A stretch of DNA of 64,000 nt from Bryobacterales bacterium. GTDB taxonomy: Bacteria > Acidobacteriota > Terriglobia > Bryobacterales > Bryobacteraceae. The DNA lies in contig JAEUQF010000152.1 of assembly GCA_016789745.1 (NCBI GenBank), positions 1 through 64,000 of the forward strand, in the 5' to 3' direction. The notes under the pieces were generated by a model. The model was given only the letters and a program-made list of their open reading frames with translations. It was not told the DNA's origin and made no database searches. Numbering within the stretch: the stretch's first letter is position 1; every line of letters begins with the position of its first letter. Of this stretch, positions 1 to 64,000 are shown one piece after another. The position numbers and the translations under genes were made by a program.

Positions 1-458
1 CAGGAGGCACCGTCGTCATCGCTATGAATGGCGTGGACTTGGAGCGTGGTAGGGCCGGTGGTGGCGCCGGGTTTGGCGGTTGGGAAGCCGATGCCGGGAG
101 GGCCGTAGGCATGGAAGCACCAGATACGGCCGGAGCGCGGATCGAGGAGGAAGGAGGGATCGCCGACACCGCCTTCGGGGACGCTGCGGATGGTTTGGAT
201 GGGGGTCCAGGTTTTGCCGCGATCGAAGCTACGGCGGAGGACGAGGGAGATGCGGCCGGGCAGGTCGCGGGTGTTTTCGTGGCGAGCGTCGGCAGCGGCG
301 AGGAGGGTGCCCTTGCGGGTTTCGAGGAGGGCGGGAATGCGGTAGGTGTGGACGCCTTGATCGCCCTGGTGGAACAGGTCGAGTTGGAGGATATCGGGCG
401 GCGGGGCGGCGAGCAGCGGGCAGGCGGGGAGGGCGGCAAGCAGGGAGCGGCGCGTCAT
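1..458 (-). CDS. Exo-alpha-sialidase (BNR-repeat neuraminidase), N-terminal part, cut by the left edge
   Basis: Only the first 152 codons lie in the window, starting at the ATG at 458. The product opens with a short signal-like stretch (MTRRSLLAALPACPLLAAPP) and then shows the sialidase pattern: a Tyr-Arg-Ile-Pro motif near residue 40 (the RIP motif carrying the first catalytic arginine), an Ala-Asp-Ala-Arg segment near residue 57, and an Asp-box (S-F-D-R-G-K-T-W) near residue 80. Family knowledge: such enzymes release terminal sialic acids from glycans, usually in the periplasm or outside. It starts 34 nt after the stop of the esterase-like gene upstream, so the two probably share a transcript and a glycan-degradation role. 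The catalytic tyrosine and glutamate lie beyond the edge and cannot be checked. Confidence 0.8.
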   Translation of the reverse strand, partial: MTRRSLLAALPACPLLAAPPPDILQLDLFHQGDQGVHTYRIPALLETRKGTLLAAADARHENTRDLPGRISLVLRRSFDRGKTWTPIQTIRSVPEGGVGDPSFLLDPRSGRIWCFHAYGPPGIGFPTAKPGATTGPTTLQVHAIHSDDDGAS

Positions 459-491
459 GGGTAGGGTCAACGGATAGGCTAACAGATGGCG

Positions 492-2246
492 TCAGGGCTT
501 GCGGCTGAGGCGGAGAAGCGCAGGAAAGCCGCCGGCGCGTTCGAAGCCGGGGAGGGAGACGCGATCGAGGAAGGCGGCTTCGGTGGGCTGGGCGGCGATA
601 TCGAGTTTGACCGGAGTGGGGGAGAGGGCTGCGGCGGCGAGACACCAGGGGGAGGCGTCTTTATCGCAGACGAGGACGGCGGGGGTGGGTGCGTAGCCGA
701 TGGCGGTGAGGATGTCCTGGATGCGGTAGGCATCGTCGGAGTAGTGGAAGACCAAGTGGTCCTTGCGAGGGGAAGGGCGTGGGGCAGTGGCGGTGCCTGA
801 CTGATAGGGGTCGATGGAGAGGACGTTCCAGGCCTGGGCGCGGTAGGTTTCGGTGAGTTTCTGGTGGGTGTCGGAGTCGATGCCGGCCGATGTGACGACG
901 ATGGCGGTGTTGGGCGAGGTTCCGGGGATCCAGCGGGCGGGGATGCGTTCGCCGTGGCCCTGGCGGTGGAGGAGCATCCATTGGGGTAGGGCGAGGGATT
1001 GGACAGCGGCGGATTCGAAGCCGATGATGGCGAGGAGGCGGTCGCGGAGGGCTTCGGGGGAGGCAGCTTCCGCTTGTCGGCGGGCGCGCTGTTTCCATTC
1101 GTTGAGGATCTGGGCACGCGAAGGGTAGCCGTTCTCTTCTGTGAAGGGCTTGGGCCAGAGGAGAGCCTTTTCGGGGAGGGTGGGGACGGGTTTTTCGGTG
1201 GGTTCGGGGGTGCGTGTGGCGGATCGCGGCAGGTGGCGGTGGAGGAAGCGGTAGAAGGCCTCACGGCTGTCGCGATTGTAGTTATGTTTGGCGTCGGTGT
1301 GATGGAAGGCGGCGCGATCGGCGGAGTTGTAGAGGCGGAAGATGTCGCGGATGGCGGGGTATTCGATCTTGGGGGTATCGCGGGTCCAATCGCGTGCGGA
1401 GGAGATGAGGAGCAAGGGGCGGGGCGCCACGGCGGCGGCGATCTCGACATTGTTGGTGTTGACACGAAGGCCGGGGGCCATCTCGCAGGGGTCGTCGCCC
1501 TGAAAGTGGGCGGAGACCATGACGACCGGGGCGGAGGCTTTGACGCGATCGTCGACGGCGGCCAGGAGCATGGTCTGGGTACCGCCGCCGGAGGCGCCGG
1601 TGACGGCGAGGCGTTGGGGGTCAACGTAGGGGAGGCTTTGGAGGAGGTCGAGGGCGCGGATGGCGGTCCAGAGTTGGAGGCCGAGCGGATGGAAGCTCCA
1701 GAGTTGCTCTTCGGTGCTGGAGCCGAACTTATGGGGCAGTTGGCGGGATTCGTTGTAGCCGAGCATGTCGAAGGCAAGCGCGGTGTAGCCCTGCATGGCG
1801 AGATTGGCGCAGAGTTTGGGGACGGAATACTCGTCGTCATCGTGGATGCGGCCGTTTTTCCAATGTCCGTGTGGGACGAGGATGGCGGGGCGGCGTCCGC
1901 GTGGGCGAAGGGGCCGATAGAGGTTGGCGGCGATGTGGAGGCCGGGGAAGGGCTGGAAGCTGACGACTTCGATGATGAAGTTGTCGAAGGTGGTGGAGTG
2001 GGAGCGGCGGAGTTGTAGGGGCGTGCGGTCAGGGAGGGGATGGAGGCCAGCGGCGGTGAGGATCTGGGTGCGGATGCGGGCGCGCTGCTGCTGCCATTCG
2101 GCGAGAGTGCGGTAGTGCACGGGCACGAAGCGGGCGTCGGTATGAGCGTCGCTCAGGTTGCGGAGGTCGCCGAAATTTTCGGCGCGTAGAGGCGTGATTT
2201 GGCAGAAGAGCGGAAGGAAGAGGAAGAAAACGAACAAGCCCCACAT
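492..2246 (-). CDS. Secreted alpha/beta hydrolase, acetylxylan-esterase-like
   Basis: 584 aa with a clear signal peptide (about residues 1-22, ending LRA). The first half is an alpha/beta hydrolase: oxyanion-type HGHW near 126, nucleophile elbow G-A-S-G-G with Ser219, Asp286 in SARDWT, and His321 in KHNYN, all in the right order. The fold and the large insert resemble acetylxylan esterase or cephalosporin-C deacetylase relatives common in acidobacteria. The C-terminal third (about 350-584) looks like a second, degenerate hydrolase-like domain without an obvious catalytic triad. It precedes the sialidase in the same direction. Substrate is inferred only: an acylated plant or microbial glycan. 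The opposite strand carries long open frames that are codon-bias shadows. Confidence 0.75.
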   Translation of the reverse strand: MWGLFVFFLFLPLFCQITPLRAENFGDLRNLSDAHTDARFVPVHYRTLAEWQQQRARIRTQILTAAGLHPLPDRTPLQLRRSHSTTFDNFIIEVVSFQPFPGLHIAANLYRPLRPRGRRPAILVPHGHWKNGRIHDDDEYSVPKLCANLAMQGYTALAFDMLGYNESRQLPHKFGSSTEEQLWSFHPLGLQLWTAIRALDLLQSLPYVDPQRLAVTGASGGGTQTMLLAAVDDRVKASAPVVMVSAHFQGDDPCEMAPGLRVNTNNVEIAAAVAPRPLLLISSARDWTRDTPKIEYPAIRDIFRLYNSADRAAFHHTDAKHNYNRDSREAFYRFLHRHLPRSATRTPEPTEKPVPTLPEKALLWPKPFTEENGYPSRAQILNEWKQRARRQAEAASPEALRDRLLAIIGFESAAVQSLALPQWMLLHRQGHGERIPARWIPGTSPNTAIVVTSAGIDSDTHQKLTETYRAQAWNVLSIDPYQSGTATAPRPSPRKDHLVFHYSDDAYRIQDILTAIGYAPTPAVLVCDKDASPWCLAAAALSPTPVKLDIAAQPTEAAFLDRVSLPGFERAGGFPALLRLSRKP

Positions 2247-2330
2247 CGTACAGCGATCTCTGGACGGTAGACACGTGGTGGCCCCCGGTTGGTTACTTGG
2301 TATAACATCGTTCTTCTCAGAAGAACAGCC

Positions 2331-5300
2331 ATGTTTGCCAAGTTGCTAAACGCATTTTTCATTTTTTCGTTGATTCTGGCCGCGCAGGATACGCGCGGGA
2401 CGATTGCCGGCACGGTATCGGACTCGCAGGCGGCGGTGATCGCCGGGGCGGCGGTATCGGTGATCAACACCGGGACCAACACGGTTTCGAAGCTGACGAC
2501 GAACGGGAGCGGGTATTACGAGGCACCGCTGCTGCTGCCGGGCACCTATAGCGTGACGGTGGAGATGCAGGGATTCAAGAAGACGGTACGGTCGGGGATC
2601 ACGCTGGCGATTGGGGACCGGTTGAACATCGACGTGCAGATGGAGATCGGGACGGCTGCGGAGTCGATTACGGTGACGTCGGAAGCGCCGATGATCGACA
2701 CGTCGACGGTGTCGACGGGTCGTGCGATGACGCATAGGGAAGTGATGGATCTGCCGGTGCTGGGGAATAACATCTCGATGCTGTCGCGGATGGCGCCGGG
2801 GGTGCAGGTGCCGGGGACGACGCAGTTCCTGGTGCAGGGGCAGGTGGGCGGCGGGTCGGCGTATAGTATGCCGGGCGGCGTTGGCGGGAATGAATGGTCG
2901 ATGGACGGCGCGTCGACCAATGGGACGGACCGGCGCACGTCGTTCATGCCGAGCCCGGACGTGGTGGATGAGTTCAAGGTGGAGACATCGAACTTTGATG
3001 CGTCGTTCGGGCATTCGACGGGGCTGAACGTGTCGATGTCGACCAAGAGCGGGGCGAACGCGCTGCACGGGTCGGCGACGTATCAGTATTTCAACCAGCG
3101 GTGGAACGCGGCGTCGTTTTTCGTGAAGCAGGCACGGTATGCGCAGATCGCGCAGTTGCGGGCGGCGAACAACCTTGCGGGCGCCGATGCACTGGCCGAT
3201 ACGCCGCTGATTCCCGCGGGGCACACGAACAACTATCACGGAACGGTGTCGGGGCCGGTGGTGATTCCGAAAGTGTTTGATGGGCGGAACAAGCTGTTCT
3301 TCTTTTTGGGTTATAGCGGATTGAAGAATAAGCAGGCGGCGCGGCCGAGCGAGATCAACTATACAGTGCCGACAGCGGCGATGCGGAATGGGGATTATTC
3401 GGCGCTGCTGCCGGTGGATGCGGTGCGGTACCAGGTGTACGATCCGCTGACGACGCGGCCGGACCCAGCGCGCGCAGGCCACGTGGTGCGGACGCCGTTC
3501 GCGGGGAACATCATCCCGCGCAACCGGCTGCAGAATCCGATGTACAACTTCTATGCGCAGCGCATGCCGCTGCCGAACAACAATCCGACGGATCCGCGGC
3601 GGGAGCCCTTCAACAACTATCTGGCGACGGGGATGCCGAACAACGTGAATTACCAGAGTTGGAACAACCGCATCGACTACCAGCACAACGACAAGCACCG
3701 GTTCTTCTTCCGGTGGCTGAAGAGCAGTTACATCGAAGATGCGCAGGACTTCACGTATGAAACCGAGCCGGGGTTGATGGCTTGGAACGAGACGCGGCCG
3801 ACGTTGGGCGGGGCGATGGACTGGACGTATGCGATGAGCCCGTCGACGGTGATGAACGTGTCGGTGGATGCGAACCGGTTTCTGTTGAACAACCAGCGCT
3901 TGGGATTGCGGAAGTATAAGCCGACGGATGTGGGATTGCCGGCGTACATGGACACCAAGTGCGGCGCGGTGTGTACAACGCCGCGCGTGATCTGGCCGGG
4001 CATGACGTATTGGGGTGGGGACCAGGTGATCGGGGTGACGGTGGATCCAGGTGTGTACGGGCGGCAGCAGGCGGTGAAGTACAACCTGTCGCACATCCGC
4101 GATGCGCACACGATCCGGGCAGGTGTGGATTTCCGGCAGCATTACCGGACGCAGCGGCAGAATGGCGGCTTCACGTCGGGCAACTTCACCTTTGCGAATA
4201 ACTTTGTGCGGAAGGATGAGGATGGTTTTAATCCGGCGGGCGCGCTGGGCTTGACGTGGGCGACGTTCGGGTTGGGGATGCCGACGGGGATGTCGGTGGA
4301 CACGAACGATTCGTTTGCGTTGATGAGCCCGTATTATGCGTGGTATGCGCAGGACACGTGGCGCGTGACGCGGCGGTTGACGGTAACGTTCGGGCTGCGC
4401 ATGGAGTATGAGAAAGGGCCGACGGAGCGGTATAACCGGGCGATCTCGTATTTTGATCCGAACATTGAATTGCCGATCACGGCGGCGGCGCAGGCGGCCT
4501 ATGCGCGGAACCCGCTGCCGGAGTTGCCGGCCAGCCAGTTTATTGTACGAGGCGGGAACGTGTACACGGGCCGCAATGGGGCTCCCCGGGAGTTGTGGCG
4601 GAGTGAGTTGATGTTTCTGCCGCGGTTGTCGGCGGCGTGGCAGATCACGCCGAAGACGGTGATCCGCGGTGGCTATGGAACATTCTTCGATACGTTGAAC
4701 GTGATGAACCAGGGCACCGACCAGACGGGGTTTTCGCGGGCGACCAATACGGTGTTGACGAATGACTTTGGGCAGACGTGGAATGCGGGGAATCCGGCGG
4801 CGGGCATCTCGCCGCTGAGCGATCCGTTCCCGGTGCGGGCGAATGGGACGCGGTTTGACGATCCGCTGCGGGATGCGCTGGGAGCGATGGCGCGGGTGAA
4901 CCAGGGCTTCACGTTCACTGGCTATGACCGGAGCCATCCGCGAGTGCAGCGGTGGCGCGTGGGCATGCAGCGGGAATTGTCTGCGAATGTGCTGGTGGAG
5001 GCTTCGTATTGGGGCCAGTTCATTGACCGCATCAACGTAACGCAGCGTCTGGATGCGCTGCCGGCGCAGTACTGGGCGAGTGGGAATACGCGTAACAACG
5101 CGGTGGCGACGGAGATGAACCGCCAGGTGACGAATCCGTTCCACATTTCGAATTTTGAAGCGCTGCGGACCAGCGATCCGGTGCTCTACCAACACATGAC
5201 GACGCTCGGAGCGTTCACGAGTCCGACGATTGCGAAGAACCGGCTGCTGCGGCCGTTCCCACATATGAACGGATTGAATGATAACGCGGTGGCAGATGGG

Positions 5301-5999
5301 AAGGCGCGCACGCATGCGTTTGAGTTCAACTTCCAGAAGCGTTTTTCGAAGGGCTTCAACCTGAACGCCAGCTATACACGGATGATCCAGGAGAACAAGA
5401 CAATCTACGAGAATGAATTCGATACGGATCCGACGGTGTGGTGGGTGAGCGATACGGCGCGGCCGCATCGTTTGACGGCGACCGGCATTTATGAGTTGCC
5501 GTTCGGGCGCGGGCGGCGGTTCGTGCAGACGGGCATTCTGAACCATATTTTGGGCGGGTGGCAGGCGGCGGCGACGTACGAGTTCCAGCCGGGTCCGCTG
5601 CTGGCTTGGGGCAATCTGTTCTACAAAGGCGATATCAACAACTTTGAAGCGGATGCGACGTCGGGGACGAAGAGCCTGGAGCAGTGGTTTAATACGGGGG
5701 TACCGTTTGAGCGGGTGGCAGCGAATCAGCCGGCAGCGTTTCAGACGCGGGTATTTCCGCGGTTCTTCAACGGGCTGCGGGCCGATGGGTTGAGCCAGTG
5801 GAATGCCAACCTGCTGCGCGAGATCAAGCTGCTGGAGGGAGTGCGGTTTCAATTCCGCGTGGATGTGATCAATGTGCAGAACCGGTCGCAGATGGGGGCG
5901 CCGGATATCAACCCGGTGTCGACGAACTTTGGGCGCATTTTGAGCCAGACGTCGTCGTTGAACCGGTTTTACCAGATGCAGGCGCGCATCCAGTTTTAA
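2331..5999 (+). CDS. TonB-dependent-receptor-type outer-membrane protein with carboxypeptidase-regulatory N-domain (Oar-like)
   Basis: 1222 aa from the ATG at 2331, chosen because it gives a clean signal peptide (MFAKLLNAFFIFSLILAAQ); the GTG 42 nt upstream would bury it. After cleavage comes a CarboxypepD_reg-like beta domain (about 20-105: GTIAGTVSD...AAV...NTGT), then a plug-like region (about 120-230), then a long beta-barrel rich in aromatic and Asn residues. The last residue is Phe, as expected for outer-membrane insertion. Family knowledge: acidobacteria carry dozens of these; they are thought to import oligosaccharides or peptides, or act in adhesion like Myxococcus Oar. The enolase-superfamily gene 9 nt downstream overlaps its ribosome site with this stop codon, so the two are probably cotranscribed. 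A TATAAC hexamer at 2301-2306 is a possible -10. Confidence 0.85.
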   Translation: MFAKLLNAFFIFSLILAAQDTRGTIAGTVSDSQAAVIAGAAVSVINTGTNTVSKLTTNGSGYYEAPLLLPGTYSVTVEMQGFKKTVRSGITLAIGDRLNIDVQMEIGTAAESITVTSEAPMIDTSTVSTGRAMTHREVMDLPVLGNNISMLSRMAPGVQVPGTTQFLVQGQVGGGSAYSMPGGVGGNEWSMDGASTNGTDRRTSFMPSPDVVDEFKVETSNFDASFGHSTGLNVSMSTKSGANALHGSATYQYFNQRWNAASFFVKQARYAQIAQLRAANNLAGADALADTPLIPAGHTNNYHGTVSGPVVIPKVFDGRNKLFFFLGYSGLKNKQAARPSEINYTVPTAAMRNGDYSALLPVDAVRYQVYDPLTTRPDPARAGHVVRTPFAGNIIPRNRLQNPMYNFYAQRMPLPNNNPTDPRREPFNNYLATGMPNNVNYQSWNNRIDYQHNDKHRFFFRWLKSSYIEDAQDFTYETEPGLMAWNETRPTLGGAMDWTYAMSPSTVMNVSVDANRFLLNNQRLGLRKYKPTDVGLPAYMDTKCGAVCTTPRVIWPGMTYWGGDQVIGVTVDPGVYGRQQAVKYNLSHIRDAHTIRAGVDFRQHYRTQRQNGGFTSGNFTFANNFVRKDEDGFNPAGALGLTWATFGLGMPTGMSVDTNDSFALMSPYYAWYAQDTWRVTRRLTVTFGLRMEYEKGPTERYNRAISYFDPNIELPITAAAQAAYARNPLPELPASQFIVRGGNVYTGRNGAPRELWRSELMFLPRLSAAWQITPKTVIRGGYGTFFDTLNVMNQGTDQTGFSRATNTVLTNDFGQTWNAGNPAAGISPLSDPFPVRANGTRFDDPLRDALGAMARVNQGFTFTGYDRSHPRVQRWRVGMQRELSANVLVEASYWGQFIDRINVTQRLDALPAQYWASGNTRNNAVATEMNRQVTNPFHISNFEALRTSDPVLYQHMTTLGAFTSPTIAKNRLLRPFPHMNGLNDNAVADGKARTHAFEFNFQKRFSKGFNLNASYTRMIQENKTIYENEFDTDPTVWWVSDTARPHRLTATGIYELPFGRGRRFVQTGILNHILGGWQAAATYEFQPGPLLAWGNLFYKGDINNFEADATSGTKSLEQWFNTGVPFERVAANQPAAFQTRVFPRFFNGLRADGLSQWNANLLREIKLLEGVRFQFRVDVINVQNRSQMGAPDINPVSTNFGRILSQTSSLNRFYQMQARIQF

Positions 6000-6008
6000 G
6001 GAGAGTTT

Positions 6009-7226
6009 ATGTCTGTTGCCAAGTATGATCGACGTACGTGGCTGCGCTCGATGTTTTATGGGCCGGCCGCGCTGTTCACTTTAGAGGCGTTCAACGCCAA
6101 GCGCACCGATGCGGCTGCCATTGGGCCGAATGACAACATCAAAGTCACCAAGATCGAATCGTTTGTTCTGAAGAACTCGTGGGTGTTCGTGAAGGTGTCC
6201 ACTGATGCCGGAGTGACCGGGTGGGGCGAGATGTTGAAGGACGACGCGAAGGCCTGCGCGGCTGGGGCGTTGGAGGTAGGCAATTACCTGATTGGGAAGG
6301 ATCCACGCCGGGTGGCACATCACTGGCAGGCGATCCATCGTGGGGCGTTTTACCGCGGGGGGCCGATTAAGACGGCGATTTCGTCGGGTATTGACCAGGC
6401 GCTGTGGGACATTACGGGCAAGTGCTACGGCGTGCCGGTCTACAAGCTGATGGGCGGGCCGACGCGGGACAAGGTGCGCGTCTACGGGCAGTTGAGTGAG
6501 AAGACGGGCGTGAACGCCATGAAGGTGGGCGTGCGCGGCACTAAGCGTTCGCCGTTCAAATACAACGAAGGGCAGCAGATGGTGGACGAGGTGGTGGAGC
6601 GCTTCGCGGCACTGCGCAAGAAGGTGGGCAAAGGGGTGGATATCGGCGTGGAGTTCCACGGCGCGGTGCAGCCGACTACGGCACAGGTGCTGATGCATGC
6701 GCTGGAGCCGTACAATCCCTGGTTCTATGAAGAAGTGGTACAGGCGCTGAACGTGGATGTGATGGCGGAGTTGGCGAAGAAGACGCACGTGCCGCTGGCT
6801 ACCGGCGAGCGCATCTTCACCAAGTGGGGCTTCCGGGAGATTCTGGAGAAGAAGGCGGCGATGATCCTGCAGCCGGATGTCTGTTATGCAGGCGGCATCA
6901 CGGAGTTGAAGGTGATTGCGGGGATGGCGGAGGCTTACTATGCGCCGATCGCGCCGCATAATCCGCAGGGGCCGTGTTCGCTGGCGGCGAGTCTGCAGAT
7001 AGCGGCATCGGTGCCGAACTTCCTGATTCAGGAGCGCGGAGATAACGAGTACAGCGACCTGCTGGCGAAGCCGCTGCCACCGGTGACGGGCGGGTACCGT
7101 CCGTTGCTGACTGAGCCGGGGCTGGGCATTACGATTGATGAGGATAAGTTGAAGGCGCAGGTAGGTGAACCGCGGCCTTATCGTACGGCGTACGACGACG
7201 ATGACGGGTCGGTGGTGGACTGGTAG
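6009..7226 (+). CDS. Mandelate racemase/muconate lactonizing family protein, galactonate-dehydratase-like
   Basis: 405 aa, enolase superfamily. The N-terminal capping domain (about 45-165) is followed by the barrel. Residues match D-galactonate dehydratase: V-E-F-H-G (first metal ligand position and catalytic His), F-Y-E-E (second ligand), T-G-E-R (third ligand), P-H-N-P-Q-G-P (second catalytic His) and I-Q-E-R. Differences from DgoD are Glu instead of Asp at the first ligand and Val instead of Pro after the second. The first 30 residues (D-R-R-T-W-L-R-S then a hydrophobic run) resemble a Tat signal, unusual for this normally cytoplasmic family. AAGGAG at 5998-6003 overlaps the upstream stop codon, suggesting translational coupling to the receptor. 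Likely a sugar-acid dehydratase; exact substrate unknown. Confidence 0.8.
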   Translation: MSVAKYDRRTWLRSMFYGPAALFTLEAFNAKRTDAAAIGPNDNIKVTKIESFVLKNSWVFVKVSTDAGVTGWGEMLKDDAKACAAGALEVGNYLIGKDPRRVAHHWQAIHRGAFYRGGPIKTAISSGIDQALWDITGKCYGVPVYKLMGGPTRDKVRVYGQLSEKTGVNAMKVGVRGTKRSPFKYNEGQQMVDEVVERFAALRKKVGKGVDIGVEFHGAVQPTTAQVLMHALEPYNPWFYEEVVQALNVDVMAELAKKTHVPLATGERIFTKWGFREILEKKAAMILQPDVCYAGGITELKVIAGMAEAYYAPIAPHNPQGPCSLAASLQIAASVPNFLIQERGDNEYSDLLAKPLPPVTGGYRPLLTEPGLGITIDEDKLKAQVGEPRPYRTAYDDDDGSVVDW

Positions 7227-7248
7227 TTAGAGGTAAGCTCGATAGTGA

Positions 7249-7998
7249 GTGACCTATCGTAGCTTACTGGCGGATATACAGCAGCTCGGCGTGCGCAATG
7301 GCGATGTGGTCATGGTGCATGCCGGGCTGCGTTCGGTTGGACCCATTATCGGCGGCGCGGATACGCTGATCCGGGCGCTGCTGGCGGCGGTTGGCGAGGG
7401 CGGCACGCTGGCGGCGTATGTCGACTTCGAGCCGTTCTTTGAAGAAGACGACAACCCCGAAGACATCCCGGTGTTCGACAAGCGGGTGGCGCGGGCGGCG
7501 CGGGATCACGGGGTGCTGCATGAGGCGATGCGTACGTGGCCGGGGGCGATGCGCAGCGATCATCCCGATGCTGGTGTGGTGGCGATTGGGGCGAAGGCGG
7601 CGTGGCTGACGGCAGAGCATCCGTTCCAGTATGGGTATGGAGAGGGGTCGCCGTTCGAGCGTATCGTGGAAACCGGCGGGCGGGTGCTGATGATCGGGGC
7701 GCCGCTGGATACGATCACGCTGCTGCATTATGCCGAACATAAGGCTGTGATTCCGGATAAGCGGGTGGTAACGTACCGGCGACGGATGGCGGAGAGCGAG
7801 TGGGTAGAGTTTGAGGAGTTCGACACAAGCGAGCCGGTGAGTGACAGGTTTCCTGAGAACGCATTCGAGATCATTGCGACGGAGTTCTTAGCCGCCGGTG
7901 GCGGGGTGCAGGGGCGGATCGGGCAGGCGGATAGCTATCTGTTTGAGAGCGGGCCGTTGGTGGAGTTTGGGATCGGGTGGATGGAGCGGTATCCGTAA
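7249..7998 (+). CDS. AAC(3)-family N-acetyltransferase (Antibiotic_NAT fold)
   Basis: 249 aa starting at a GTG, with AGAGGT about 14 nt upstream. Family marks are V-M-V-H-A-G-L-R-S-V-G near residue 22, the GGADTLI...GGTLAAYV acetyl-CoA-binding region, R-S-D-H-P-D-A-G-V-V-A-I-G near 105, and the S-P-F-E-R...GG-R-V-L-M-I-G-A-P...L-L-H-Y-A-E-H segment carrying the conserved histidine. Family knowledge: members acetylate the 3-amino group of aminoglycosides, or other amines (YokD, FrbF); chromosomal soil homologues often have unknown substrates. It follows the galactonate-dehydratase-like gene by 22 nt, so an operon with sugar metabolism is possible and a resistance role should not be assumed. 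Confidence 0.85.
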   Translation: MTYRSLLADIQQLGVRNGDVVMVHAGLRSVGPIIGGADTLIRALLAAVGEGGTLAAYVDFEPFFEEDDNPEDIPVFDKRVARAARDHGVLHEAMRTWPGAMRSDHPDAGVVAIGAKAAWLTAEHPFQYGYGEGSPFERIVETGGRVLMIGAPLDTITLLHYAEHKAVIPDKRVVTYRRRMAESEWVEFEEFDTSEPVSDRFPENAFEIIATEFLAAGGGVQGRIGQADSYLFESGPLVEFGIGWMERYP

Positions 7999-8124
7999 AT
8001 AACATTTTGGGCGGTAAATGTTACCGGGGTTTGGGCACGGGTGGCGGTAAGTGAAGGAGAAACGCGTGGCCCTTGGAGTGCAAGCGAATGGGGAACTCCC
8101 CGAATCTGTTGGCTTGGAGGGAAC

Positions 8125-8565
8125 GTGTGGAATAACCGCGAAGACAGTCCGGCGCCTCAGCCCCGACGCGAGCCGCGAGTGCACCAGGGGCTGCCTCGCA
8201 ATGCGGCCGTGATTGGCGAGACCATGCATGTGGTGGGCGAGATCCGCAGCATGGAAGAGGTATACGTTGCGGGCAAACTGGATGGCAGCGTGGAGACGCA
8301 GAGCGCGGTCAGCGTGGCGCCGAACGCGAAGGTGAAGGCGAACATCAAGGCGCGCGAGGTGACGATACACGGCACGGTGCTGGGCAGCGTGGTGGTGAGC
8401 GAGAAGATCGTCATTCACGAGAACGGGAGCCTGATCGGCGACATCAAGGCGGCGGGAATTGTGATTGAAGATGGCGCCTATTTCAAGGGCAACATCGATA
8501 TCATTCGGGCGGCGGCTCCTGGGCCGGTGGCCGTGCCGGACCCGGTGCCTCCTTCCGCCATTTGA
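8125..8565 (+). CDS. Bactofilin (polymer-forming cytoskeletal protein)
   Basis: 146 aa. I place the start at the GTG at 8125 because GGAGG (8116-8120) sits 4 nt upstream and the bactofilin core begins soon after; the longer frame from 8041 adds 28 unlikely residues. The core (about 30-125) shows the short hydrophobic beta-helix repeat, e.g. G-E-T-M-H-V-V-G-E-I, V-Y-V-A-G-K-L-D-G, V-T-I-H-G-T-V-L-G and I-V-I-E-D-G-A-Y-F-K-G, with disordered Pro-rich tails. Bactofilins self-assemble without nucleotide into filaments that scaffold cell-wall, stalk or motility machinery. Its last 65 nt overlap the 3' end of the convergent GNAT gene. The 126-nt leader contains small hairpins but no riboswitch I recognise. 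Confidence 0.88.
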   Translation: MWNNREDSPAPQPRREPRVHQGLPRNAAVIGETMHVVGEIRSMEEVYVAGKLDGSVETQSAVSVAPNAKVKANIKAREVTIHGTVLGSVVVSEKIVIHENGSLIGDIKAAGIVIEDGAYFKGNIDIIRAAAPGPVAVPDPVPPSAI

Positions 8566-9352
8566 GGCGGGTATAGGCGATTTGGAAGCCCTGGCGCTGG
8601 GCGTTGCGTTGGGAGCCGCTGCCGGCCTCGGCCACCATCATGGCGAGGTCGCAGTTGTGAGCCTGTGCGTATTGCATGCGGGCCTGGAGCAGGGCGGCTT
8701 GCAGGCCCTTGCGGCGATAGGCGGGGAGGGTGGCGGCTCCGGCAAACATGGCGATGCCGTCGTGGAGGGAGAGCAGCGCCGCGGCGGCCGGGGTGCCTTC
8801 GTAGTAGGCGAGGAAGGCGACGGAGTGCTCGCGGTTGGACTGCAGGGTGCCCATTTGTTCGAGGAAGGGGCGGAGGTCGGGGAGTTCGGCGGCCCAGGCT
8901 TCGGTGGAAACTTGGGACCAGAGGGTGGTGTCGGCGGCGACCGCTACAGTGCTGGCGGAGGGCGCGACCTGGAGGTCGCGCGCAGACGTGGACGTCTGCC
9001 CCACCAGCACGGAAGAGATTTCGATGGGGTGGTAGCCACGCGCGCAGAGCAAAGTTAAGGCGTCGACGCCGGCGAGGGGGCTGAGTTCGAGGTCCGTGTG
9101 CGCGCCGCGTTCGGTGAAGAAGGTTTCCACGTCATCGAGGATTTCGGCGATAAGGGGTTGGGCTACACCGAGGCCGAGGCACTGCGTGATGGGCGAATCG
9201 GCGCCGTCGTAGACCGCAACGCCGCCTCCGATCTCGCGCCAGGTTGCGGCGAATTCGGGATAGAGTTTCTGACGGGCTTCGGCAAACTCACGGCAGGCAT
9301 TGCCTTCGGCGCGTTCGAGGCGGCGGCTAAGGTTCAGATCGACCAGAATCAA
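8501..9352 (-). CDS. GNAT-family N-acetyltransferase with an in-frame REP palindrome
   Basis: 283 aa. The C-terminal half (about 140-265) has the acetyl-CoA-binding motif Y-R-R-K-G-L-Q-A-A-L (212-221) and the following helix; the N-terminal half (1-115) resembles a second degenerate GNAT-like domain. The linker between them (about residues 118-131) is encoded by a perfect twin palindrome of the same kind that flanks the RAYT transposase at 43 kb, so a mobile repeat has apparently inserted without breaking the frame. The gene begins 45 nt after the hybrid kinase stop and may be the last gene of a sigma/kinase/GNAT operon. It converges on and overlaps the bactofilin gene. Substrate unknown. Confidence 0.78.
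   Translation of the reverse strand: MILVDLNLSRRLERAEGNACREFAEARQKLYPEFAATWREIGGGVAVYDGADSPITQCLGLGVAQPLIAEILDDVETFFTERGAHTDLELSPLAGVDALTLLCARGYHPIEISSVLVGQTSTSARDLQVAPSASTVAVAADTTLWSQVSTEAWAAELPDLRPFLEQMGTLQSNREHSVAFLAYYEGTPAAAALLSLHDGIAMFAGAATLPAYRRKGLQAALLQARMQYAQAHNCDLAMMVAEAGSGSQRNAQRQGFQIAYTRLKWRKEAPGPARPPAQEPPPE
8962..8999. repeat. REP-like twin palindrome inside the GNAT gene
   Basis: Two abutting perfect hairpins: GCGCGACCT, loop GG, AGGTCGCGC (8962-8981), then GCAGACGT, loop GG, ACGTCTGC (8982-8999). The architecture (9-bp arm hairpin followed at once by an 8-bp arm hairpin, both with a GG loop, both beginning GC) is the same as at 43521-43558. It keeps the reading frame of the host gene. 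Confidence 0.85.
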
Positions 9353-9397
9353 GAAGGGTGCGGTGCTCCGGCTTGTAGCCTAGCATGGCTGGATGGA

Positions 9398-11437
9398 TTA
9401 AAGGTGGTGGCGTTCGGAGACGCGGGCGAGCGCATCCATGAGGTCATCGGGGCGGAACGGCTTGGCAACATAGTCGTCCATGCCGGCTTCGAGACAACGC
9501 TCGGCGTCGCCGCGAACGGCGAGCGCGGTGAGGGCAATGATGGGGATGTGGCGGCCGGTGTCGGACTCGGTTTCGCGGATGAGGCGGGTGGCTTCGAGGC
9601 CATCCATTTCGGGCATGTGGACGTCCATGAGGACAGCGTCAAAGGCGGACTTGCGGAGTTCTTCGATGACTTTGCGGCCGTCTTCGACCGAGCGGACGCG
9701 GTGTCCGGCTTTGGCGAGGGAGCGTTCGACGAGAGTACGGTTTACGAGGTTGTCTTCGGCGACGAGAATGTGGAGAGGGCGGCTGTTGGGGGCAGTGCGT
9801 TGCGGTGCGGGTGGTGGGGAGGTCGGGGTTTCGATGACGGGCGGGGCGGCAGCGCGCAGCGGGAGGCGAACGGTGAAGGTGCTTCCCTTCCCCAACTGGC
9901 TTTCGAGCGTAATGGAGCCTTTCATCATGCGCACCAGTTGGGCGGTGATGGCGAGGCCGAGGCCGGTGCCGCCGAAGCGGCGGGTGGTGGAGGCGTCGGC
10001 TTGGGTGAAGGACTCGAAGATGCGCTTGTGGAGGGCTTCCGGGATACCGATACCGGTGTCGCTGACAGTAAAGGAGACGCGCGGGGGATGTCCGGCAGAC
10101 TGTACGGAGACCAGCAGGGAGACACTGCCCTGCTCGGTAAACTTGATGGCGTTGCCTAAGAGGTTGATGAGCACCTGCTGGAGCCTGGCAGGATCTCCGA
10201 GGACGAACCGCGGGACGTCCTCGTCCACGGCTTCGCGAAGGGAGACGGCCTTTTCCTGTGCCTGGAGGGAGAGCATCAGGACGGAGCGATGGACGACGTC
10301 ACGGAGATCAAAGGAGATGTGCTCGATCTGGAGTTTCCCACTCTCAATGCGACTAAGGTCGAGGATGTCGTTCAGGATCACCAGCAGGCGCTGGGCGGAC
10401 TCGCGTGCCAGGCAGAGGTAATGGCGTTGTTCGGTGGACAGTTCCGTGCCGAGAGCGAGTTCGGTCATGCCGAGGACGCCGTGCATGGGGGTGCGCAATT
10501 CGTGGCTCATGTTGGCCAGGAACTGGGTACGGGCGCGGGCACTGGCTTCGGCGCGCTGGCGGGCTTTCTGGAGCAGGACGAGGAAGACAAGGCTGACGAG
10601 GAGGACGCCCACCAGCACAGCCACGGTCAGGCGCGCGCGGTCGTTCTTGAGGCGGATGGTGTTGAGCCAGCTGAACAGCGCCGTGTCGCTGGGATCAATG
10701 AACTTCCAGCGCGCCGCCAGTTCCAGCAGTTCGCCGTTAAGCGCCATATTGTCAATTTCAGCGCGAAGGCGCTCGGCCTGTTTTTCAAAGCCGAAGCGGG
10801 CACCAATCGAGAAGCCGCGGCCGCCTTCGCTGATCATCATCGACGCCAGCCGGACGCCCTCACACTCGGTGGGCCGATTGAGGAGCACCGAATCGACCAC
10901 GCGCATATCGAGCCAGGCAGCGTCGGCCTTGCCCTGGCAGAGTGGTACCAGGGCGTCGAGCGGCAGAGCCACGATGTCGATCACGGCAGTGGCCGGCAGT
11001 TGGAGAGTGGGCACGAAGCGGCGCGAGGGGCTGGTGAACAGGATACGCTTACCGGACAGTTCGGCAAGCGAGCGAACGCGGTCCGCCTCGCGGGTATACA
11101 TCATGGTGCCGAGCCGCCACCAGGGTTCCGTGAGATGCATCGATTCCTTGCGGGATTCAAAGTAGGTGACGACGGGCCAAAGGTCGGCAATGCCGGAGGC
11201 AAAGCTCTCGTCGGGACCAGTGGCCGACTTCACCCATTGCAACTGGATACCGGCGCGGGCGGCGGCGAGGTTCATCACATCGACACCAAAGCCAGTGGGG
11301 CGGCCAGCCGCGTCGATGTAGTTGAAATCCGGACTATGGTTGGTTCCGATGCGAACGATCCTGGGAGGCGAGACGGCCACACAGGACACGCTGATGGCGA
11401 TGACAGACCACAGGATAGCCGCGCTGAGACTACGCAT
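9398..11437 (-). CDS. Hybrid sensor histidine kinase with periplasmic SBP_bac_3 sensor and C-terminal receiver
   Basis: 679 aa. Order: signal sequence (1-22); solute-binding-type sensor (about 27-250: [22 protein letters not shown], and a W-L-D-M segment); a short soluble linker; transmembrane helix (about 270-290); HisKA with H312 in S-H-E-L-R-T-P; HATPase with N429, D-T-G-I-G (460-464) and G-T-G-L-G (490-494); Pro-rich linker; receiver with E561-D562, phospho-acceptor D605 and K659. It would sense a small ligand, perhaps an amino acid or similar, in the periplasm. No DNA-binding output and no neighbouring response regulator with one. It lies 58 nt downstream of the ECF sigma gene, so the two may be cotranscribed. 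Confidence 0.9.
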
Positions 11438-11495
11438 GCCAGGCTATGGTACTTATCGTACAGCCAAGCGGCAGGCTAGAGCATGTATTTGTGCA

Positions 11496-12089
11496 TTAGT
11501 GCACAGAATTTTCGAGCCTCTTCTGGAGACCCAAGTAGGTCCGGAACAGCAAGGATTTGACGGCCGACAGGGAAATACCCAGCCTTGCCGCAATCTCGAC
11601 GTACTCCAACTCATGGTATTTATGCAGGATGAGTGCAGTGCGCTGGCGCTCCGGGAGTTCCTCGATGGCCTGGCGGACGGCCTCGATGGTTTCGCGGCGC
11701 AGGCTTTGGCGCTCGGGCGACGGGATGTTGTCGGTTAGGGTGCGGCGGAGCTGGCAATCCGGGACATCGTAGCTGGTCACGCCGCGGCTCGCCCTCTGGG
11801 AACGCATCCAGTTCAACGCACGGTTGAACGCAATGCGGTAGAGCCAGGTATGAAAGGAGGCGGTGGGTTCATAGCGCTCCCTGGCCTGGTAGACGCGCAG
11901 GAAGACCTCCTGCGACAGCTCTTCGGCTACGGCGGCGTCGCGGGTCATGCGGTTCAGCAGCCGCTGCACACTCACCCGATGACGTTGGTGAAGCACTTCA
12001 AAGCTGGCACCGTCGCCTTGCTTAACGGCCAGCATCAGTTCGCAATCGCCGATAGTTTCCACGCTTTTTCGGACCCTTCGTAAAGGCAC
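11496..12089 (-). CDS. ECF-family RNA polymerase sigma factor
   Basis: 197 aa from a GTG at 12089 (another GTG at 12062 is possible). Region 2 is seen at about 38-105 (L-S-Q-E-V-F-L-R-V-Y, then F-H-T-W-L-Y-R-I-A-F-N) and region 4 at about 135-190 (E-A-I-E-E-L-P-E-R-Q-R, Y-V-E-I-A-A-R-L-G-I-S-L-S-A-V-K-S). It directs core RNA polymerase to a specific promoter set. No anti-sigma gene follows; instead the next gene in the same direction is a hybrid kinase, so control may run through that kinase or not depend on a classical anti-sigma factor. The 154-nt gap upstream holds the likely promoter. Confidence 0.9.
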   Translation of the reverse strand: MPLRRVRKSVETIGDCELMLAVKQGDGASFEVLHQRHRVSVQRLLNRMTRDAAVAEELSQEVFLRVYQARERYEPTASFHTWLYRIAFNRALNWMRSQRASRGVTSYDVPDCQLRRTLTDNIPSPERQSLRRETIEAVRQAIEELPERQRTALILHKYHELEYVEIAARLGISLSAVKSLLFRTYLGLQKRLENSVH

Positions 12090-12243
12090 ACGCGTCCCCT
12101 AATGTTAAGAATGTAAAGGCTTTGGACGCGGCCCTGCTGGGGACATGGACGAGAATTCCTCGCCCCCGGGTTACAGGAATCTGGTAGTGTAACGAAGATT
12201 TTTTCTTAGGGGCAGCGGGCGGCTGCGCGCGCCGGGTGTGAAA

Positions 12244-13659
12244 TCAAGTACGCAGGCGGGGCACCAGGGCGGTGCTGCCATGGACGTCGGTCAACCGGAA
12301 GTCCCTGCCCTGATAGGGGAAAGTGAGTTTGGTGTGGTCCAGGCCGAGCAGGGCGAGGATGCTGGCGTGCAGGTCGTGGACGTGTACGCCGTCCTCGATT
12401 TGGCGGAGGCCGATCTCGTCGGTGCGGCCGATGACTTTGCCGCCCTTGACGCCGCCGCCTGCCAGCCAGATTGTAAAGCCGTACGGGTTATGGTCGCGGC
12501 CGAGCGAGTCGCCCCCGCCGTTCATGCTGCCGTCGGAGGTAGGGGTGCGGCCGAATTCCCCGCCCCAGACGACGAGGGTGGAATCAAGCAAGCCGCGTTT
12601 CGCCAGATCTTCGAGCAGACCGGCGATGGGCTTGTCTGTCTTAGCAGCCATGCGCTGGTGATTGGCGTCGCACTGCTTGTGGCCGTCCCAGTCTTCGCCG
12701 CCGGTGGTGTTGCCGGACCATAGTTGGACGAAGCGTACACCGCGCTCCACCAGGCGGCGGGCCATGAGGCAGCGGGCACCGAAGTCGGCGGTGCGCGGGT
12801 CATCCATGCCGTACAGAGCGCGGGTGGCGGCCGACTCCTTGCTGAGGTCGGCGAGTTCGGGCGCGGTGGACTGCATACGGAAGGCGAGTTCGTAACTGGC
12901 GATACGGGCGTCAAGGGCCGAGTCCTCGCGGCGCGGTTCGCGATGGCGTTCGTTGAACCATTTGAGTTCATCCAGCCACTGGCGCTGGCTGGCGGAGGTC
13001 ATGCTTTCGGGGCGTTTCAGGTTCAGGATGGGCGACGGCCCCTGGCGGAGCGTGGTGCCCTGGTAGACGGCGGGCAGGAAGCCGGAACTCCACACCTCCG
13101 GGCCGCTCTTGATGCCGCCTTCCAGCATGACGACGAAGGCGGGGAGGGAGTCGCTTTCGCTGCCCAATCCGTAAACCACCCAGGAGCCGACGCTGGGGCG
13201 GCCGAGGCGCGGCCAGCCGTTGTTGAGGAAGTTGAGGGCGGCGGTGTGGGTGAAGCCGTCGTGATACATGCTTTTGATGACGGCGAGTTTGTCGGCGTGG
13301 TGGGCGAGGTTCGGCAGCAGGTCCGACATCTCGATGCCGGCCTGGCCGTGGCGTTGGAAGGTGCGCTTAGAGCCGAGCACCGGCGATTCGTTGAACTTGG
13401 AGAATTGCAACTGCACGTGGCCGAAGCTGGCGGGTACCAGTTGGCCGTGCAGGCGGTTGAGTGCGGGTTTGGGATCGAACAGCTCGATGTGGCTGGGACC
13501 GCCGTGCATGAACAGAGAGATGACGGCTTTGGCGGAGGCGGGCAGGGTCTTGGCGGCAGCCGGGGGAGCGGCCTGGGCGCGCTGGCCCAGCCAGTTGGCG
13601 GCCACCCAGCCGAGGCCAAGGCCGGAGCGTTCCAGGAAGGCGCGGCGGTTAATCGACAT
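12244..13659 (-). CDS. DUF1501 domain protein, Tat-exported sulfatase/phosphatase-superfamily relative
   Basis: 471 aa with a Tat signal (I-N-R-R-A-F-L-E-R-S-G then a hydrophobic run ending AQAAP). The DUF1501 pattern is clear: F-M-H-G-G-P-S-H-I-E-L-F-D-P-K-P near 50, L-L-P-N-L-A-H-H-A-D-K-L near 110, C-L-M-A-R-R-L-V-E-R-G-V-R-F-V-Q near 300, W-G-G-E-F-G-R-T-P near 370 and D-H-N-P-Y-G-F near 390. DUF1501 proteins belong to the alkaline-phosphatase fold and are typical of planctomycetes and Solibacter-like acidobacteria, always next to a PSD1 gene, as here (11-nt overlap). Their reaction is not established; sulfated-polysaccharide breakdown has been proposed. Confidence 0.88.
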   Translation of the reverse strand: MSINRRAFLERSGLGLGWVAANWLGQRAQAAPPAAAKTLPASAKAVISLFMHGGPSHIELFDPKPALNRLHGQLVPASFGHVQLQFSKFNESPVLGSKRTFQRHGQAGIEMSDLLPNLAHHADKLAVIKSMYHDGFTHTAALNFLNNGWPRLGRPSVGSWVVYGLGSESDSLPAFVVMLEGGIKSGPEVWSSGFLPAVYQGTTLRQGPSPILNLKRPESMTSASQRQWLDELKWFNERHREPRREDSALDARIASYELAFRMQSTAPELADLSKESAATRALYGMDDPRTADFGARCLMARRLVERGVRFVQLWSGNTTGGEDWDGHKQCDANHQRMAAKTDKPIAGLLEDLAKRGLLDSTLVVWGGEFGRTPTSDGSMNGGGDSLGRDHNPYGFTIWLAGGGVKGGKVIGRTDEIGLRQIEDGVHVHDLHASILALLGLDHTKLTFPYQGRDFRLTDVHGSTALVPRLRT

Positions 13660-15991
13660 AGATCATCTCGCTTAAGTTGAGGACCAGAAGGCAGAGTTTG
13701 TCCAGGCCCGCGTTGGGGAGGTAGGCCAGGGCACGGCGCTGTTCTTCGGCATCGGGCGGACGACCGAGGGCGAGGCGCCAGGCGTGGTCGACTTGCGCGG
13801 CGGGGTCGGGCCCGGCGTCTTTCTTGAGGCGTGCGGCGAAACGGGCGGCGGACTTTGTTAAGAACTCGCCGTTCATCATGGCCAGCGATTGCGGGGCGAC
13901 CGTGGACTCTTCGCGGCGGGCGCAACTGGCGCTGGCGTCCGGCGAGTTGAAGACTTCCATCATGGGATTGCGGAAGCTGCGCTTGACGAACAGATAGACG
14001 CTGCGGCGGTCGTGTTCGGCGGGATCGGCTGTGATAGGCCACTGGGAGGGGTCGCGCATGCCGTCCATCTCTTCGCGGCTCAGTTCGGGAACAACGGGTT
14101 CGCCGAACATCTTGGCATTGAGGGCGCCGGAGGTGGCCAGGATGTTGTCGCGGATCTCTTCGGCTTCCAGGCGGCGGCGGTTCATGCGCCAGAGGAGGCG
14201 ATTTTCGGAATCCTTGGCCAGCGAGGCGGGAACGGCTTGGCTGGAACGCTGGTAGGCATCGGAGAGCAGGATCTGGCGATGAAGTTTCTTGAGGCTCCAG
14301 CCATTTTCGATGAGTTCGGCGGCCAGCCAGTCGAGCAGTTCGGGATGGGAGGGGGCATCGCCCTGGCGGCCGAAGTCGTTGGGGGTGGCGACCAGGCCTT
14401 GTCCGAAGTGCCAGCCCCAGATGCGGTTGACCATCACACGGGCGAGCAGCGGATGGTCGCGCGAGGTGAGCCATTCGGCGAGAGCTTTTCGGCGGCGCGG
14501 GATGAACCACTGTGTATCCGCGGGCTCATCGATAGCAGGGGCGGGGCCGAGCGAAGCCGGGAAGCCGGGCGTCACCCTCTCGCCCTTCTGTTTGAACTCG
14601 CCGCCGGCCAGCACGTGGGTGTCGGGAACGGGCGCGGTGTGGACCAGCAGGTTGGCCTTAGCGTAGAGGGTAGGCGCCTTCATGTAGGCTTCGCCGAGTT
14701 GGCGGAGCAGGCTCTCGCGCTGGTCACGTTCTTCGGGAGTGTAGTCGAGCTTGGCGCCCTTGGGCAGCGATTTCTGGCGTTCGCGCACGGCGGCGTCCAG
14801 TAGTTGCAGCCTGCGTTTGAGCTGGTCGGCGGCGACGACTTTGGCCTGATGGCGCGTGTATTCGAAGATGCCCATCTGGCTGACGATGGGAACTTCGCGA
14901 TCCTCACTGCCGGCAAAGACTGCGGAGAGGCGGTAGTAGTCCTTCTGGCTGATGGGATCGAACTTATGGTCGTGGCAACGGGCGCAGTTGAAGGTGAGGC
15001 CGAGGAAGGCGGCGGCGGTGGTTTCGACGGCTTCGGCCTGCCATTCGGCGCGCCACTGGTCGCCGAAGAAGGTGAATTCGACGGGCAGCGCGCCCAGGCT
15101 GTAGAGCGACGTGCCGAGCCGGCGCTCGAGATTCGCGGCCTTCGACTTCGGCATCTCATAGGCGCCGGCAAGATCAAGGTTGTCGGGCCAGATCTCGTCG
15201 GCGGCGATTTGCTCTTTGACAAAGGTGTCGAAGGGCTTGTCGTTGTTGAAGGAGCGGATGACGTAGTCGCGGTAGCGCCAGGCGTTGGCGAGCAGGACGT
15301 CGGTTTCAAAGCCGCCGGTGTCGGCGTAGCGGATCACATCCAGCCAGTGACGGCCCCAGCGTTCGCCATAGCGGGGCGACTCCAGCAGGCGATCGATGAG
15401 CTTTTCGTAAGCCTGCGGATCTTTGTCGTTGAGGAAGCGATCGACGTCGGCGGGGTCGGGCGGAAGGCCGTGGAGGTTGAAGGAGAGGCGGCGGATGAGG
15501 GTACGGCGATCGGCGGGCGGCGCGGCGGCGAGGCCAGCTTTGCTCAGCGCGGTGTTAATGTAGCGGTCGATGGGGCTGGAGGCTGACCCAGCGGGGACGG
15601 GCGGGCGGATGATCTTGCGGAAGGACCACCAGGAAGGCGCGGATTTGGCTTCGCCGGTCCAGGGGGCTCCGGCGGCGATCCAGGCACGGATGGCGTCGAT
15701 TTCTTCGGGGCCGAGCGCGGCTTTACCGGGCGGCATTTTGACGTCGCCATCGCGCTTCACGGCACGATAGAGGAGGCTGTCTTCGGGCTTGCCGGGCACG
15801 ATGGCGGCCCCGCGCGCGCCGCCGGTGAGCATGGCAGGACGCTGACGCAGGTCGAGTCCGGCCATCTTCGAGGCGCCATGACAGGAGACACACTTGGCTT
15901 CGATGATCCGGCGTGCGGCAGACTCCGGCGTAGCATTCTGCGCGGAAGTAGCCGCAGGCGCTAGCGACAAGGCTAGGAGCATCCTCAGCAT
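13649..15991 (-). CDS. PSD1 / DUF1549-DUF1553 protein with N-terminal cytochrome c domain
   Basis: 780 aa. After a signal peptide (about 1-18) there is a planctomycete-type cytochrome domain with one heme site (C34-V-S-C37-H38) and the G-G-A-R-G-A-A-I-V-P-G-K-P-E-D-S-L segment; then DUF1549 (about 145-355, with W-G-R-H-W-L-D and C-A-R-C-H-D-H-K-F-D-P); then DUF1553 (about 505-770, R-V-M-V-N-R-I-W, F-G-Q-G-L-V-A-T-P-N-D-F-G). The C-A-R-C-H in DUF1549 may be a second heme site. Partner of the overlapping DUF1501 gene. A TATACT hexamer at 16005-16010 on this strand ends 13 nt before the ATG. Function inferred only: a periplasmic redox step coupled to polymer degradation. Confidence 0.88.
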   Translation of the reverse strand: MLRMLLALSLAPAATSAQNATPESAARRIIEAKCVSCHGASKMAGLDLRQRPAMLTGGARGAAIVPGKPEDSLLYRAVKRDGDVKMPPGKAALGPEEIDAIRAWIAAGAPWTGEAKSAPSWWSFRKIIRPPVPAGSASSPIDRYINTALSKAGLAAAPPADRRTLIRRLSFNLHGLPPDPADVDRFLNDKDPQAYEKLIDRLLESPRYGERWGRHWLDVIRYADTGGFETDVLLANAWRYRDYVIRSFNNDKPFDTFVKEQIAADEIWPDNLDLAGAYEMPKSKAANLERRLGTSLYSLGALPVEFTFFGDQWRAEWQAEAVETTAAAFLGLTFNCARCHDHKFDPISQKDYYRLSAVFAGSEDREVPIVSQMGIFEYTRHQAKVVAADQLKRRLQLLDAAVRERQKSLPKGAKLDYTPEERDQRESLLRQLGEAYMKAPTLYAKANLLVHTAPVPDTHVLAGGEFKQKGERVTPGFPASLGPAPAIDEPADTQWFIPRRRKALAEWLTSRDHPLLARVMVNRIWGWHFGQGLVATPNDFGRQGDAPSHPELLDWLAAELIENGWSLKKLHRQILLSDAYQRSSQAVPASLAKDSENRLLWRMNRRRLEAEEIRDNILATSGALNAKMFGEPVVPELSREEMDGMRDPSQWPITADPAEHDRRSVYLFVKRSFRNPMMEVFNSPDASASCARREESTVAPQSLAMMNGEFLTKSAARFAARLKKDAGPDPAAQVDHAWRLALGRPPDAEEQRRALAYLPNAGLDKLCLLVLNLSEMIYVD

Positions 15992-16004
15992 CGTATTGCT
16001 GAGC

Positions 16005-16012
16005 AGTATATT
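16005..16012. promoter_or_regulatory. Overlapping divergent -10 elements between PSD1 and the 16033 gene
   Basis: The eight bases AGTATATT read as TATACT on the minus strand (16005-16010) and TATATT on the plus strand (16007-16012). They are 13 nt from the PSD1 ATG and 20 nt from the ATG at 16033. The -35 regions on both sides are poor, so this is a pattern-based call. Confidence 0.4.
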
Positions 16013-16032
16013 GCATTCGGCTGCCGGTGAGA

Positions 16033-16533
16033 ATGGGCGTGATCGATCCGGGTGGCCGAATCAGTCAGGACGAGATGGAAGGCCAGACAGTGGAACTGAA
16101 AGGACCGGACTTCGCACGGAGTGCGGGTACGATTCTGACGCAGTTGGCAGGAGCGCGGATCAGCGAGTTGCGGATCTATCCTGGGGCGGCGACAGCGAAG
16201 GTGGACGACATCGCGGCGGCGGTAAACCAATTGAAGCCGCTGTTCGGCACGGATGCGATCGTGATGTTATACGACGTACAGATGCTGGCGTCGCTGCTGC
16301 TGCGAGCAAGCCTGGGCGTTAAGATCGGGATGCCGGTAGGAGTGGCACCGCCCGTGGCGCCAATGGCCATTCTGGGACCGGGACCGTTGATCGGTGGGTT
16401 GCTGGAAACCCTGCCCGGACATGTAACCGCGTCACGGCATTCGTTGCTCAGCCGTGTCCAGACAAAGATCGTGACCCTGCAGCAGAAGTTGAAAGCCAAG
16501 GCTGCTCCGCAGGAGTTATGGGTGCGGCGGTGA
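16033..16533 (+). CDS. Conserved-looking hypothetical protein
   Basis: 166 aa; the ATG at 16033 is taken, though a GTG at 16027 is in frame. No Shine-Dalgarno sequence is convincing. The sequence is soluble in character, with an alternating alpha/beta look in the first 90 residues (V-E-L-K-G-P-D-F-A-R, I-S-E-L-R-I-Y-P-G-A, A-I-V-M-L-Y-D), then a Gly/Pro/Ala-rich hydrophobic stretch (about 105-130: V-G-V-A-P-P-V-A-P-M-A-I-L-G-P-G-P) that could associate with a membrane, and a basic helix at the end. I do not recognise the family. It runs divergently from PSD1 and its last 18 nt overlap the next gene on the other strand. Confidence 0.6.
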   Translation: MGVIDPGGRISQDEMEGQTVELKGPDFARSAGTILTQLAGARISELRIYPGAATAKVDDIAAAVNQLKPLFGTDAIVMLYDVQMLASLLLRASLGVKIGMPVGVAPPVAPMAILGPGPLIGGLLETLPGHVTASRHSLLSRVQTKIVTLQQKLKAKAAPQELWVRR

Positions 16534-16869
16534 GGGTTCCTGCTCAACGGAGATGTACATGGGTCCGGCGCCCAGGGTAGCGACAAGGAACCAGGTGAAG
16601 CGCCCGTTGCGGTTGATGAGCTGGTAGTGGATCTCTTCGCCGGGCTTCAGTTCGAACTTCACGGTCTTCCAGACGAACGTGTTGTTGACGACCAGTTCGT
16701 GGCGGCCGGCGGTGATGGGCACGCGGGAACTGCGTCCGTAGATCAGGGTACCGAGCGTGGCGCCATCCAATTTGACGATCAGTTGGCGCTGCTGGTTGTC
16801 GCGCGGCGACGTGCGCGACAGGCGCAGAAAAGCTTCCTCCCGCGGCGGGGCGGGATTCTCATCGGGCAT
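16516..16869 (-). CDS. Small beta-rich hypothetical protein
   Basis: 117 aa with a good ribosome site (AGAGGA about 6 nt before the ATG). Predominantly beta: Q-L-I-V-K-L-D-G-A-T-L-G-T-L-I-Y-G, then V-P-I-T-A-G-R-H-E-L-V-V-N-N-T-F-V-W-K-T-V, then a W-F-L-V-A-T-L-G-A-G-P hydrophobic segment. The strand-turn pattern with T-A-G-R-H-E-L is like PEGA-type carrier domains, but there is no signal peptide. Family not firmly recognised. It lies 38 nt upstream of no other gene start; the next gene on this strand ends at 16908. Confidence 0.6.
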   Translation of the reverse strand: MPDENPAPPREEAFLRLSRTSPRDNQQRQLIVKLDGATLGTLIYGRSSRVPITAGRHELVVNNTFVWKTVKFELKPGEEIHYQLINRNGRFTWFLVATLGAGPMYISVEQEPSPPHP

Positions 16870-16907
16870 GCATATCCTCTAACTTCCAGGATGCCACGGC
16901 AGAAGGA

Positions 16908-17300
16908 TTAGTGACGGGGATTCGCGGGAGTCTCGGACTCGCCAAGCCCGCCGGTGACGTGCACGGCCACCAAGTCCTTGAGAAACTCCGGACGGGCTTC
17001 GATGGTGACCAGCGTCCCCACCAGCTTTTCACCGGATTTCACCGGCTTCTTTCCTTCAAAGAATGCGGTCTTCTTGTTGACGAAGAAGGTGAGTTCCTGG
17101 TCGCCTTCGACTACCAGTTCGAGCTTGCCTTTCTCCAGGCGGCGGAGCACGCCGTGGAATTCGACGAGCAGGCCGGGCGTGGCGTCCTTGGGCGATACTT
17201 TATTGCGATTGTCGCCGCCGCGGCGCTGCTGGGCGAAGATGCCGCCGGGCAGGGCGAGGGCGGTGAGCAATAGAAGGCGGCGGCGGACGATCGCGGACAT
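16908..17300 (-). CDS. Small secreted hypothetical protein
   Basis: 130 aa from the ATG at 17300; this start is chosen because it gives a signal peptide (MSAIVRRRLLLLTALALPGG...AQQ) and has AAAGGA upstream, whereas the longer frame begins within the cytochrome gene. The mature part is basic then beta-rich (G-L-L-V-E-F-H-G-V-L-R-R-L-E-K-G-K-L-E-L, V-T-I-E-A-R-P-E-F-L). It starts 14 nt after the stop of the triheme cytochrome gene and is probably cotranscribed with it. No family recognised; a periplasmic role beside the cytochrome is an inference from position. Confidence 0.65.
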   Translation of the reverse strand: MSAIVRRRLLLLTALALPGGIFAQQRRGGDNRNKVSPKDATPGLLVEFHGVLRRLEKGKLELVVEGDQELTFFVNKKTAFFEGKKPVKSGEKLVGTLVTIEARPEFLKDLVAVHVTGGLGESETPANPRH

Positions 17301-17313
17301 TGCTTCCTTTAGT

Positions 17314-17670
17314 TTAGTCCCCGGCTTTGGCACCTTTGACGTGGCACTTGGCGCAGTTGCCTTTGGCCTCAAAAGTGGAGCCGCCAGGATGGTGGCAACC
17401 CGCACAGGAGGCCTTTTTGGCTTCGGCTGTCTTGTGCATAGCGGCCTTGTAGTTGAGGGGTGCGGTCTTGTCCTGCGGGAACAACTTGTCGTGGCAGGCT
17501 TTACAGTCGTTCTTGGCCGCCTTCACATGCTGGGCATGGTCAAAAGTGACGGCTCCGGTTTTGGCGGCATATTTGATCTTGTCAGGAGCTTTTTTCTCCT
17601 GGGCCGCGGTATCTAAGGCCACCGAGCCCAGCAGGCAGATCAGGGTCAGGGCTGCGAATAGCAAACGCAT
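17314..17670 (-). CDS. Triheme cytochrome c, class III/c7-like
   Basis: 118 aa with a signal peptide (about 1-23). Three heme-binding motifs: C56-K-A-C-H60, C89-A-G-C-H93 and C106-A-K-C-H110, with candidate distal histidines at 45, 48 and 79 (F-D-H-A-Q-H and A-M-H-K). This fits the small periplasmic c7/PpcA-like fold of about 70-90 mature residues that carries low-potential electrons to extracellular or periplasmic reductases. The ribosome site is perfect (AAGGAGGT, 5 nt before the ATG), so strong translation is expected. The small secreted protein follows in the same transcript. Partner reductase not in the immediate neighbourhood. Confidence 0.88.
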   Translation of the reverse strand: MRLLFAALTLICLLGSVALDTAAQEKKAPDKIKYAAKTGAVTFDHAQHVKAAKNDCKACHDKLFPQDKTAPLNYKAAMHKTAEAKKASCAGCHHPGGSTFEAKGNCAKCHVKGAKAGD

Positions 17671-18055
17671 GAGTACCTCCTTCGGGTCAGAATCGGGCGT
17701 CTACGCGTAGATGACGTCAAACTCTATTCTGAAGGAAAACGCACGGAGGGAACAGCGAAATCGGACGTAGGCGGATGAAAAGCGCGGGCCGGTATCAGCG
17801 GAAGCGACTCGGGTTGTGCCGGCCTTCCCAGGTAGTTCTTCACGGGCGGTTTAGCACCCCCTTGAAGGCCGCCAACAGGGGAAACGGCAAAAACCCTGCT
17901 GCACTTCTGTCGTCGCTGCCAGCTTCCACCGGCCCACTGCGGACATGCCGTTCGCCTTCCTGCCTGCCGTTCTCCTTCGGTTGGCGATGCGCGGCGGAAA
18001 CTACAAAATCAGCCGCTACGGCAGTCTTACTGGAGCAAGCGATGGGCCATTGCGT
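17671..18055. other. 385-nt intergenic region without a recognised gene
   Basis: It holds the promoter region of the cytochrome gene (with its AAGGAGGT at the left end) and the 3' flank of the permease gene. I see a CTACGCGTAG palindrome at about 17700-17709 and a weak GGCGG/CCGCC stem near 17847-17875, but no credible ORF, tRNA or terminator with a T-run. Short frames here have no ribosome site and no domain. Confidence 0.5.
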
Positions 18056-20707
18056 TCACTCCGGCCGCAGTGCCTCCATCGGGTCAATGCATGCGGCGCG
18101 GCGGGCCGGTAGGAACGCTGCCAACGTGGCCGCCGCAAGGAAGAGAAGAACCACGGCCGCGACCAAAGCCGGATCGATCGCCTTGGTTCCGAATAAGGAG
18201 TTCTCCACCAGCCGCCTACCCGCCACACTGGCAATTACGCCGGCCAACAATCCCGAAAGCACGGGCCGACTGGCGACTTCCACGGTCAAACGGTAGATGC
18301 TGGTGCGCCGGGCGCCTAATGCCATTCGCACGCCGATCTCCTGTCTGCGAGCGGCCACGGCATAGCTGAGCACGCTGTAAATGCCGACCATCGCGAGCGC
18401 CAGCGCTGCCGCACCGAATGCGGATAACACAAAGGTCTGGAACCGCTCACGAGCCAGAGAATCGCGCAGTTGGGCATCCAGTGTCTTGATACGGGCAACG
18501 GCGATATCAGGCGTTCTCTGCTGCACAATAGCCCGCATTGCGGGGACAACCGCACTGGCCGCTTCCCTCGCCCGCACGACGAACAGCATATTGGCTGGCG
18601 TGCGGTAAGTGTACTGCACGTATGCCATGCGCACCGGAGCCGTCTTAAGCGATGCCGACTTGGAATCTGCCACCACGCCGATGACATGGAAGGTCTTCCC
18701 CAGCAACTTCACCTGCCCACCAATCGGGTCTTCCTGTCCCCAAAGCGCCGCGGCTTCGCCTTCGGAGAGGATCGCGACATCGCGGCCGCGATCCCGCTCT
18801 TCGAAGAACCGTCCCGCCAGCAGGCGCTGCCGTGTCGTTTCGAAGTACCCGGCGCTGACCCAACGGGCATTCACCATCGGGCCCTTTTGTTCAGGCCTGT
18901 CCGGCCTTCCTGCGAATTCCACCCAGCTTTCCCCCTCCAGCGGCATGGCGCTCATATAGGCGGCGGACTCCACGTCAGGTAGGGCACGCAAGCCCTGCAG
19001 GAGACTATCGATGATGGCAACGCGGTCGGCCTCTTTCTGGTAATACTTCGGCGGCAGCCGCAACTCCGCCACCGCTACGTGCGCGGTCTCAAAGCCCTTG
19101 TCCTGATTCAGCAGATGCACCAAACTGCGGACAAACAGGCCGGTCACCAACAGCAGAGCCGTACATCCGAAAACCTGAAACCCAATCAGCCAGGAGCGGG
19201 CCGCATGGCTGGAGCGGCTGCCATGGGTGCGCGCGCTTCCTTGCTGCATGGCGGAGTGCGGGTCCGTCTTGAGTGTCCGCAATGCGGGAAGCAGGCCCGC
19301 CAGCAAGCACGCCGCTAGCGTCATCAACAAGGAAAACAGCAGCACCTTGCCGTTCAGATGTACTTCGCTGAGCCGCGGCAAGTCGACCGGCGCATAACGC
19401 TGGAAGGCGGCCAGCCCAGCAGCCGCGAGGCCCACGCCGAGCAGGCCGCCCGTTCCAGCTAGAATGAGGCTCTCGGCTAAGGCGCTGGAGAGCAGGCGCA
19501 GCCGCGCCGCACCCAGGGCTGCGCGCAACGCAGTGTCCCGGCTGCCGCTGAGCGCACGACCCAACTGCGCATTCGCCAGGTTCAGGCAAGCCAGCAGCAG
19601 CAGGCCACCCACGGACGCCATCAGCAGCCATAAGCCGGAACGCGCATCACCCACCATCACGTCCTGCATGGGACGAAGCGAAGCACGAAGCTCGCCGGGC
19701 TGCTTCCCGATTTGGCCCGCGGGCATCTCCCCCAACACCTGACCTTGGACGGTGTTCAATTCGGCTTCGGCGGCAGCAGCCGTCACGCCGTTTCTCAGCC
19801 TGGTTAGCGTCACCCAGTTGCCGTAGTTGCCATTCCATTCCATGGCGCCATAGTTGAACTGTACGGGGCGAAAGATGGCAGGCTCGCGGACACCACTCTT
19901 CGGCTGGCCGGAGGGGAATGCACGTAAAGCATTGGCGTTGGGGAATTGGAATTCGGGCGGTAGGATACCAACCACTTCCACAGGCGCCTCTTCCACGCGG
20001 ATGGTGCGCCCAAGGATGTCCGCACGGCCGCCGAACCAACTCTGCCACGCGGCGTGAGTGAGAACCGCCGTGGCCGGCTCGCCCCTGGCTCCCTCGCCGG
20101 CACGGAAGGTGCGGCCCAGCAGCGGCCGTACTTCCAGCAGGTCGAAAAGGTTGGGCGTACAGACCACTGTCCCAGCAATCTGGGTGGCCTGCCCTTCCGG
20201 ACTTACGGCCCGCACACCTTGCGAGAAGGAGGCGAAGCCGGTGACGGCCTTCGCACGCCGTGCCCAGAGATCCACGTGGCGCGGGTTGGGACCCACCGCG
20301 TCCCCGCCCAGGAACCGTACGTGCTCCCAGGCCACCATGAGCCGGTCGCTCTCGCGATAAACCAACGGTTCCAGCAGCACCGAGTTCACCAGAGTGAACA
20401 CCGCTGTCCCGGCGCCGATGCCTAGACCGAGCGTGATGACGGAGGCGAGAGCAAAGCCAGGGCTCTTCTTCAGCCGGCGAATGCCCACCCGCAAGTCCGT
20501 CAGCAGCGCCTCCAGCCACGTCCAGCCCCACACCTGCCGGACGTCTTCCTGAATGCGGGTACGATTGCCCAGCGCGCGCCGGGCGGCAAACTGCGCCTCG
20601 TCCGCGCTGAGGCCCGCCTCCCGGTGTTCCGCCTCCTCCAACTCCAGATGCGCCTGCAACTCGCGCTTCAGATCGTCATCTTTCTGCTTCCGCCGCCACC
20701 ATCTCAT
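18056..20707 (-). CDS. ADOP-type ABC transporter permease (MacB/FtsX-like, acidobacterial duplicated orphan permease)
   Basis: 883 aa from the ATG at 20707 (the TTG at 20749 would overlap the upstream regulator). An N-terminal soluble segment (about 1-75, M-R-W-W-R-R-K-Q then E-L-Q-A-H-L-E-L-E...A-R-R-A-L-G-N) typical of ADOP permeases precedes two copies of the MacB_PCD periplasmic domain plus FtsX four-helix unit (first about 85-480, second about 500-883, ending R-R-A-A-C-I-D-P-M-E-A-L-R). No ATPase gene is adjacent, as is usual for the family. Transcribed 20 nt downstream of a PadR regulator, the standard arrangement. Transported substrate unknown; export of antimicrobial or lipidic compounds is a family-level guess. 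Confidence 0.92.
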   Translation of the reverse strand: MRWWRRKQKDDDLKRELQAHLELEEAEHREAGLSADEAQFAARRALGNRTRIQEDVRQVWGWTWLEALLTDLRVGIRRLKKSPGFALASVITLGLGIGAGTAVFTLVNSVLLEPLVYRESDRLMVAWEHVRFLGGDAVGPNPRHVDLWARRAKAVTGFASFSQGVRAVSPEGQATQIAGTVVCTPNLFDLLEVRPLLGRTFRAGEGARGEPATAVLTHAAWQSWFGGRADILGRTIRVEEAPVEVVGILPPEFQFPNANALRAFPSGQPKSGVREPAIFRPVQFNYGAMEWNGNYGNWVTLTRLRNGVTAAAAEAELNTVQGQVLGEMPAGQIGKQPGELRASLRPMQDVMVGDARSGLWLLMASVGGLLLLACLNLANAQLGRALSGSRDTALRAALGAARLRLLSSALAESLILAGTGGLLGVGLAAAGLAAFQRYAPVDLPRLSEVHLNGKVLLFSLLMTLAACLLAGLLPALRTLKTDPHSAMQQGSARTHGSRSSHAARSWLIGFQVFGCTALLLVTGLFVRSLVHLLNQDKGFETAHVAVAELRLPPKYYQKEADRVAIIDSLLQGLRALPDVESAAYMSAMPLEGESWVEFAGRPDRPEQKGPMVNARWVSAGYFETTRQRLLAGRFFEERDRGRDVAILSEGEAAALWGQEDPIGGQVKLLGKTFHVIGVVADSKSASLKTAPVRMAYVQYTYRTPANMLFVVRAREAASAVVPAMRAIVQQRTPDIAVARIKTLDAQLRDSLARERFQTFVLSAFGAAALALAMVGIYSVLSYAVAARRQEIGVRMALGARRTSIYRLTVEVASRPVLSGLLAGVIASVAGRRLVENSLFGTKAIDPALVAAVVLLFLAAATLAAFLPARRAACIDPMEALRPE

Positions 20708-20727
20708 AGGCCGCCTGCTTTCCTTGT

Positions 20728-21084
20728 TTACGTCTCGGTTGCGGGCCAAAGGATGCGCGCGATGGCTTCACTCATCAGCTTCCAGCGCGATTCCTCGGCC
20801 CGCAGGTGTTTCCTGCCCGCGGGAGTGAGCCGGTAATACTTGAACTCCCGCTTCAGATCCTTGCCCGCCGGCTCCCACTTGGCTTGAATCAGCTCCTTAC
20901 GCTCCAGCCGGTGCAACGCCGGATAGAGGGAACCATGCTCCACCTGCAACAGCTCGTCGCTGGTGCGCTGGATATGCTTCGCGATCTGATGACCATGCGC
21001 GGGACCCATTTGCAATGTCCTGAGAATGAGCATGTCCAGGGTGCCCTGCAACAACTCAATCCGGTTTCTCGGTTCTTTTCCCAT
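20728..21084 (-). CDS. PadR-family transcriptional regulator paired with the ADOP permease
   Basis: 118 aa from the ATG at 21084 (alternative ATG at 21096). Sequence M-G-K-E-P-R-N-R-I-E-L-L-Q-G-T-L-D-M-L-I-L is the standard opening; the winged helix follows (about 10-85: G-H-Q-I-A-K-H-I, E-H-G-S-L-Y-P-A-L-H-R-L-E) and a C-terminal dimerisation helix. PadR proteins are ligand-responsive repressors. Here an 8-bp inverted repeat at 21097-21125 overlaps a TAGAAT hexamer just before the start, suggesting autorepression and joint control of the permease. Confidence 0.92.
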   Translation of the reverse strand: MGKEPRNRIELLQGTLDMLILRTLQMGPAHGHQIAKHIQRTSDELLQVEHGSLYPALHRLERKELIQAKWEPAGKDLKREFKYYRLTPAGRKHLRAEESRWKLMSEAIARILWPATET

Positions 21085-21094
21085 TACGGAAGAC

Positions 21095-21125
21095 ATTCTA
21101 CCCAAGTTCCAGAAAAATGGGTAGA
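21095..21125 (-). promoter_or_regulatory. Candidate PadR operator over its own -10
   Basis: TCTACCCA (21097-21104) and TGGGTAGA (21118-21125) form a perfect 8-bp inverted repeat with a 13-nt spacer. On the minus strand TAGAAT (21095-21100) overlaps the inner arm and ends 10 nt before the ATG at 21084. A repressor bound here would cover the promoter. Seen in sequence; the regulatory role is inferred. Confidence 0.55.
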
Positions 21126-21168
21126 CGGTCAACCCAGCCAGGGTTTCAGGAAGTGGTGGTGAAGGATT

Positions 21169-21771
21169 TTAGGCGAGCGGGTCCCAGACCGGCAATAGAT
21201 CCAGCACGAAGCCAGCAACCGGCCCCTCGCCGGTTAACCTGCTCAGATCAGTGCGCAGTTCCGGCTCATGTCCGGGACGGTAGATCTCAGCCGAGCGGGT
21301 TTCTGGGTCGATCAGCCAGCCGAGTTGTGCGCCGTTGGCCAGCCACTCGGCCATCTCGTCGCGCAGGACCCGCAGACGATCACTGGGAGATCGGAGTTCG
21401 ACTACGAAATCCGGGCAGATTGGCCAGTACTTACCAAGAGAGCCGGGAGCGAGGTTCTGGATACGGCCCCTGTCGATCCAGGCGGCGTCCGCGGACCGCC
21501 GTGCGCCGTTCGGCAACTTCCAACCGCTGGACGAATCGAAGGAGAGACCGCGTTTATCGGCCAACGCCCAATCCAGCAACTTTCCACTGATAAAGTTGTT
21601 CCGAGCGCCGGTAAGGGTAAAGTTCGGCGGCATTACGATAAGTTCTCCATGTGCCGTCATCTCAAACGCGAGATCCGGATGCTCGGCACAGAGATCGGCG
21701 AAGGCGTCATCGGTCATAAGACCAACGGTCAGAGTAGCCGGCAGGTAGGTCTCGTCCAACACGAACGCCAT
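21169..21771 (-). CDS. Uma2-family (DUF820) putative restriction-endonuclease-fold protein
   Basis: 200 aa from the ATG at 21771; the frame stays open a further 309 nt upstream but that stretch lies inside the next gene and has no domain. PD-(D/E)XK-type marks: F-E-M-T-A-H-G-E-L-I-V-M-P-P near 35, S-S-G-W-K-L-P-N-G near 78, P-D-F-V-V-E-L-R-S-P-S-D near 125, and G-W-L-I-D-P-E-T near 157. These proteins are abundant in cyanobacteria and some acidobacteria; nuclease activity is assumed from fold, rarely shown. It is probably not functionally tied to its neighbours. Confidence 0.88.
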   Translation of the reverse strand: MAFVLDETYLPATLTVGLMTDDAFADLCAEHPDLAFEMTAHGELIVMPPNFTLTGARNNFISGKLLDWALADKRGLSFDSSSGWKLPNGARRSADAAWIDRGRIQNLAPGSLGKYWPICPDFVVELRSPSDRLRVLRDEMAEWLANGAQLGWLIDPETRSAEIYRPGHEPELRTDLSRLTGEGPVAGFVLDLLPVWDPLA

Positions 21772-21790
21772 AGCATCAGTATACCGGGCC

Positions 21791-22573
21791 CTACCCCCGC
21801 CACAGAGGCCGCGCGGCCAAGGCCTGGCGGAGTGCAAAGACGAAAACCGCGGCCATCGCGAGAAACGCGGCGCCCACCAGAGGGACACCCGCCGTGCGTT
21901 GCTGGCGCGACAGCAGCCATCCCAGAGCGGGCAGAATCTGGATGCCGTGCATCCCGGCGAAATGAGCCACCCGCAGGTCGCCAAAGCGCGTGCTCCAGTT
22001 GAGGAACGGCAGGCCGGGGCCGCCGTCGGCCGTTCCCACCGTATGCGCCATGTTGCGAACAATGAGGGCTCCTTCGGCACTCGCGATGAGGAACAGGACT
22101 AGGCCGAGCCGCACGCCCCACAGCATGGCAGGGGGCAACGGGGACGGCGTGAACAGAAACAGAAACAACAGCAGCGCGGCGAACGCGGTATTCATGGCGA
22201 TCATCACACCCATGGTGGCGAAGACCATGCCATTGAACGGCGTGCTGTTGTTGAAATGCGAGCCAACTCCCCGGGCGGCTTGCAGCAAGATGGCGGAGAT
22301 CTCGACCAGCATCGTGAAGGCGGCGCCGAACGCCACGACGCGCTTCGGCCAGGCCGGGCCCTGCAACTGCAGCAGCATCCAACCGACGGTGAGAACGTAC
22401 AACACGATAGATGTTTCGAACTTCAGCGGCTTGATCCAGGGGCTGATGCCGGCCACCTCGCGCGGGTCGAGCAGCAGGCCAGCCAGCGAGGGCGGCACCA
22501 ACAGCAGGTTGACCAGTGCGGTCCAGGCCAGCGCCGGGTATTCGGTTCGAAGCGATTCCCAAAACGTAAGCAT
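21791..22573 (-). CDS. Polytopic membrane protein of unknown function
   Basis: 260 aa with about seven hydrophobic segments (roughly 15-35, 52-72, 80-100, 115-142, 150-170, 205-220, 230-250). A striking H-F-A-G-M-H-G-I-Q-I-L-P motif near 205 and H-F-N-N-S-T-P-F-N-G-M near 105 put conserved-looking histidines beside membrane helices, which could bind heme or a metal. It starts directly after the stop codon of the ABA4-like gene (TAA then ATG), so the two are translated as a pair. I do not recognise a characterised family. Confidence 0.7.
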   Translation of the reverse strand: MLTFWESLRTEYPALAWTALVNLLLVPPSLAGLLLDPREVAGISPWIKPLKFETSIVLYVLTVGWMLLQLQGPAWPKRVVAFGAAFTMLVEISAILLQAARGVGSHFNNSTPFNGMVFATMGVMIAMNTAFAALLLFLFLFTPSPLPPAMLWGVRLGLVLFLIASAEGALIVRNMAHTVGTADGGPGLPFLNWSTRFGDLRVAHFAGMHGIQILPALGWLLSRQQRTAGVPLVGAAFLAMAAVFVFALRQALAARPLWRG

Positions 22574-23005
22574 TTAGCGAGCCTCGTAGGGATCCAGATG
22601 CCGGCGCCAGGCCACGCGGACTAATAAGTAGAGCCCGAGGCCGACGGGTCCCAGGAGGAACGTGAACACCAGGCACGGAGCGACGGCCCAGCGCGGGATC
22701 CCGTGCGCTACGGCATCGCGCGACTCCCAGGCGCCGGTGAACAGGTCGAAGATGAGGTAGTGGATCCAGCCGCCCAACAGCACGGCTCGGTTCTGGAACA
22801 ACTGCGCCACCTCATCGAGGGTGCCGAAACCGCCGCCCGAACCCCAGTTCGTCACCAGTAGCCAGGCGTACAGGGGCCCCAGCAACATGGGCACCACCAA
22901 CGCGGCGTAACGTTGCGACCAGCGCCAGCGCGGGGCAACGGCGATCAGCAGCCACCCGGGCAGCACCGCGAGATTGGCGAACGAGAAAAGCGCATCGAGG
23001 GGCAT
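22574..23005 (-). CDS. ABA4-like (DUF4281) membrane protein
   Basis: 143 aa, four hydrophobic segments. The core motif L-G-G-W-I-H-Y-L-I-F-D-L-F-T-G-A-W-E-S-R-D near 78-98 is the hallmark of the ABA4-like family, named for a plant plastid protein needed for neoxanthin formation; bacterial members have no proven reaction. Translationally linked to the downstream seven-helix protein. The gene is divergent from the secreted hydrolase at 23072, with a 66-nt gap that must carry both promoters. Confidence 0.85.
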   Translation of the reverse strand: MPLDALFSFANLAVLPGWLLIAVAPRWRWSQRYAALVVPMLLGPLYAWLLVTNWGSGGGFGTLDEVAQLFQNRAVLLGGWIHYLIFDLFTGAWESRDAVAHGIPRWAVAPCLVFTFLLGPVGLGLYLLVRVAWRRHLDPYEAR

Positions 23006-23033
23006 GATCGCAGCATTACATGCTGGACGGCGG

Positions 23034-23064
23034 TTGTGGCAATGCGCCCCGGCGCTATTACAAT
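23034..23064 (+). promoter_or_regulatory. Putative promoter of the 23072 hydrolase gene, near-leaderless
   Basis: TACAAT at 23059-23064 ends 7 nt before the GTG start at 23072; TTGTGG at 23034-23039 is a possible -35 with a 19-nt spacer. Transcription would begin at or next to the start codon. Confidence 0.45.
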
Positions 23065-23071
23065 AGGCAGC

Positions 23072-25033
23072 GTGACGCGGAACCTGCTCGCCCTCCTACT
23101 GCTCCCTCTCGCTCTCCCTGCCGCGGTTACCCGCATTGAGATAACGGAACGATCGCCCATTCTCGAAGGCCGGGCCTTCGGCAAAACCGGTGCCTACGAA
23201 CGGCTCATCGGAAAGGCGTACTTCGCCGTGGATCCGACGGCCGCCGCCAACCAGGACGTCGTTAACCTGAAACTGGCGCCACGCAATGCGAAGGGCCTGG
23301 TGGAGTTTTACGCCGACTTCGTGTTGTTCGCGCCGCGCGATCCGGCGAAGGGCAACGGCACCATTTTGTTTGAGGTGTCGAATCGGGGCCGCAAGGGGTT
23401 GGTGTCGGTGTTCAATCGGGGCGCGGGCTCGAATGATCCGCGCACGGCGGCGGAAATCGGCGATGGTCTGCTGTTTGAGAAGGGCTTCCTGCTGGCGTGG
23501 ATTGGCTGGCAGTTCGATGTGCCGCGCGAACCACCACTGATGAGCGTCACGGTGCCGATCGCGCGGAAGCCCGATGGCGGCCCCATCACGGGCGTAGTGC
23601 GGTCGGACTTCGTGCCGGACGATGCGATCACGCGCATTTCGCTCGGCGACCGGCTGTTCTTTCCATACAAGGTCGCGGATCCGAATGACCCGGGCAATAC
23701 GCTCACCGAACGCAGCCTGGCGAATGGCCCGCGGCGTGTGATTCCGCGGTCGCAATGGAAGTTTAGTGAGGACCGCGGCGCGGTGGAGAAGACCTCCGGC
23801 TTTGAGTCGGGCAAGATCTACGAGGTGGTGTACAAGTCGCAGGATCCGCCGGTGACGGGCTTGGGTATGGCGGGCATCCGTGATCTGATCGCCGCGTTGA
23901 AAGCCGGAACGGCACCGGCACCGTTGCACTCGCTGAAACCCGCCGCACGCCGGGCACTGGCGTTCGGCAGTTCGCAAAGCGGCCGCTTCCTGCGCACCTT
24001 CCTTTATCAGGGCTTCAACAAAGATGAACAGGGCGGGCGTGTGTTCGATGGCATGTGGATCAACGTGGCGGGCGGCGGTCGCGGCAACTTCAACCATCAA
24101 TTCGCGCAGCCTTCCCGGGATGCGCGGCCGTTCTTCAACTTCTATTACGCCACCGACATCTTCCCGTTCACTGACCTGGAACAGAGCGACCCGGTGACGG
24201 GCATGAAGGGTGGCCTGCTGCTGCGCGCGCAGAAGGAAGGCGTGCTGCCGAAGATCTTCTACACCAACAGCGCCTATGAATACTACGGACGCGCCGCGTC
24301 GCTGATGCACACGTCGCTGGATGGCAAGGCCGACGCGCCGCTGGGGCCGACATCGCGGCTATATGTGATGGCGGGTGGCAATCATGGCCCGGGCAGTTTC
24401 CCGCCGCGGCCGTCGAAAACCACTCGCTATCTGAACAATGCGAATGACTGGGGCTGGTTCAGCCGCGGGCTTCTGGATGCGTTTCAAGGCTGGCTGGCCG
24501 AAGACAAGGAGCCACCCGCTTCGATGTATCCGAACGTGGCGCGCAAGGAACTGGTGCCGCTCAGCCAGGTACGCTTCCCCAAGCGGCCTGACGTGAAGAC
24601 GCCCACACGCTTGCACGATGTTTACCGGCTGGACTTCGGCCCTGACTTCCGCACGCGCGGTATTGTGACCTATGAACCACCGAAGATGGGGCCGCCGTTT
24701 ACGGTACTGGTGCCGCAGGTGGATGCCGACGGCAACGACATCGGCGGGTTGAAGACGCCGCAGGTGGCCGTACCGCTGGCCGCGCACACGGGCTGGAATC
24801 TGCGCAATCCGGCCATAGGGTCGCCTGAGGAGTTGTTCAGCATGGTGGGCTCCTACTTCCCGTTCTCGAAAGAGGTGGTCATCCAGCGCTACCAGAACAA
24901 GCAGGCCTATCTGGCAAAGGTACGGAAGGAAGCGCAGCGGCTCATCGCGGAGCGCTACCTGTTGGAACGCGACCTGCCTGCGCTGGAAGCCTTGTCGGCA
25001 AAGGAATGGGATTGGATCATGGCGCGGCAGTAG
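23072..25033 (+). CDS. Secreted alpha/beta hydrolase-domain protein (Abhydrolase_10 type)
   Basis: 653 aa from the GTG at 23072, chosen because it gives a clean signal peptide (V-T-R-N-L-L-A-L-L-L-L-P-L-A-L-P-A-A) and follows a -10-like TACAAT; an ATG at 23042 is in frame. The long family-specific N-terminal domain (about 20-285) precedes the nucleophile elbow A-F-G-S-S-Q-S-G-R-F with Ser303. A late G-G-N-H-G-P segment (about 435) may supply the histidine. Family knowledge: these large secreted hydrolases are widespread in acidobacteria and proteobacteria with no assigned substrate. The Fe-S protein gene begins 3 nt after its stop. Confidence 0.8.
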   Translation: MTRNLLALLLLPLALPAAVTRIEITERSPILEGRAFGKTGAYERLIGKAYFAVDPTAAANQDVVNLKLAPRNAKGLVEFYADFVLFAPRDPAKGNGTILFEVSNRGRKGLVSVFNRGAGSNDPRTAAEIGDGLLFEKGFLLAWIGWQFDVPREPPLMSVTVPIARKPDGGPITGVVRSDFVPDDAITRISLGDRLFFPYKVADPNDPGNTLTERSLANGPRRVIPRSQWKFSEDRGAVEKTSGFESGKIYEVVYKSQDPPVTGLGMAGIRDLIAALKAGTAPAPLHSLKPAARRALAFGSSQSGRFLRTFLYQGFNKDEQGGRVFDGMWINVAGGGRGNFNHQFAQPSRDARPFFNFYYATDIFPFTDLEQSDPVTGMKGGLLLRAQKEGVLPKIFYTNSAYEYYGRAASLMHTSLDGKADAPLGPTSRLYVMAGGNHGPGSFPPRPSKTTRYLNNANDWGWFSRGLLDAFQGWLAEDKEPPASMYPNVARKELVPLSQVRFPKRPDVKTPTRLHDVYRLDFGPDFRTRGIVTYEPPKMGPPFTVLVPQVDADGNDIGGLKTPQVAVPLAAHTGWNLRNPAIGSPEELFSMVGSYFPFSKEVVIQRYQNKQAYLAKVRKEAQRLIAERYLLERDLPALEALSAKEWDWIMARQ

Positions 25034-25035
25034 GT

Positions 25036-26025
25036 ATGGCCGACTCCAGGCGCTATCAGCCCAAGCCCGAGACGCTCGCCCTGCTGGCAGAGTCCGGCAA
25101 CCCTATCAATGGCCTTGGCGAAGCCGAGCCCCGGCGTCCATCGCCCTTCTTCTGGCACCCGCCGGATAAGCACCCGTATGGCGAGTTGCAGAAGGCGGCC
25201 CGGCAAAGTTCGCGGCGATGCCCGGGAGCCACGGAGGCCTTTGTCGCCGCCTACACGCATCCGGAACTGGTGCCAGTTGCCGCCAGCCGGCGCGAGGCAT
25301 CGGCCCGGCAGTTCAGCAGCGAAGTCACGGCATTCGCACAGCAGCAGGAAGCAGACGCGGTGGGTATCGCAGCCATGGACCCGCTGTACGTCTTTGAGGG
25401 ATACAGCATTGAGGAGCCGTGGGTGATAGTGCTCGGGCTGGCTCATGACTACGAGCAACTGAAGCAGGTGCCTTCCGATGAATCGAACGGCGCCGGCGTT
25501 ACCGATATCGGCCGGCAGTATGCCCGCGGCACACGCGCCTCCTACGCGCTGGCCAATTGGATTCGGTCGCAAGGCTACCAGGCGCGTGCATTCCCGGGCC
25601 CTTCAGCCGATGCGCTGCTGCTCATCCCACCTGCCATTGCTGCCGGCCTGGGCGAGTTAGGCAAGCATGGATCCCTCATCAACCGCCAGTTTGGATCAGG
25701 TTTTCGACTGGCCGGCGTCACCACGGACATGCCGTTGGAAGCAACGGCACCGGACATCTTCGGCGCCGATGCTTTCTGCCAGACGTGCCAGATCTGCACT
25801 CGGGAATGCCCGCCCGGCGCTATTGCACCGGAGAAACAGATGGTGCGCGGCGTGAAGCGGTGGTATGTGGATTTCGACAAATGCATTCCCTATTTCGCCG
25901 AAACGGCTTCGTGCGGTATCTGTATCGCGGTGTGCCCGTGGACGCGGCCGCAGGTCCGTCCGAAGCTGCTGGCCGCGATGGCGCGGCGGGAGAGGGACGA
26001 ATCGGAGTCCGGCAGCCCGCGATGA
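25036..26025 (+). CDS. 4Fe-4S protein resembling the C-terminal core of reductive dehalogenases / QueG
   Basis: 329 aa from the ATG at 25036, 3 nt after the preceding stop. Residues about 105-235 look like the cobalamin-binding reductase fold (D-A-V-G-I-A-A-M-D, P-W-V-I-V-L-G-L-A, L-G-E-L-G-K-H-G-S-L-I). Two ferredoxin clusters follow: C-Q-T-C-Q-I-C-T-R-E-C-P (about 249-260) and D-K-C-I-P-Y-F...C-G-I-C-I-A-V-C-P-W (about 286-309), the spacing seen in respiratory reductive dehalogenases. There is no Tat signal and no rdhB anchor gene, and it is shorter than a typical RdhA (about 450-500 aa), so a cytoplasmic, catabolic-type or queuosine-like reductase is also possible. Activity is not established. 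Confidence 0.7.
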   Translation: MADSRRYQPKPETLALLAESGNPINGLGEAEPRRPSPFFWHPPDKHPYGELQKAARQSSRRCPGATEAFVAAYTHPELVPVAASRREASARQFSSEVTAFAQQQEADAVGIAAMDPLYVFEGYSIEEPWVIVLGLAHDYEQLKQVPSDESNGAGVTDIGRQYARGTRASYALANWIRSQGYQARAFPGPSADALLLIPPAIAAGLGELGKHGSLINRQFGSGFRLAGVTTDMPLEATAPDIFGADAFCQTCQICTRECPPGAIAPEKQMVRGVKRWYVDFDKCIPYFAETASCGICIAVCPWTRPQVRPKLLAAMARRERDESESGSPR

Positions 26026-26035
26026 CCGCGCAAAC

Positions 26036-26072
26036 TTTGCATATTTTCAACATTTCGAAACTATCTTAGAAT
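26036..26072 (+). promoter_or_regulatory. AT-rich promoter/operator before the ArsR gene
   Basis: A locally AT-rich patch in high-GC DNA. TTGCAT (26037-26042) and TATCTT (26062-26067) are candidate -35 and -10 with a 19-nt spacer, and a perfect TTTCGAAA palindrome (26053-26060) lies between them, where a dimeric ArsR repressor could bind. Confidence 0.45.
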
Positions 26073-26110
26073 CGGGCTTGGGGCTCTTCACCGGGCCCCG
26101 GGAGGGACCC

Positions 26111-26500
26111 ATGAGGCCACCGGCAGGGGCTCCGTCCAGTCCGAAGCGGCAGTATCCCGCGGACGCGGAGATTTACGAAATGCAGGTGCGGATCTGCAAG
26201 GCGTTCTCGAGTGTCACTCGGTTACGGTTGCTGGATCTATTGGGCTCGCGAGAGACCAGCGGGGCGGAGTTGCAGACGCAACTCGGCATCACCGCCGTCA
26301 ACCTGTCCCAGCATCTGGCTGTGCTGAAGGCCGCGGGCGTAGTCACCACGCGGCGCCAAGGCCGCCGGATTTTCTGTTCCCTTGCCATGCCAGAGGTGAA
26401 AGCCGCCTGCGAACAGGTGCGCGCTGTTATCCGCGCCCAGATTCGCAGCCGGGCGCAGTCTTTGGGCAGAACGGTTGCCCTTCCCCTCAGAAAGGCCTGA
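26111..26500 (+). CDS. ArsR-family winged-helix regulator
   Basis: 129 aa; the ATG at 26111 follows GGGAGGG by a few nt, and upstream codons in frame fall inside the previous gene. Winged helix at about 20-100: K-A-F-S-S-V-T-R-L-R-L-L-D-L-L, L-Q-T-Q-L-G-I-T-A-V-N-L-S-Q-H-L-A-V-L-K (recognition helix), V-T-T-R-R-Q-G-R-R-I-F (wing). The only internal Cys are C30-like in Q-V-R-I-C-K, one in F-C-S-L and one in A-A-C-E, with no classic metal site, so the signal may be redox or a ligand. It heads the run leading to the Mo-enzyme genes and is the likely regulator of that set. Confidence 0.87.
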   Translation: MRPPAGAPSSPKRQYPADAEIYEMQVRICKAFSSVTRLRLLDLLGSRETSGAELQTQLGITAVNLSQHLAVLKAAGVVTTRRQGRRIFCSLAMPEVKAACEQVRAVIRAQIRSRAQSLGRTVALPLRKA

Positions 26501-26508
26501 CCTAATCC

Positions 26509-26883
26509 ATGAAATTGCGGCTCAACGAAAACTCGGTCCGGTTGCGATTCCGCCGGTCTGACGTACTTTCGCTGTCCAATCACGGGAGCGTCTCCCAGAC
26601 GTTGCGGTTCCCGGGCGGACAGCCACTGACCTTCCGCGCGGTTGCGGCCAGCGTGCCGCAGCCGCAGGTGATCTTCGACGGCGGCACTGTGGAGGTACGC
26701 GTGCCGGCCGAACAGGCGCGCGCCTGGTACACGGCGGAGACCGTGGGCATCTACGGCCGCCATGAGGGAGTGGAAGTGTTGTTGGAGAAGGATTTCCGGC
26801 GGAGTTCCGTGCCGTCTCCGGACGACGAGGACCGCTATCCGAATCCGCGCCGGGAGGCGCTGGATTCGCGGGCTCGGCTGTAA
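26509..26883 (+). CDS. Small hypothetical protein between ArsR and the Mo-enzyme genes
   Basis: 124 aa, starting 8 nt after the ArsR stop. Beta-rich first 100 residues (M-K-L-R-L-N-E-N-S-V-R-L-R-F-R-R-S-D-V, Q-V-I-F-D-G-G-T-V-E-V-R-V-P) and a charged, disordered C-terminus (P-S-P-D-D-E-D-R-Y-P-N-P). No signal peptide or membrane segment. The family resembles short conserved hypothetical proteins seen near oxidoreductase genes in several phyla, but I cannot name it with confidence. Position suggests a link to maturation or regulation of the downstream enzyme. Confidence 0.65.
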   Translation: MKLRLNENSVRLRFRRSDVLSLSNHGSVSQTLRFPGGQPLTFRAVAASVPQPQVIFDGGTVEVRVPAEQARAWYTAETVGIYGRHEGVEVLLEKDFRRSSVPSPDDEDRYPNPRREALDSRARL

Positions 26884-27016
26884 GCCCTGAAACCAATTGG
26901 GTCGCGTGCCCTGACAGCCACTTGGGCGGCCCAGCCATTGATCGAAGATGCTGCGCGGAACGGGGCAGACCGTGCACCTTCACCGCTCCGCGACAACGGA
27001 GCAAGGAGCAAATGCT

Positions 27017-27568
27017 ATGGAAAGCTATGGCTGGCTGCTCGATCCGAAACGATGCATCGAGTGCCGCGCCTGTGAGACCGCCTGCAAGCAATGGAATCGC
27101 GTCGACATTGGCGTGGGCGTCCGCTACCGCCAGGTGAGGATGAAGGAGATCGGGGTGTTCCCCAACGTGCGCATGCAGGCTCTTTCGATGGCCTGCAATC
27201 ACTGCGATGATCCGCTGTGCATGAAGGTATGTCCCGTGAAGGCCATCACGCGGCGCGCGCAGGATGGCTTCGTTGTGATTGACCAGGCCAAGTGCGTGCA
27301 ATGCCGCCAGTGCGCCGATTTCTGCCCGCACCAGGCCATCACCTGGAACGCGCGTGCCAGCCGCATGGAAAAGTGCACCGGCTGCTTTGACCGCGTGGAG
27401 GAAGGCCTGCAACCGGCCTGCGCCGCGCTATGCCCCACCGGCGCCCTGCAATGGGGCAAGTGGAGCGAGATTTCTGGGATGGGATCGCCATCCTGGGAAG
27501 GCTTCGTCGGAGAATACACGAAGCCGCACCTGCGTTTCGTAACCGACCCGTACCCATCCGGAAGATAG
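27017..27568 (+). CDS. Four-cluster 4Fe-4S electron-transfer subunit (DmsB/PsrB/NrfC type)
   Basis: 183 aa from the ATG at 27017 with AAGGAG 8 nt upstream. Four cysteine groups: C-I-E-C-R-A-C-E-T-A-C (about 13-23), C-N-H-C-D-D-P-L-C-M-K-V-C-P (about 61-74), C-V-Q-C-R-Q-C-A-D-F-C-P (about 94-105) and C-T-G-C...C-A-A-L-C-P (about 120-140), the set for four [4Fe-4S] clusters. It would pass electrons to or from the molybdopterin subunit encoded 10 nt downstream. No signal peptide; family members ride across with the Tat-tagged catalytic subunit. Confidence 0.92.
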   Translation: MESYGWLLDPKRCIECRACETACKQWNRVDIGVGVRYRQVRMKEIGVFPNVRMQALSMACNHCDDPLCMKVCPVKAITRRAQDGFVVIDQAKCVQCRQCADFCPHQAITWNARASRMEKCTGCFDRVEEGLQPACAALCPTGALQWGKWSEISGMGSPSWEGFVGEYTKPHLRFVTDPYPSGR

Positions 27569-27578
27569 GAGCCAAGCC

Positions 27579-29822
27579 ATGTCACTAACCCGTCGAAATC
27601 TGTTCCGTCTTTCCGGCGCCGCGGGCCTGCTGGGTGCAGCCAATCCGCTGTCCGCCTTCGATCAGTTTTTCCGCGCGGCTGACCCTACATTGGCCGCATC
27701 GACGAAAGTCACCACCTGTTGCGGCATCTGCTCGCCGGCCTGCGGCTTGCAGGCCACCGTCCAGGATGGCGTGGTGCGCTTCATTGAAGGGCTTCCCAAC
27801 GATGCTCATGGGGAAGGCCACCTGTGTGGGAAGGGAGCCGCGGGCGCGCAGTTCCTGTATGACCCGGACCGCTTGAAGTATCCCATGCGCCGCACCAATC
27901 CGAAGAAAGGTTTTGGAGAAGACCCTGGGTGGGAGCGCATTTCCTGGGAGCAGGCGCTGGATACCATCGCAGCGAAGATGAAGGAAACGGTGGACGCCTA
28001 TGGCACCGAATCACTGCTGTTTGTGACCCTGCCCAGCCCTGACCTGTGGGCGCGCTTCATGAACGCCATGGGCGTGGTGAATCGCATTGACCATATCGAC
28101 GTCTGCTTCCAGACCGATCGCATTGTCCAGCGCTATACCACCGGCGGCAAAACCTGGTGCAATGACTTTGAAAACTCGAAGTACATTCTGCTGTTCGGCT
28201 GGGACCTGGTGGCGAAGGCGAAGGTCGTGTACGCCAACGGCATCGTAAAGGCGCGGGGCAACGGCGCCAAGGTGGTGCATTTTTCGCCCACCTATACGAC
28301 GACTTCGCGCATGGCCAGCGAATGGCACAACATCAATCCGGGCACGGACCTGGCTGTGGCGCTTGCCATGATCCAGGTGATTCTGAGCGAACAGCTTTAC
28401 AACAAGGAATTCGTCGACAATTTCACGAATTTCGCACAGTACGAATCACAGATCCGCGCGCACTTTGCGCAGTACAGTCCGGCGTGGGCGGCCGGAATCA
28501 GTGGCGTGCCCGCCGCCGATATCCAACGCATTGCCCGTGAGTTCGCCGCGTCGGGCGGGGGCATCGTGCCGGCGCATAAGAAGACGCTCTGCGCCAACTA
28601 CATGAACGCGACGCAACTGGTGCATGCGATTTCGATATTGAACATGCTCGCCGGCACCATTGACCGGCCGGGCGGCCGCTACTTCCCGCGCACCTACTCG
28701 GTTCCAGGCGTCGATGCCGTTTATCCGCCGCCGGCCTATCCGCCGAAATCCGGGCGCCGCGTCGATGGGCGAGACAAACTACCCTTGGTGCAGGAGACCG
28801 ATACGGGGCTGTTCTCCACCCTTGCCGACGGGATGCTGAACAAGTTCCCGGACATGATCAAGTTCGCTTTCTGGAATGCCTACACGATTCTTGCCTTCCC
28901 GAATCCGAAGACGATGGAACAGGCGATGGCGAAGGTGGACTTCACGGTGGTGATGGACTTCATCCCCACCGACACGGTGACCATGGCGGACATTGTGTTG
29001 CCCTCGGCGATGTACCTGGAGACCAGTGATGTGGTGGTACGCGACTACAATGCCAAGTACCCACAGGCGGTGGCGCGCGCCGCCGTGGCCACGCCGATCT
29101 TTGAAACGCGCACCGCCGGTTATGTAGCCATCGAACTGGGCAAGCGGCTATGTCCGGACTACTTCAAGACACCCGACGGCGCCTGGATCAATCCGAACAC
29201 GCTGCTGGATGAGAAGGTGAAGCGCGCCGGGTTAGGCACGAATTTCGCCGACTTTCGCGCCAAGGGCATTGTCGAAAACCGTGCGGCGTTCACACCGCGG
29301 ACCAGCTTCGCCACGGGCGATGCCAACAACAAGTGCCAGATCTACGTGCCGCAGTTTGCCGCACGGGGGGCAGAGGCACTGCCGTTGTGGCACCCCAAGC
29401 GCGAGATGCCGACTGAGCATTACCCGCTCTACTACCTGACCTTCATTCCCGGCATCCACAAACGCAACACCACGCAGAACAATCGCATTCTGAATGAGAT
29501 CATGCCCACCAATGCCGCCATCCTCAATCCGGCGCTGGCGGCGCGGCTCAACATCCGGGAAGGGCAGATGGTGCTGGTGCGCTCGCGCGTCGGCCAGATC
29601 GGACTGCCGGCGCATTTGAGCGAAACCGTGCGGCCCGATGCGGTGATGGTGGCGCATGGCTTCGGCCACCAGTCGCGCCTGCTGGGTGCGGCGGGAGGCC
29701 GCGGGGTGCGCGATGGGGACCTGGTTCCGGAGGCCTCCATCGACGACTTTGTGGCAGCCGGCAACTACGGTGGGGCGTCGTGCATCATGGATGCGGTCTG
29801 TTCGGTGGAGCCATTGTCATGA
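27579..29822 (+). CDS. Molybdopterin oxidoreductase, DMSO-reductase family catalytic subunit
   Basis: 747 aa. Tat signal (T-R-R-N-L-F-R-L-S-G then a hydrophobic run), proximal 4Fe-4S site C48-x2-C51-x3-C55-x27-C83, and the Mo-bisPGD domains. C177 (in H-I-D-V-C-F-Q-T) is at the position of the protein ligand to Mo in PsrA/PhsA-type enzymes. Later marks: N-A-T-Q-L-V-H-A-I-S-I-L-N-M-L-A-G-T-I-D-R-P-G-G-R near 350 and the cofactor-binding C-terminal domain (about 600-747). TAGGAG overlaps the upstream stop. Closest in look to thiosulfate/polysulfide/arsenate-type reductases; substrate undetermined. No membrane anchor subunit follows; the next gene is its chaperone. Confidence 0.9.
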   Translation: MSLTRRNLFRLSGAAGLLGAANPLSAFDQFFRAADPTLAASTKVTTCCGICSPACGLQATVQDGVVRFIEGLPNDAHGEGHLCGKGAAGAQFLYDPDRLKYPMRRTNPKKGFGEDPGWERISWEQALDTIAAKMKETVDAYGTESLLFVTLPSPDLWARFMNAMGVVNRIDHIDVCFQTDRIVQRYTTGGKTWCNDFENSKYILLFGWDLVAKAKVVYANGIVKARGNGAKVVHFSPTYTTTSRMASEWHNINPGTDLAVALAMIQVILSEQLYNKEFVDNFTNFAQYESQIRAHFAQYSPAWAAGISGVPAADIQRIAREFAASGGGIVPAHKKTLCANYMNATQLVHAISILNMLAGTIDRPGGRYFPRTYSVPGVDAVYPPPAYPPKSGRRVDGRDKLPLVQETDTGLFSTLADGMLNKFPDMIKFAFWNAYTILAFPNPKTMEQAMAKVDFTVVMDFIPTDTVTMADIVLPSAMYLETSDVVVRDYNAKYPQAVARAAVATPIFETRTAGYVAIELGKRLCPDYFKTPDGAWINPNTLLDEKVKRAGLGTNFADFRAKGIVENRAAFTPRTSFATGDANNKCQIYVPQFAARGAEALPLWHPKREMPTEHYPLYYLTFIPGIHKRNTTQNNRILNEIMPTNAAILNPALAARLNIREGQMVLVRSRVGQIGLPAHLSETVRPDAVMVAHGFGHQSRLLGAAGGRGVRDGDLVPEASIDDFVAAGNYGGASCIMDAVCSVEPLS

Positions 29823-30280
29823 CCACAGCCACGCTGGACGCTGTTCCGTTGTGCGCGGCCCTGGGGCGTCTCCTGCTGGAGGCGCCCGACGCCGCCACAG
29901 ATCCGGAAGCCGCGCGAGAGTATGTGCGGCTGTTTCTGAACCCGCAGGGTGCCCCGTGCCCGCCATGGCAGTCGGTGTGGGAGGAGGATCCGGGCGCGCG
30001 GCGCTTGCTGGGCCCGGCCCACCACGGGGCGCTCGGGTGGTATCGCGAGTTCGGCTTTGCGCCCAACCTGGACTCCGAACCGGCGGACCACATCGGACTG
30101 CTGTTGTTGTTCTATGCGATGCTGCTGGACCGCGAGACACCGCCGGCGCAGGTGGCGGCATTCGAGAAACAGCACCTGGCTTGGGTTCCGCGCTTTGCCG
30201 CAGCCTTACAGCAGCAGGCGAGAACGGATGTCATGCGGGAAGCGGCGGAGGTGCTTGGAGAGCTGTTTCCAGGGGCGTGA
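29819..30280 (+). CDS. TorD/DmsD-family chaperone for the molybdoenzyme
   Basis: 153 aa, all-helical. The ATG overlaps the catalytic gene's stop (ATGA), so translation is coupled. The TorD pattern is visible: Y-V-R-L-F-L-N-P-Q-G-A-P-C-P-P-W-Q-S-V-W near 40-60, then E-P-A-D-H-I-G-L-L-L-L-F-Y-A-M-L near 85-100. Such proteins bind the Tat signal of the catalytic subunit and hold it until Mo-cofactor is loaded. Its place as the third gene supports the Tat reading of the 27579 protein. Confidence 0.9.
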   Translation: MTTATLDAVPLCAALGRLLLEAPDAATDPEAAREYVRLFLNPQGAPCPPWQSVWEEDPGARRLLGPAHHGALGWYREFGFAPNLDSEPADHIGLLLLFYAMLLDRETPPAQVAAFEKQHLAWVPRFAAALQQQARTDVMREAAEVLGELFPGA

Positions 30281-30299
30281 GATTGGAAATGGGAGTTAT

Positions 30300-30375
30300 T
30301 GGAGCCGGCGGCCGGGATCGAACCGGCGACCTTCTGATTACAAGTCAGATGCTCTACCAACTGAGCTACACCGGC
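30300..30375 (-). tRNA. tRNA-Thr (anticodon TGT)
   Basis: 76 nt including an encoded CCA (30300-30302 on the complement). Acceptor stem GCCGGTG/CGCCGGC pairs over all 7 bp (one G-T). D-loop GTAGCTCAGTTGGTAGAGC, anticodon loop CTTGTAA giving UGU, T-arm GCCGGTTCGATCCCGGC. The convergent TorD gene ends 19 nt away, and the hybrid kinase ends upstream on the same strand. Confidence 0.97.
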
Positions 30376-30446
30376 TTGGGGTCGCGATGACGGCCCGAGC
30401 CATCATCATCCCCTTATCTTAACAAACGGCCGCCTGTGGCAGTATT

Positions 30447-33836
<3,390 letters not shown>

Positions 33837-33946
33837 GCCAACCTCATCGCTCGACCGAGCCCGGTCCAATAGCTACGGGCAGTCGCCGTGACTTTGAAGT
33901 CACAGCATAGCAGGCGAACGAGGCGTATGGCGGAAGGCCGCCCCGA

Positions 33947-36900
33947 TTAGAAAACGTACTTCAGCGCGAACTGCATTTCCCGGTTGTTGACCGCGGTTGA
34001 GGTGATCTGGCCGAAGGTGGCGGAGCCCAGGGTACGGTCGGGGGCGGAGAACTGCGGCGTGTTCAGGAAGTTGAAGGCTTCCCAGCGGAACTGGACCTTG
34101 TGGCCTTCCTTGATGCGGAAATCCTTGAAGAGCGCGAAGTCCCAGGTCTTCTGGCCAGGGGAGTCGAACAGGGAGATGCCGGCGTTGCCGTAGCCGAGCG
34201 TGCCGGGCATGAAGAGGCCCTCCCCGGTGGAGCCTTCAAATTTGGAGCGGACGAAGGCGGAGGTGTCGAACCAGCGGGTGACGGAGCGATTGGCCCAGAC
34301 GCGATCGACCTTGGCGCCGGGTGCGACGTGGGGACGCTGGGCGGAGGCCGGACCGGTGTTCTGGGAATCGCCATTCTGGGCGACGGTTACGGGCAGCCCA
34401 GACTGCAGCACGATGATGGAATTGAGAGACCAGCCGCCGAGGACGAAGCCTTTGGCACCCTTGGCATTGCGCATCCAGGGGAGTTCGTAGACGTTGGAGT
34501 AGACGAAGCGGAGGCGCTGGTCGATGTTAGAGCGGCCGTAGTCGGCCTCTCGGTTGCGAGGATTCTGAGGATAGTTGGCACCGAAGCCCGCGCCTTCATT
34601 GGCACCGTAGCCGATGGCATGCGCGCGGGAGTAGGTGAAGGCGATGTTGAAGGTGAGGCCGCCGGACATGCGTTTTTCGGCGCGCCCCTGGAGGGCGTTG
34701 TAGTTGGTGGAGGCGTAGGTCTCGTTGCGGCGAATGGTGCCGAGCGGGAGCAGGGCGCTGGGATTGCGGGAATCGACGTAGGTCTGGAAGGGACGGCGGC
34801 CCTGGACGGCACCGGGACCGGGGTCGGGGTTATTGGAATTCTGGACCGACAGTTCGAGGTTGCTGGCGGCGCTGCCGACATAGGCCAGGCCGGTGACGAA
34901 GGATTTTCCCCAGCTCTTTTCGAGTTCGGCGGACCACTGCCAGATGTCGTTATTGCGATAGCGGGAGCGGCCGTTGGCGTCGAGGTAGCCGAGCATGAGC
35001 AACGCCGCGGGGGAACCGGTGACGGGCGAGCCGAGGAACGGCTGGGTGATGGTGGCGGTGGGGTTGTTGCGGTCGTTCTGGAAGACGGCGGAGCCGGAGA
35101 ACGGGGGGTTGAGGTTGAGGATGGAGAAGTTGTTGGTCTGCTGGGCGTTGTAGAAGTTTCCGCCGCCGAGGCGGAGGACGGCGGTGTCGGTGAGGCGGTA
35201 GGCGATGCCGAGGCGCGGCATCAACTGCTTCTTGTTGGTTTCGTAGAGGGGCTCGTTGACGTTGGGGTTGGGGATGAGCATGGGGACCACGGTGTTGTTG
35301 ATGGTCTGGACCTTGCCCTGTTCGAACGAGAGGGTGCGGATCTTGCCCTGGGCGTCATAGACAGGGCCGAAGTAATCGTAGCGGAGGCCGAAGTTGATGG
35401 TGAGTTTAGACGTAGCCTTCCAGTCGTCCAGCCAGTAGAGGCCCCATTTGGTCTGGCGGATATAGCCGGAAGGGGCGCCTTCTGCGGAGTTGGCGTTGAG
35501 GGGAATACCGTAGAGGAAGGCGGCCATGGCGTCGGGGATGCCGGCTATGTCGGCGGTGAAGGACATCTGGCCGCGCGGAAGATTGGAGCCGGAGAAGTCG
35601 ACGATGTTGAAGCGGTAGAGTCCGCCGAATTTGAGGTTGTGGCGGCCGCGGGTGTAGGAGAGCGAGTCGGAGGCTTCCCAGACGATCTTCTTGTTGAGTT
35701 GGAGGTTGCCGGAGCCGATGCCCGCGTAGCCGGCGATGCCGATGGCGGGGAGGCCTTCCTCAAGAGACGAGAGGGTGCGGTTGCCATCGCCTACGACGCG
35801 CATATCCAGGCCGAGGTCGCGGTGGGTGAAGTCGGTGTTGGTCTGGAGGCCGGCCTGGACGACGCGCATGCGGTTCATGCCAAAGCGGAGGTCATTGACC
35901 ATACGGGAAGAGAGGATCTTGGTGTAGCCGGTGGCGAAGTGCTGGGCGCGGTAGTCGGTATCGGTTTTGGTGACGCGGGTAAGGGGGTCGTCGACAAAGC
36001 GGGATTCGACGATGACGTAGTGGCCGAAAAGACGGTCGTTATCGGAGAGGCGGTGGTCGCCCCGGCCCATGTACTGATCGGAGTTGAGGATTTGGTTGTT
36101 GGTGCCGGCGAGGTTGAGGGTGGAGTTGCGGGAACGGGCGAGGTCATCCTGATTCGGGAAGGGCAGGAAGCCGCCGTCGGCGAAGGGGCTGGTCTTTTTA
36201 TAGGTCAGGAGGTTGACCGCGACCGGGCTGATGAGGGAGCGCGGGATGATGTTGCCGGGGACCGGGAGAGTGGAGTTGACGCCGCGAATGGCGCGGTTGA
36301 CGGCAGGGTTGGGGTCGGCCGGATACCAGCGGTTGCCGGGGATGAGGATTTCCGAGAAGTCACCGGCGCGCATGGCCATCGTGGGGACGGCGGTGGCGGA
36401 GGGGGAGCCGCGGCGTTCTCTGCGGCCTTCGTAGTTGGCCAGGAAGAAGGTTTTGTCCTTGATGATGGGGCCGGAGAAGACGCCGCCAAACTGGTTGCGG
36501 CGGAGTTTGTTCTTGTTCTGGGTGGCGGGCAGGAAAAAGCCGCGCGCATCGAAGGTGTCGTTGCGAAGGAATTCGAAGGCGGTGCCGTGGAAGGAGTTGG
36601 TGCCGGAGCGGATGGCGAGATTGGCCTGGGCGCCGGAGTTCATGCCGAACTCGGCGGAGTAAACGGCGGACTGGATCTTGAACTCCTCGATGGCTTCGAT
36701 GGACGGGGAGAAGAGCATGGCGGAGTGGTGGGAATCGACGGCGACCACGCCGTCGAGAGTAATGTTCTGGTTGGCGTCACGCTGGCCGTTGGCGGAGATG
36801 CCGGCGATCTGGCCGGGCATGGCGAGGACGCTGGCGATGGTGCCCTGGCCGTTCTGGCCCATGCGGGAGGCGCCGAAGTTGACGCCAGGCATCAGGGTGG

Positions 36901-37351
36901 CAAGTTGGGCGAAGTTACGGCCGTTCAGGGGCAGCTCGACGATGCGCTTGTGTTCGACGACCGAGCCGAGCGTGGCGTCTTCGGTGCGGAGCAGAACGCC
37001 CGAGGCCTGGACTTCGACAGTCTCGACCTGCTGGCCGACGGAGAGGACAAAGTCGAAACGTGCCTGCTGTTGGAGTTGGAGGGTGATGCCGGTGCGGAGT
37101 TCGGACTTGAAGCCGGGCGCGGTGCAGGTGAGTTCATACTCGCCGATGGCGAGCAAAGGAAAGATATAGTTGCCGGTTTCGTTGGACTCGGTGGTGCGGA
37201 TGTCACCGGTAGCGATGTGTTTGGCGGTGACTTTGGCGGCGGCGATGACGGCGCCGGAGGAGTCGGTGACAAGGCCGAGGATCTGGGTGGCAGTTTGCGC
37301 GAACAGGGCACTGGAACAGAGCAAAGAGAAAAGGAGAGAACGCACGAGCAC
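33947..37351 (-). CDS. TonB-dependent-receptor-type outer-membrane protein with carboxypeptidase-regulatory N-domain (Oar-like)
   Basis: 1134 aa from a GTG at 37351, supported by AGGAGG 6 nt upstream and by the signal peptide (L-V-R-S-L-L-F-S-L-L-C-S-S-A-L-F-A-Q). CarboxypepD_reg domain about 22-105 (I-L-G-L-V-T-D-S-S-G-A-V-I-A-A-A-K-V), plug about 115-230 (L-P-L-N-G-R-N-F-A-Q-L), then a barrel ending in Y-V-F. Same architecture as the 2331 protein but with the Solibacter-typical plug motif ERVELPLNGRN-like (here K-R-I-V-E-L-P-L-N-G-R-N). Predicted importer or adhesin; substrate unknown. The neighbouring propeller kinase is a candidate regulator. Confidence 0.87.
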   Translation of the reverse strand: MLVRSLLFSLLCSSALFAQTATQILGLVTDSSGAVIAAAKVTAKHIATGDIRTTESNETGNYIFPLLAIGEYELTCTAPGFKSELRTGITLQLQQQARFDFVLSVGQQVETVEVQASGVLLRTEDATLGSVVEHKRIVELPLNGRNFAQLATLMPGVNFGASRMGQNGQGTIASVLAMPGQIAGISANGQRDANQNITLDGVVAVDSHHSAMLFSPSIEAIEEFKIQSAVYSAEFGMNSGAQANLAIRSGTNSFHGTAFEFLRNDTFDARGFFLPATQNKNKLRRNQFGGVFSGPIIKDKTFFLANYEGRRERRGSPSATAVPTMAMRAGDFSEILIPGNRWYPADPNPAVNRAIRGVNSTLPVPGNIIPRSLISPVAVNLLTYKKTSPFADGGFLPFPNQDDLARSRNSTLNLAGTNNQILNSDQYMGRGDHRLSDNDRLFGHYVIVESRFVDDPLTRVTKTDTDYRAQHFATGYTKILSSRMVNDLRFGMNRMRVVQAGLQTNTDFTHRDLGLDMRVVGDGNRTLSSLEEGLPAIGIAGYAGIGSGNLQLNKKIVWEASDSLSYTRGRHNLKFGGLYRFNIVDFSGSNLPRGQMSFTADIAGIPDAMAAFLYGIPLNANSAEGAPSGYIRQTKWGLYWLDDWKATSKLTINFGLRYDYFGPVYDAQGKIRTLSFEQGKVQTINNTVVPMLIPNPNVNEPLYETNKKQLMPRLGIAYRLTDTAVLRLGGGNFYNAQQTNNFSILNLNPPFSGSAVFQNDRNNPTATITQPFLGSPVTGSPAALLMLGYLDANGRSRYRNNDIWQWSAELEKSWGKSFVTGLAYVGSAASNLELSVQNSNNPDPGPGAVQGRRPFQTYVDSRNPSALLPLGTIRRNETYASTNYNALQGRAEKRMSGGLTFNIAFTYSRAHAIGYGANEGAGFGANYPQNPRNREADYGRSNIDQRLRFVYSNVYELPWMRNAKGAKGFVLGGWSLNSIIVLQSGLPVTVAQNGDSQNTGPASAQRPHVAPGAKVDRVWANRSVTRWFDTSAFVRSKFEGSTGEGLFMPGTLGYGNAGISLFDSPGQKTWDFALFKDFRIKEGHKVQFRWEAFNFLNTPQFSAPDRTLGSATFGQITSTAVNNREMQFALKYVF

Positions 37352-37396
37352 GGGATGCCTCCTGGGTGTAAAGCAAATGGGGGATGGACTGGCTAC

Positions 37397-37404
37397 ATTC
37401 TATA
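37397..37404 (-). promoter_or_regulatory. Candidate -10 for the 37351 receptor gene
   Basis: The minus strand reads TATAGAAT about 45 nt before the GTG start, leaving a leader of about 40 nt that contains the AGGAGG site. No good -35 is visible. Confidence 0.35.
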
Positions 37405-37483
37405 GCAGCGGGCACCGAACGGAACCTGAGGGTGGCGGATTATCCCGAGGGCTGGAAGAAATAGCTGCGCTCTGCTGCCGAGC

Positions 37484-39391
37484 CTACTTCGGCAGCACCT
37501 TCAGTCCGATGGTGCTCTTACGATATACGCGGTGCGTGGCCTTGATGAAATCCTCGCGTTTGGCGTTGTAGATATTGTCGACGAACTTTTGCGGGTTGCG
37601 GTCGATCAGGGGGAACCAGGTGCTCTGGATCTGGACCATGATCCGGTGGCCGCGGCGGAAGTTGTGGAGGACGTCCGGGAGTTCGTAGTTGACCTGATCC
37701 ACCTGGTTGGGGGTGAACGGGACGGGCTTTTCGAAGCTCTTGCGGAAGCGGCCGCGGAAGAGTTCGCCGCGGACCAGTTGCTGATAGCCGCCCATGACGA
37801 CTTTTTCGGCACCCGGGGTGAATTCCTTGTCGGGGAGGTCGTCGGGATAGACGTCGATGAGTTTGACGACGAAGTCGGCGTCGGTGCCCGTTGTAGAAAC
37901 GAAGAGAGAAGCCTGCAACGGGCCGGCGACGATGACGTCTTCTTCGAGAGGTTCCGAGCGGTAGACCAGGACGTCAGGGCGGGTGGAGGCGAAGCGCTGG
38001 TCATCGACCATGTGTTCGCGGGTCATGCCGCGGGCGATGCCGGGGGTGAAGGGGACCGGCTTGTTGGGGTCGCTGATGTACTCGTCGAAGTCATTACCGG
38101 GGTTGGTGGCAGAAAACGAGAGCTTGCCGTCGGCGCCCAGGTGGAGCGTGCGGGGCTGGGCTTCGGTGGGCGGCCACTTGTCGAACTTGCGCCACTGGTT
38201 GGCGCCGGTTTCGAACATGTAGGCTTCGGGGAGTTTCATGTCGCCCTGGTTCTTGAGGTGGTAGAGGAAGAAGGGAAACTCGATTTCGTCGCGATAGAAC
38301 TCGCCTGTTTTGGAGTTGAAGTCCACGTGACCGAGGCGTTCGCCGGACTCACGGCCCCACTGGCCGTGATACCAGGGGCCCATAACGATCATGTTTTGCG
38401 GGGTCTTGGCCTGTTTCTCGATGGCTTCGTAGAGGCGCAGTGGGCCGAATAAGTCTTCGGCGTCGAACCAGCCGCCGACGGTCATCATGGCGGGTTTCGT
38501 GTTCTTGGCGCCGTAGCGGAGGTCGCGGGTTTTCCAGTATTCGTCAAGGTTGGGGTGCTGGATGAACTCGTTCCAGTAGGCGACCTGATTTTTGAAGTAG
38601 CGCTCGTTGAGGTTTACGAGCGGGCCGACGTTGAGGTAGAACTCGTAGCCGTTGGGAAATTCGGGGGCGATGGAGGTGGCGGGCTTGGTGGTGGGTTCGG
38701 GGCGGGCCAAGCCGAAGGCCGAATAGAAGCGGAAGAAGTGGGGCAGGTAGAAGGCGCCGTTGTGGTGGAAGTCGTCGCCGATGAACCAGTCGGTAACGGG
38801 GGCCTGGGGAGAGGAGGCTTTGAGCGCGGGGTGGGCGTCGATGGCGCCCATACCAGCGTAGAAGCCGGGGTAGGAGATGCCGGCCATGCCTGCGCGTCCG
38901 TTGTTATTGGGGATGTTTTTCAGCAGCCAGTCGATGGTGTCGTAGGTATCGGTGGTTTCGTCGATGTCCTGGGGGCCGGATTTATTGGGCTTGTAGGGGC
39001 GAACGTTGACGTACTCGCCTTCGGACATGTAGCGGCCGCGCACGTCCTGGAAGACGAAGATAAAACCTTCCTTCAGGAACTTCATGGAGCGCCCGAAGCG
39101 CTCGGGGTATTGGTCGGCCCCGTAGGGGGCAACGGAGTAGGGGGTGCGATTGAGGAAGAACGGATAGGGGCCGCGGGCGGTGTCCTTAGGCGTATAAACG
39201 GAGGTGAACAGGCGCTTTCCGTCACGCATGGGGATGCGGTATTCGTACTTGGTGTAGTTGGCCTTGATGTAGTCGCGCTCAATCTCGTTCGGGGTGGGAG
39301 CGGGGGCCGGGAGGGTTACCTGTTGTTGATTGTTGTTCGCGGGCTGAGCGTAGAGCGGGAGGGCAAGCAGGACAAGGACAAACCAGCGCAT
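37484..39391 (-). CDS. CocE/NonD-family secreted hydrolase (X-Pro dipeptidyl-peptidase-like)
   Basis: 635 aa with a signal peptide (about 1-16). Alpha/beta hydrolase of the S15 type: Y-R-I-P-M-R-D-G-K-R-L near 52, F-Q-D-V-R-G-R-Y-M-S-E-G near 114-125, nucleophile in G-I-S-Y-P-G-F with Ser173, and a C-terminal jelly-roll domain (about 430-630: V-A-G-P-L-Q-A-S-L-F-V-S-T-T-G-T-D-A-D-F-V-V-K-L). Family members include cocaine esterase, glutaryl-acylase and X-Pro peptidases, so amide or ester hydrolysis cannot be told apart. It ends 132 nt before the TonB-type receptor gene begins on the same strand, and may feed it. Confidence 0.9.
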   Translation of the reverse strand: MRWFVLVLLALPLYAQPANNNQQQVTLPAPAPTPNEIERDYIKANYTKYEYRIPMRDGKRLFTSVYTPKDTARGPYPFFLNRTPYSVAPYGADQYPERFGRSMKFLKEGFIFVFQDVRGRYMSEGEYVNVRPYKPNKSGPQDIDETTDTYDTIDWLLKNIPNNNGRAGMAGISYPGFYAGMGAIDAHPALKASSPQAPVTDWFIGDDFHHNGAFYLPHFFRFYSAFGLARPEPTTKPATSIAPEFPNGYEFYLNVGPLVNLNERYFKNQVAYWNEFIQHPNLDEYWKTRDLRYGAKNTKPAMMTVGGWFDAEDLFGPLRLYEAIEKQAKTPQNMIVMGPWYHGQWGRESGERLGHVDFNSKTGEFYRDEIEFPFFLYHLKNQGDMKLPEAYMFETGANQWRKFDKWPPTEAQPRTLHLGADGKLSFSATNPGNDFDEYISDPNKPVPFTPGIARGMTREHMVDDQRFASTRPDVLVYRSEPLEEDVIVAGPLQASLFVSTTGTDADFVVKLIDVYPDDLPDKEFTPGAEKVVMGGYQQLVRGELFRGRFRKSFEKPVPFTPNQVDQVNYELPDVLHNFRRGHRIMVQIQSTWFPLIDRNPQKFVDNIYNAKREDFIKATHRVYRKSTIGLKVLPK

Positions 39392-39420
39392 CTCGACATT
39401 ATGGCGTAGGCGCTGGGGGG

Positions 39421-39458
39421 AGGGAAAGAAAAAGCCCCGGGCACTTAGGCCCAGGGCT
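39421..39458 (-). terminator. Rho-independent terminator after the PEP-CTERM gene
   Basis: On the minus strand AGCCCTGGGC, a 6-nt loop, then GCCCGGGGCT form a 10-bp stem with one G-T pair, followed by TTTTTCTTT. It lies 50 nt after the PEP-CTERM stop and before the CocE-type gene. Confidence 0.85.
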
Positions 39459-39507
39459 GTGGAAGAGAAGAGATCGGGAGAGAAGAGAGAGAGAAACAGG
39501 GCGGACG

Positions 39508-40158
39508 TTAGTTGTTGGTACGGCGGCGGCGGATGAGGCCGAGGGCGGCGAGGCTGCTGCCGATGAGGGCGTAGGTAGCCGGTTCCGGAACGTTCGTGGG
39601 AGAGTATGCGGTGACGGTGGAGGTGGAGCCGTTCTGGAAGGTGAAGGTACCGGCGGTGTAGAGGGTGGCGTTGGTGCGGATGATGAGCGTGTCGGCAGTC
39701 TGCCCGGCCGCGACGCCGGTGGTGTCGTAGAGGAACTTGACGTTCTGGCCGTCAGAGGAGCGGGTGGCGGCGTTACCGCTGAGGATGGCGGGATCGATCC
39801 CGGCGAGCGTTGCGATGAAGTAAAGGTCGGTGGTGAAGCCGGCGAAGTTGCTCATGGTAACGCTCTGGATGGAGTGGCGGCTGTTGCTGTCGCTGTTATA
39901 GGAATAGACGAAGTCGAGCGTGCCGCTGGAATTCCGATAGACCGAGGCGGTGTAGTAACCGCTGAAGTCGCCGGCCACGGCGGAGTTGAACATGCCGCTG
40001 GTGCTGGCGAGCAGCAGGTCGCCGGCAAAGAGACTGGCGATGGAATTGACGCCGCCGGCCGGGATGTTGCCGCCCGGCGCGATGGGGGTGGCCAATAGGG
40101 AGCCGGCCGAGAGCGCGAAGGCCAAGAGTCCGGCGGTGAGAGTGTTGCGAATCTGCAT
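39508..40158 (-). CDS. PEP-CTERM sorting-domain secreted protein
   Basis: 216 aa from the ATG at 40158, which has AGGAGG about 10 nt upstream; a longer frame to 40224 exists but lacks these. Signal peptide about 1-23 (T-L-T-A-G-L-L-A-F-A-L-S-A-G-S-L-L-A). The middle is a Ser/Thr/Gly-rich beta domain. The C-terminus has the sorting signal V-P-E-P-A-T-Y-A-L-I-G, a short hydrophobic helix and an R-R-R-R tail. Family knowledge: the tag is processed by an exosortase and such proteins are often linked to exopolysaccharide. No exosortase gene is in the window. A strong terminator follows. Confidence 0.92.
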   Translation of the reverse strand: MQIRNTLTAGLLAFALSAGSLLATPIAPGGNIPAGGVNSIASLFAGDLLLASTSGMFNSAVAGDFSGYYTASVYRNSSGTLDFVYSYNSDSNSRHSIQSVTMSNFAGFTTDLYFIATLAGIDPAILSGNAATRSSDGQNVKFLYDTTGVAAGQTADTLIIRTNATLYTAGTFTFQNGSTSTVTAYSPTNVPEPATYALIGSSLAALGLIRRRRTNN

Positions 40159-40369
40159 GATACTGCTTCCTCCTGAATCAGCGACGCCGGATATTTGGTC
40201 TGTGTGGCGTTGCGGTTGATCCAAGTTACGGTTTGCCGTTGCGGGTGACCTATGGAACGGTGGTAACGATCGAATGGGTGAAACGAGGGAGGTCGCACCA
40301 GGACTGGCGGCGGGGGAAGGGGTGGTACGGAGGAAGGGGACAGGCGGGCTGGTTCTAGACCGGCCTTGC

Positions 40370-40375
40370 TATGAT
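40370..40375 (+). promoter_or_regulatory. TATGAT -10 element just before the M14 peptidase gene
   Basis: TATGAT at 40370-40375 (preceded by TTGC) ends 8 nt before the ATG at 40384, so the transcript would start at or within 2 nt of the start codon. There is no Shine-Dalgarno sequence in between. Confidence 0.5.
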
Positions 40376-40383
40376 CGACTGCT

Positions 40384-42903
40384 ATGCGCCGCCTGACCTT
40401 TCTCGCGCTGGTTGCCAGCGCCTGCCTGTTTGCGCAACCTTCCCTCAAGGCTCCGTTGCCGAAAGATCACTTTGGTTTCACGCCGGGTGACGATTATAAA
40501 TTGGCCGATTACCAGCAAGTCGTAACGTACTTCCAGAAGTTGGATGAAGCGAGCGACCGGTTGAAGTTGGTGGAGTTCGGCAAGTCCGCTCACGGCAAAC
40601 CTATGTATGTGGCGTTCATCTCCGACCCGCAGAATTTGGAGAAGCTGGACCGCTATCGGGAGATCAGCCGGAAGCTGGCGTTGGGCCAGGGGTCGAGGGA
40701 AGAGGCGATGCGGCTGGCTTCCGAAGGCAAGGCGATTGTGTGGATCGACAGCGGCCTGCATGCCAGCGAAGTAGCTCCGGTGCAGCATTCGCCGCACCTG
40801 GCCTATCGGATGGTGACCGATGAAAGCGAGGAGACGCGGCGGATCCGGCGCAATGTGATTCTGATGCAGATTCCGGTGATCAATCCGGATGGGCTGGATT
40901 GGGTGGCGCACTGGTATCGGAAAAATGTGGGGACGCCATATGAACAGGCCACGCTGCCGCAGTTGTATCAGAAGTATGCCGGACACGATAACAATCGCGA
41001 CTGGTACATGCTGAACCTGGACGAGACGCGGGCGGTGACCAAGCTGCTGTTTCAGGACTGGTTTCCGCAGATTGTCTACAACCAGCACCAGCAGCCGCCC
41101 TTCCCCGCGCGGATTTTTGTGCCGCCGTACGCGGAGCCTTTGAATCCGCACATACCGGCGCCGGTGATGGAAGGGATCCATCTGATCGGGGCTGCCATGA
41201 AGGAGCGGTTTGCGCGCGAGAACAAGCCGGGAGTGCTGTCGTATTGGGGTTTTGACGGGTGGTGGAATGGCGGGTTGCGATCGGTGCCGGCGTTTCACAA
41301 CATGCACGGGATTTTGACGGAGACGGCCGGGGCCGGCGCATCGCCGCGGACGTACCGCGCGCAGGATATCCCGGAGAGGTTTGGGAATGGGATCCCCGCG
41401 CGGGAGCCTTCGATCTTCTTCCAACGGCCGTACACGGGCGGTACGTGGCGGCTGGCCGATGCGGTGGAGTACATGCTGACGGCGGACTGCGCGATTCTGA
41501 ATCTGGCGGCGACGCAGCCTGCGGATTTTCTGTTCAAGGCATGGGATCTGGCGACGGCGAACATCGCGATGGGGAAGAAGGGCAAGCCGTATGCGTACGT
41601 GGTGCCGGAGCAGCCGGACCGGCATGCGATGCGGGAGATGCTGCGGCGATTGCAGATGGCTGGGGTGGTAGTGCAGCAGGCGCGCAGCGGGTTCACGGCA
41701 GGCGACAAGGCTTATGGGGCGGGCACGTATGTGCTGCCGGCGGGTCAGCCGTTCCGGCCGTACCTGATGGATCTGATGGAGCCGCAGAAGTATCCGGAGA
41801 TTCGCAGCGGGCAATCGGGGCCGACCAAGCGGCCGTATGACGTAGCCGGATGGACCATGCGGATGATGATGGGCGTGAAGGTGGATCGGGTGGATGAGCC
41901 GTTCGAGGCTCCGCTGAACAATGATCCGGATCTGCGGTTGCCGGAGCCGAGCCTGGATCATCGGGACACGTCGTCTTATTTAGCGACGGTAGATTTGTTG
42001 AAGGTTGGGACGAAGGTGCGGTGGGCGGCAGATGGGACGGTATTGGCGGAAGGCAAGTCGCCAGCGGGCGAGTTTGCAAGGGCGGCGTGGGAACTGCAGA
42101 TGCCTCGGGTGGGGTTGTACGAGCCGTATACGGCGAACATGGACACGGGCTGGACCGAGTGGATGCTGGACTATTTCCGTGTGCCGCACACCATGTTGAA
42201 GAATGAGGAGATTCGCAAGGGCGGGCTGCGGACGCGGTATGACACGATCATTCTGGCGTCGCAGGCGGCGAACTCGATTCTGCATGGGGTGCGGTTGGGC
42301 GAGGCGGGGCGCGGCAGGAATCCGGGCGAGGCGGCAGTACAGCAGCGGCCGGAGTATGCCGGTGGGATCACGCTGGCGGGTCTGGCAGCGTTGGATGATT
42401 TTGTGCGCAGCGGCGGGACGCTGCTGGCGTTTGATGCCGCGACGGAGTTGCCGGTGCAGTTCTTCCCGCTGCCGGTGACCGGGCGGTTGCGGGCGCGGGC
42501 AGAGGGAGAGGCGGACGATGGGGCGGGTGGGGGATTCTATTCGCCGGGGTCGCTGCTGCGGATGACCGTGGATGCGTCGCACCCGCTAGCGTTTGGGATG
42601 GAGAAGGAGGGGTATTTGTTCACGTCGGGAGGGCAGGCCTGGGATGTGAGCCTGCTGCCGGAGTTTAACAAGGGCGAGCGCGAGGTGAAGTCCGTGGTGC
42701 GGTATGCGGGGAAGGAATTGCTGGCAAGCGGGTGGGTGTCCGGCGAGCGGGCGGTGCTGGGGAAATCGGCACTGGTCCAGGCGCGGCACGGCCAGGGACA
42801 GGTGGTGTTGTTTGGCTTCCGGCCACAGTTTCGCGGACAAAGTTGGGGAACGTTCAAGTTGATCTTGAACGCGATTTATCTGGGCTCAGCCCGGCGGCTG
42901 TAG
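40384..42903 (+). CDS. Secreted M14-family zinc carboxypeptidase
   Basis: 839 aa with a signal peptide (M-R-R-L-T-F-L-A-L-V-A-S-A-C-L-F-A-Q). Zinc ligands H126 and E129 in G-L-H-A-S-E and a histidine such as H235 in N-Q-H-Q-Q; N-P-D-G at 167-170 and N-N-R-D-W at 203-207 also fit M14. The residues beyond about 500 form a GATase-like domain (D-D-F-V-R-S-G-G-T-L-L-A-F-D-A-A near 675) common in Solibacter-type homologues. It releases C-terminal amino acids or acts on peptidoglycan peptides; substrate not predictable. The TAG stop is followed 2 nt later by a REP-like twin palindrome. Confidence 0.9.
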   Translation: MRRLTFLALVASACLFAQPSLKAPLPKDHFGFTPGDDYKLADYQQVVTYFQKLDEASDRLKLVEFGKSAHGKPMYVAFISDPQNLEKLDRYREISRKLALGQGSREEAMRLASEGKAIVWIDSGLHASEVAPVQHSPHLAYRMVTDESEETRRIRRNVILMQIPVINPDGLDWVAHWYRKNVGTPYEQATLPQLYQKYAGHDNNRDWYMLNLDETRAVTKLLFQDWFPQIVYNQHQQPPFPARIFVPPYAEPLNPHIPAPVMEGIHLIGAAMKERFARENKPGVLSYWGFDGWWNGGLRSVPAFHNMHGILTETAGAGASPRTYRAQDIPERFGNGIPAREPSIFFQRPYTGGTWRLADAVEYMLTADCAILNLAATQPADFLFKAWDLATANIAMGKKGKPYAYVVPEQPDRHAMREMLRRLQMAGVVVQQARSGFTAGDKAYGAGTYVLPAGQPFRPYLMDLMEPQKYPEIRSGQSGPTKRPYDVAGWTMRMMMGVKVDRVDEPFEAPLNNDPDLRLPEPSLDHRDTSSYLATVDLLKVGTKVRWAADGTVLAEGKSPAGEFARAAWELQMPRVGLYEPYTANMDTGWTEWMLDYFRVPHTMLKNEEIRKGGLRTRYDTIILASQAANSILHGVRLGEAGRGRNPGEAAVQQRPEYAGGITLAGLAALDDFVRSGGTLLAFDAATELPVQFFPLPVTGRLRARAEGEADDGAGGGFYSPGSLLRMTVDASHPLAFGMEKEGYLFTSGGQAWDVSLLPEFNKGEREVKSVVRYAGKELLASGWVSGERAVLGKSALVQARHGQGQVVLFGFRPQFRGQSWGTFKLILNAIYLGSARRL

Positions 42904-42904
42904 G

Positions 42905-42943
42905 GCAGACCTTTGGTCTGCGGGATGGCCTCCTGGCCATCCC
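42905..42943. repeat. REP-like twin palindrome upstream of the RAYT gene
   Basis: GCAGACC, loop TTT, GGTCTGC (42905-42921) directly followed by GGGATGGCC, loop TCCT, GGCCATCCC (42922-42943). Same two-hairpin design as the copies at 43521 and 8962, though the second hairpin differs in sequence. It sits between the M14 stop and the transposase start. Confidence 0.75.
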
Positions 42944-42949
42944 AACGCG

Positions 42950-43567
42950 GTGGGTGAGAGAAGCGGCGGGCGGGCCGCACTATATGAGGTGGAATTCTAC
43001 CGCCGGAAGTTGCCGCACGCTTACGAGATTGGCAGCCCGATCTTTCTCACTTGGGGACTGCGAGGTAGTCTTCCAAAGGGACGCAGATTTACCAATGAAG
43101 TAGTCCAATCCGGACGGGCCTTTGTTGCAATGGACAGGTTGTTAGACAACGCCCGCGCTGGACCTTTGTATCTCAAGCAGCCCGCAATCGCGCAGTTGGT
43201 TTTCGATGCGATTGCCTATGGGGAGCGGGAACTGAACCGCTACCAGGTACACGAGTTTGTGGTGATGGCAAACCACGTCCATCTGCTGATTACGCCGCTG
43301 GTGCCGGTGCCGGAGATCACCCGTACGTTGAAGGGTATTACCTCCAGGCAGGCCAACCGGGCGCTGGGGCTGACGGGTACTCCTTTCTGGGAGGTGGAGA
43401 CCTACGATCACCTGGTGCGCAGTGCCGGCGAGTTTGAACGCATCCGGCACTACATCCTGCAGAATCCCGTTCGTGCTGGAGTGGTGGCAGCGCCTGAGCA
43501 GTTACCTTGGTCCAGCGGCAGCGCGACGTGGACGTCGCGCGCAGGCGTGGACGCCTGCCGTACTTGA
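42950..43567 (+). CDS. REP-associated tyrosine transposase (RAYT, Y1/HUH family)
   Basis: 205 aa, start taken at a GTG (42950). Typical opening F-Y-R-R-K-L-P-H; HUH motif in V-V-M-A-N-H109-V-H111-L-L-I; catalytic Y152 in E-T-Y-D-H-L-V-R-S, followed by E-F-E-R-I-R-H-Y-I-L-Q-N-P-V-R-A-G-V, the standard RAYT tail. Related to IS200/IS605 TnpA, these single-copy chromosomal enzymes cut and move REP/BIME palindromes. Twin palindromes flank it on both sides, the right one inside its own last codons (residues about 191-203), so the extreme C-terminus is made of repeat DNA. Confidence 0.9.
   Translation: MGERSGGRAALYEVEFYRRKLPHAYEIGSPIFLTWGLRGSLPKGRRFTNEVVQSGRAFVAMDRLLDNARAGPLYLKQPAIAQLVFDAIAYGERELNRYQVHEFVVMANHVHLLITPLVPVPEITRTLKGITSRQANRALGLTGTPFWEVETYDHLVRSAGEFERIRHYILQNPVRAGVVAAPEQLPWSSGSATWTSRAGVDACRT
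43521..43558. repeat. REP-like twin palindrome at the end of the RAYT gene
   Basis: GCGCGACGT, loop GG, ACGTCGCGC (43521-43540) directly followed by GCAGGCGT, loop GG, ACGCCTGC (43541-43558). Each differs by only a few paired bases from the copy at 8962-8999, i.e. compensated changes that keep the hairpins. Confidence 0.88.
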
Positions 43568-43688
43568 GCCGGGCGCAAAGATCTGCTCCTGCCCCACTCT
43601 GTGAGGATTGTGTTACTATCCCGGTTTGGATTAGGAGTCTTTACCTTTCTTAATCTTTATCGCCTAGTTGAGCGGAGATCAAAACCAT

Positions 43689-45788
43689 ATGAGGGTCTAC
43701 GAGAGTTCGGAAATCCGGAACGTGGCTTTGGCCGGACACGGCCATAGCGGCAAGACGTCATTGGCGGCCGCGATGTTTTATGCCGCCGGGGTGACGAACC
43801 GGTTGACTCGCGTCGATGAGGGAAACACCCTGACCGACTTCGACGACGAGGAGATAGGCCGCAAGATGACCATCTCGACCGGGATCGCCGCATTGGAGTG
43901 GAAGAAGCGCAAGTTTAACATTCTGGATACGCCGGGCTTCAACATATTCATTCATGACGCAAAGGCGGCGATGGTGGCCGCCGATGCCACGCTGGTCTTG
44001 GTGGATGGCGTGGCGGGCGTGGAAGTACAGACCGAACGGGTGTGGGGCTTTGCCGAGGAATACGAGCATGCCAAGGCAATCGTGATCAACAAGCTCGATC
44101 GCGAGCGGGCGGATTTTGCGCGCACGATGGAGAGCATCCGGGAGACGTTAGGACGCCAGGCCGTGGCCGTGCAGATCCCGATCGGAAGCGAGAAGAACTT
44201 CACCGGTGTGGTGGACCTGATCTACATGAAGGCCTACACCTACGCCCCTGGCGGGGATGGGAAAGGCAAGGAAATGCCGATTCCGGCCGATATGCAGGAA
44301 GCGGCCACCAAAGGGCACGAAGAATTGGTGGAGATGGTGGCCGAAGGCAACGACGAACTGATGCAGGAGTTTTTCGACACCGGCACGATCGGCATTGAGC
44401 ACCTGACGCACGGTCTTCGGCAGGCGATTGTGGATCACCGGCTTTCGCCGGTGCTGCTGGCGTCGGCGACGGGCAATATCGGCACCGACCAGATCTTGAA
44501 CTTCATCTGGGACTACTTCCCTGCCCCGATTGAGCATGCCAAGGTGCGGGCGCACCGCGCCGGGGGCGAGGACATCGAACGGGCGATTTCGGATGCCGAG
44601 CACGTTGCTCTGTTCGTGTTTAAGACGGTGGCCGATCAGTTTTCGGGCCGGGTATCGTACTTCAAGGTGATGTCGGGAGTTGTGAAGAACGACGCCAACC
44701 TGGTGACGGTACGTTCGGGAAGCCAGGAGCGGCTGGCGCACCTGAGCGTGTTGAAGGGCAAGACGCTGGACGCGGTGACCGAACTGCACGCAGGCGATCT
44801 GGGCGCGGTGGCGAAGTTACGCGATGCACTTACGGGCGACACGCTGGCCGAAAAGGGAGATCAGATTGCTTACACGCCGGTGAGTGTGCCGGAGCCGTCG
44901 ATTGCCTTTGCAGTGTCGGCCAAGACGCGGCAGGACGAAGATCGTATGGGTAACGCGATTGCGCGCATGCTGGAAGAAGACATTGCGCTGCGCTTTTATC
45001 GCGATCCGCAGACAAAGGATTTCCTGGTGGCGGGCATGGGCCAGCAGCACGTGGAAATCGTGGTGAACAAGCTGAAAAAGCGCTACAGCGTGGATGTGAC
45101 GCTGTCGGCGCCGAAGATTCCGTATCGCGAGACGATTCGCGGCTTTGCCGATGTGCAGGGACGCCATAAGAAGCAGACCGGCGGGCACGGGCAGTTCGGC
45201 GACTGCAAGATCAAGATGGAGCCGCTGCCCCGGGGCGAGAAGTTCGCGTTTGTGAATGCGATTTTCGGCGGTGCGATTCCGAAGCAGTACGTGCCGGCAG
45301 TGGAGAAAGGCATTCTGGAGGCCGCCGAGCGCGGCTACCTGGCCGGATACCCGGTGGTGGACTTCAAGGTAACGGTGTACGACGGGTCCTATCATGACGT
45401 CGACAGCTCGGAAATGGCGTTCAAGCTGGCCGGACGGAAGGCGTTCAAGGCGGCGATGGCGATGGCGAAGCCGACATTGCTGGAGCCGATCATGAAGGTG
45501 GAGGTGCAGGCGCCGGTGGAGTATGCCGGTGATCTCATGGGAGACATGAACGGTCGGCGTGGGCGCATTTCGGGGATGGATACGAAAGGCGGAACACAGA
45601 TTGTCCGCGCGATGGTTCCCATGTCAGAGATGCTTACGTATCAGAACGAACTAACCTCCATGACACAAGGCAGGGCCAGCTTTACAATGGAGTTTGATCA
45701 CTATGATTACGTGCCTGCGCCGCAGGCTGAGAAGATCATAGCGGCGGCGAAGGCAGCGCAGGTCGGTCACGAAGAAGACGAGGAGTAA
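43689..45788 (+). CDS. Elongation factor G paralogue (EF-G2-type translational GTPase)
   Basis: 699 aa from the ATG at 43689 (a TTG at 43668 is in frame). GTPase motifs: G1 A-G-H-G-H-S-G-K-T-S, G3 D-T-P-G-F, G4 N-K-L-D. Then EF-G domains II to V (G-G-H-G-Q-F-G-D in domain IV, G-D-L-M-G-D-M-N-G-R-R-G-R-I in domain V). The G1 loop and the lack of the usual R-G-I-T-I switch (here R-K-M-T-I) separate it from canonical fusA; no str operon genes are nearby. Role may be translocation under special conditions or ribosome recycling. A strong hairpin follows the stop. Confidence 0.88.
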   Translation: MRVYESSEIRNVALAGHGHSGKTSLAAAMFYAAGVTNRLTRVDEGNTLTDFDDEEIGRKMTISTGIAALEWKKRKFNILDTPGFNIFIHDAKAAMVAADATLVLVDGVAGVEVQTERVWGFAEEYEHAKAIVINKLDRERADFARTMESIRETLGRQAVAVQIPIGSEKNFTGVVDLIYMKAYTYAPGGDGKGKEMPIPADMQEAATKGHEELVEMVAEGNDELMQEFFDTGTIGIEHLTHGLRQAIVDHRLSPVLLASATGNIGTDQILNFIWDYFPAPIEHAKVRAHRAGGEDIERAISDAEHVALFVFKTVADQFSGRVSYFKVMSGVVKNDANLVTVRSGSQERLAHLSVLKGKTLDAVTELHAGDLGAVAKLRDALTGDTLAEKGDQIAYTPVSVPEPSIAFAVSAKTRQDEDRMGNAIARMLEEDIALRFYRDPQTKDFLVAGMGQQHVEIVVNKLKKRYSVDVTLSAPKIPYRETIRGFADVQGRHKKQTGGHGQFGDCKIKMEPLPRGEKFAFVNAIFGGAIPKQYVPAVEKGILEAAERGYLAGYPVVDFKVTVYDGSYHDVDSSEMAFKLAGRKAFKAAMAMAKPTLLEPIMKVEVQAPVEYAGDLMGDMNGRRGRISGMDTKGGTQIVRAMVPMSEMLTYQNELTSMTQGRASFTMEFDHYDYVPAPQAEKIIAAAKAAQVGHEEDEE

Positions 45789-45802
45789 CGGAGTTTGTCA
45801 CA

Positions 45803-45836
45803 TACGGGCGTCCGCGGGTTGACCCGGGCGCCCGTA
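45803..45836 (+). terminator. GC-rich hairpin after the EF-G paralogue
   Basis: TACGGGCG (45803-45810) pairs with CGCCCGTA (45829-45836), and an inner GGG/CCC stem with loop TTGA extends it. No T-run follows, so it may act as a weak or factor-dependent terminator or protect the 3' end. Confidence 0.45.
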
Positions 45837-45907
45837 CGGTGTAGAGTCAGAGATTCCGCGATGTAAATGCAGGGATTGCGAACGTTAATACTCAGAGCAC
45901 GCAAGGG

Positions 45908-47620
45908 ATGATGAAGAATCTAGCACCGCGTACGGCAGCAGCCCTCTTCCTTATGTCCTGTTTCGTGTGGTCCGGATGCAGCCAGGGGCTGCGCCAGGAT
46001 GCGTTTCGAAGCAGTTTCCTTCCGCCCTCCCCAAACAAGACGACGGCCGTGGCAGCGGTAAGCACCGCCCCCACCGGCAGTGTCAGCAGCAGCAGGGATT
46101 CCGCCGTGGATGCCCCGCCGGTGCTGGTGCATACGTCCTCTGGACCGCGGGAGTTGCCGAAGTTTATTCCGCTGGAGCCGCGGGTGCCGCCACGTCCGCA
46201 GTTGGACGGACGAATCCGGCGGGCCGAGGAGCGGTTCGAGGCCGGCAAGCGGCTGTACCTGCAAGGGGAGTTCGCCGCGGCGCGGACAGAGTTCGATACT
46301 GCGATCGAGCTGCTGCTGGCATCACCGGAAGCCGCCCCGGACCGGGCGTTGATGGAAAAGAAGTTGGAACAGATGGTGGATAGGATCCACCGTTACGACA
46401 TTGACGGCTTGGGCGCGGGCAGCGAGGAGACCGGCGTTGCCTATGACAAGAATCCCCTGCAGGATATTCTGGAGCTGACGTTTCCGATCGATCCGTCGTT
46501 GAAAAACAAGGTACGGGAGCAGTTGCTGGCAACGGCTTCGCAGTTGCCGCTGGAGATGAACGACGAGGTGATCCGGTACATCAACTTCTTTACCAGCGAG
46601 CGCGGGAAGCGAACGATCGTGGCGGGGTTGAAGCGGTCAGGCCGGTATCGCGACATGATTCTGCGGATTCTGAGCGAAGAAGGCGTGCCGCAGGAATTGA
46701 TCCACTTGGCGCAGGCCGAATCGGGCTTCCTGCCGCGGGCCCTCTCGTGGGCGTCGGCGGCCGGGATGTGGCAGTTCGTGGCCTATCGCGGACGGGAGTA
46801 TGGGCTGAACCAGAGCCCTTATTTGGATGAACGCCTGGACCCGGAGAAGGCGACGCGGGCCGGAGCGCGGCATCTGCGGGATTTGTATCATCAGTTCGGC
46901 GACTGGTATCTGGCGATGGCGGCGTATAACTGCGGTCCCGGATGTGTCGCGCGGGCGGTGGAACGCACCGGATATGCCGATTTCTGGGAGTTGCGGCGGC
47001 GCAACGCAATCCCGCGCGAGACAACGAACTACGTGCCGATTATCGTGGCGATGACCATTATGGTCAAGAACGCCAAGGATTACGGCATTGAAGACGTCCA
47101 GTTCGACGATGCGATCGTTTACGACACCGTACCCATGACGGCGGCGACCTCGCTGACGCTGGCGGCGGATCTGCTGGACATGCCGGTGGCGGAGTTGCGG
47201 GAGTTGAATCCATCGCTGCTCAAGGACATTGCGCCGGCCGGATATGGGCTGCGCGTGCCGCGCGGCAACAGTCCGGTGCTGACAGCAGCGTTGCAGAACG
47301 TGCCGGCAGAGCGCCGCACGACGATGCGGACCCATCGCGTGCAGGCGGGCGAGACGGCGGCGACGATCGCCAAGCGTTATCGGACGGGCACGGCCAGTTT
47401 GCTGGCGTTGAACAAGGCCTCGGTGGAGGACTTGGCGGAAGGCGACCTGGTGGTTGTCCCCGCGGCTCCCGTAGTAAAAGCGGCGGCAGCGCGCAAAGCG
47501 CCGGCGCGGCGCGCGGCAAGCAGTTGGAAGAAAAGCGCGGCGCCGAGTGCGCGCAACGCGCGTCCCACAGCACCGCGGCGCACCGCTGGGGCTCCGGTAG
47601 CAGCGCGGACGCGGCGGTAA
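45908..47620 (+). CDS. MltD-like lytic transglycosylase lipoprotein with LysM
   Basis: 570 aa. N-terminal lipoprotein-type signal (hydrophobic run then V-W-S-G-C). After a linker, SLT domain at about 255-385: E-G-V-P-Q-E-L-I-H-L-A-Q-A-E-S-G-F (catalytic Glu in A-E-S), A-A-G-M-W-Q-F, A-Y-N-C-G-P-G. A LysM-type repeat lies near 473-515 (H-R-V-Q-A-G-E-T-A-A-T-I-A-K-R-Y), and the last 50 residues are Ala/Arg/Lys-rich. It cleaves peptidoglycan glycan strands with formation of 1,6-anhydro ends and is anchored in the outer membrane. About 110 nt of non-coding DNA precede the next gene. Confidence 0.9.
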   Translation: MMKNLAPRTAAALFLMSCFVWSGCSQGLRQDAFRSSFLPPSPNKTTAVAAVSTAPTGSVSSSRDSAVDAPPVLVHTSSGPRELPKFIPLEPRVPPRPQLDGRIRRAEERFEAGKRLYLQGEFAAARTEFDTAIELLLASPEAAPDRALMEKKLEQMVDRIHRYDIDGLGAGSEETGVAYDKNPLQDILELTFPIDPSLKNKVREQLLATASQLPLEMNDEVIRYINFFTSERGKRTIVAGLKRSGRYRDMILRILSEEGVPQELIHLAQAESGFLPRALSWASAAGMWQFVAYRGREYGLNQSPYLDERLDPEKATRAGARHLRDLYHQFGDWYLAMAAYNCGPGCVARAVERTGYADFWELRRRNAIPRETTNYVPIIVAMTIMVKNAKDYGIEDVQFDDAIVYDTVPMTAATSLTLAADLLDMPVAELRELNPSLLKDIAPAGYGLRVPRGNSPVLTAALQNVPAERRTTMRTHRVQAGETAATIAKRYRTGTASLLALNKASVEDLAEGDLVVVPAAPVVKAAAARKAPARRAASSWKKSAAPSARNARPTAPRRTAGAPVAARTRR

Positions 47621-47691
47621 AGAGCGGCATTTCGGGGCTGTCTGCGAGTGCACGCAGCCTCACAAAATTACATTGGTTTTCGGGGACCCTC

Positions 47692-47719
47692 TTGCGCTCG
47701 CCGTAAAACGGTGTATTCT
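47692..47719 (+). promoter_or_regulatory. Promoter of the histone-like gene
   Basis: TTGCGC (47692-47697) and TATTCT (47714-47719) with a 16-nt spacer, the best -35/-10 pair in this part. The -10 ends 10 nt before the ATG at 47730, so the leader would be only a few nt. Confidence 0.55.
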
Positions 47720-47729
47720 GATGGTGACC

Positions 47730-48473
47730 ATGCCCGAACAGAATGCTCACAAAATGTTTCGTTGCTCGCCCGTCGATGATGGGATGGACGACTTCGAATA
47801 CACGGAGGAGCACGTCGAGCTCGTCGCGGAAATCAAAGAGTACAGCTACGGAGAGGATGACGAAGAACTGATGGAAGAGGAAATCAAAAACGCTACCGTC
47901 TCTGATGCGTCCGAGCCGGTCCGTGCGGCGATGGCCGCATCCGATCAGGACATGGATGACGTGTCCGGGCCCGATCCTTCAGAGACCGACGACGAAGCCT
48001 TGCTCGATGAGGCCGACGAGGACGACGACGACCTCGACGAGGAAGACGACGAGGACGCGACGGGCGCGTCCGGGGACGCAGAGCCAGTAGTAGCGGAAGC
48101 TGCGGACAAGGAAGAAACCAAGGAGCCGCCGGCTGCCAAGGTACCGGCAAAAAAGGCTCCCAAGAAGGCGGCAAAGAAAGCCCCGGCCAAGAAAGCAGCA
48201 AAGAAGGCCCCGGCCAAGAAGGCCGCCGCAAAAAAGGCTCCGGCCAAGAAAGTAATCTCTAAGAAAACTGTGAAAAACGCAACCAAGACAGCTCCTGCCA
48301 AGAAGGCTCCCGCGAAGAAGGCTCCGGCCAAGAAAGCGCCTGCAAAGAAGGCGGCACCCGCCAAGAAGGCACCGGCTAAAAAGGCGGTGGTAAAGAAGGC
48401 TGTGAAGGCTCCGGCCAAGAAGGCGCCCGCCAAGAAAGCACCGGCGAAGAAGGCGGCTGCCAAGAAGCGCTAA
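47730..48473 (+). CDS. Histone-H1-like protein with acidic N-terminal domain and KKAPAKK-type tail
   Basis: 247 aa from the ATG at 47730. Residues 1-60 form a small acidic domain ([23 protein letters not shown]); 70-130 are very acidic and disordered (runs of D and E); 137-247 are a lysine/alanine/proline tail built from repeats such as K-K-A-P-A-K-K. The tail is the bacterial H1/Hc1 type that binds and compacts DNA. The same chain thus joins a strongly negative and a strongly positive half, which could self-neutralise or chaperone. It has its own promoter and terminator, so it is a single-gene transcript. Confidence 0.85.
48138..48470 (+). repeat. Low-complexity coding repeat for the Lys/Ala/Pro tail
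   Basis: Short tandem units reading AAG AAG GCN CCN GCN AAG AA with many codon variants encode about 111 residues of K, A and P. The repeat is imperfect at DNA level, so it is kept by protein selection, but slippage length variation between strains is likely. Confidence 0.8.
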
Positions 48474-48514
48474 CAACGGGCGAACGAAGTTCTTCCCTAA
48501 CGTAGAAACTGCCA

Positions 48515-48555
48515 GGGGTATCGGATCGGAAAGGATCCGGTACCCCTTTCGTTTT
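48515..48555 (+). terminator. Rho-independent terminator after the histone-like gene
   Basis: GGGGTATCGGATC (48515-48527), short loop, GATCCGGTACCCC closing at 48546 with one G-T pair, then TTTCGTTTT. It is 41 nt after the stop and separates this gene from the next one. Confidence 0.9.
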
Positions 48556-48601
48556 ATGAGCATAGAGCGATGGTGCGCGGCTTGCATACTGAACGGGCAA
48601 C

Positions 48602-49735
48602 ATGGCAACCGCTACGGTATTAAATGACCAGTTGGAACGGCTGGCAAACTTTGAACCGACGACGTTCCCTGTATTGAGCCTGTATCTGGATACACGCGCC
48701 AACGAACATGGACGAGACAACTTCGGAGTGTTCTTGCGCCAGGAGCTGGCGCAGAAGGCGGCGAGCTTTCCGAAGCGGTCAAGCGACCGGGAGAGTTTCG
48801 ACCAGGATGCCGCGCGCATTGAGGAATGGGTGCGCACGGAGTTGCAGGCATCGGCCAATGGGGCGGTGATTTTTGCCTGCGCGGGAGCGGACCTGTTTGA
48901 AGCGATGCAATTAGAAGTGCCGGTGGGCGAGAGCCGACTGTATGTTTCGCACGCCCCACATCTCTACCATTTGACGCGCATTCAGGATCAATATCCGCGC
49001 TATGTGGCGGTGGTGGCCGATACGAACCGGGCACGGATCTTTGTGTTTGGGCTGCGGACAGTGGAGACGGCGACCACGGTGGAGAGTCCAAAGTCGAAGC
49101 GGGTCAGCGCGGGTGGGTGGAGCCAGGCCCGGTACCAGCGGCACGTGGAGAACTTCCGCGAACAGCACGTCAAGGAAGTCATGGACCTGCTGGAGCGCAT
49201 CGTATTGGACGAGGGCATCGACAAGGTCGTGTTCGCTGGCGACGACGTGTTGACGTCGTACCTGCGCGAGCAGATGACGCAGGAGATCTCGAAGCGCTTC
49301 GTGGATATCTTGAAGCTGGACATGACGACGCCGGAGCACGAGGTGTTGCAGACGACCTTGGAGGCCATCCGGCAGAAGGATGAGGAGGAGGATCGCGACA
49401 AGGTGGAGGCAATGCTGGGGGCTTGGCGGTCCGGCGGACTGGGTGCGGCGGGATTCAAAGAAGTGATGAAGGCGCTGGCGAACGGGCAGGTGGAGGAGTT
49501 GTTCGTCAGCGAGAGCATTGAGCGCGAGCATCCGGAGCCGGAACCGGTGGACGCGGCGGTGCTGCCGCACCTGGAGACGGTTCGTGAGCCGAACGCTCGC
49601 AAGCAGGACGTGTTCGTCGCCGATGAACTGGTGACGCGGGCCAAGCAGACCGGGGCGAAGGTGACGATTGTGGAGGATCGCAGTCTGCTCGAGGGCGTAG
49701 AGGGCGTCGGAGCGACGCTGCGGTTCCGGTTGTAG
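48602..49735 (+). CDS. eRF1-like / Vms1-ANKZF1-type peptidyl-tRNA hydrolase candidate (baeRF10-like)
   Basis: 377 aa. N-terminal domain about 1-130 ([23 protein letters not shown]), an eRF1-domain-2-like part about 130-260 ([14 protein letters not shown]), and a domain-3-like C-terminus (about 265-377, [22 protein letters not shown]). The loop G-G-W-S-Q175-A-R-Y-Q-R-H is at the place of the catalytic glutamine loop of Vms1 and the GGQ of release factors. This matches the bacterial baeRF group described by comparative genomics. Predicted to free nascent chains from stalled tRNA; untested. A 59-aa ORF follows by 21 nt. Confidence 0.75.
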
Positions 49736-49756
49736 TTTCTTGAGGAGGTAGGACAA

Positions 49757-49936
49757 ATGCCGAAGAACAACGTGGTGGCGGATCATTTCAAGGTGCGCGG
49801 GCGCATGCCGCAGGGGCGCGACGTGGCGCATGAGGTGGAGAAGCAGCAGTACGGGCAGACGGAGAAAGCGGCCGGGCCGAAGGGGAAAGTGACGAAAGCG
49901 GCGCCCAAGGGGTCAGGGCCGAAGGCCGGCAGGTAG
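49757..49936 (+). CDS. Small basic protein of 59 aa after the baeRF gene
   Basis: ATG at 49757 preceded by AGGAGG with 8-nt spacing, one of the best ribosome sites in the window; stop TAG at 49934-49936. Sequence starts M-P-K-N-N-V-V-A-D-H-F-K-V-R-G-R and ends in a Lys/Gly/Pro/Ala-rich tail (K-A-A-P-K-G-S-G-P-K-A-G-R). Predicted basic, mostly disordered, so RNA or ribosome contact is possible. It lies 21 nt after the eRF1-like gene and about 40 nt before rnpB. I know no family for it. Confidence 0.7.
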   Translation: MPKNNVVADHFKVRGRMPQGRDVAHEVEKQQYGQTEKAAGPKGKVTKAAPKGSGPKAGR

Positions 49937-49977
49937 AGATGGCTCCGATGGGGCATGGGGCGGTAGACTAAAGACTA

Positions 49978-50377
49978 GGAACCTGCCGGACAGGCAGTCG
50001 CGGGGGCTTCGAAGCCGGCAACGGCATTGCGGCCCGCGAGGAAAGTCCGGTCTCCGTAGGGCAGCGTGCCGGTTAACGGCCGGGGGGATCCGCCTCAAGG
50101 CGGGTTTTACGGAAAGTGCCACAGAAAATATACCGCCCGGGCTGCGGCTTGGGTAAGGGTGAAAAGGTGCGGTAAGAGCGCACCGCGCCGGGAGCAATTC
50201 CGGTGGCAGGGAAAACCCCACGCGGAGTAAGACCAAATAGGGGAGAAGGGGCGGCCCGCCCTGTTCGACTTCCGGGTAGGTTGCTTGAGCCGGGTAGAGA
50301 TACACGGCCTAGAGGAATGACTGCCACCTTTCTCACTGAGGAAGGCACAGAAACCGGCTTATCGTCCGGCAGGTTCC
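49978..50377 (+). ncRNA. rnpB: RNase P RNA, bacterial type A
   Basis: Catalytic RNA that removes 5' leaders from pre-tRNAs. The ends pair as P1: GGAACCTGCCGGAC (49978-49991) with GTCCGGCAGGTTCC (50364-50377). The conserved core is present: GAGGAAAGTCCGG (from 50038), ACAGAAA-ATA-CCGCC (from 50121), AAACCCCACGCGGAG near 50213, and AGAGGAATGACTGCC (50311-50325), which close helix P4. Frames reading through it are spurious. The YkgJ-type gene starts 15 nt beyond its 3' end. Confidence 0.97.
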
Positions 50378-50391
50378 GATATTCTGACAGT

Positions 50392-50853
50392 ATGGCGATG
50401 CCGATGGAAGCCGAGGCTGGACTGCGCTTCACGTGCCAGGCGGGCTGTACAACGTGCTGCCGGCAGCCCGGGTGGGTCTACGTAAGCCGAGAGGATGTGG
50501 ACCGCGCGGCGGCCTTCTTGGGCATGCCAGTGGCGGAGTTCGAAGACAGATATGTGGTGAAGTTCCGGCACCGGATGCGGTTGCGGAAGCCTGAGCGCGA
50601 ACAGTGTCCATTTCTCGAAGAAGCGGGGTGCCGCATCCACCCGGCCAAGCCCACGCAATGCCGGCTGTTTCCGTTCTGGCCGGAGTTGGTGGAGGAGCGG
50701 GAAAACTGGATGAAGGCCGGGGATTATTGCCCAGGAATCGGACAGGGTCCGTTGATTCAGATTGGAACGGCGCTCGAAACGGCACACCAAATGAGAACAG
50801 CGTATCCGGAACTGTACGAGGGGAGCGGCGAGAAACCGGCGCCAAAATCCTAG
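50392..50853 (+). CDS. YkgJ-family cysteine-cluster protein
   Basis: 153 aa from the ATG at 50392 (ATGs at 50398 and 50404 also in frame); earlier in-frame starts lie inside rnpB. Cysteines follow the family pattern: F-T-C-Q-A-G-C-T-T-C-C near 14-23, C-P-F-L near 67, C-R-I-H-P-A-K-P-T-Q-C-R-L-F-P-F near 75-90, and Y-C-P-G near 108. They probably hold a zinc ion or an Fe-S cluster. Function in bacteria is uncertain. A TATTCT at 50380-50385 lies 6 nt before the ATG, so it may have its own near-leaderless promoter. Confidence 0.88.
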   Translation: MAMPMEAEAGLRFTCQAGCTTCCRQPGWVYVSREDVDRAAAFLGMPVAEFEDRYVVKFRHRMRLRKPEREQCPFLEEAGCRIHPAKPTQCRLFPFWPELVEERENWMKAGDYCPGIGQGPLIQIGTALETAHQMRTAYPELYEGSGEKPAPKS

Positions 50854-50928
50854 CAAAACGGCAGGTTTCTGCCATTTTGCGAGGGATTGTACAGGGTGGC
50901 ACGAGGCGTGCTTCAGCAACAGCAGCCT

Positions 50929-51279
50929 ATGTTGGAGCATATCGCCGCCAAGTACGAAAACTATATGAACCTGCTCGGGACGCGACAGAAACTGGTCGCC
51001 TCGAACCTGGCGAATCTGGACACTCCGGGATACAAGACGCGCGACATCGACTTCCAGTACGAATTGCTGAGCCGCATTGCGGATGGATCGAAGGAAGAGA
51101 ACGCGCCGCAAGTGGTGGAGCCGGACCTGCCCGCCCGTAACGATGGAAACAACGTCAACCTGGACCGCGAGACGCGGATGCTGGCCGAGAACAGCATCCG
51201 CTTCCAGATGGCGAGCCTGATGGCGCGCGGGGAGATCAAGCGGGTGCGGGCGGCCATCGAAGAAGGGAGGAACGCGTGA
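50929..51279 (+). CDS. flgB: Flagellar rod protein FlgB
   Basis: 116 aa from the ATG at 50929; GTGs at 50896 and 50908 in the same frame are alternatives, the first having GAGGG upstream. N-terminal rod motif L-V-A-S-N-L-A-N-L-D-T-P-G-Y-K-T-R-D-I-D-F and C-terminal helix (R-F-Q-M-A-S-L-M-A-R-G). FlgB is the proximal rod part joined to the MS-ring through FliE. First gene of the flagellar run; its stop overlaps the FlgC start (GTGA). Confidence 0.92.
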   Translation: MLEHIAAKYENYMNLLGTRQKLVASNLANLDTPGYKTRDIDFQYELLSRIADGSKEENAPQVVEPDLPARNDGNNVNLDRETRMLAENSIRFQMASLMARGEIKRVRAAIEEGRNA

Positions 51280-51713
51280 GCCTGTTCAATCTTCTTTCGG
51301 TCAGTGCGTCGGGAATGTCGGCGCAGCGGCTGCGGGCCGAGTTGCTGGTGGAGAACATGGCCAATGCCGAGACTACGCGGACGGCCGAAGGCGGGCCGTA
51401 CCGGCGCAGGGATGCGGTGTTTGCGAGCCAGACGCAGGGTTCGCCGTTCTCAGGCGTCTTCGAAGAGGCGCTGGCGGAGCCTTCCGTCGGTGTGGAGGTG
51501 GCCGAAATCGTAGTGGACGACCGCGAGCCGGAGCTGCGGTATCAGCCGGGGCACCCGGATGCCAACGCCGACGGGTACGTGGCGTTTCCCAGGCTCAATC
51601 CGGCCGAAGAGATGGTGGACCTGCTGAGTGCGTCGCGGGGATATCAGGCGAACGTGGCCGCGATGACGGCGGTCAAGGATATGATCCACCGGTCGCTGGA
51701 CCTGATGCGGTAG
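51276..51713 (+). CDS. flgC: Flagellar rod protein FlgC
   Basis: 145 aa from a GTG that overlaps the flgB stop codon. Flagellar rod family pattern: S-V-S-A-S-G-M-S-A-Q-R-L-R-A-E-L-L-V-E-N-M-A-N-A-E-T-T near the start and S-R-G-Y-Q-A-N-V-A-A-M-T-A-V-K near the end. A proximal rod component exported by the flagellar type III system. Follows flgB without a gap, and is followed by fliE after 14 nt carrying an AGGAGG. Confidence 0.94.
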   Translation: MSLFNLLSVSASGMSAQRLRAELLVENMANAETTRTAEGGPYRRRDAVFASQTQGSPFSGVFEEALAEPSVGVEVAEIVVDDREPELRYQPGHPDANADGYVAFPRLNPAEEMVDLLSASRGYQANVAAMTAVKDMIHRSLDLMR

Positions 51714-51727
51714 AAGGAGGGCTCTCG

Positions 51728-52030
51728 GTGATGATTGACCCTATAAAACCCATCGGCCCGGCGCCTTCGGTGGATTCCATCCAGTTATCGCCGGCGGCGA
51801 AGAAGGCTTCGAACCCGTTCAGCGACATGTTCCAGAATGCGGTGGATCGGGTGGAGCTGTCGCAGCAGCAGTCCGAGGAGAAGACCAATCGATTGCTGCG
51901 AGGTGAAGATCAGGACCTGCATGAGGTCATCCTGGCGGGCCAGCGTGCCGACCTTGAGTTCCAGTATTTTCTCCAGACACGGAACAAGGTGGTGCAGGCT
52001 TACCAGGAAATCATGCGGATGCAGTTGTGA
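51728..52030 (+). CDS. fliE: Flagellar hook-basal body protein FliE
   Basis: 100 aa from the GTG at 51728 (or 99 from the ATG at 51731), AGGAGG 7-10 nt upstream. C-terminal half carries the FliE pattern: D-L-H-E-V-I-L-A-G-Q-R-A-D-L-E-F-Q-Y-F-L-Q-T-R-N-K-V-V-Q-A-Y-Q-E-I-M-R-M. It joins the MS-ring to the rod. Length is normal for the family. Confidence 0.94.
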   Translation: MMIDPIKPIGPAPSVDSIQLSPAAKKASNPFSDMFQNAVDRVELSQQQSEEKTNRLLRGEDQDLHEVILAGQRADLEFQYFLQTRNKVVQAYQEIMRMQL

Positions 52031-52044
52031 GGACGGAGTAGACG

Positions 52045-53847
52045 GTGGCGGTGCTCGAACAGCTCCGGATGTTGGTACAGAGCCTCAGCCGCAGGCAACA
52101 GATTCTGATTGTCGTGGTGACGGCCGTGGTGATCGGCGGCCTCTGGTTCTGGGTACGGAATAACCGGGAGAAGGACTTCAAGCCGTTGTTTACCGGTTTG
52201 GCGGCCGAAGACGCCAACCTGGTGGTGACGCGGCTGAAGGAAGCGAACGTGGAGTTCCGGCTGGCCGAGAACGGCGGTACGGTGCTGGTGCCATCCAAGC
52301 GGGTGGCCGAAACACGGCTTCTGGTGGCCGGAGCCGGTCTGCCGAAGACCGGGCGGCTGGGATTCGAGATTTTCGATAAGGCGAACTTTGGAGCGACGGA
52401 CTTCGCCGAACAGGTGAATTACCGGCGGGCGTTGGAAGGAGAGCTGGAACGCAGCGTGATGTCCATCGCCGAGGTGGAACATGCGCGGGTGCATCTGACG
52501 TTTGCCAAGGATTCCGTATTCAGCGAGATGCGGCAGCCGGGTAAGGCAAGCGTGCTTTTGAAGCTGCGCCGAGATGCTCATCTTTCGCCTCGGAACGTGA
52601 AGGCCGTGAGCCATCTGGTGGCCAGCGCCGTAGAGGGGTTGACGCCCGAGGGCGTGACGGTGGTGGACATGCAGGGCAACCTGCTGAACAAGACCAAGGA
52701 AGAAGAGCAGCAACAGCAGCAGATGTCGCCGGTGGAGTACCGGCAGAAGCTCGAGCGGGAGTTGATGGGGAAACTGCAGGGCACGCTCGAAGCGGTGCTG
52801 GGTCCGGAGCATTTCCGGGCCGGGGTTTCCGTGGAGGTGGATTTCTCCAACGGGGAGCAGAGCGAGGAGACCTTCGATCCGAACCGCAGCGTGATGGTGA
52901 ACCAGCAGCGGAGCGAGGAGGTCGTGGCGCCGAACACCCAAGCCGGTGTTCCGGGGACCCCCTCGAATCTGCCGCGGCCGTATTCGCGCCCGGGCTCGTC
53001 GTCAAGCGCGGTGACGCGACGGACCGAAAACATCGCTTACCAGACCAGCCGCGTGATTCGCAAGATGACGCTGCCGCAGGGAAACATCCGGCGGATTTCG
53101 GCGTCGGTGGTAGTGGACCAGCAGGTGCGCTGGGAGGGCTATGGGAGCAAGGCAAAGCGGATCCTGGAAGCGCCGAGCGAGGAGACCATCCAGAAGGTGA
53201 AGGACCTGGTTGCCGGGGCGATCGGTTTCAACCAGGAGCGTGGCGATCAGATTTTCATCGAGAGCCTGCCGTTTGAGTCGACGCTGGTGAAAGCGGTGCC
53301 GCCGCCGGAGCCGCCCAAGCCAGTGGTGCCACCTGGCGCAGCCGCACCGAAGCCGCAGGCTGGCCCGAATCCGATTTTGAAGTGGCTTGCCGATAAGGGG
53401 GTGAAGGTAAATCCCATGATCCTTATCGGTGGTGCCGTGGTGGTTCTATTACTGCTCGGCGGGCTGGGGTACGGAGCGCGCCGGTTCCTGTTGAAGCGGA
53501 AGAAGGGCAAGAAGGTCAAGCTCGACGAGAAGGGCGCGATCACGGCCGCGGCCGGCGCCGAACATGGAGCCGCCGGCGGCGAGCACAAGGCGGTCCACGG
53601 CGCCGCCGATAGCGCGGTGGTAAAGGCGCACGGGCAGCCGCATGCGGCGGAGGAACCGGACTTCGAGACCGTACGCCAGGAGCAGGAGCGGGCTGACCGT
53701 GAGTTGCTGGCGTCGATCGGGGTGCCGCAGTTAACGACGAAAAAGGCCGAGGTGCTGGTGCGCCACATCACGGACCAGGCCAAGCGCGATCCGATTGCGA
53801 TGGCGCAGCTGATCCGGAGTTGGATTACTGAGAAGGAGCAATTCTAA
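52045..53847 (+). CDS. fliF: Flagellar MS-ring protein FliF
   Basis: 600 aa from a GTG. First transmembrane helix at about 23-43 (Q-I-L-I-V-V-V-T-A-V-V-I-G-G-L-W-F-W-V), secretin-like ring-building domains at about 45-260 (A-N-F-G-A-T-D-F-A-E-Q-V-N-Y-R-R-A-L-E-G-E-L), a Pro/Ala-rich stretch (415-440), second helix at about 452-472 (P-M-I-L-I-G-G-A-V-V-V-L-L-L-L-G-G-L), then a cytoplasmic tail ending in the FliG-binding helix (R-H-I-T-D-Q-A-K-R-D-P). Forms the inner-membrane base of the flagellum. fliG starts 3 nt later. Confidence 0.95.
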   Translation: MAVLEQLRMLVQSLSRRQQILIVVVTAVVIGGLWFWVRNNREKDFKPLFTGLAAEDANLVVTRLKEANVEFRLAENGGTVLVPSKRVAETRLLVAGAGLPKTGRLGFEIFDKANFGATDFAEQVNYRRALEGELERSVMSIAEVEHARVHLTFAKDSVFSEMRQPGKASVLLKLRRDAHLSPRNVKAVSHLVASAVEGLTPEGVTVVDMQGNLLNKTKEEEQQQQQMSPVEYRQKLERELMGKLQGTLEAVLGPEHFRAGVSVEVDFSNGEQSEETFDPNRSVMVNQQRSEEVVAPNTQAGVPGTPSNLPRPYSRPGSSSSAVTRRTENIAYQTSRVIRKMTLPQGNIRRISASVVVDQQVRWEGYGSKAKRILEAPSEETIQKVKDLVAGAIGFNQERGDQIFIESLPFESTLVKAVPPPEPPKPVVPPGAAAPKPQAGPNPILKWLADKGVKVNPMILIGGAVVVLLLLGGLGYGARRFLLKRKKGKKVKLDEKGAITAAAGAEHGAAGGEHKAVHGAADSAVVKAHGQPHAAEEPDFETVRQEQERADRELLASIGVPQLTTKKAEVLVRHITDQAKRDPIAMAQLIRSWITEKEQF

Positions 53848-53850
53848 GAG

Positions 53851-54891
53851 ATGCCGGCAGCAGCCGCGGAGAAAGCACCCAATATCGCCGCGATTCCGGG
53901 GGCCCGGAAGGCGGCGATCCTGACCGTGATCCTTGGGGAAGTGGTCTCGGCGGAGATCTTCAAGGAGCTGGAAGACGAGGAGATCCATCGCATCGGCCGG
54001 GAAGTGGCGAAGATCGGATCGGTGACCAGTGAAGAGGCCGAGGGGATCCTGGAAGAGTTTTACCAGATGTCTCTGGCCCAGGACTACGTGCACAAGGGCG
54101 GCCTGGAGTACGCGCGCAAGGTATTGGTGAACGCCTTTGGGCCGGAGCACGCCAAGAAGCTGCTGGACCGGCTGATGAAGGCACTCGGCAATGAGGGGGC
54201 AACCTTCGATGCCTTGCAGAAGGCCGATCCGCAGCAGCTGGCGAAGTTCATCCACAGCGAGCATCCGCAGACCATCGCGCTGGTGTTGAGCCACCTGAAT
54301 CCGTCGCAGGCGGCAGGGCTGCTGCAGTCGCTGCCACCGGAAATGCGGCCGGATGTGGCGTTGCGCATGGCGAACCTGGACCAGATTTCGCCGGATATCA
54401 TTTCGAAGATCGCGTCGATCATCGGGCAGAAGCTCAAGGCGTTGGGCGAGTTGAGCCGCGAGTCGTATGGCGGCGTGCGGGCGGTGTCGGAGATCTTCAA
54501 CCGGTTGGACACAAACACGAGCAAGGAGATTCTGGAGTCGATCGAGCAGGAGGATCCGAACCTGACCGAGACGATCCGGCACCTGATGTTCGTGTTCGAA
54601 GACCTCATGATGCTGGACCAGGGGGCGATCAAGGAAGTGCTGGGCCGGGTGGACCGGAAGCTGCTGACGGTGGCGTTGAAGGGCACCAGCGAGCAGTTGA
54701 AGAATCACTTCCTCGGCTGCATGAGCCAGCGCGGCGCCGAGATGATGCGCGAAGACATGGACTCCATGGGTCCGATCAAGATCAAGGAAGTGGAAGCCGC
54801 GCAGCAGCAGATCATCACGGTGGTGCGGCAGTTGGAGAACGAGGGAACGATCAGCCTGAAGGGATCGGGCGGCGACCAGTATGTCGTCTAG
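53851..54891 (+). CDS. fliG: Flagellar motor switch protein FliG
   Basis: 346 aa. N-terminal domain binds FliF (R-K-A-A-I-L-T-V-I-L-G-E); the middle has the E-H-P-Q-T-I-A-L-V-L-S-H-L motif; the C-terminal torque domain has M-F-V-F-E-D-L-M-M-L-D and the charged ridge (D-R-K-L-L, A-E-M-M-R-E-D-M). It couples ion flow through MotAB to rotation and sets rotation sense with FliM/FliN (not in the window). The last 11 nt overlap fliH. Confidence 0.96.
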   Translation: MPAAAAEKAPNIAAIPGARKAAILTVILGEVVSAEIFKELEDEEIHRIGREVAKIGSVTSEEAEGILEEFYQMSLAQDYVHKGGLEYARKVLVNAFGPEHAKKLLDRLMKALGNEGATFDALQKADPQQLAKFIHSEHPQTIALVLSHLNPSQAAGLLQSLPPEMRPDVALRMANLDQISPDIISKIASIIGQKLKALGELSRESYGGVRAVSEIFNRLDTNTSKEILESIEQEDPNLTETIRHLMFVFEDLMMLDQGAIKEVLGRVDRKLLTVALKGTSEQLKNHFLGCMSQRGAEMMREDMDSMGPIKIKEVEAAQQQIITVVRQLENEGTISLKGSGGDQYVV

Positions 54892-55600
54892 GATTCTCAA
54901 TACGGAGCAGTCGGAGGCGGCGGACGTTCTGTTTTGGCGGCCGCTGCATGGCGGCGACGACCTCGGGCAGGGCGAGCACGAGCAGGAGCAGGAGCCGGCC
55001 TCGGAGGTCGACCCGGCTCCGGTGCCGGAGCCGGTACCGGTGGTGCCGACCGGGCCGAGTTGGGAGCAGTTGCATGCAGCCGAGGCGCGGATCCGGGAGT
55101 TGGAGCAGTTGATCCCGGCGCGCGAGCAAGCCGCCAGACAGGCGGGGTACAAGGAAGGGGAAGCAGCGGCGGCAGCGCGATGGGAGCCGGCGCTCGAACG
55201 GCTCACACGGTCGGCGGCGGAGATGGGCGGCCTGCGGAGCCGGCTGCGGCGGGAAGCCGAGACGGATCTGGTGCAGTTGTCTCTGACGATTGCCAAGCGG
55301 GTGCTGCGCCGGGAACTCAGCGTGGACCCGGAGGCGCTCTTGAGCCTGGTGAAGGTAGCGCTGGAACGTGTCGAGCAGCGGGAGGCGCAGCGGATCCGGA
55401 TCCGGCCGGAAGATGCTCCACGCGTGGCCGCCGCGCTGGAGCGGATGGGGGTGCCGCAGCGGCTGGAAGTAATCGCCGATGCTTCGCTGGAACGCGGCGG
55501 AGTGATCTTGGAGACAACGAAAGGAGCGCTGGACGCATCGCTTGAGACGCAGATGGCGGAAATCGAGCGAGGGTTCGCGGATCTGCTGAAACGGCCATGA
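54881..55600 (+). CDS. fliH: Flagellar assembly protein FliH
   Basis: 239 aa, divergent in sequence as usual. Begins inside the fliG end. A low-complexity E/P/V-rich segment (about 30-55) is followed by a coiled helix (about 60-115) and the FliH/HrpE-type C-terminal domain (V-Q-L-S-L-T-I-A-K-R-V-L-R-R-E-L near 128, R-I-R-P-E-D-A near 170, L-E-R-G-G-V-I near 205). FliH regulates and docks the FliI ATPase on the export gate. Position between fliG and fliI confirms the call. Confidence 0.88.
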   Translation: MSSRILNTEQSEAADVLFWRPLHGGDDLGQGEHEQEQEPASEVDPAPVPEPVPVVPTGPSWEQLHAAEARIRELEQLIPAREQAARQAGYKEGEAAAAARWEPALERLTRSAAEMGGLRSRLRREAETDLVQLSLTIAKRVLRRELSVDPEALLSLVKVALERVEQREAQRIRIRPEDAPRVAAALERMGVPQRLEVIADASLERGGVILETTKGALDASLETQMAEIERGFADLLKRP

Positions 55601-56919
55601 CGGAGAGAATCAGCTTTCAACCATATCTGGAGCAACTGGCGCGGCTGAACCCGGTGCGATGGACCGGAACCGTGACGGCGATGGTGGGGTTGCTGCTCGA
55701 ATCGGCCGGTCCGGCGGCGGCGGTGGGGGATTTCTGCGAGATTCTGACCAGCAACGGGCGTAGTATCCGCGTGCAGGTGATCGGGTTCCGAAACGGGAAG
55801 GTTCTGTCGATGCCGCTCGAGGAGACCGACGGGCTGCAGTTGGGCGACGTCATGATTGCGCGAGGGGACGAGGCCAAAGTGGCGGTGGGAGCGTCTCTGC
55901 TCGGTCGCGTGCTCGATGGCTTCGGCAAGCCGATCGATGGGAAAGGTCCAATTGACGCAGAGGCATTTTATGACCTCTACTGCACACCGCCGGGGCCGCT
56001 GGAACGAGAGCCGATCAAAGAGCCGCTGGTGACCGGGATCAAGGCGATCGACAGCCTGTTGCCGTGCGGGAAAGGCCAACGTATTGGGCTTTTCGGTGGC
56101 AGCGGCGTGGGCAAGAGCACTCTGCTCGGCTCGATGTCGCGGCACAATTTCGCGGACGTAACCGTGATTGCGCTCATTGGGGAGCGCAATCGCGAGGTAC
56201 GAGGCTTCATCGAACAGGAGTTGGGCCCGGAGGGTTTAGCGCGCTCGGTCGTCGTGGTGGCCACCAGCGACCGCCCGGCGCCGCTCCGCATTCGCGCCTG
56301 CTTTCTCGCGTTGGCGATCTCGGAGTTTTTCCGCGACCAGGGCAAGAGCGTGCTGCTGGTGATGGATTCGGTGACCCGGTTGGCGATGGCGCAGCGGGAG
56401 ATCGGGCTGGCGGCCGGAGAGCCACCGAGCCAGAAGGGCTATACGCCCTCGGTCTTTAACCTGTTGCCAAAGGTGTTTGAACGCGCCGGGAACTTCCAGA
56501 AGGGCTCGATTACGGGGTTCTTCACCGTGCTGGTGGAAGGGGACGATTTCAATGAGCCCATTTGCGACGCGGTGCGCGCGATTCTGGACGGCCACATCAT
56601 TCTGTCGCGGGATCTGGGGGCGGCCGGACACTATCCGGCGATTGACATCCTGCAGTCGGTGAGCCGGTTGGCGAGCCAGGTGGCGACACCGGACCAGAAG
56701 CCGTGGATGCAGGCGGTACGGGAGTCGATGGCGACTTACCAGCGGGCGCAGGATCTGATTCTGCTGGGAGCGTATGCGGCGGGGACGAATCCGCGGCTGG
56801 ACGCGGCGATTCGCACGCGAACGGAGTTGGAGAAGTTTCTGCGCCAGGAGCCGCACGCAAAATTCACGAGGGAGGAGACGCTCGGCGGGTTACGCGATCT
56901 CGCGACGATTCTGAGCTGA
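55597..56919 (+). CDS. fliI: Flagellar export ATPase FliI
   Basis: 440 aa, start overlapping the fliH stop (ATGA). F1-beta-like ATPase: Walker A G-G-S-G-V-G-K-S (167-174), catalytic Glu in G-E-R-N-R-E-V near 195, Walker B V-L-L-V-M-D-S-V-T-R near 250, and E-R-A-G near 290. Energises unfolding and entry of rod, hook and filament subunits into the type III export channel. Length is typical. Confidence 0.96.
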   Translation: MTERISFQPYLEQLARLNPVRWTGTVTAMVGLLLESAGPAAAVGDFCEILTSNGRSIRVQVIGFRNGKVLSMPLEETDGLQLGDVMIARGDEAKVAVGASLLGRVLDGFGKPIDGKGPIDAEAFYDLYCTPPGPLEREPIKEPLVTGIKAIDSLLPCGKGQRIGLFGGSGVGKSTLLGSMSRHNFADVTVIALIGERNREVRGFIEQELGPEGLARSVVVVATSDRPAPLRIRACFLALAISEFFRDQGKSVLLVMDSVTRLAMAQREIGLAAGEPPSQKGYTPSVFNLLPKVFERAGNFQKGSITGFFTVLVEGDDFNEPICDAVRAILDGHIILSRDLGAAGHYPAIDILQSVSRLASQVATPDQKPWMQAVRESMATYQRAQDLILLGAYAAGTNPRLDAAIRTRTELEKFLRQEPHAKFTREETLGGLRDLATILS

Positions 56920-56935
56920 CGAGGGGGAAGGCGGC

Positions 56936-57373
56936 ATGAAGAAGTTCACATTTCCACTCGAGAGTGCGCTCGATTGGCGGCGGCGGCAGATGGAGACCGA
57001 ACAGGCGCGTTTGGAAGCATTGGAGCGGCGACGCTCGGCGATGGCATCAATGCTGGCAGGCATTGAGCAGTCGTGGGTGGCGGCAGCCGAAGCCGTCACA
57101 AAGGCGAAGGTGATCGAGGCGGCGGAGTTGGAGCATCTATCGCATTACCGGATCGCGGCGGACACGAAGAAGCGTCGGGTGGAAGGGGACCTGCGCGTGC
57201 TTGCCGGGAAGCTGGAGGAACAGAAGAGCCGGCTGGTGGAGGCGACGCGGCAGTTCCGGCTGATCGAGAAATTGAAGGAACAGCGGAGGGAAGAATGGCA
57301 GCGCCAGGTGGACGCCCAGTTGGAACAGGAGGCCGGCGAGTTGTACCTGGCCCAGTGGATCAATCAGGAGTAG
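56936..57373 (+). CDS. fliJ: Flagellar export protein FliJ
   Basis: 145 aa, an almost continuous charged coiled coil (F-P-L-E-S-A-L-D-W-R-R-R-Q-M-E-T-E-Q-A near the start). FliJ is the central stalk in the FliI ring and an escort chaperone. Preceded by GAGGGGG-like ribosome-site bases. It is the last gene in this operon; fliK, flgD and the gate genes must lie elsewhere. A hairpin and the convergent DUF4097 gene follow. Confidence 0.9.
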   Translation: MKKFTFPLESALDWRRRQMETEQARLEALERRRSAMASMLAGIEQSWVAAAEAVTKAKVIEAAELEHLSHYRIAADTKKRRVEGDLRVLAGKLEEQKSRLVEATRQFRLIEKLKEQRREEWQRQVDAQLEQEAGELYLAQWINQE

Positions 57374-57378
57374 GCGCC

Positions 57379-57395
57379 GGGCGCATTTGGCGCCC
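57379..57395. terminator. Hairpin between the convergent fliJ and DUF4097 genes
   Basis: GGGCGC, loop ATTTG, GCGCCC; a 6-bp stem 6 nt after the fliJ stop and before the opposite stop at 57414. No T-run on either side, so a bidirectional terminator is only possible. The pyrimidine/GG loop resembles the REP hairpins but the twin partner is weak. Confidence 0.4.
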
Positions 57396-57413
57396 AGGCG
57401 CTGCGCAGTTGGC

Positions 57414-58226
57414 CTACTTGCCCTTGCGGATGTAGAGGTTGCCGTTGAGCGTGGTGAACGAAAAGTCCGGGCCGCCGCCGTTGATGGTGGCATAGGTGGT
57501 GCGGTCCGAGCGTAGTTTGTAGCGGCCTTTGCTGTCGCGGCTGCCGGTGGGCGTGCTCGTTGACGGCTTCAAGGTGACTTCGAAATCGGTGAAGATGTCA
57601 CCGTTGTCGGACTTCATCTTGAGGCTGGCTTTGACGTCGGGCGGGAGCGTGACATCGACATCACCGTTGAGCGTGCTGAAGCTCATGGGCTTGCCCGCAG
57701 TGACCGAATGGAGTACGGCGATGAGTTTGCCGTTGAGGGTGTGAGCAACGACGGCGCCGCCGACATCGCGGATGGTGATGTTGCCGTTCAGGTTGCTGAT
57801 GTCCATCTCGCCGGTGACGCCCTCAACGGTGATATTGCCGTTGTTGACGGTCGATAGTTTGAGCGAGGTGTCGGCGGGCGCGGTGATGGTGATCTCAGCA
57901 CTCCGGCTGGGCAAAGCGCCGATCTTGATGAGGTTGTCCTGCTCATCCACCTGCAGGCCGACGCCGGGCGGCTCGAGGCGGCGCATGCCGGGGGGCGGCG
58001 AACCACGGCGCTTGCGTCCGCCGTCGAGCCCCTTCGATTCGACGATGACGTCGTTGCCGCGGTGCGCCTTGACGATAATACTGCCGTCGACCAGATTGCA
58101 TTGCAGGCGCTTGGCGCCGGATGGGTTGCTGAAGGGCACAACGACCCGGTCGCCGTCCTGGGCAGAGAGTGGCGGCGCGCTCGGCAGTAAAGCGAAAGCA
58201 AGAGTCAGAACGAGTAAGGGTTTCAT
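57414..58226 (-). CDS. DUF4097-family beta-repeat protein, copy 2
   Basis: 270 aa, signal peptide about 1-22. The rest is a right-handed beta-repeat with the DUF4097 rhythm: L-K-L-S-T-V-N-N-G-N-I-T-V-E-G-V-T-G, M-D-I-S-N-L-N-G-N-I-T-I-R-D-V-G-G, F-S-T-L-N-G-D-V-D-V-T-L-P. DUF4097 proteins are thought to be adhesin-like or cell-surface sensors; no enzymatic residues. The start overlaps the stop of the paired gene (ATGA). Last gene of the sigma/anti-sigma operon. Confidence 0.88.
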   Translation of the reverse strand: MKPLLVLTLAFALLPSAPPLSAQDGDRVVVPFSNPSGAKRLQCNLVDGSIIVKAHRGNDVIVESKGLDGGRKRRGSPPPGMRRLEPPGVGLQVDEQDNLIKIGALPSRSAEITITAPADTSLKLSTVNNGNITVEGVTGEMDISNLNGNITIRDVGGAVVAHTLNGKLIAVLHSVTAGKPMSFSTLNGDVDVTLPPDVKASLKMKSDNGDIFTDFEVTLKPSTSTPTGSRDSKGRYKLRSDRTTYATINGGGPDFSFTTLNGNLYIRKGK

Positions 58227-59059
58227 TCGGCTTCCTTCACCTGGATGTTACCGTTGACGGTCTCAAAGGAATGCTCCGGGCCGCCTCCGCCGACGCGGAC
58301 CGAGAAGCGCTGGTTGTTACGGATGCGGCGGCGTCCGTTGCTCATTTCAACGGTAGGCGCTTCGTTGGTGACGGCCCCGGCGGGCATGTTGGTGAACACC
58401 TCGCCATGCAGGGTCCGAAACTTCAGTGTAGCGTTCAGGTTTTGGGGGAACGTCACTTCGATGCTGCCGTTGACGGTCTTGGCGTGGAACGGATCAGGCG
58501 GGGTTTTGCGGAACGTGACATGGAGGCCGCCGTTGACGGTTTCGGCCTGTGCGGCGCCGCCGAGGGCATCGAGGGTGACACCGCCGTTCACGGTCTTGGC
58601 GTGTACGGAGCCATCAACGCCGGTGGCACGGACGCCGCCGTTGACGGAACGCAGTTCGAGGGCGACAGCGACCGGCACACGCAGTTCCAGGTCGAAGCTG
58701 ACCGAATACTCGCGGTCACAATCATTGCGGCAGCCGTGGCGCTGGCCGTCGCCGCAGTTGCTCCAGACGCCTTCGATGCAGACCTTGAGGCGGCTGCCTA
58801 CGGGCTGCACGTCGAGGCGCACCTCGCGTTTCGCCTGTTCGAGGGCTTCCTGGGTTTTGGCCTGGATGCGTTTGTTGGCCACGAGTTCGATCTGGTTGCC
58901 GCTATAGCCGGTGACACGGATGCCGCCGTTGACATTGCGGACCTCGACGGTGGAGGCATAGGGATGGGTCTGGCGGATGGTCTCTTTCTCTTCCAGCGCC
59001 CAAGCGGGAAGCAGGGCGGCGCCGAGACACACCGATAGCAGGGTTATGGGGAAGCTCAT
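58223..59059 (-). CDS. DUF4097-family beta-repeat protein, copy 1
   Basis: 278 aa with a signal peptide (about 1-21). Repeats of type V-R-N-V-N-G-G-I-R-V-T-G-Y-S-G and L-R-S-V-N-G-G-V-R-A-T-G-V-D-G, K-T-V-N-G-G-V-T-L-D-A-L-G-G. Two Cys pairs (C-I-E-G-V-W-S-N-C-G, C-R-N-D-C) near 115-135 may form disulfides in the periplasm. The overlap with the second DUF4097 gene suggests equal expression and perhaps a complex. Confidence 0.88.
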   Translation of the reverse strand: MSFPITLLSVCLGAALLPAWALEEKETIRQTHPYASTVEVRNVNGGIRVTGYSGNQIELVANKRIQAKTQEALEQAKREVRLDVQPVGSRLKVCIEGVWSNCGDGQRHGCRNDCDREYSVSFDLELRVPVAVALELRSVNGGVRATGVDGSVHAKTVNGGVTLDALGGAAQAETVNGGLHVTFRKTPPDPFHAKTVNGSIEVTFPQNLNATLKFRTLHGEVFTNMPAGAVTNEAPTVEMSNGRRRIRNNQRFSVRVGGGGPEHSFETVNGNIQVKEAE

Positions 59060-59082
59060 GTTGTTCTCTCTTTCGTTAGAAG

Positions 59083-59940
59083 TCAGTGCCGTTCGATCAG
59101 CCCGATGGCTCGTTCGAGCTGGGGGCGGACGCTGGGGTTGAGGTCGGCGCGGCCGGCCAGTTGGCGGAGTGCGGGTAAGGAGCCACCATCGCGGCTCTCC
59201 ATGGCCCAGTCGATGAGGGCCACCTGGACCAGCGGCGAATCCTGGTTGGCGATGGCGTCGCGAAGGCCGCGGCGGACAGTCTGCCGGGCCGAAAACTGGC
59301 GAAGGGCGTCGACGGCTGCCAGACGAACATTGACGTTGCCGTCCTCGCGCAGGGTGTCGAGCAGGGCATTCAGCACTTCGTCGCCGGCTGGCTCCATGCG
59401 GACGCTGTAAGTGACGCCCTTCAGACGGTCACTCGCGGATTGCTGCTGCAAAAGGCTCAACGCTACCAGTTGGCGCATGCTGTTCATCTCCCCGCGCAGT
59501 TGCGCGATGGTCTGCTGGTCCTGCTGGCGGGCCGTGTAGAGGTGACCGGAGACCAGTCCGAAGATAAGGGCGGCTCCGGCGATGGCAAACTGCACCAGCG
59601 GCTGGCGGGGCCAGAGCGCGGCTAAGCCGTCCCACCAGCGAGGCAGGTGGGCGGTGGAACCGGGGGCAATCTGCGTTTGGACAATCCCCGTCCGGCTGCT
59701 CGCGCCGCCACCGGCACGATAGGCGTCGAGCATGTGTTCGAAGTTGGCGCGCATGCGGCGGCTGGGCTCTTCTTCGGGCATCAGCGCCATGGCGTGCCAG
59801 AGCGAGTCGAGCTCCTCGGCCTGCTCGCGGCAGTCGGAGCAGCCGGCCAGATGCGCATCCAGTTCCATGCGGCGCGGCTCGTCGATGCCGTCCACCCAGC
59901 GCTCGGCCAGACGTTCGCGCGCCTGTTCACAGGTCAGCAT
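59083..59940 (-). CDS. Zinc-finger anti-sigma factor with HEAT-repeat periplasmic domain
   Basis: 285 aa. Anti-sigma domain at about 1-50 with the ZAS motif H-L-A-G-C-S-D-C (H-x3-C-x2-C), a linker, a transmembrane helix at about 115-135 (V-Q-F-A-I-A-G-A-A-L-I-F-G-L-V-S-G-H), a coiled stretch, then about 185-285 HEAT-like repeats (V-N-V-R-L-A-A-V-D-A-L-R-Q-F, P-L-V-Q-V-A-L-I-D-W-A). Start overlaps the sigma stop (TGATG), the usual sign of sigma/anti-sigma stoichiometry. The HEAT module probably senses a protein partner. Confidence 0.88.
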   Translation of the reverse strand: MLTCEQARERLAERWVDGIDEPRRMELDAHLAGCSDCREQAEELDSLWHAMALMPEEEPSRRMRANFEHMLDAYRAGGGASSRTGIVQTQIAPGSTAHLPRWWDGLAALWPRQPLVQFAIAGAALIFGLVSGHLYTARQQDQQTIAQLRGEMNSMRQLVALSLLQQQSASDRLKGVTYSVRMEPAGDEVLNALLDTLREDGNVNVRLAAVDALRQFSARQTVRRGLRDAIANQDSPLVQVALIDWAMESRDGGSLPALRQLAGRADLNPSVRPQLERAIGLIERH

Positions 59941-60506
59941 CAGGAGGCTCTCCTTCCGGCAAGTTTGAAGTAGGTGTCGCTGAGCTGGCGCATGGCCCGG
60001 AAGACGCGGGTCTTAATGACGGCGGCGTCGGTCTGAAGGATGGCGCCGATCTCCTCGTATTTGAGGTTCTGCCAGCGGCTGAGAACCAGCAGTTCACGGC
60101 GGTCGGCCGGCAACTGCTGGAGGGCCCGGCGCAGCAGGGCGACGTCGGCCGAACGCAGCAGGCGCGTTTCGGCGGAAATCTGCGGGTCGGGCAGTTCGCG
60201 CGGGGTTTCGGCGCGGTCGTCCCAAAGCGTCGTCTCGTTCTGTTTTTTCCGCAGGTGGTCCACATGTACGTTGCGGGCGATCTGGTACATCCAGGGAGAG
60301 AACCGCGCCCCGGACTGGAAGGTGGCACGGAATTTCAGCATGCGGAAAAACACCTCCTGGGTGAGATCTTCGGCCACCGGGCCGGAACCGCACAGATGGC
60401 GGAAGAAGCGGAACAGCCCGCGGTGATGACGGTCAAAGAGGCCGGAGAGAAGCTCCACCTCTCCCCCGCTCACTCTGCCCATCAACTGGTCGTCGGTCAG
60501 TTCCAT
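59940..60506 (-). CDS. ECF-family RNA polymerase sigma factor of the DUF4097 operon
   Basis: 188 aa from the ATG at 60506; the frame runs on upstream into Pro-rich noise. Region 2 ([34 protein letters not shown]) and region 4 ([26 protein letters not shown]). Likely autoregulates this four-gene operon. Divergent from uvrA, with 112 nt between the two starts. Confidence 0.93.
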
Positions 60507-60618
60507 CGGCTCGGTTTCAGTGTGCACTACGGGGCAGGCGGGCGGAGGTAACAGGAAATTTGCAGGCGGCGGTATTCTGGAAGCAGGCCCCCCTGCAGGA
60601 AGACACACCAGCTATCCC

Positions 60619-63384
60619 ATGATTGATCGTATTACCGTTCACGGCGCTCGCCAGCACAATCTGAAGAACGTCGATGTGGAGATCCCGCGCAATTCGTTCA
60701 CGGTCATTACGGGCCTGAGCGGGTCAGGGAAAAGCTCGCTTGCGTTCGACACGATCTACGCCGAAGGGCAGCGGCGTTATGTGGAGACCTTGTCGCCATA
60801 TGCGCGGCAGTTCCTGGACCAGATGGAGCGGCCGGAGGTGGATTCGATCGACGGGCTGAGCCCGGCGATTTCGATCGAGCAGAAGACAACGTCGCGGAGT
60901 CCGCGGTCGACGGTGGGGACCATCACCGAGATCTATGACTACCTGCGCGTGCTGTATTCGTCCATCGGCATCGCGCATTGCCCGAACTGCCAGATTCCGA
61001 TTCGCGCACAGTCGACGCAGCAGATCCTCGAACAGATTCTGAGCCTCGGCAAAGAAGACCGGATCATGATTCTGGCGCCGTTCGTGCGGGGTAGAAAGGG
61101 CGAGTTCAAGAAGGAGTTGGAGAAGTTCGCCAAGCAGGGCTTCGTGCGGGCGCGGATCGACGGGGTGCTGCGGTCGCTGGATGAAGAGATCATCCTGGAC
61201 AAGCGCAAGAATCACACGATCGAGGTGGTGATTGACCGGCTGCTGATGAAGCCGGGGATCGAGAAACGGCTGGAGACGAGCATCGAAACCGCGACGAAGC
61301 TGGCCAACGGGCTGGTGATCGTGGCGGTGGTGAATGGAGAAGAGCGGCTGTACTCGCAGCGTTTGGCATGTCCGAACTGCGGGGAGAGCGTGCCGCAACT
61401 GGAGCCGCGGTCATTTTCGTTCAATAGCCCGTATGGCGCCTGTCCAACGTGCAATGGTCTGGCGAACCAGTGGTCATTCGATCCGGGCAAGGTGATTGCG
61501 GACCCATCGAAGCCGTTATTGGACGGCGGGCTGGCGGCGGCATCGAGCGCGAGCGCGATGGTGCACCAGTTGAACGAAGGCGCGCGAAAGCTGCGCATCG
61601 ACCTGAGCAAGCCGTTTGAAGATTTCACCGAGAAGCAGCGCAAGGTGCTGATTGAAGGCGGCACGGGGTTCAAGGGCATCGTGGCGATCCTCAAGCAGAT
61701 CTACGATGAGACGCCGAGCGAGGATTACCGGCTGTTTCTGTTCGAACAGATGACGCCGACGCGGTGCCCGGATTGTAAGGGGTCGCGATTGAAGCCGTCG
61801 AGCCTGGCGGTGCAGGTGCATGGTCTGGGAATCGGGGAGTTCACGCGCCTGCCGGTGTCGCGGCTGATTCCGCTGCTGGGCGGCTGGCAGTTCAATGACC
61901 GGGAGCAGCAGATTGCCGGGCGGGTATTGGAAGAGATCCGCAACCGGCTGGAGTTTCTGAGCGCGGTGGGGCTGGACTATCTGAGTCTGGAGCGCTCGGC
62001 GGCGACGCTATCGGGGGGCGAGGCGCAGCGGATCCGGTTGGCAACGCAGATCGGGAGCCGGCTGCGCGGCGTGCTGTATGTGTTGGACGAGCCGTCGATC
62101 GGGCTGCACCCGCGGGATAACGACCGGCTGCTGGATACATTGACGCGGCTGCGGGATCTGGGCAACACGGTGCTGGTGGTGGAGCACGATGCCGAGACGA
62201 TTCTGCGCGCCGATTATGTGATTGATTTGGGACCGGGGGCCGGGCGGCTGGGCGGAGAACTGGTGGCGCAGGGGACGCCGCGGCAGGTGGAGGATAACGC
62301 CAAGTCGCTCACTGGGGCGTATCTTTCGGGGCGGGCGCGGATCGACATCCCGGAGGTGCGGCGGCCGGGCAACGGCAACTCGTTGACGGTCACTGGCGCG
62401 ACCGAGCACAACCTGAAGAACATCGACATATCCATTCCGCTGGGAACGCTGACGGTGGTGACGGGTGTTTCCGGGAGCGGAAAGTCGACGATGGTGAACG
62501 ATATCCTGTATCGGGCACTGGCGAAGGAATTGTACGGGGCGCGGACCGAACCGGGAGCGCATCAGGCGATTGCCGGCATCGAGCATATCGATAAGGTGAT
62601 TGAGATTGACCAGACGCCGATTGGGCGGACGCCGCGTTCAAATCCGGCGACGTATACAGGGCTGTTCGCGCCGATTCGGGATTTGTACGCCATGCTGCCG
62701 GAATCGCGCGAGCGCGGGTATAAGGCGGGCCGGTTCAGCTTCAACGTGAAGGGCGGGCGGTGTGAGGCATGCCAGGGCGATGGGCTGAAGTGCATCGAGA
62801 TGAACTTCCTGCCGGACGTTTACGTGACCTGCGATGTGTGCCGAGGCAAGCGGTACAACATGGAAACGCTGGCGGTGCGGTATAAGGGCAAGTCGATCGC
62901 GGAGTTGCTGGAATCGACGGTGGAAGAGGCGCTGGGGTTGCTGGAGAACATCCCGCAGATTAAGAACAAGCTGTCGACGCTGGTGGATGTGGGGTTGGGG
63001 TATCTGCATCTGGGGCAGTCGTCGACGACATTGTCGGGGGGAGAGGCGCAGCGGATCAAGCTGGCGCGGGAGTTGAGTAAACGGCAGACGGGTCGGACCC
63101 TGTACATTCTGGACGAGCCGACGACGGGGCTGCATTTCGAGGATGTGAAGAAGCTGCTGGATGTGCTGCAGAAGCTGGCGGATCTGGGCAACACGGTGTT
63201 GGTGATCGAGCATCAGCTGGACGTGATCCGGGCGGCGGATTGGATTATCGATCTTGGGCCGGAGGGTGGGGAGCGCGGCGGGCACCTGGTGGCGGCGGGG
63301 CCGCCGGATGTGGTGATGAAGGTGAAGAAGAGCCACACCGGGCAGGCGATTGCGAAGGCGGTGGCAATGGAGCGGGCTCGGTAG
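60619..63384 (+). CDS. uvrA: Excinuclease ABC subunit UvrA
   Basis: 921 aa from the ATG at 60619. Two ABC ATPase halves: Walker [10 protein letters not shown] near 33 and G-V-S-G-S-G-K-S-T near 622; signatures L-S-G-G-E-A-Q-R-I near 467 and 810; Walker B L-D-E-P-S-I-G and L-D-E-P-T-T-G. Zinc modules C-P-N-C...C-P-T-C (about 250-280) and C-E-A-C...C-D-V-C (about 715-745). It scans DNA for bulky lesions with UvrB. TATTCT at 60573-60578 is a possible -10 with a 35-nt leader. Complete and normal in length. Confidence 0.97.
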
Positions 63385-63391
63385 CAGAGAT

Positions 63392-64000
63392 TCAGGGCGC
63401 CGGCTCGAACTGCAGGATCTGGAAAGTGGGGCGGCCGTTGAAGTCGTAGACCGTTTCCCTCACGACGGGACGGAAGCCGGCTTTGGCGGCCGCTTCTTTT
63501 ATGCGATCGTTGGCACCGGGGAAGATCTGGCGGTCGTCGGTGTGGGTGAGGAAGACGGCCTTAGGGTCGGCCAGCATGCGCTTGAGGCGGGCAGGATTGG
63601 CGTTGGCAACCTCGTCGGTGCCCCAATAGAGGGGCAGGCGGCCTTCCTGAAGCAGGCGCAGGTTGTCGAGCATGCCCCAATCCATCAAATAGATGCGGTC
63701 GGCGGTATAGGAAGGCAGGCGGGCGGCCAGGTTGAAGATGGCATTGGTGTAGCCGCCCGGCGAGCCGTTTCGGATGGCCATGGAACGGTACTGGTTGGTA
63801 ACCGCCAGGGAAGCGCCGGCGAGCAGCAGTCCAGTGGAGATGAGGAAGGGGACGCCGAGGCGCCCCAGGCGTTCGCTGATCCAGCTGAAAGCGATGGCGA
63901 TCAACCAGAGCGGCAGGGGCCACAGCAGGATGGTGTGATGGGCGCCGCCGCCGGCATCCTTGGTAAACAGCATCTGCGTCCAGGCGACGGCCATGGTGAT
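63392..64000 (-). CDS. C-terminal part of a polytopic membrane protein, cut by the right edge
   Basis: The frame runs open past 64000, so the true start lies outside; about 203 codons are visible. Two hydrophobic segments near the left of the protein part (L-L-W-P-L-P-L-W-L-I-A-I-A-F and F-L-I-S-T-G-L-L-L-A-G-A-S-L-A-V) are followed by a soluble domain of about 130 residues (Y-L-M-D-W-G-M-L-D-N-L-R-L-L, A-V-F-L-T-H-T-D-D-R-Q-I-F). This pattern fits a GT39/ArnT-like glycosyltransferase with a C-terminal periplasmic domain, but the catalytic loops are not in view, so the call is open. It converges on uvrA with an 7-nt gap. Confidence 0.6.
   Translation of the reverse strand: MTMAVAWTQMLFTKDAGGGAHHTILLWPLPLWLIAIAFSWISERLGRLGVPFLISTGLLLAGASLAVTNQYRSMAIRNGSPGGYTNAIFNLAARLPSYTADRIYLMDWGMLDNLRLLQEGRLPLYWGTDEVANANPARLKRMLADPKAVFLTHTDDRQIFPGANDRIKEAAAKAGFRPVVRETVYDFNGRPTFQILQFEPAP

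Follow-up and report, generated by a model that had tools for sequence, protein, structure and literature searches.

We conclude, with a probability of roughly 85%, that the unit found in the window (the whole 64-kb stretch of DNA that was analyzed) is a REPtron, that is, a single-copy TnpA-REP/RAYT transposase gene located between two inverted cognate REPs, and that the repeat-encoded tail of the transposase is a tolerated by-product of this arrangement. The window lies on contig C391 of a 10.06-Mb genome from a soil bacterium, assembled in 499 contigs, whose nearest protein relatives among named genomes belong to the Bryobacterales/Bryobacteraceae (Acidobacteriota). A single Y1_Tnp gene is located there between the genes encoding an M14 peptidase (40384-42903, plus strand) and an EF-G-like protein (43668-45788). 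This assignment would add Bryobacterales-type Acidobacteriota to the organisms with RAYT/REP modules whose REPs are double hairpins headed by GT[AG]GG.

The transposase ORF is open from position 42869, has its first listed start, a GTG, at 42950 (205 amino acids) and stops at 43567. Alignment with relatives suggests that translation probably begins at another GTG, at 42989, giving a protein of 192 amino acids (42989-43567, plus strand). The protein matches the Pfam family Y1_Tnp (E=6e-6), and its best NCBIfam match is REP_Tyr_transpos (NF047646; E=1e-16), at 61.1 bits and under the curated cut-off of 80 bits, which is a model threshold and not a biological defining feature. E. coli TnpA-REP (4er8) is the top match in both sequence and fold, the latter from a PDB search (E=1e-8) with an AlphaFold model of mean pLDDT 85 and pTM 0.82. 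The Y1/HUH catalytic core is present, with an HxH motif and a nucleophilic Tyr within YIxxNP, and both the HUH motif and YIxxNPVRAG are kept in relatives. In addition, the NP(L/V)(R/K)xG motif described beside the nucleophilic Tyr (PMC2817692) is found as NPVRAG, and the guide-reading W, D, H and R of the FWxxExYDHxxR stretch agree with those of the GTAG-reading subclasses listed in PMC6006769. An earlier, sequence-only reading of this DNA had correctly placed the HxH motif at residues 109-111 (205-residue numbering) and had taken Tyr152, in ETYDH, as the nucleophile. The position of E. coli TnpA-REP that lines up with Tyr152 is not a Tyr; by the same alignment, the predicted nucleophile is Tyr168 of YILQNPVRAG (Tyr155 of the 192-residue protein), which corresponds to the Tyr of the TnpA-REP motif YIxxNPVK.

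The left REP (42900-42943, plus strand) consists of the head GTAGG, hairpin 1 (42905-42921; 7-bp arms, 3-nt loop) and, abutting it, hairpin 2 (42922-42943; 9-bp arms, 4-nt loop). The right REP (43521-43563) is inverted and lies on the minus strand, with hairpin 2 at 43521-43540 (9-bp arms, 2-nt loop), the abutting hairpin 1 at 43541-43558 (8-bp arms, 2-nt loop) and the head at 43559-43563, which reads GTACG on the minus strand; its GTAC departs from the GT[AG]G form, to which the GTAG of the left REP conforms. The gene had been described as bracketed by twin palindromes, and the two-hairpin architecture does occur on both sides, but the arms differ and the orientations are opposite: the left and right REPs are an inverted pair of family members with different stem sequences. 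The stop codon of the M14 gene had been placed, with 2 further nt, ahead of the element, when in fact this TAG (42901-42903) falls within the left GTAGG head. The window contains three pairs of abutting, perfect hairpins whose arms measure at least 7 bp, the third at 8962-8999, whereas Markov-simulated windows contained 0-1 such pairs each and 3 in total over 10 runs. Folded as single strands, all three pairs are predicted to form two adjacent hairpins (z of -6.2, -5.0 and -4.4 against shuffled sequences). One dispersed copy, on contig C389, matches the two hairpins of the right REP without a difference over 38 nt.

REP copies were sampled in the genome by means of pattern searches and region fetches. 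Comparison of the dispersed copies reveals an oriented element that comprises a GT[AG]GG head, a first hairpin that mostly reads GCAG[AG]C...G[CT]CTGC, and an abutting second hairpin with a variable stem; the heads are GTAGG or GTGGG, so that the copies carry the 5' GT[AG]G foot of known REPs. A pattern made of the head and hairpin 1 matched 44 sites with at most 3 mismatches, compared with 0 for a reversed-pattern control, and the repeat is therefore not restricted to the copies at this locus. Gene placement with a simple home-made codon-usage gene finder, scored for 38 REPs, put 19 between genes, 9 across the 3' end of a gene and 10 inside genes. At a coding density of 89%, the probability that 10 or fewer of 38 would fall inside genes is about 1e-19. 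The genome-wide search for the two-hairpin pattern thus revealed a dispersed repeat of some 38 copies biased away from coding DNA, and the family is multicopy and mainly extragenic (28/38 not inside genes) alongside a single-copy RAYT. In relatives this REP is absent, present in few copies or differently stemmed, and many of their RAYTs carry distinct flanking double hairpins of their own, several of them headed GT[AG]GG. The earlier proposal of a REP/RAYT module is upheld by these results: a dispersed repeat (44 sites against none), its bias against coding DNA, and its absence or difference in several relatives.

A clean empty site was not found among the genomes compared, in which M14 and EF-G are adjacent in the source genome only. 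The GTAG head may be target DNA or may be brought in by the REP. In M14 orthologs that do not have the insert, GTAG is a frequent ending (CTGTAG/CAGTAG), but for two other genes whose stop lies in a REP head, encoding a methyltransferase and MsrA, the stop codon of most orthologs is TGA or TAA. In one relative (G004; loci L349 and L242), a REP is located just past the msrA and GNAT orthologs, near the REPs found at or in the same genes of the source genome (G000), and it is possible that these two sites are REP hot spots shared between the two genomes. Downstream of the RAYT gene, the sequence TTGTGTTACTATCCC (window 43606-43621), located 5' of the EF-G-like gene, recurs 5' of its orthologs in three other loci (L105, L110 and L111) and is probably the promoter or leader of that gene.

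An alternative explanation is that the RAYT and both repeats together form an IS200/IS605-like unit that transposes whole, given that the gene is bracketed by inverted subterminal hairpins and that its genomic neighbors differ in relatives. We consider this unlikely. IS200/IS605 elements are recognized by multiple near-identical copies of the gene together with its ends, and this RAYT is the sole Y1_Tnp gene in the 10.06-Mb genome; no near-identical second copies were found, and its best relatives in the genus are at most 54% identical. Since the EF-G and M14 orthologs of the same genus are about 71-77% identical, the RAYT turns over faster than the genome.

The right repeat encodes residues 191-203 of the 205-residue ORF (178-190 of 192), as had been noted from the sequence. 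In the AlphaFold model these residues lie mostly in blocks with mean pLDDT of 58 and 37, compared with more than 90 for most of the core, and the tail is thus predicted to be disordered or of low confidence. Comparison with other Acidobacteriota RAYTs showed that the 3' repeat starts at a median of about 19 nt past the Trp codon of a terminal WSS motif. Of the 24 Acidobacteriota loci in which an inverted repeat could be detected between the 5' and 3' flanks, 19 have an ORF that runs into the 3' repeat, compared with 10 of 26 loci elsewhere (Fisher p=0.005, which is only indicative because the loci are related and not independent). The window's own locus stands outside these 24, its two repeats being too unlike for the inverted-repeat test, and, given the 10/26 overlaps outside the Acidobacteriota, the contrast between the two groups is one of degree. 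Among relatives, the endpoint of the ORF varies: it may fall within the repeat or its head, shortly after the repeat, or far beyond in host DNA, at distances of up to more than 100 nt.

Overlaps of this kind have precedents. REPs have been found very near or immediately after RAYT stop codons (PMC2817692), and a 2013 study (PMC3733652) describes flanking repeats that overlap the 3' ends of tyrosine transposase genes, GTAG repeats that supply TAG stop codons, and REPs inside ORFs. Translation through a REP had been regarded as unusual; in view of the 19/24 Acidobacteriota loci and of the comparable overlaps in the 2013 study, it is not, and the repeat-encoded C-terminus belongs to a known pattern that is not peculiar to the window's locus. 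In this Acidobacteriota clade, the transposase gene routinely takes its last codons and its stop from the repeat or the flank.

Another alternative is that this C-terminus is functional, in the sense that translating the hairpins couples the level or the folding of the RAYT to the state of the element, as a form of autoregulation. The recurrence of the overlap across most Acidobacteriota RAYTs indicates that selection, at least, does not act against it. Nevertheless, the tail sequence is not conserved in relatives, its length and the reading of the repeat also differ from locus to locus, and the tail is predicted to be disordered; the proposed tie of expression or folding to the repeat finds no support in these data, and we regard a functional tail as improbable, marginally more so than transposition of the whole unit. 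Finally, a role of the palindromes as transcription terminators or structural RNA, with no relation to the transposase, is very improbable, for although many copies lie at gene 3' ends, an Rfam scan of the locus gave no match, no T-run follows the hairpins, some copies lie in frame within genes, the copies share an asymmetrical GT[AG]GG head, and the RAYTs of relatives bear different double hairpins of their own, several with the same head.

TnpA-REP proteins bind the REP hairpin as single-stranded DNA, read its 5' GT[AG]G foot and cleave by means of a Tyr. Taking the unit as a REPtron, the RAYT would, by analogy, cleave through Tyr155 (192-residue numbering) and join REP ends elsewhere, spreading the short REPs and not its own gene. 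We infer that the RAYT coding sequence of this clade has been pared down to a catalytic core ending at WSS, with the inverted repeat starting right after it, so that the repeat or the abutting DNA would provide the stop codon as well as the final residues. The disordered tail would then be a tolerated by-product of compactness and most likely not a regulatory device.

A further property of the family concerns its copies inside genes. One of them is located in the window, at 8962-9004 (minus strand), inside a GNAT acetyltransferase gene (8501-9352, minus strand), where it encodes, in frame, VGQTSTSARDLQVA and occupies the place of a variable linker ahead of the GNAT domain. By inspection, all six frames of the REP sequence are free of stop codons. 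Of the 10 in-gene REPs, 8 share one frame, encoding VGQ(A/T)S(T/K/R)(P/S)A(R/S/G)DLQVA or close variants. Mapping of Pfam domains placed most of these REPs between or beyond domains: AXE1/S9, Big_2/DUF1549, after HlyD, before SLT, after prolyl oligopeptidase, before methyltransferase, after DUF3656 and before GNAT. Orthologs from the genus have no REP at the sites compared. In six genes, the length of the linker minus that of relatives was +9, +0.5, +6, -4, -3.5 and +0.7 residues, where a plain insertion would give +14. In addition, REPs inside genes are a feature of the source genome (10/38), with 0 of 73 in five relatives (Fisher p=9e-6).

Pure chance was rejected as an account of the frame bias, with p=2e-5 if the frames are equally likely (1/6 each) and p=0.001 or 0.012, given their codon phase, if the REP targets GTGGG or GTGG, respectively. 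Both of these sequences favor codon phase 0 in the source genome, and the codon phase of the target may account for part of the bias. It is conceivable, and we propose it tentatively as the less likely reading of these data, that RAYT-mobilized REPs act as ready-made protein linkers that have a preferred frame, replace interdomain linkers without lengthening them and, in addition, provide the C-terminus of the RAYT itself. We keep linker replacement at the level of a hypothesis since the ancestral linkers are uncertain at about 60% identity and the genes were placed with a home-made gene finder. In the source genome, the idea that mobile REPs serve as in-frame linkers of proteins can be put to the test, and a candidate enzyme is known.

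Among the loci inspected, L021, L022, L024, L032, L036, L039, L050 and L226 carry in-gene REPs (near locus position 1500) in unrelated proteins and mostly in one frame. In L039, the C-terminus of the prolyl oligopeptidase is longer than in its orthologs owing to the REP. In the sulfatase gene of L023 (1243-2187), the match to the Sulfatase domain is limited to its C-terminal part, and a split REP lies at the expected place of the N-terminal part, possibly the result of a REP-associated deletion.

The locus resembles the RAYT/TnpA-REP REPtrons (PMC2817692; 4er8) in its Y1/HUH enzyme with NP(L/V)(R/K)xG, in its single-copy gene between two inverted REPs, and in REPs that are dispersed, lie mostly between genes and carry a 5' GT[AG]G foot. 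It differs from them in that the REP is made of two abutting hairpins, the second with a variable stem, and in that the downstream REP lies inside the coding sequence, where theirs lies just past the stop codon. The NHVH, W and YI[LR][NQ]NP motifs, the GT[AG]G REPs and the lack of a conserved post-core domain are shared with TnpA-Y1 subclass 2.7 (PMC6006769), a likeness based on described features; this subclass is mainly cyanobacterial in that sample. The GTAG REPs, REPtrons and TIRtrons of PMC3733652 similarly have 3'-overlapping repeats, TAG stops supplied by GTAG and REPs in ORFs, although the Acidobacteriota examples given there are TIR-flanked transposases; neither a REP frame bias nor linker replacement was found in the sections consulted, and what is new here is the presence of in-gene REPs, mostly in one frame and, where compared, in linkers of nearly unchanged length. 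Finally, Rickettsia palindromic elements are in-frame palindromes within protein genes (Ogata 2000, as summarized in PMC10969869). Compared by that description, they share with the present REPs an in-frame residence in genes (10/38 copies here), but they measure about 150 bp, whereas the REPs of this genome are 43 nt long and have a candidate cognate RAYT.
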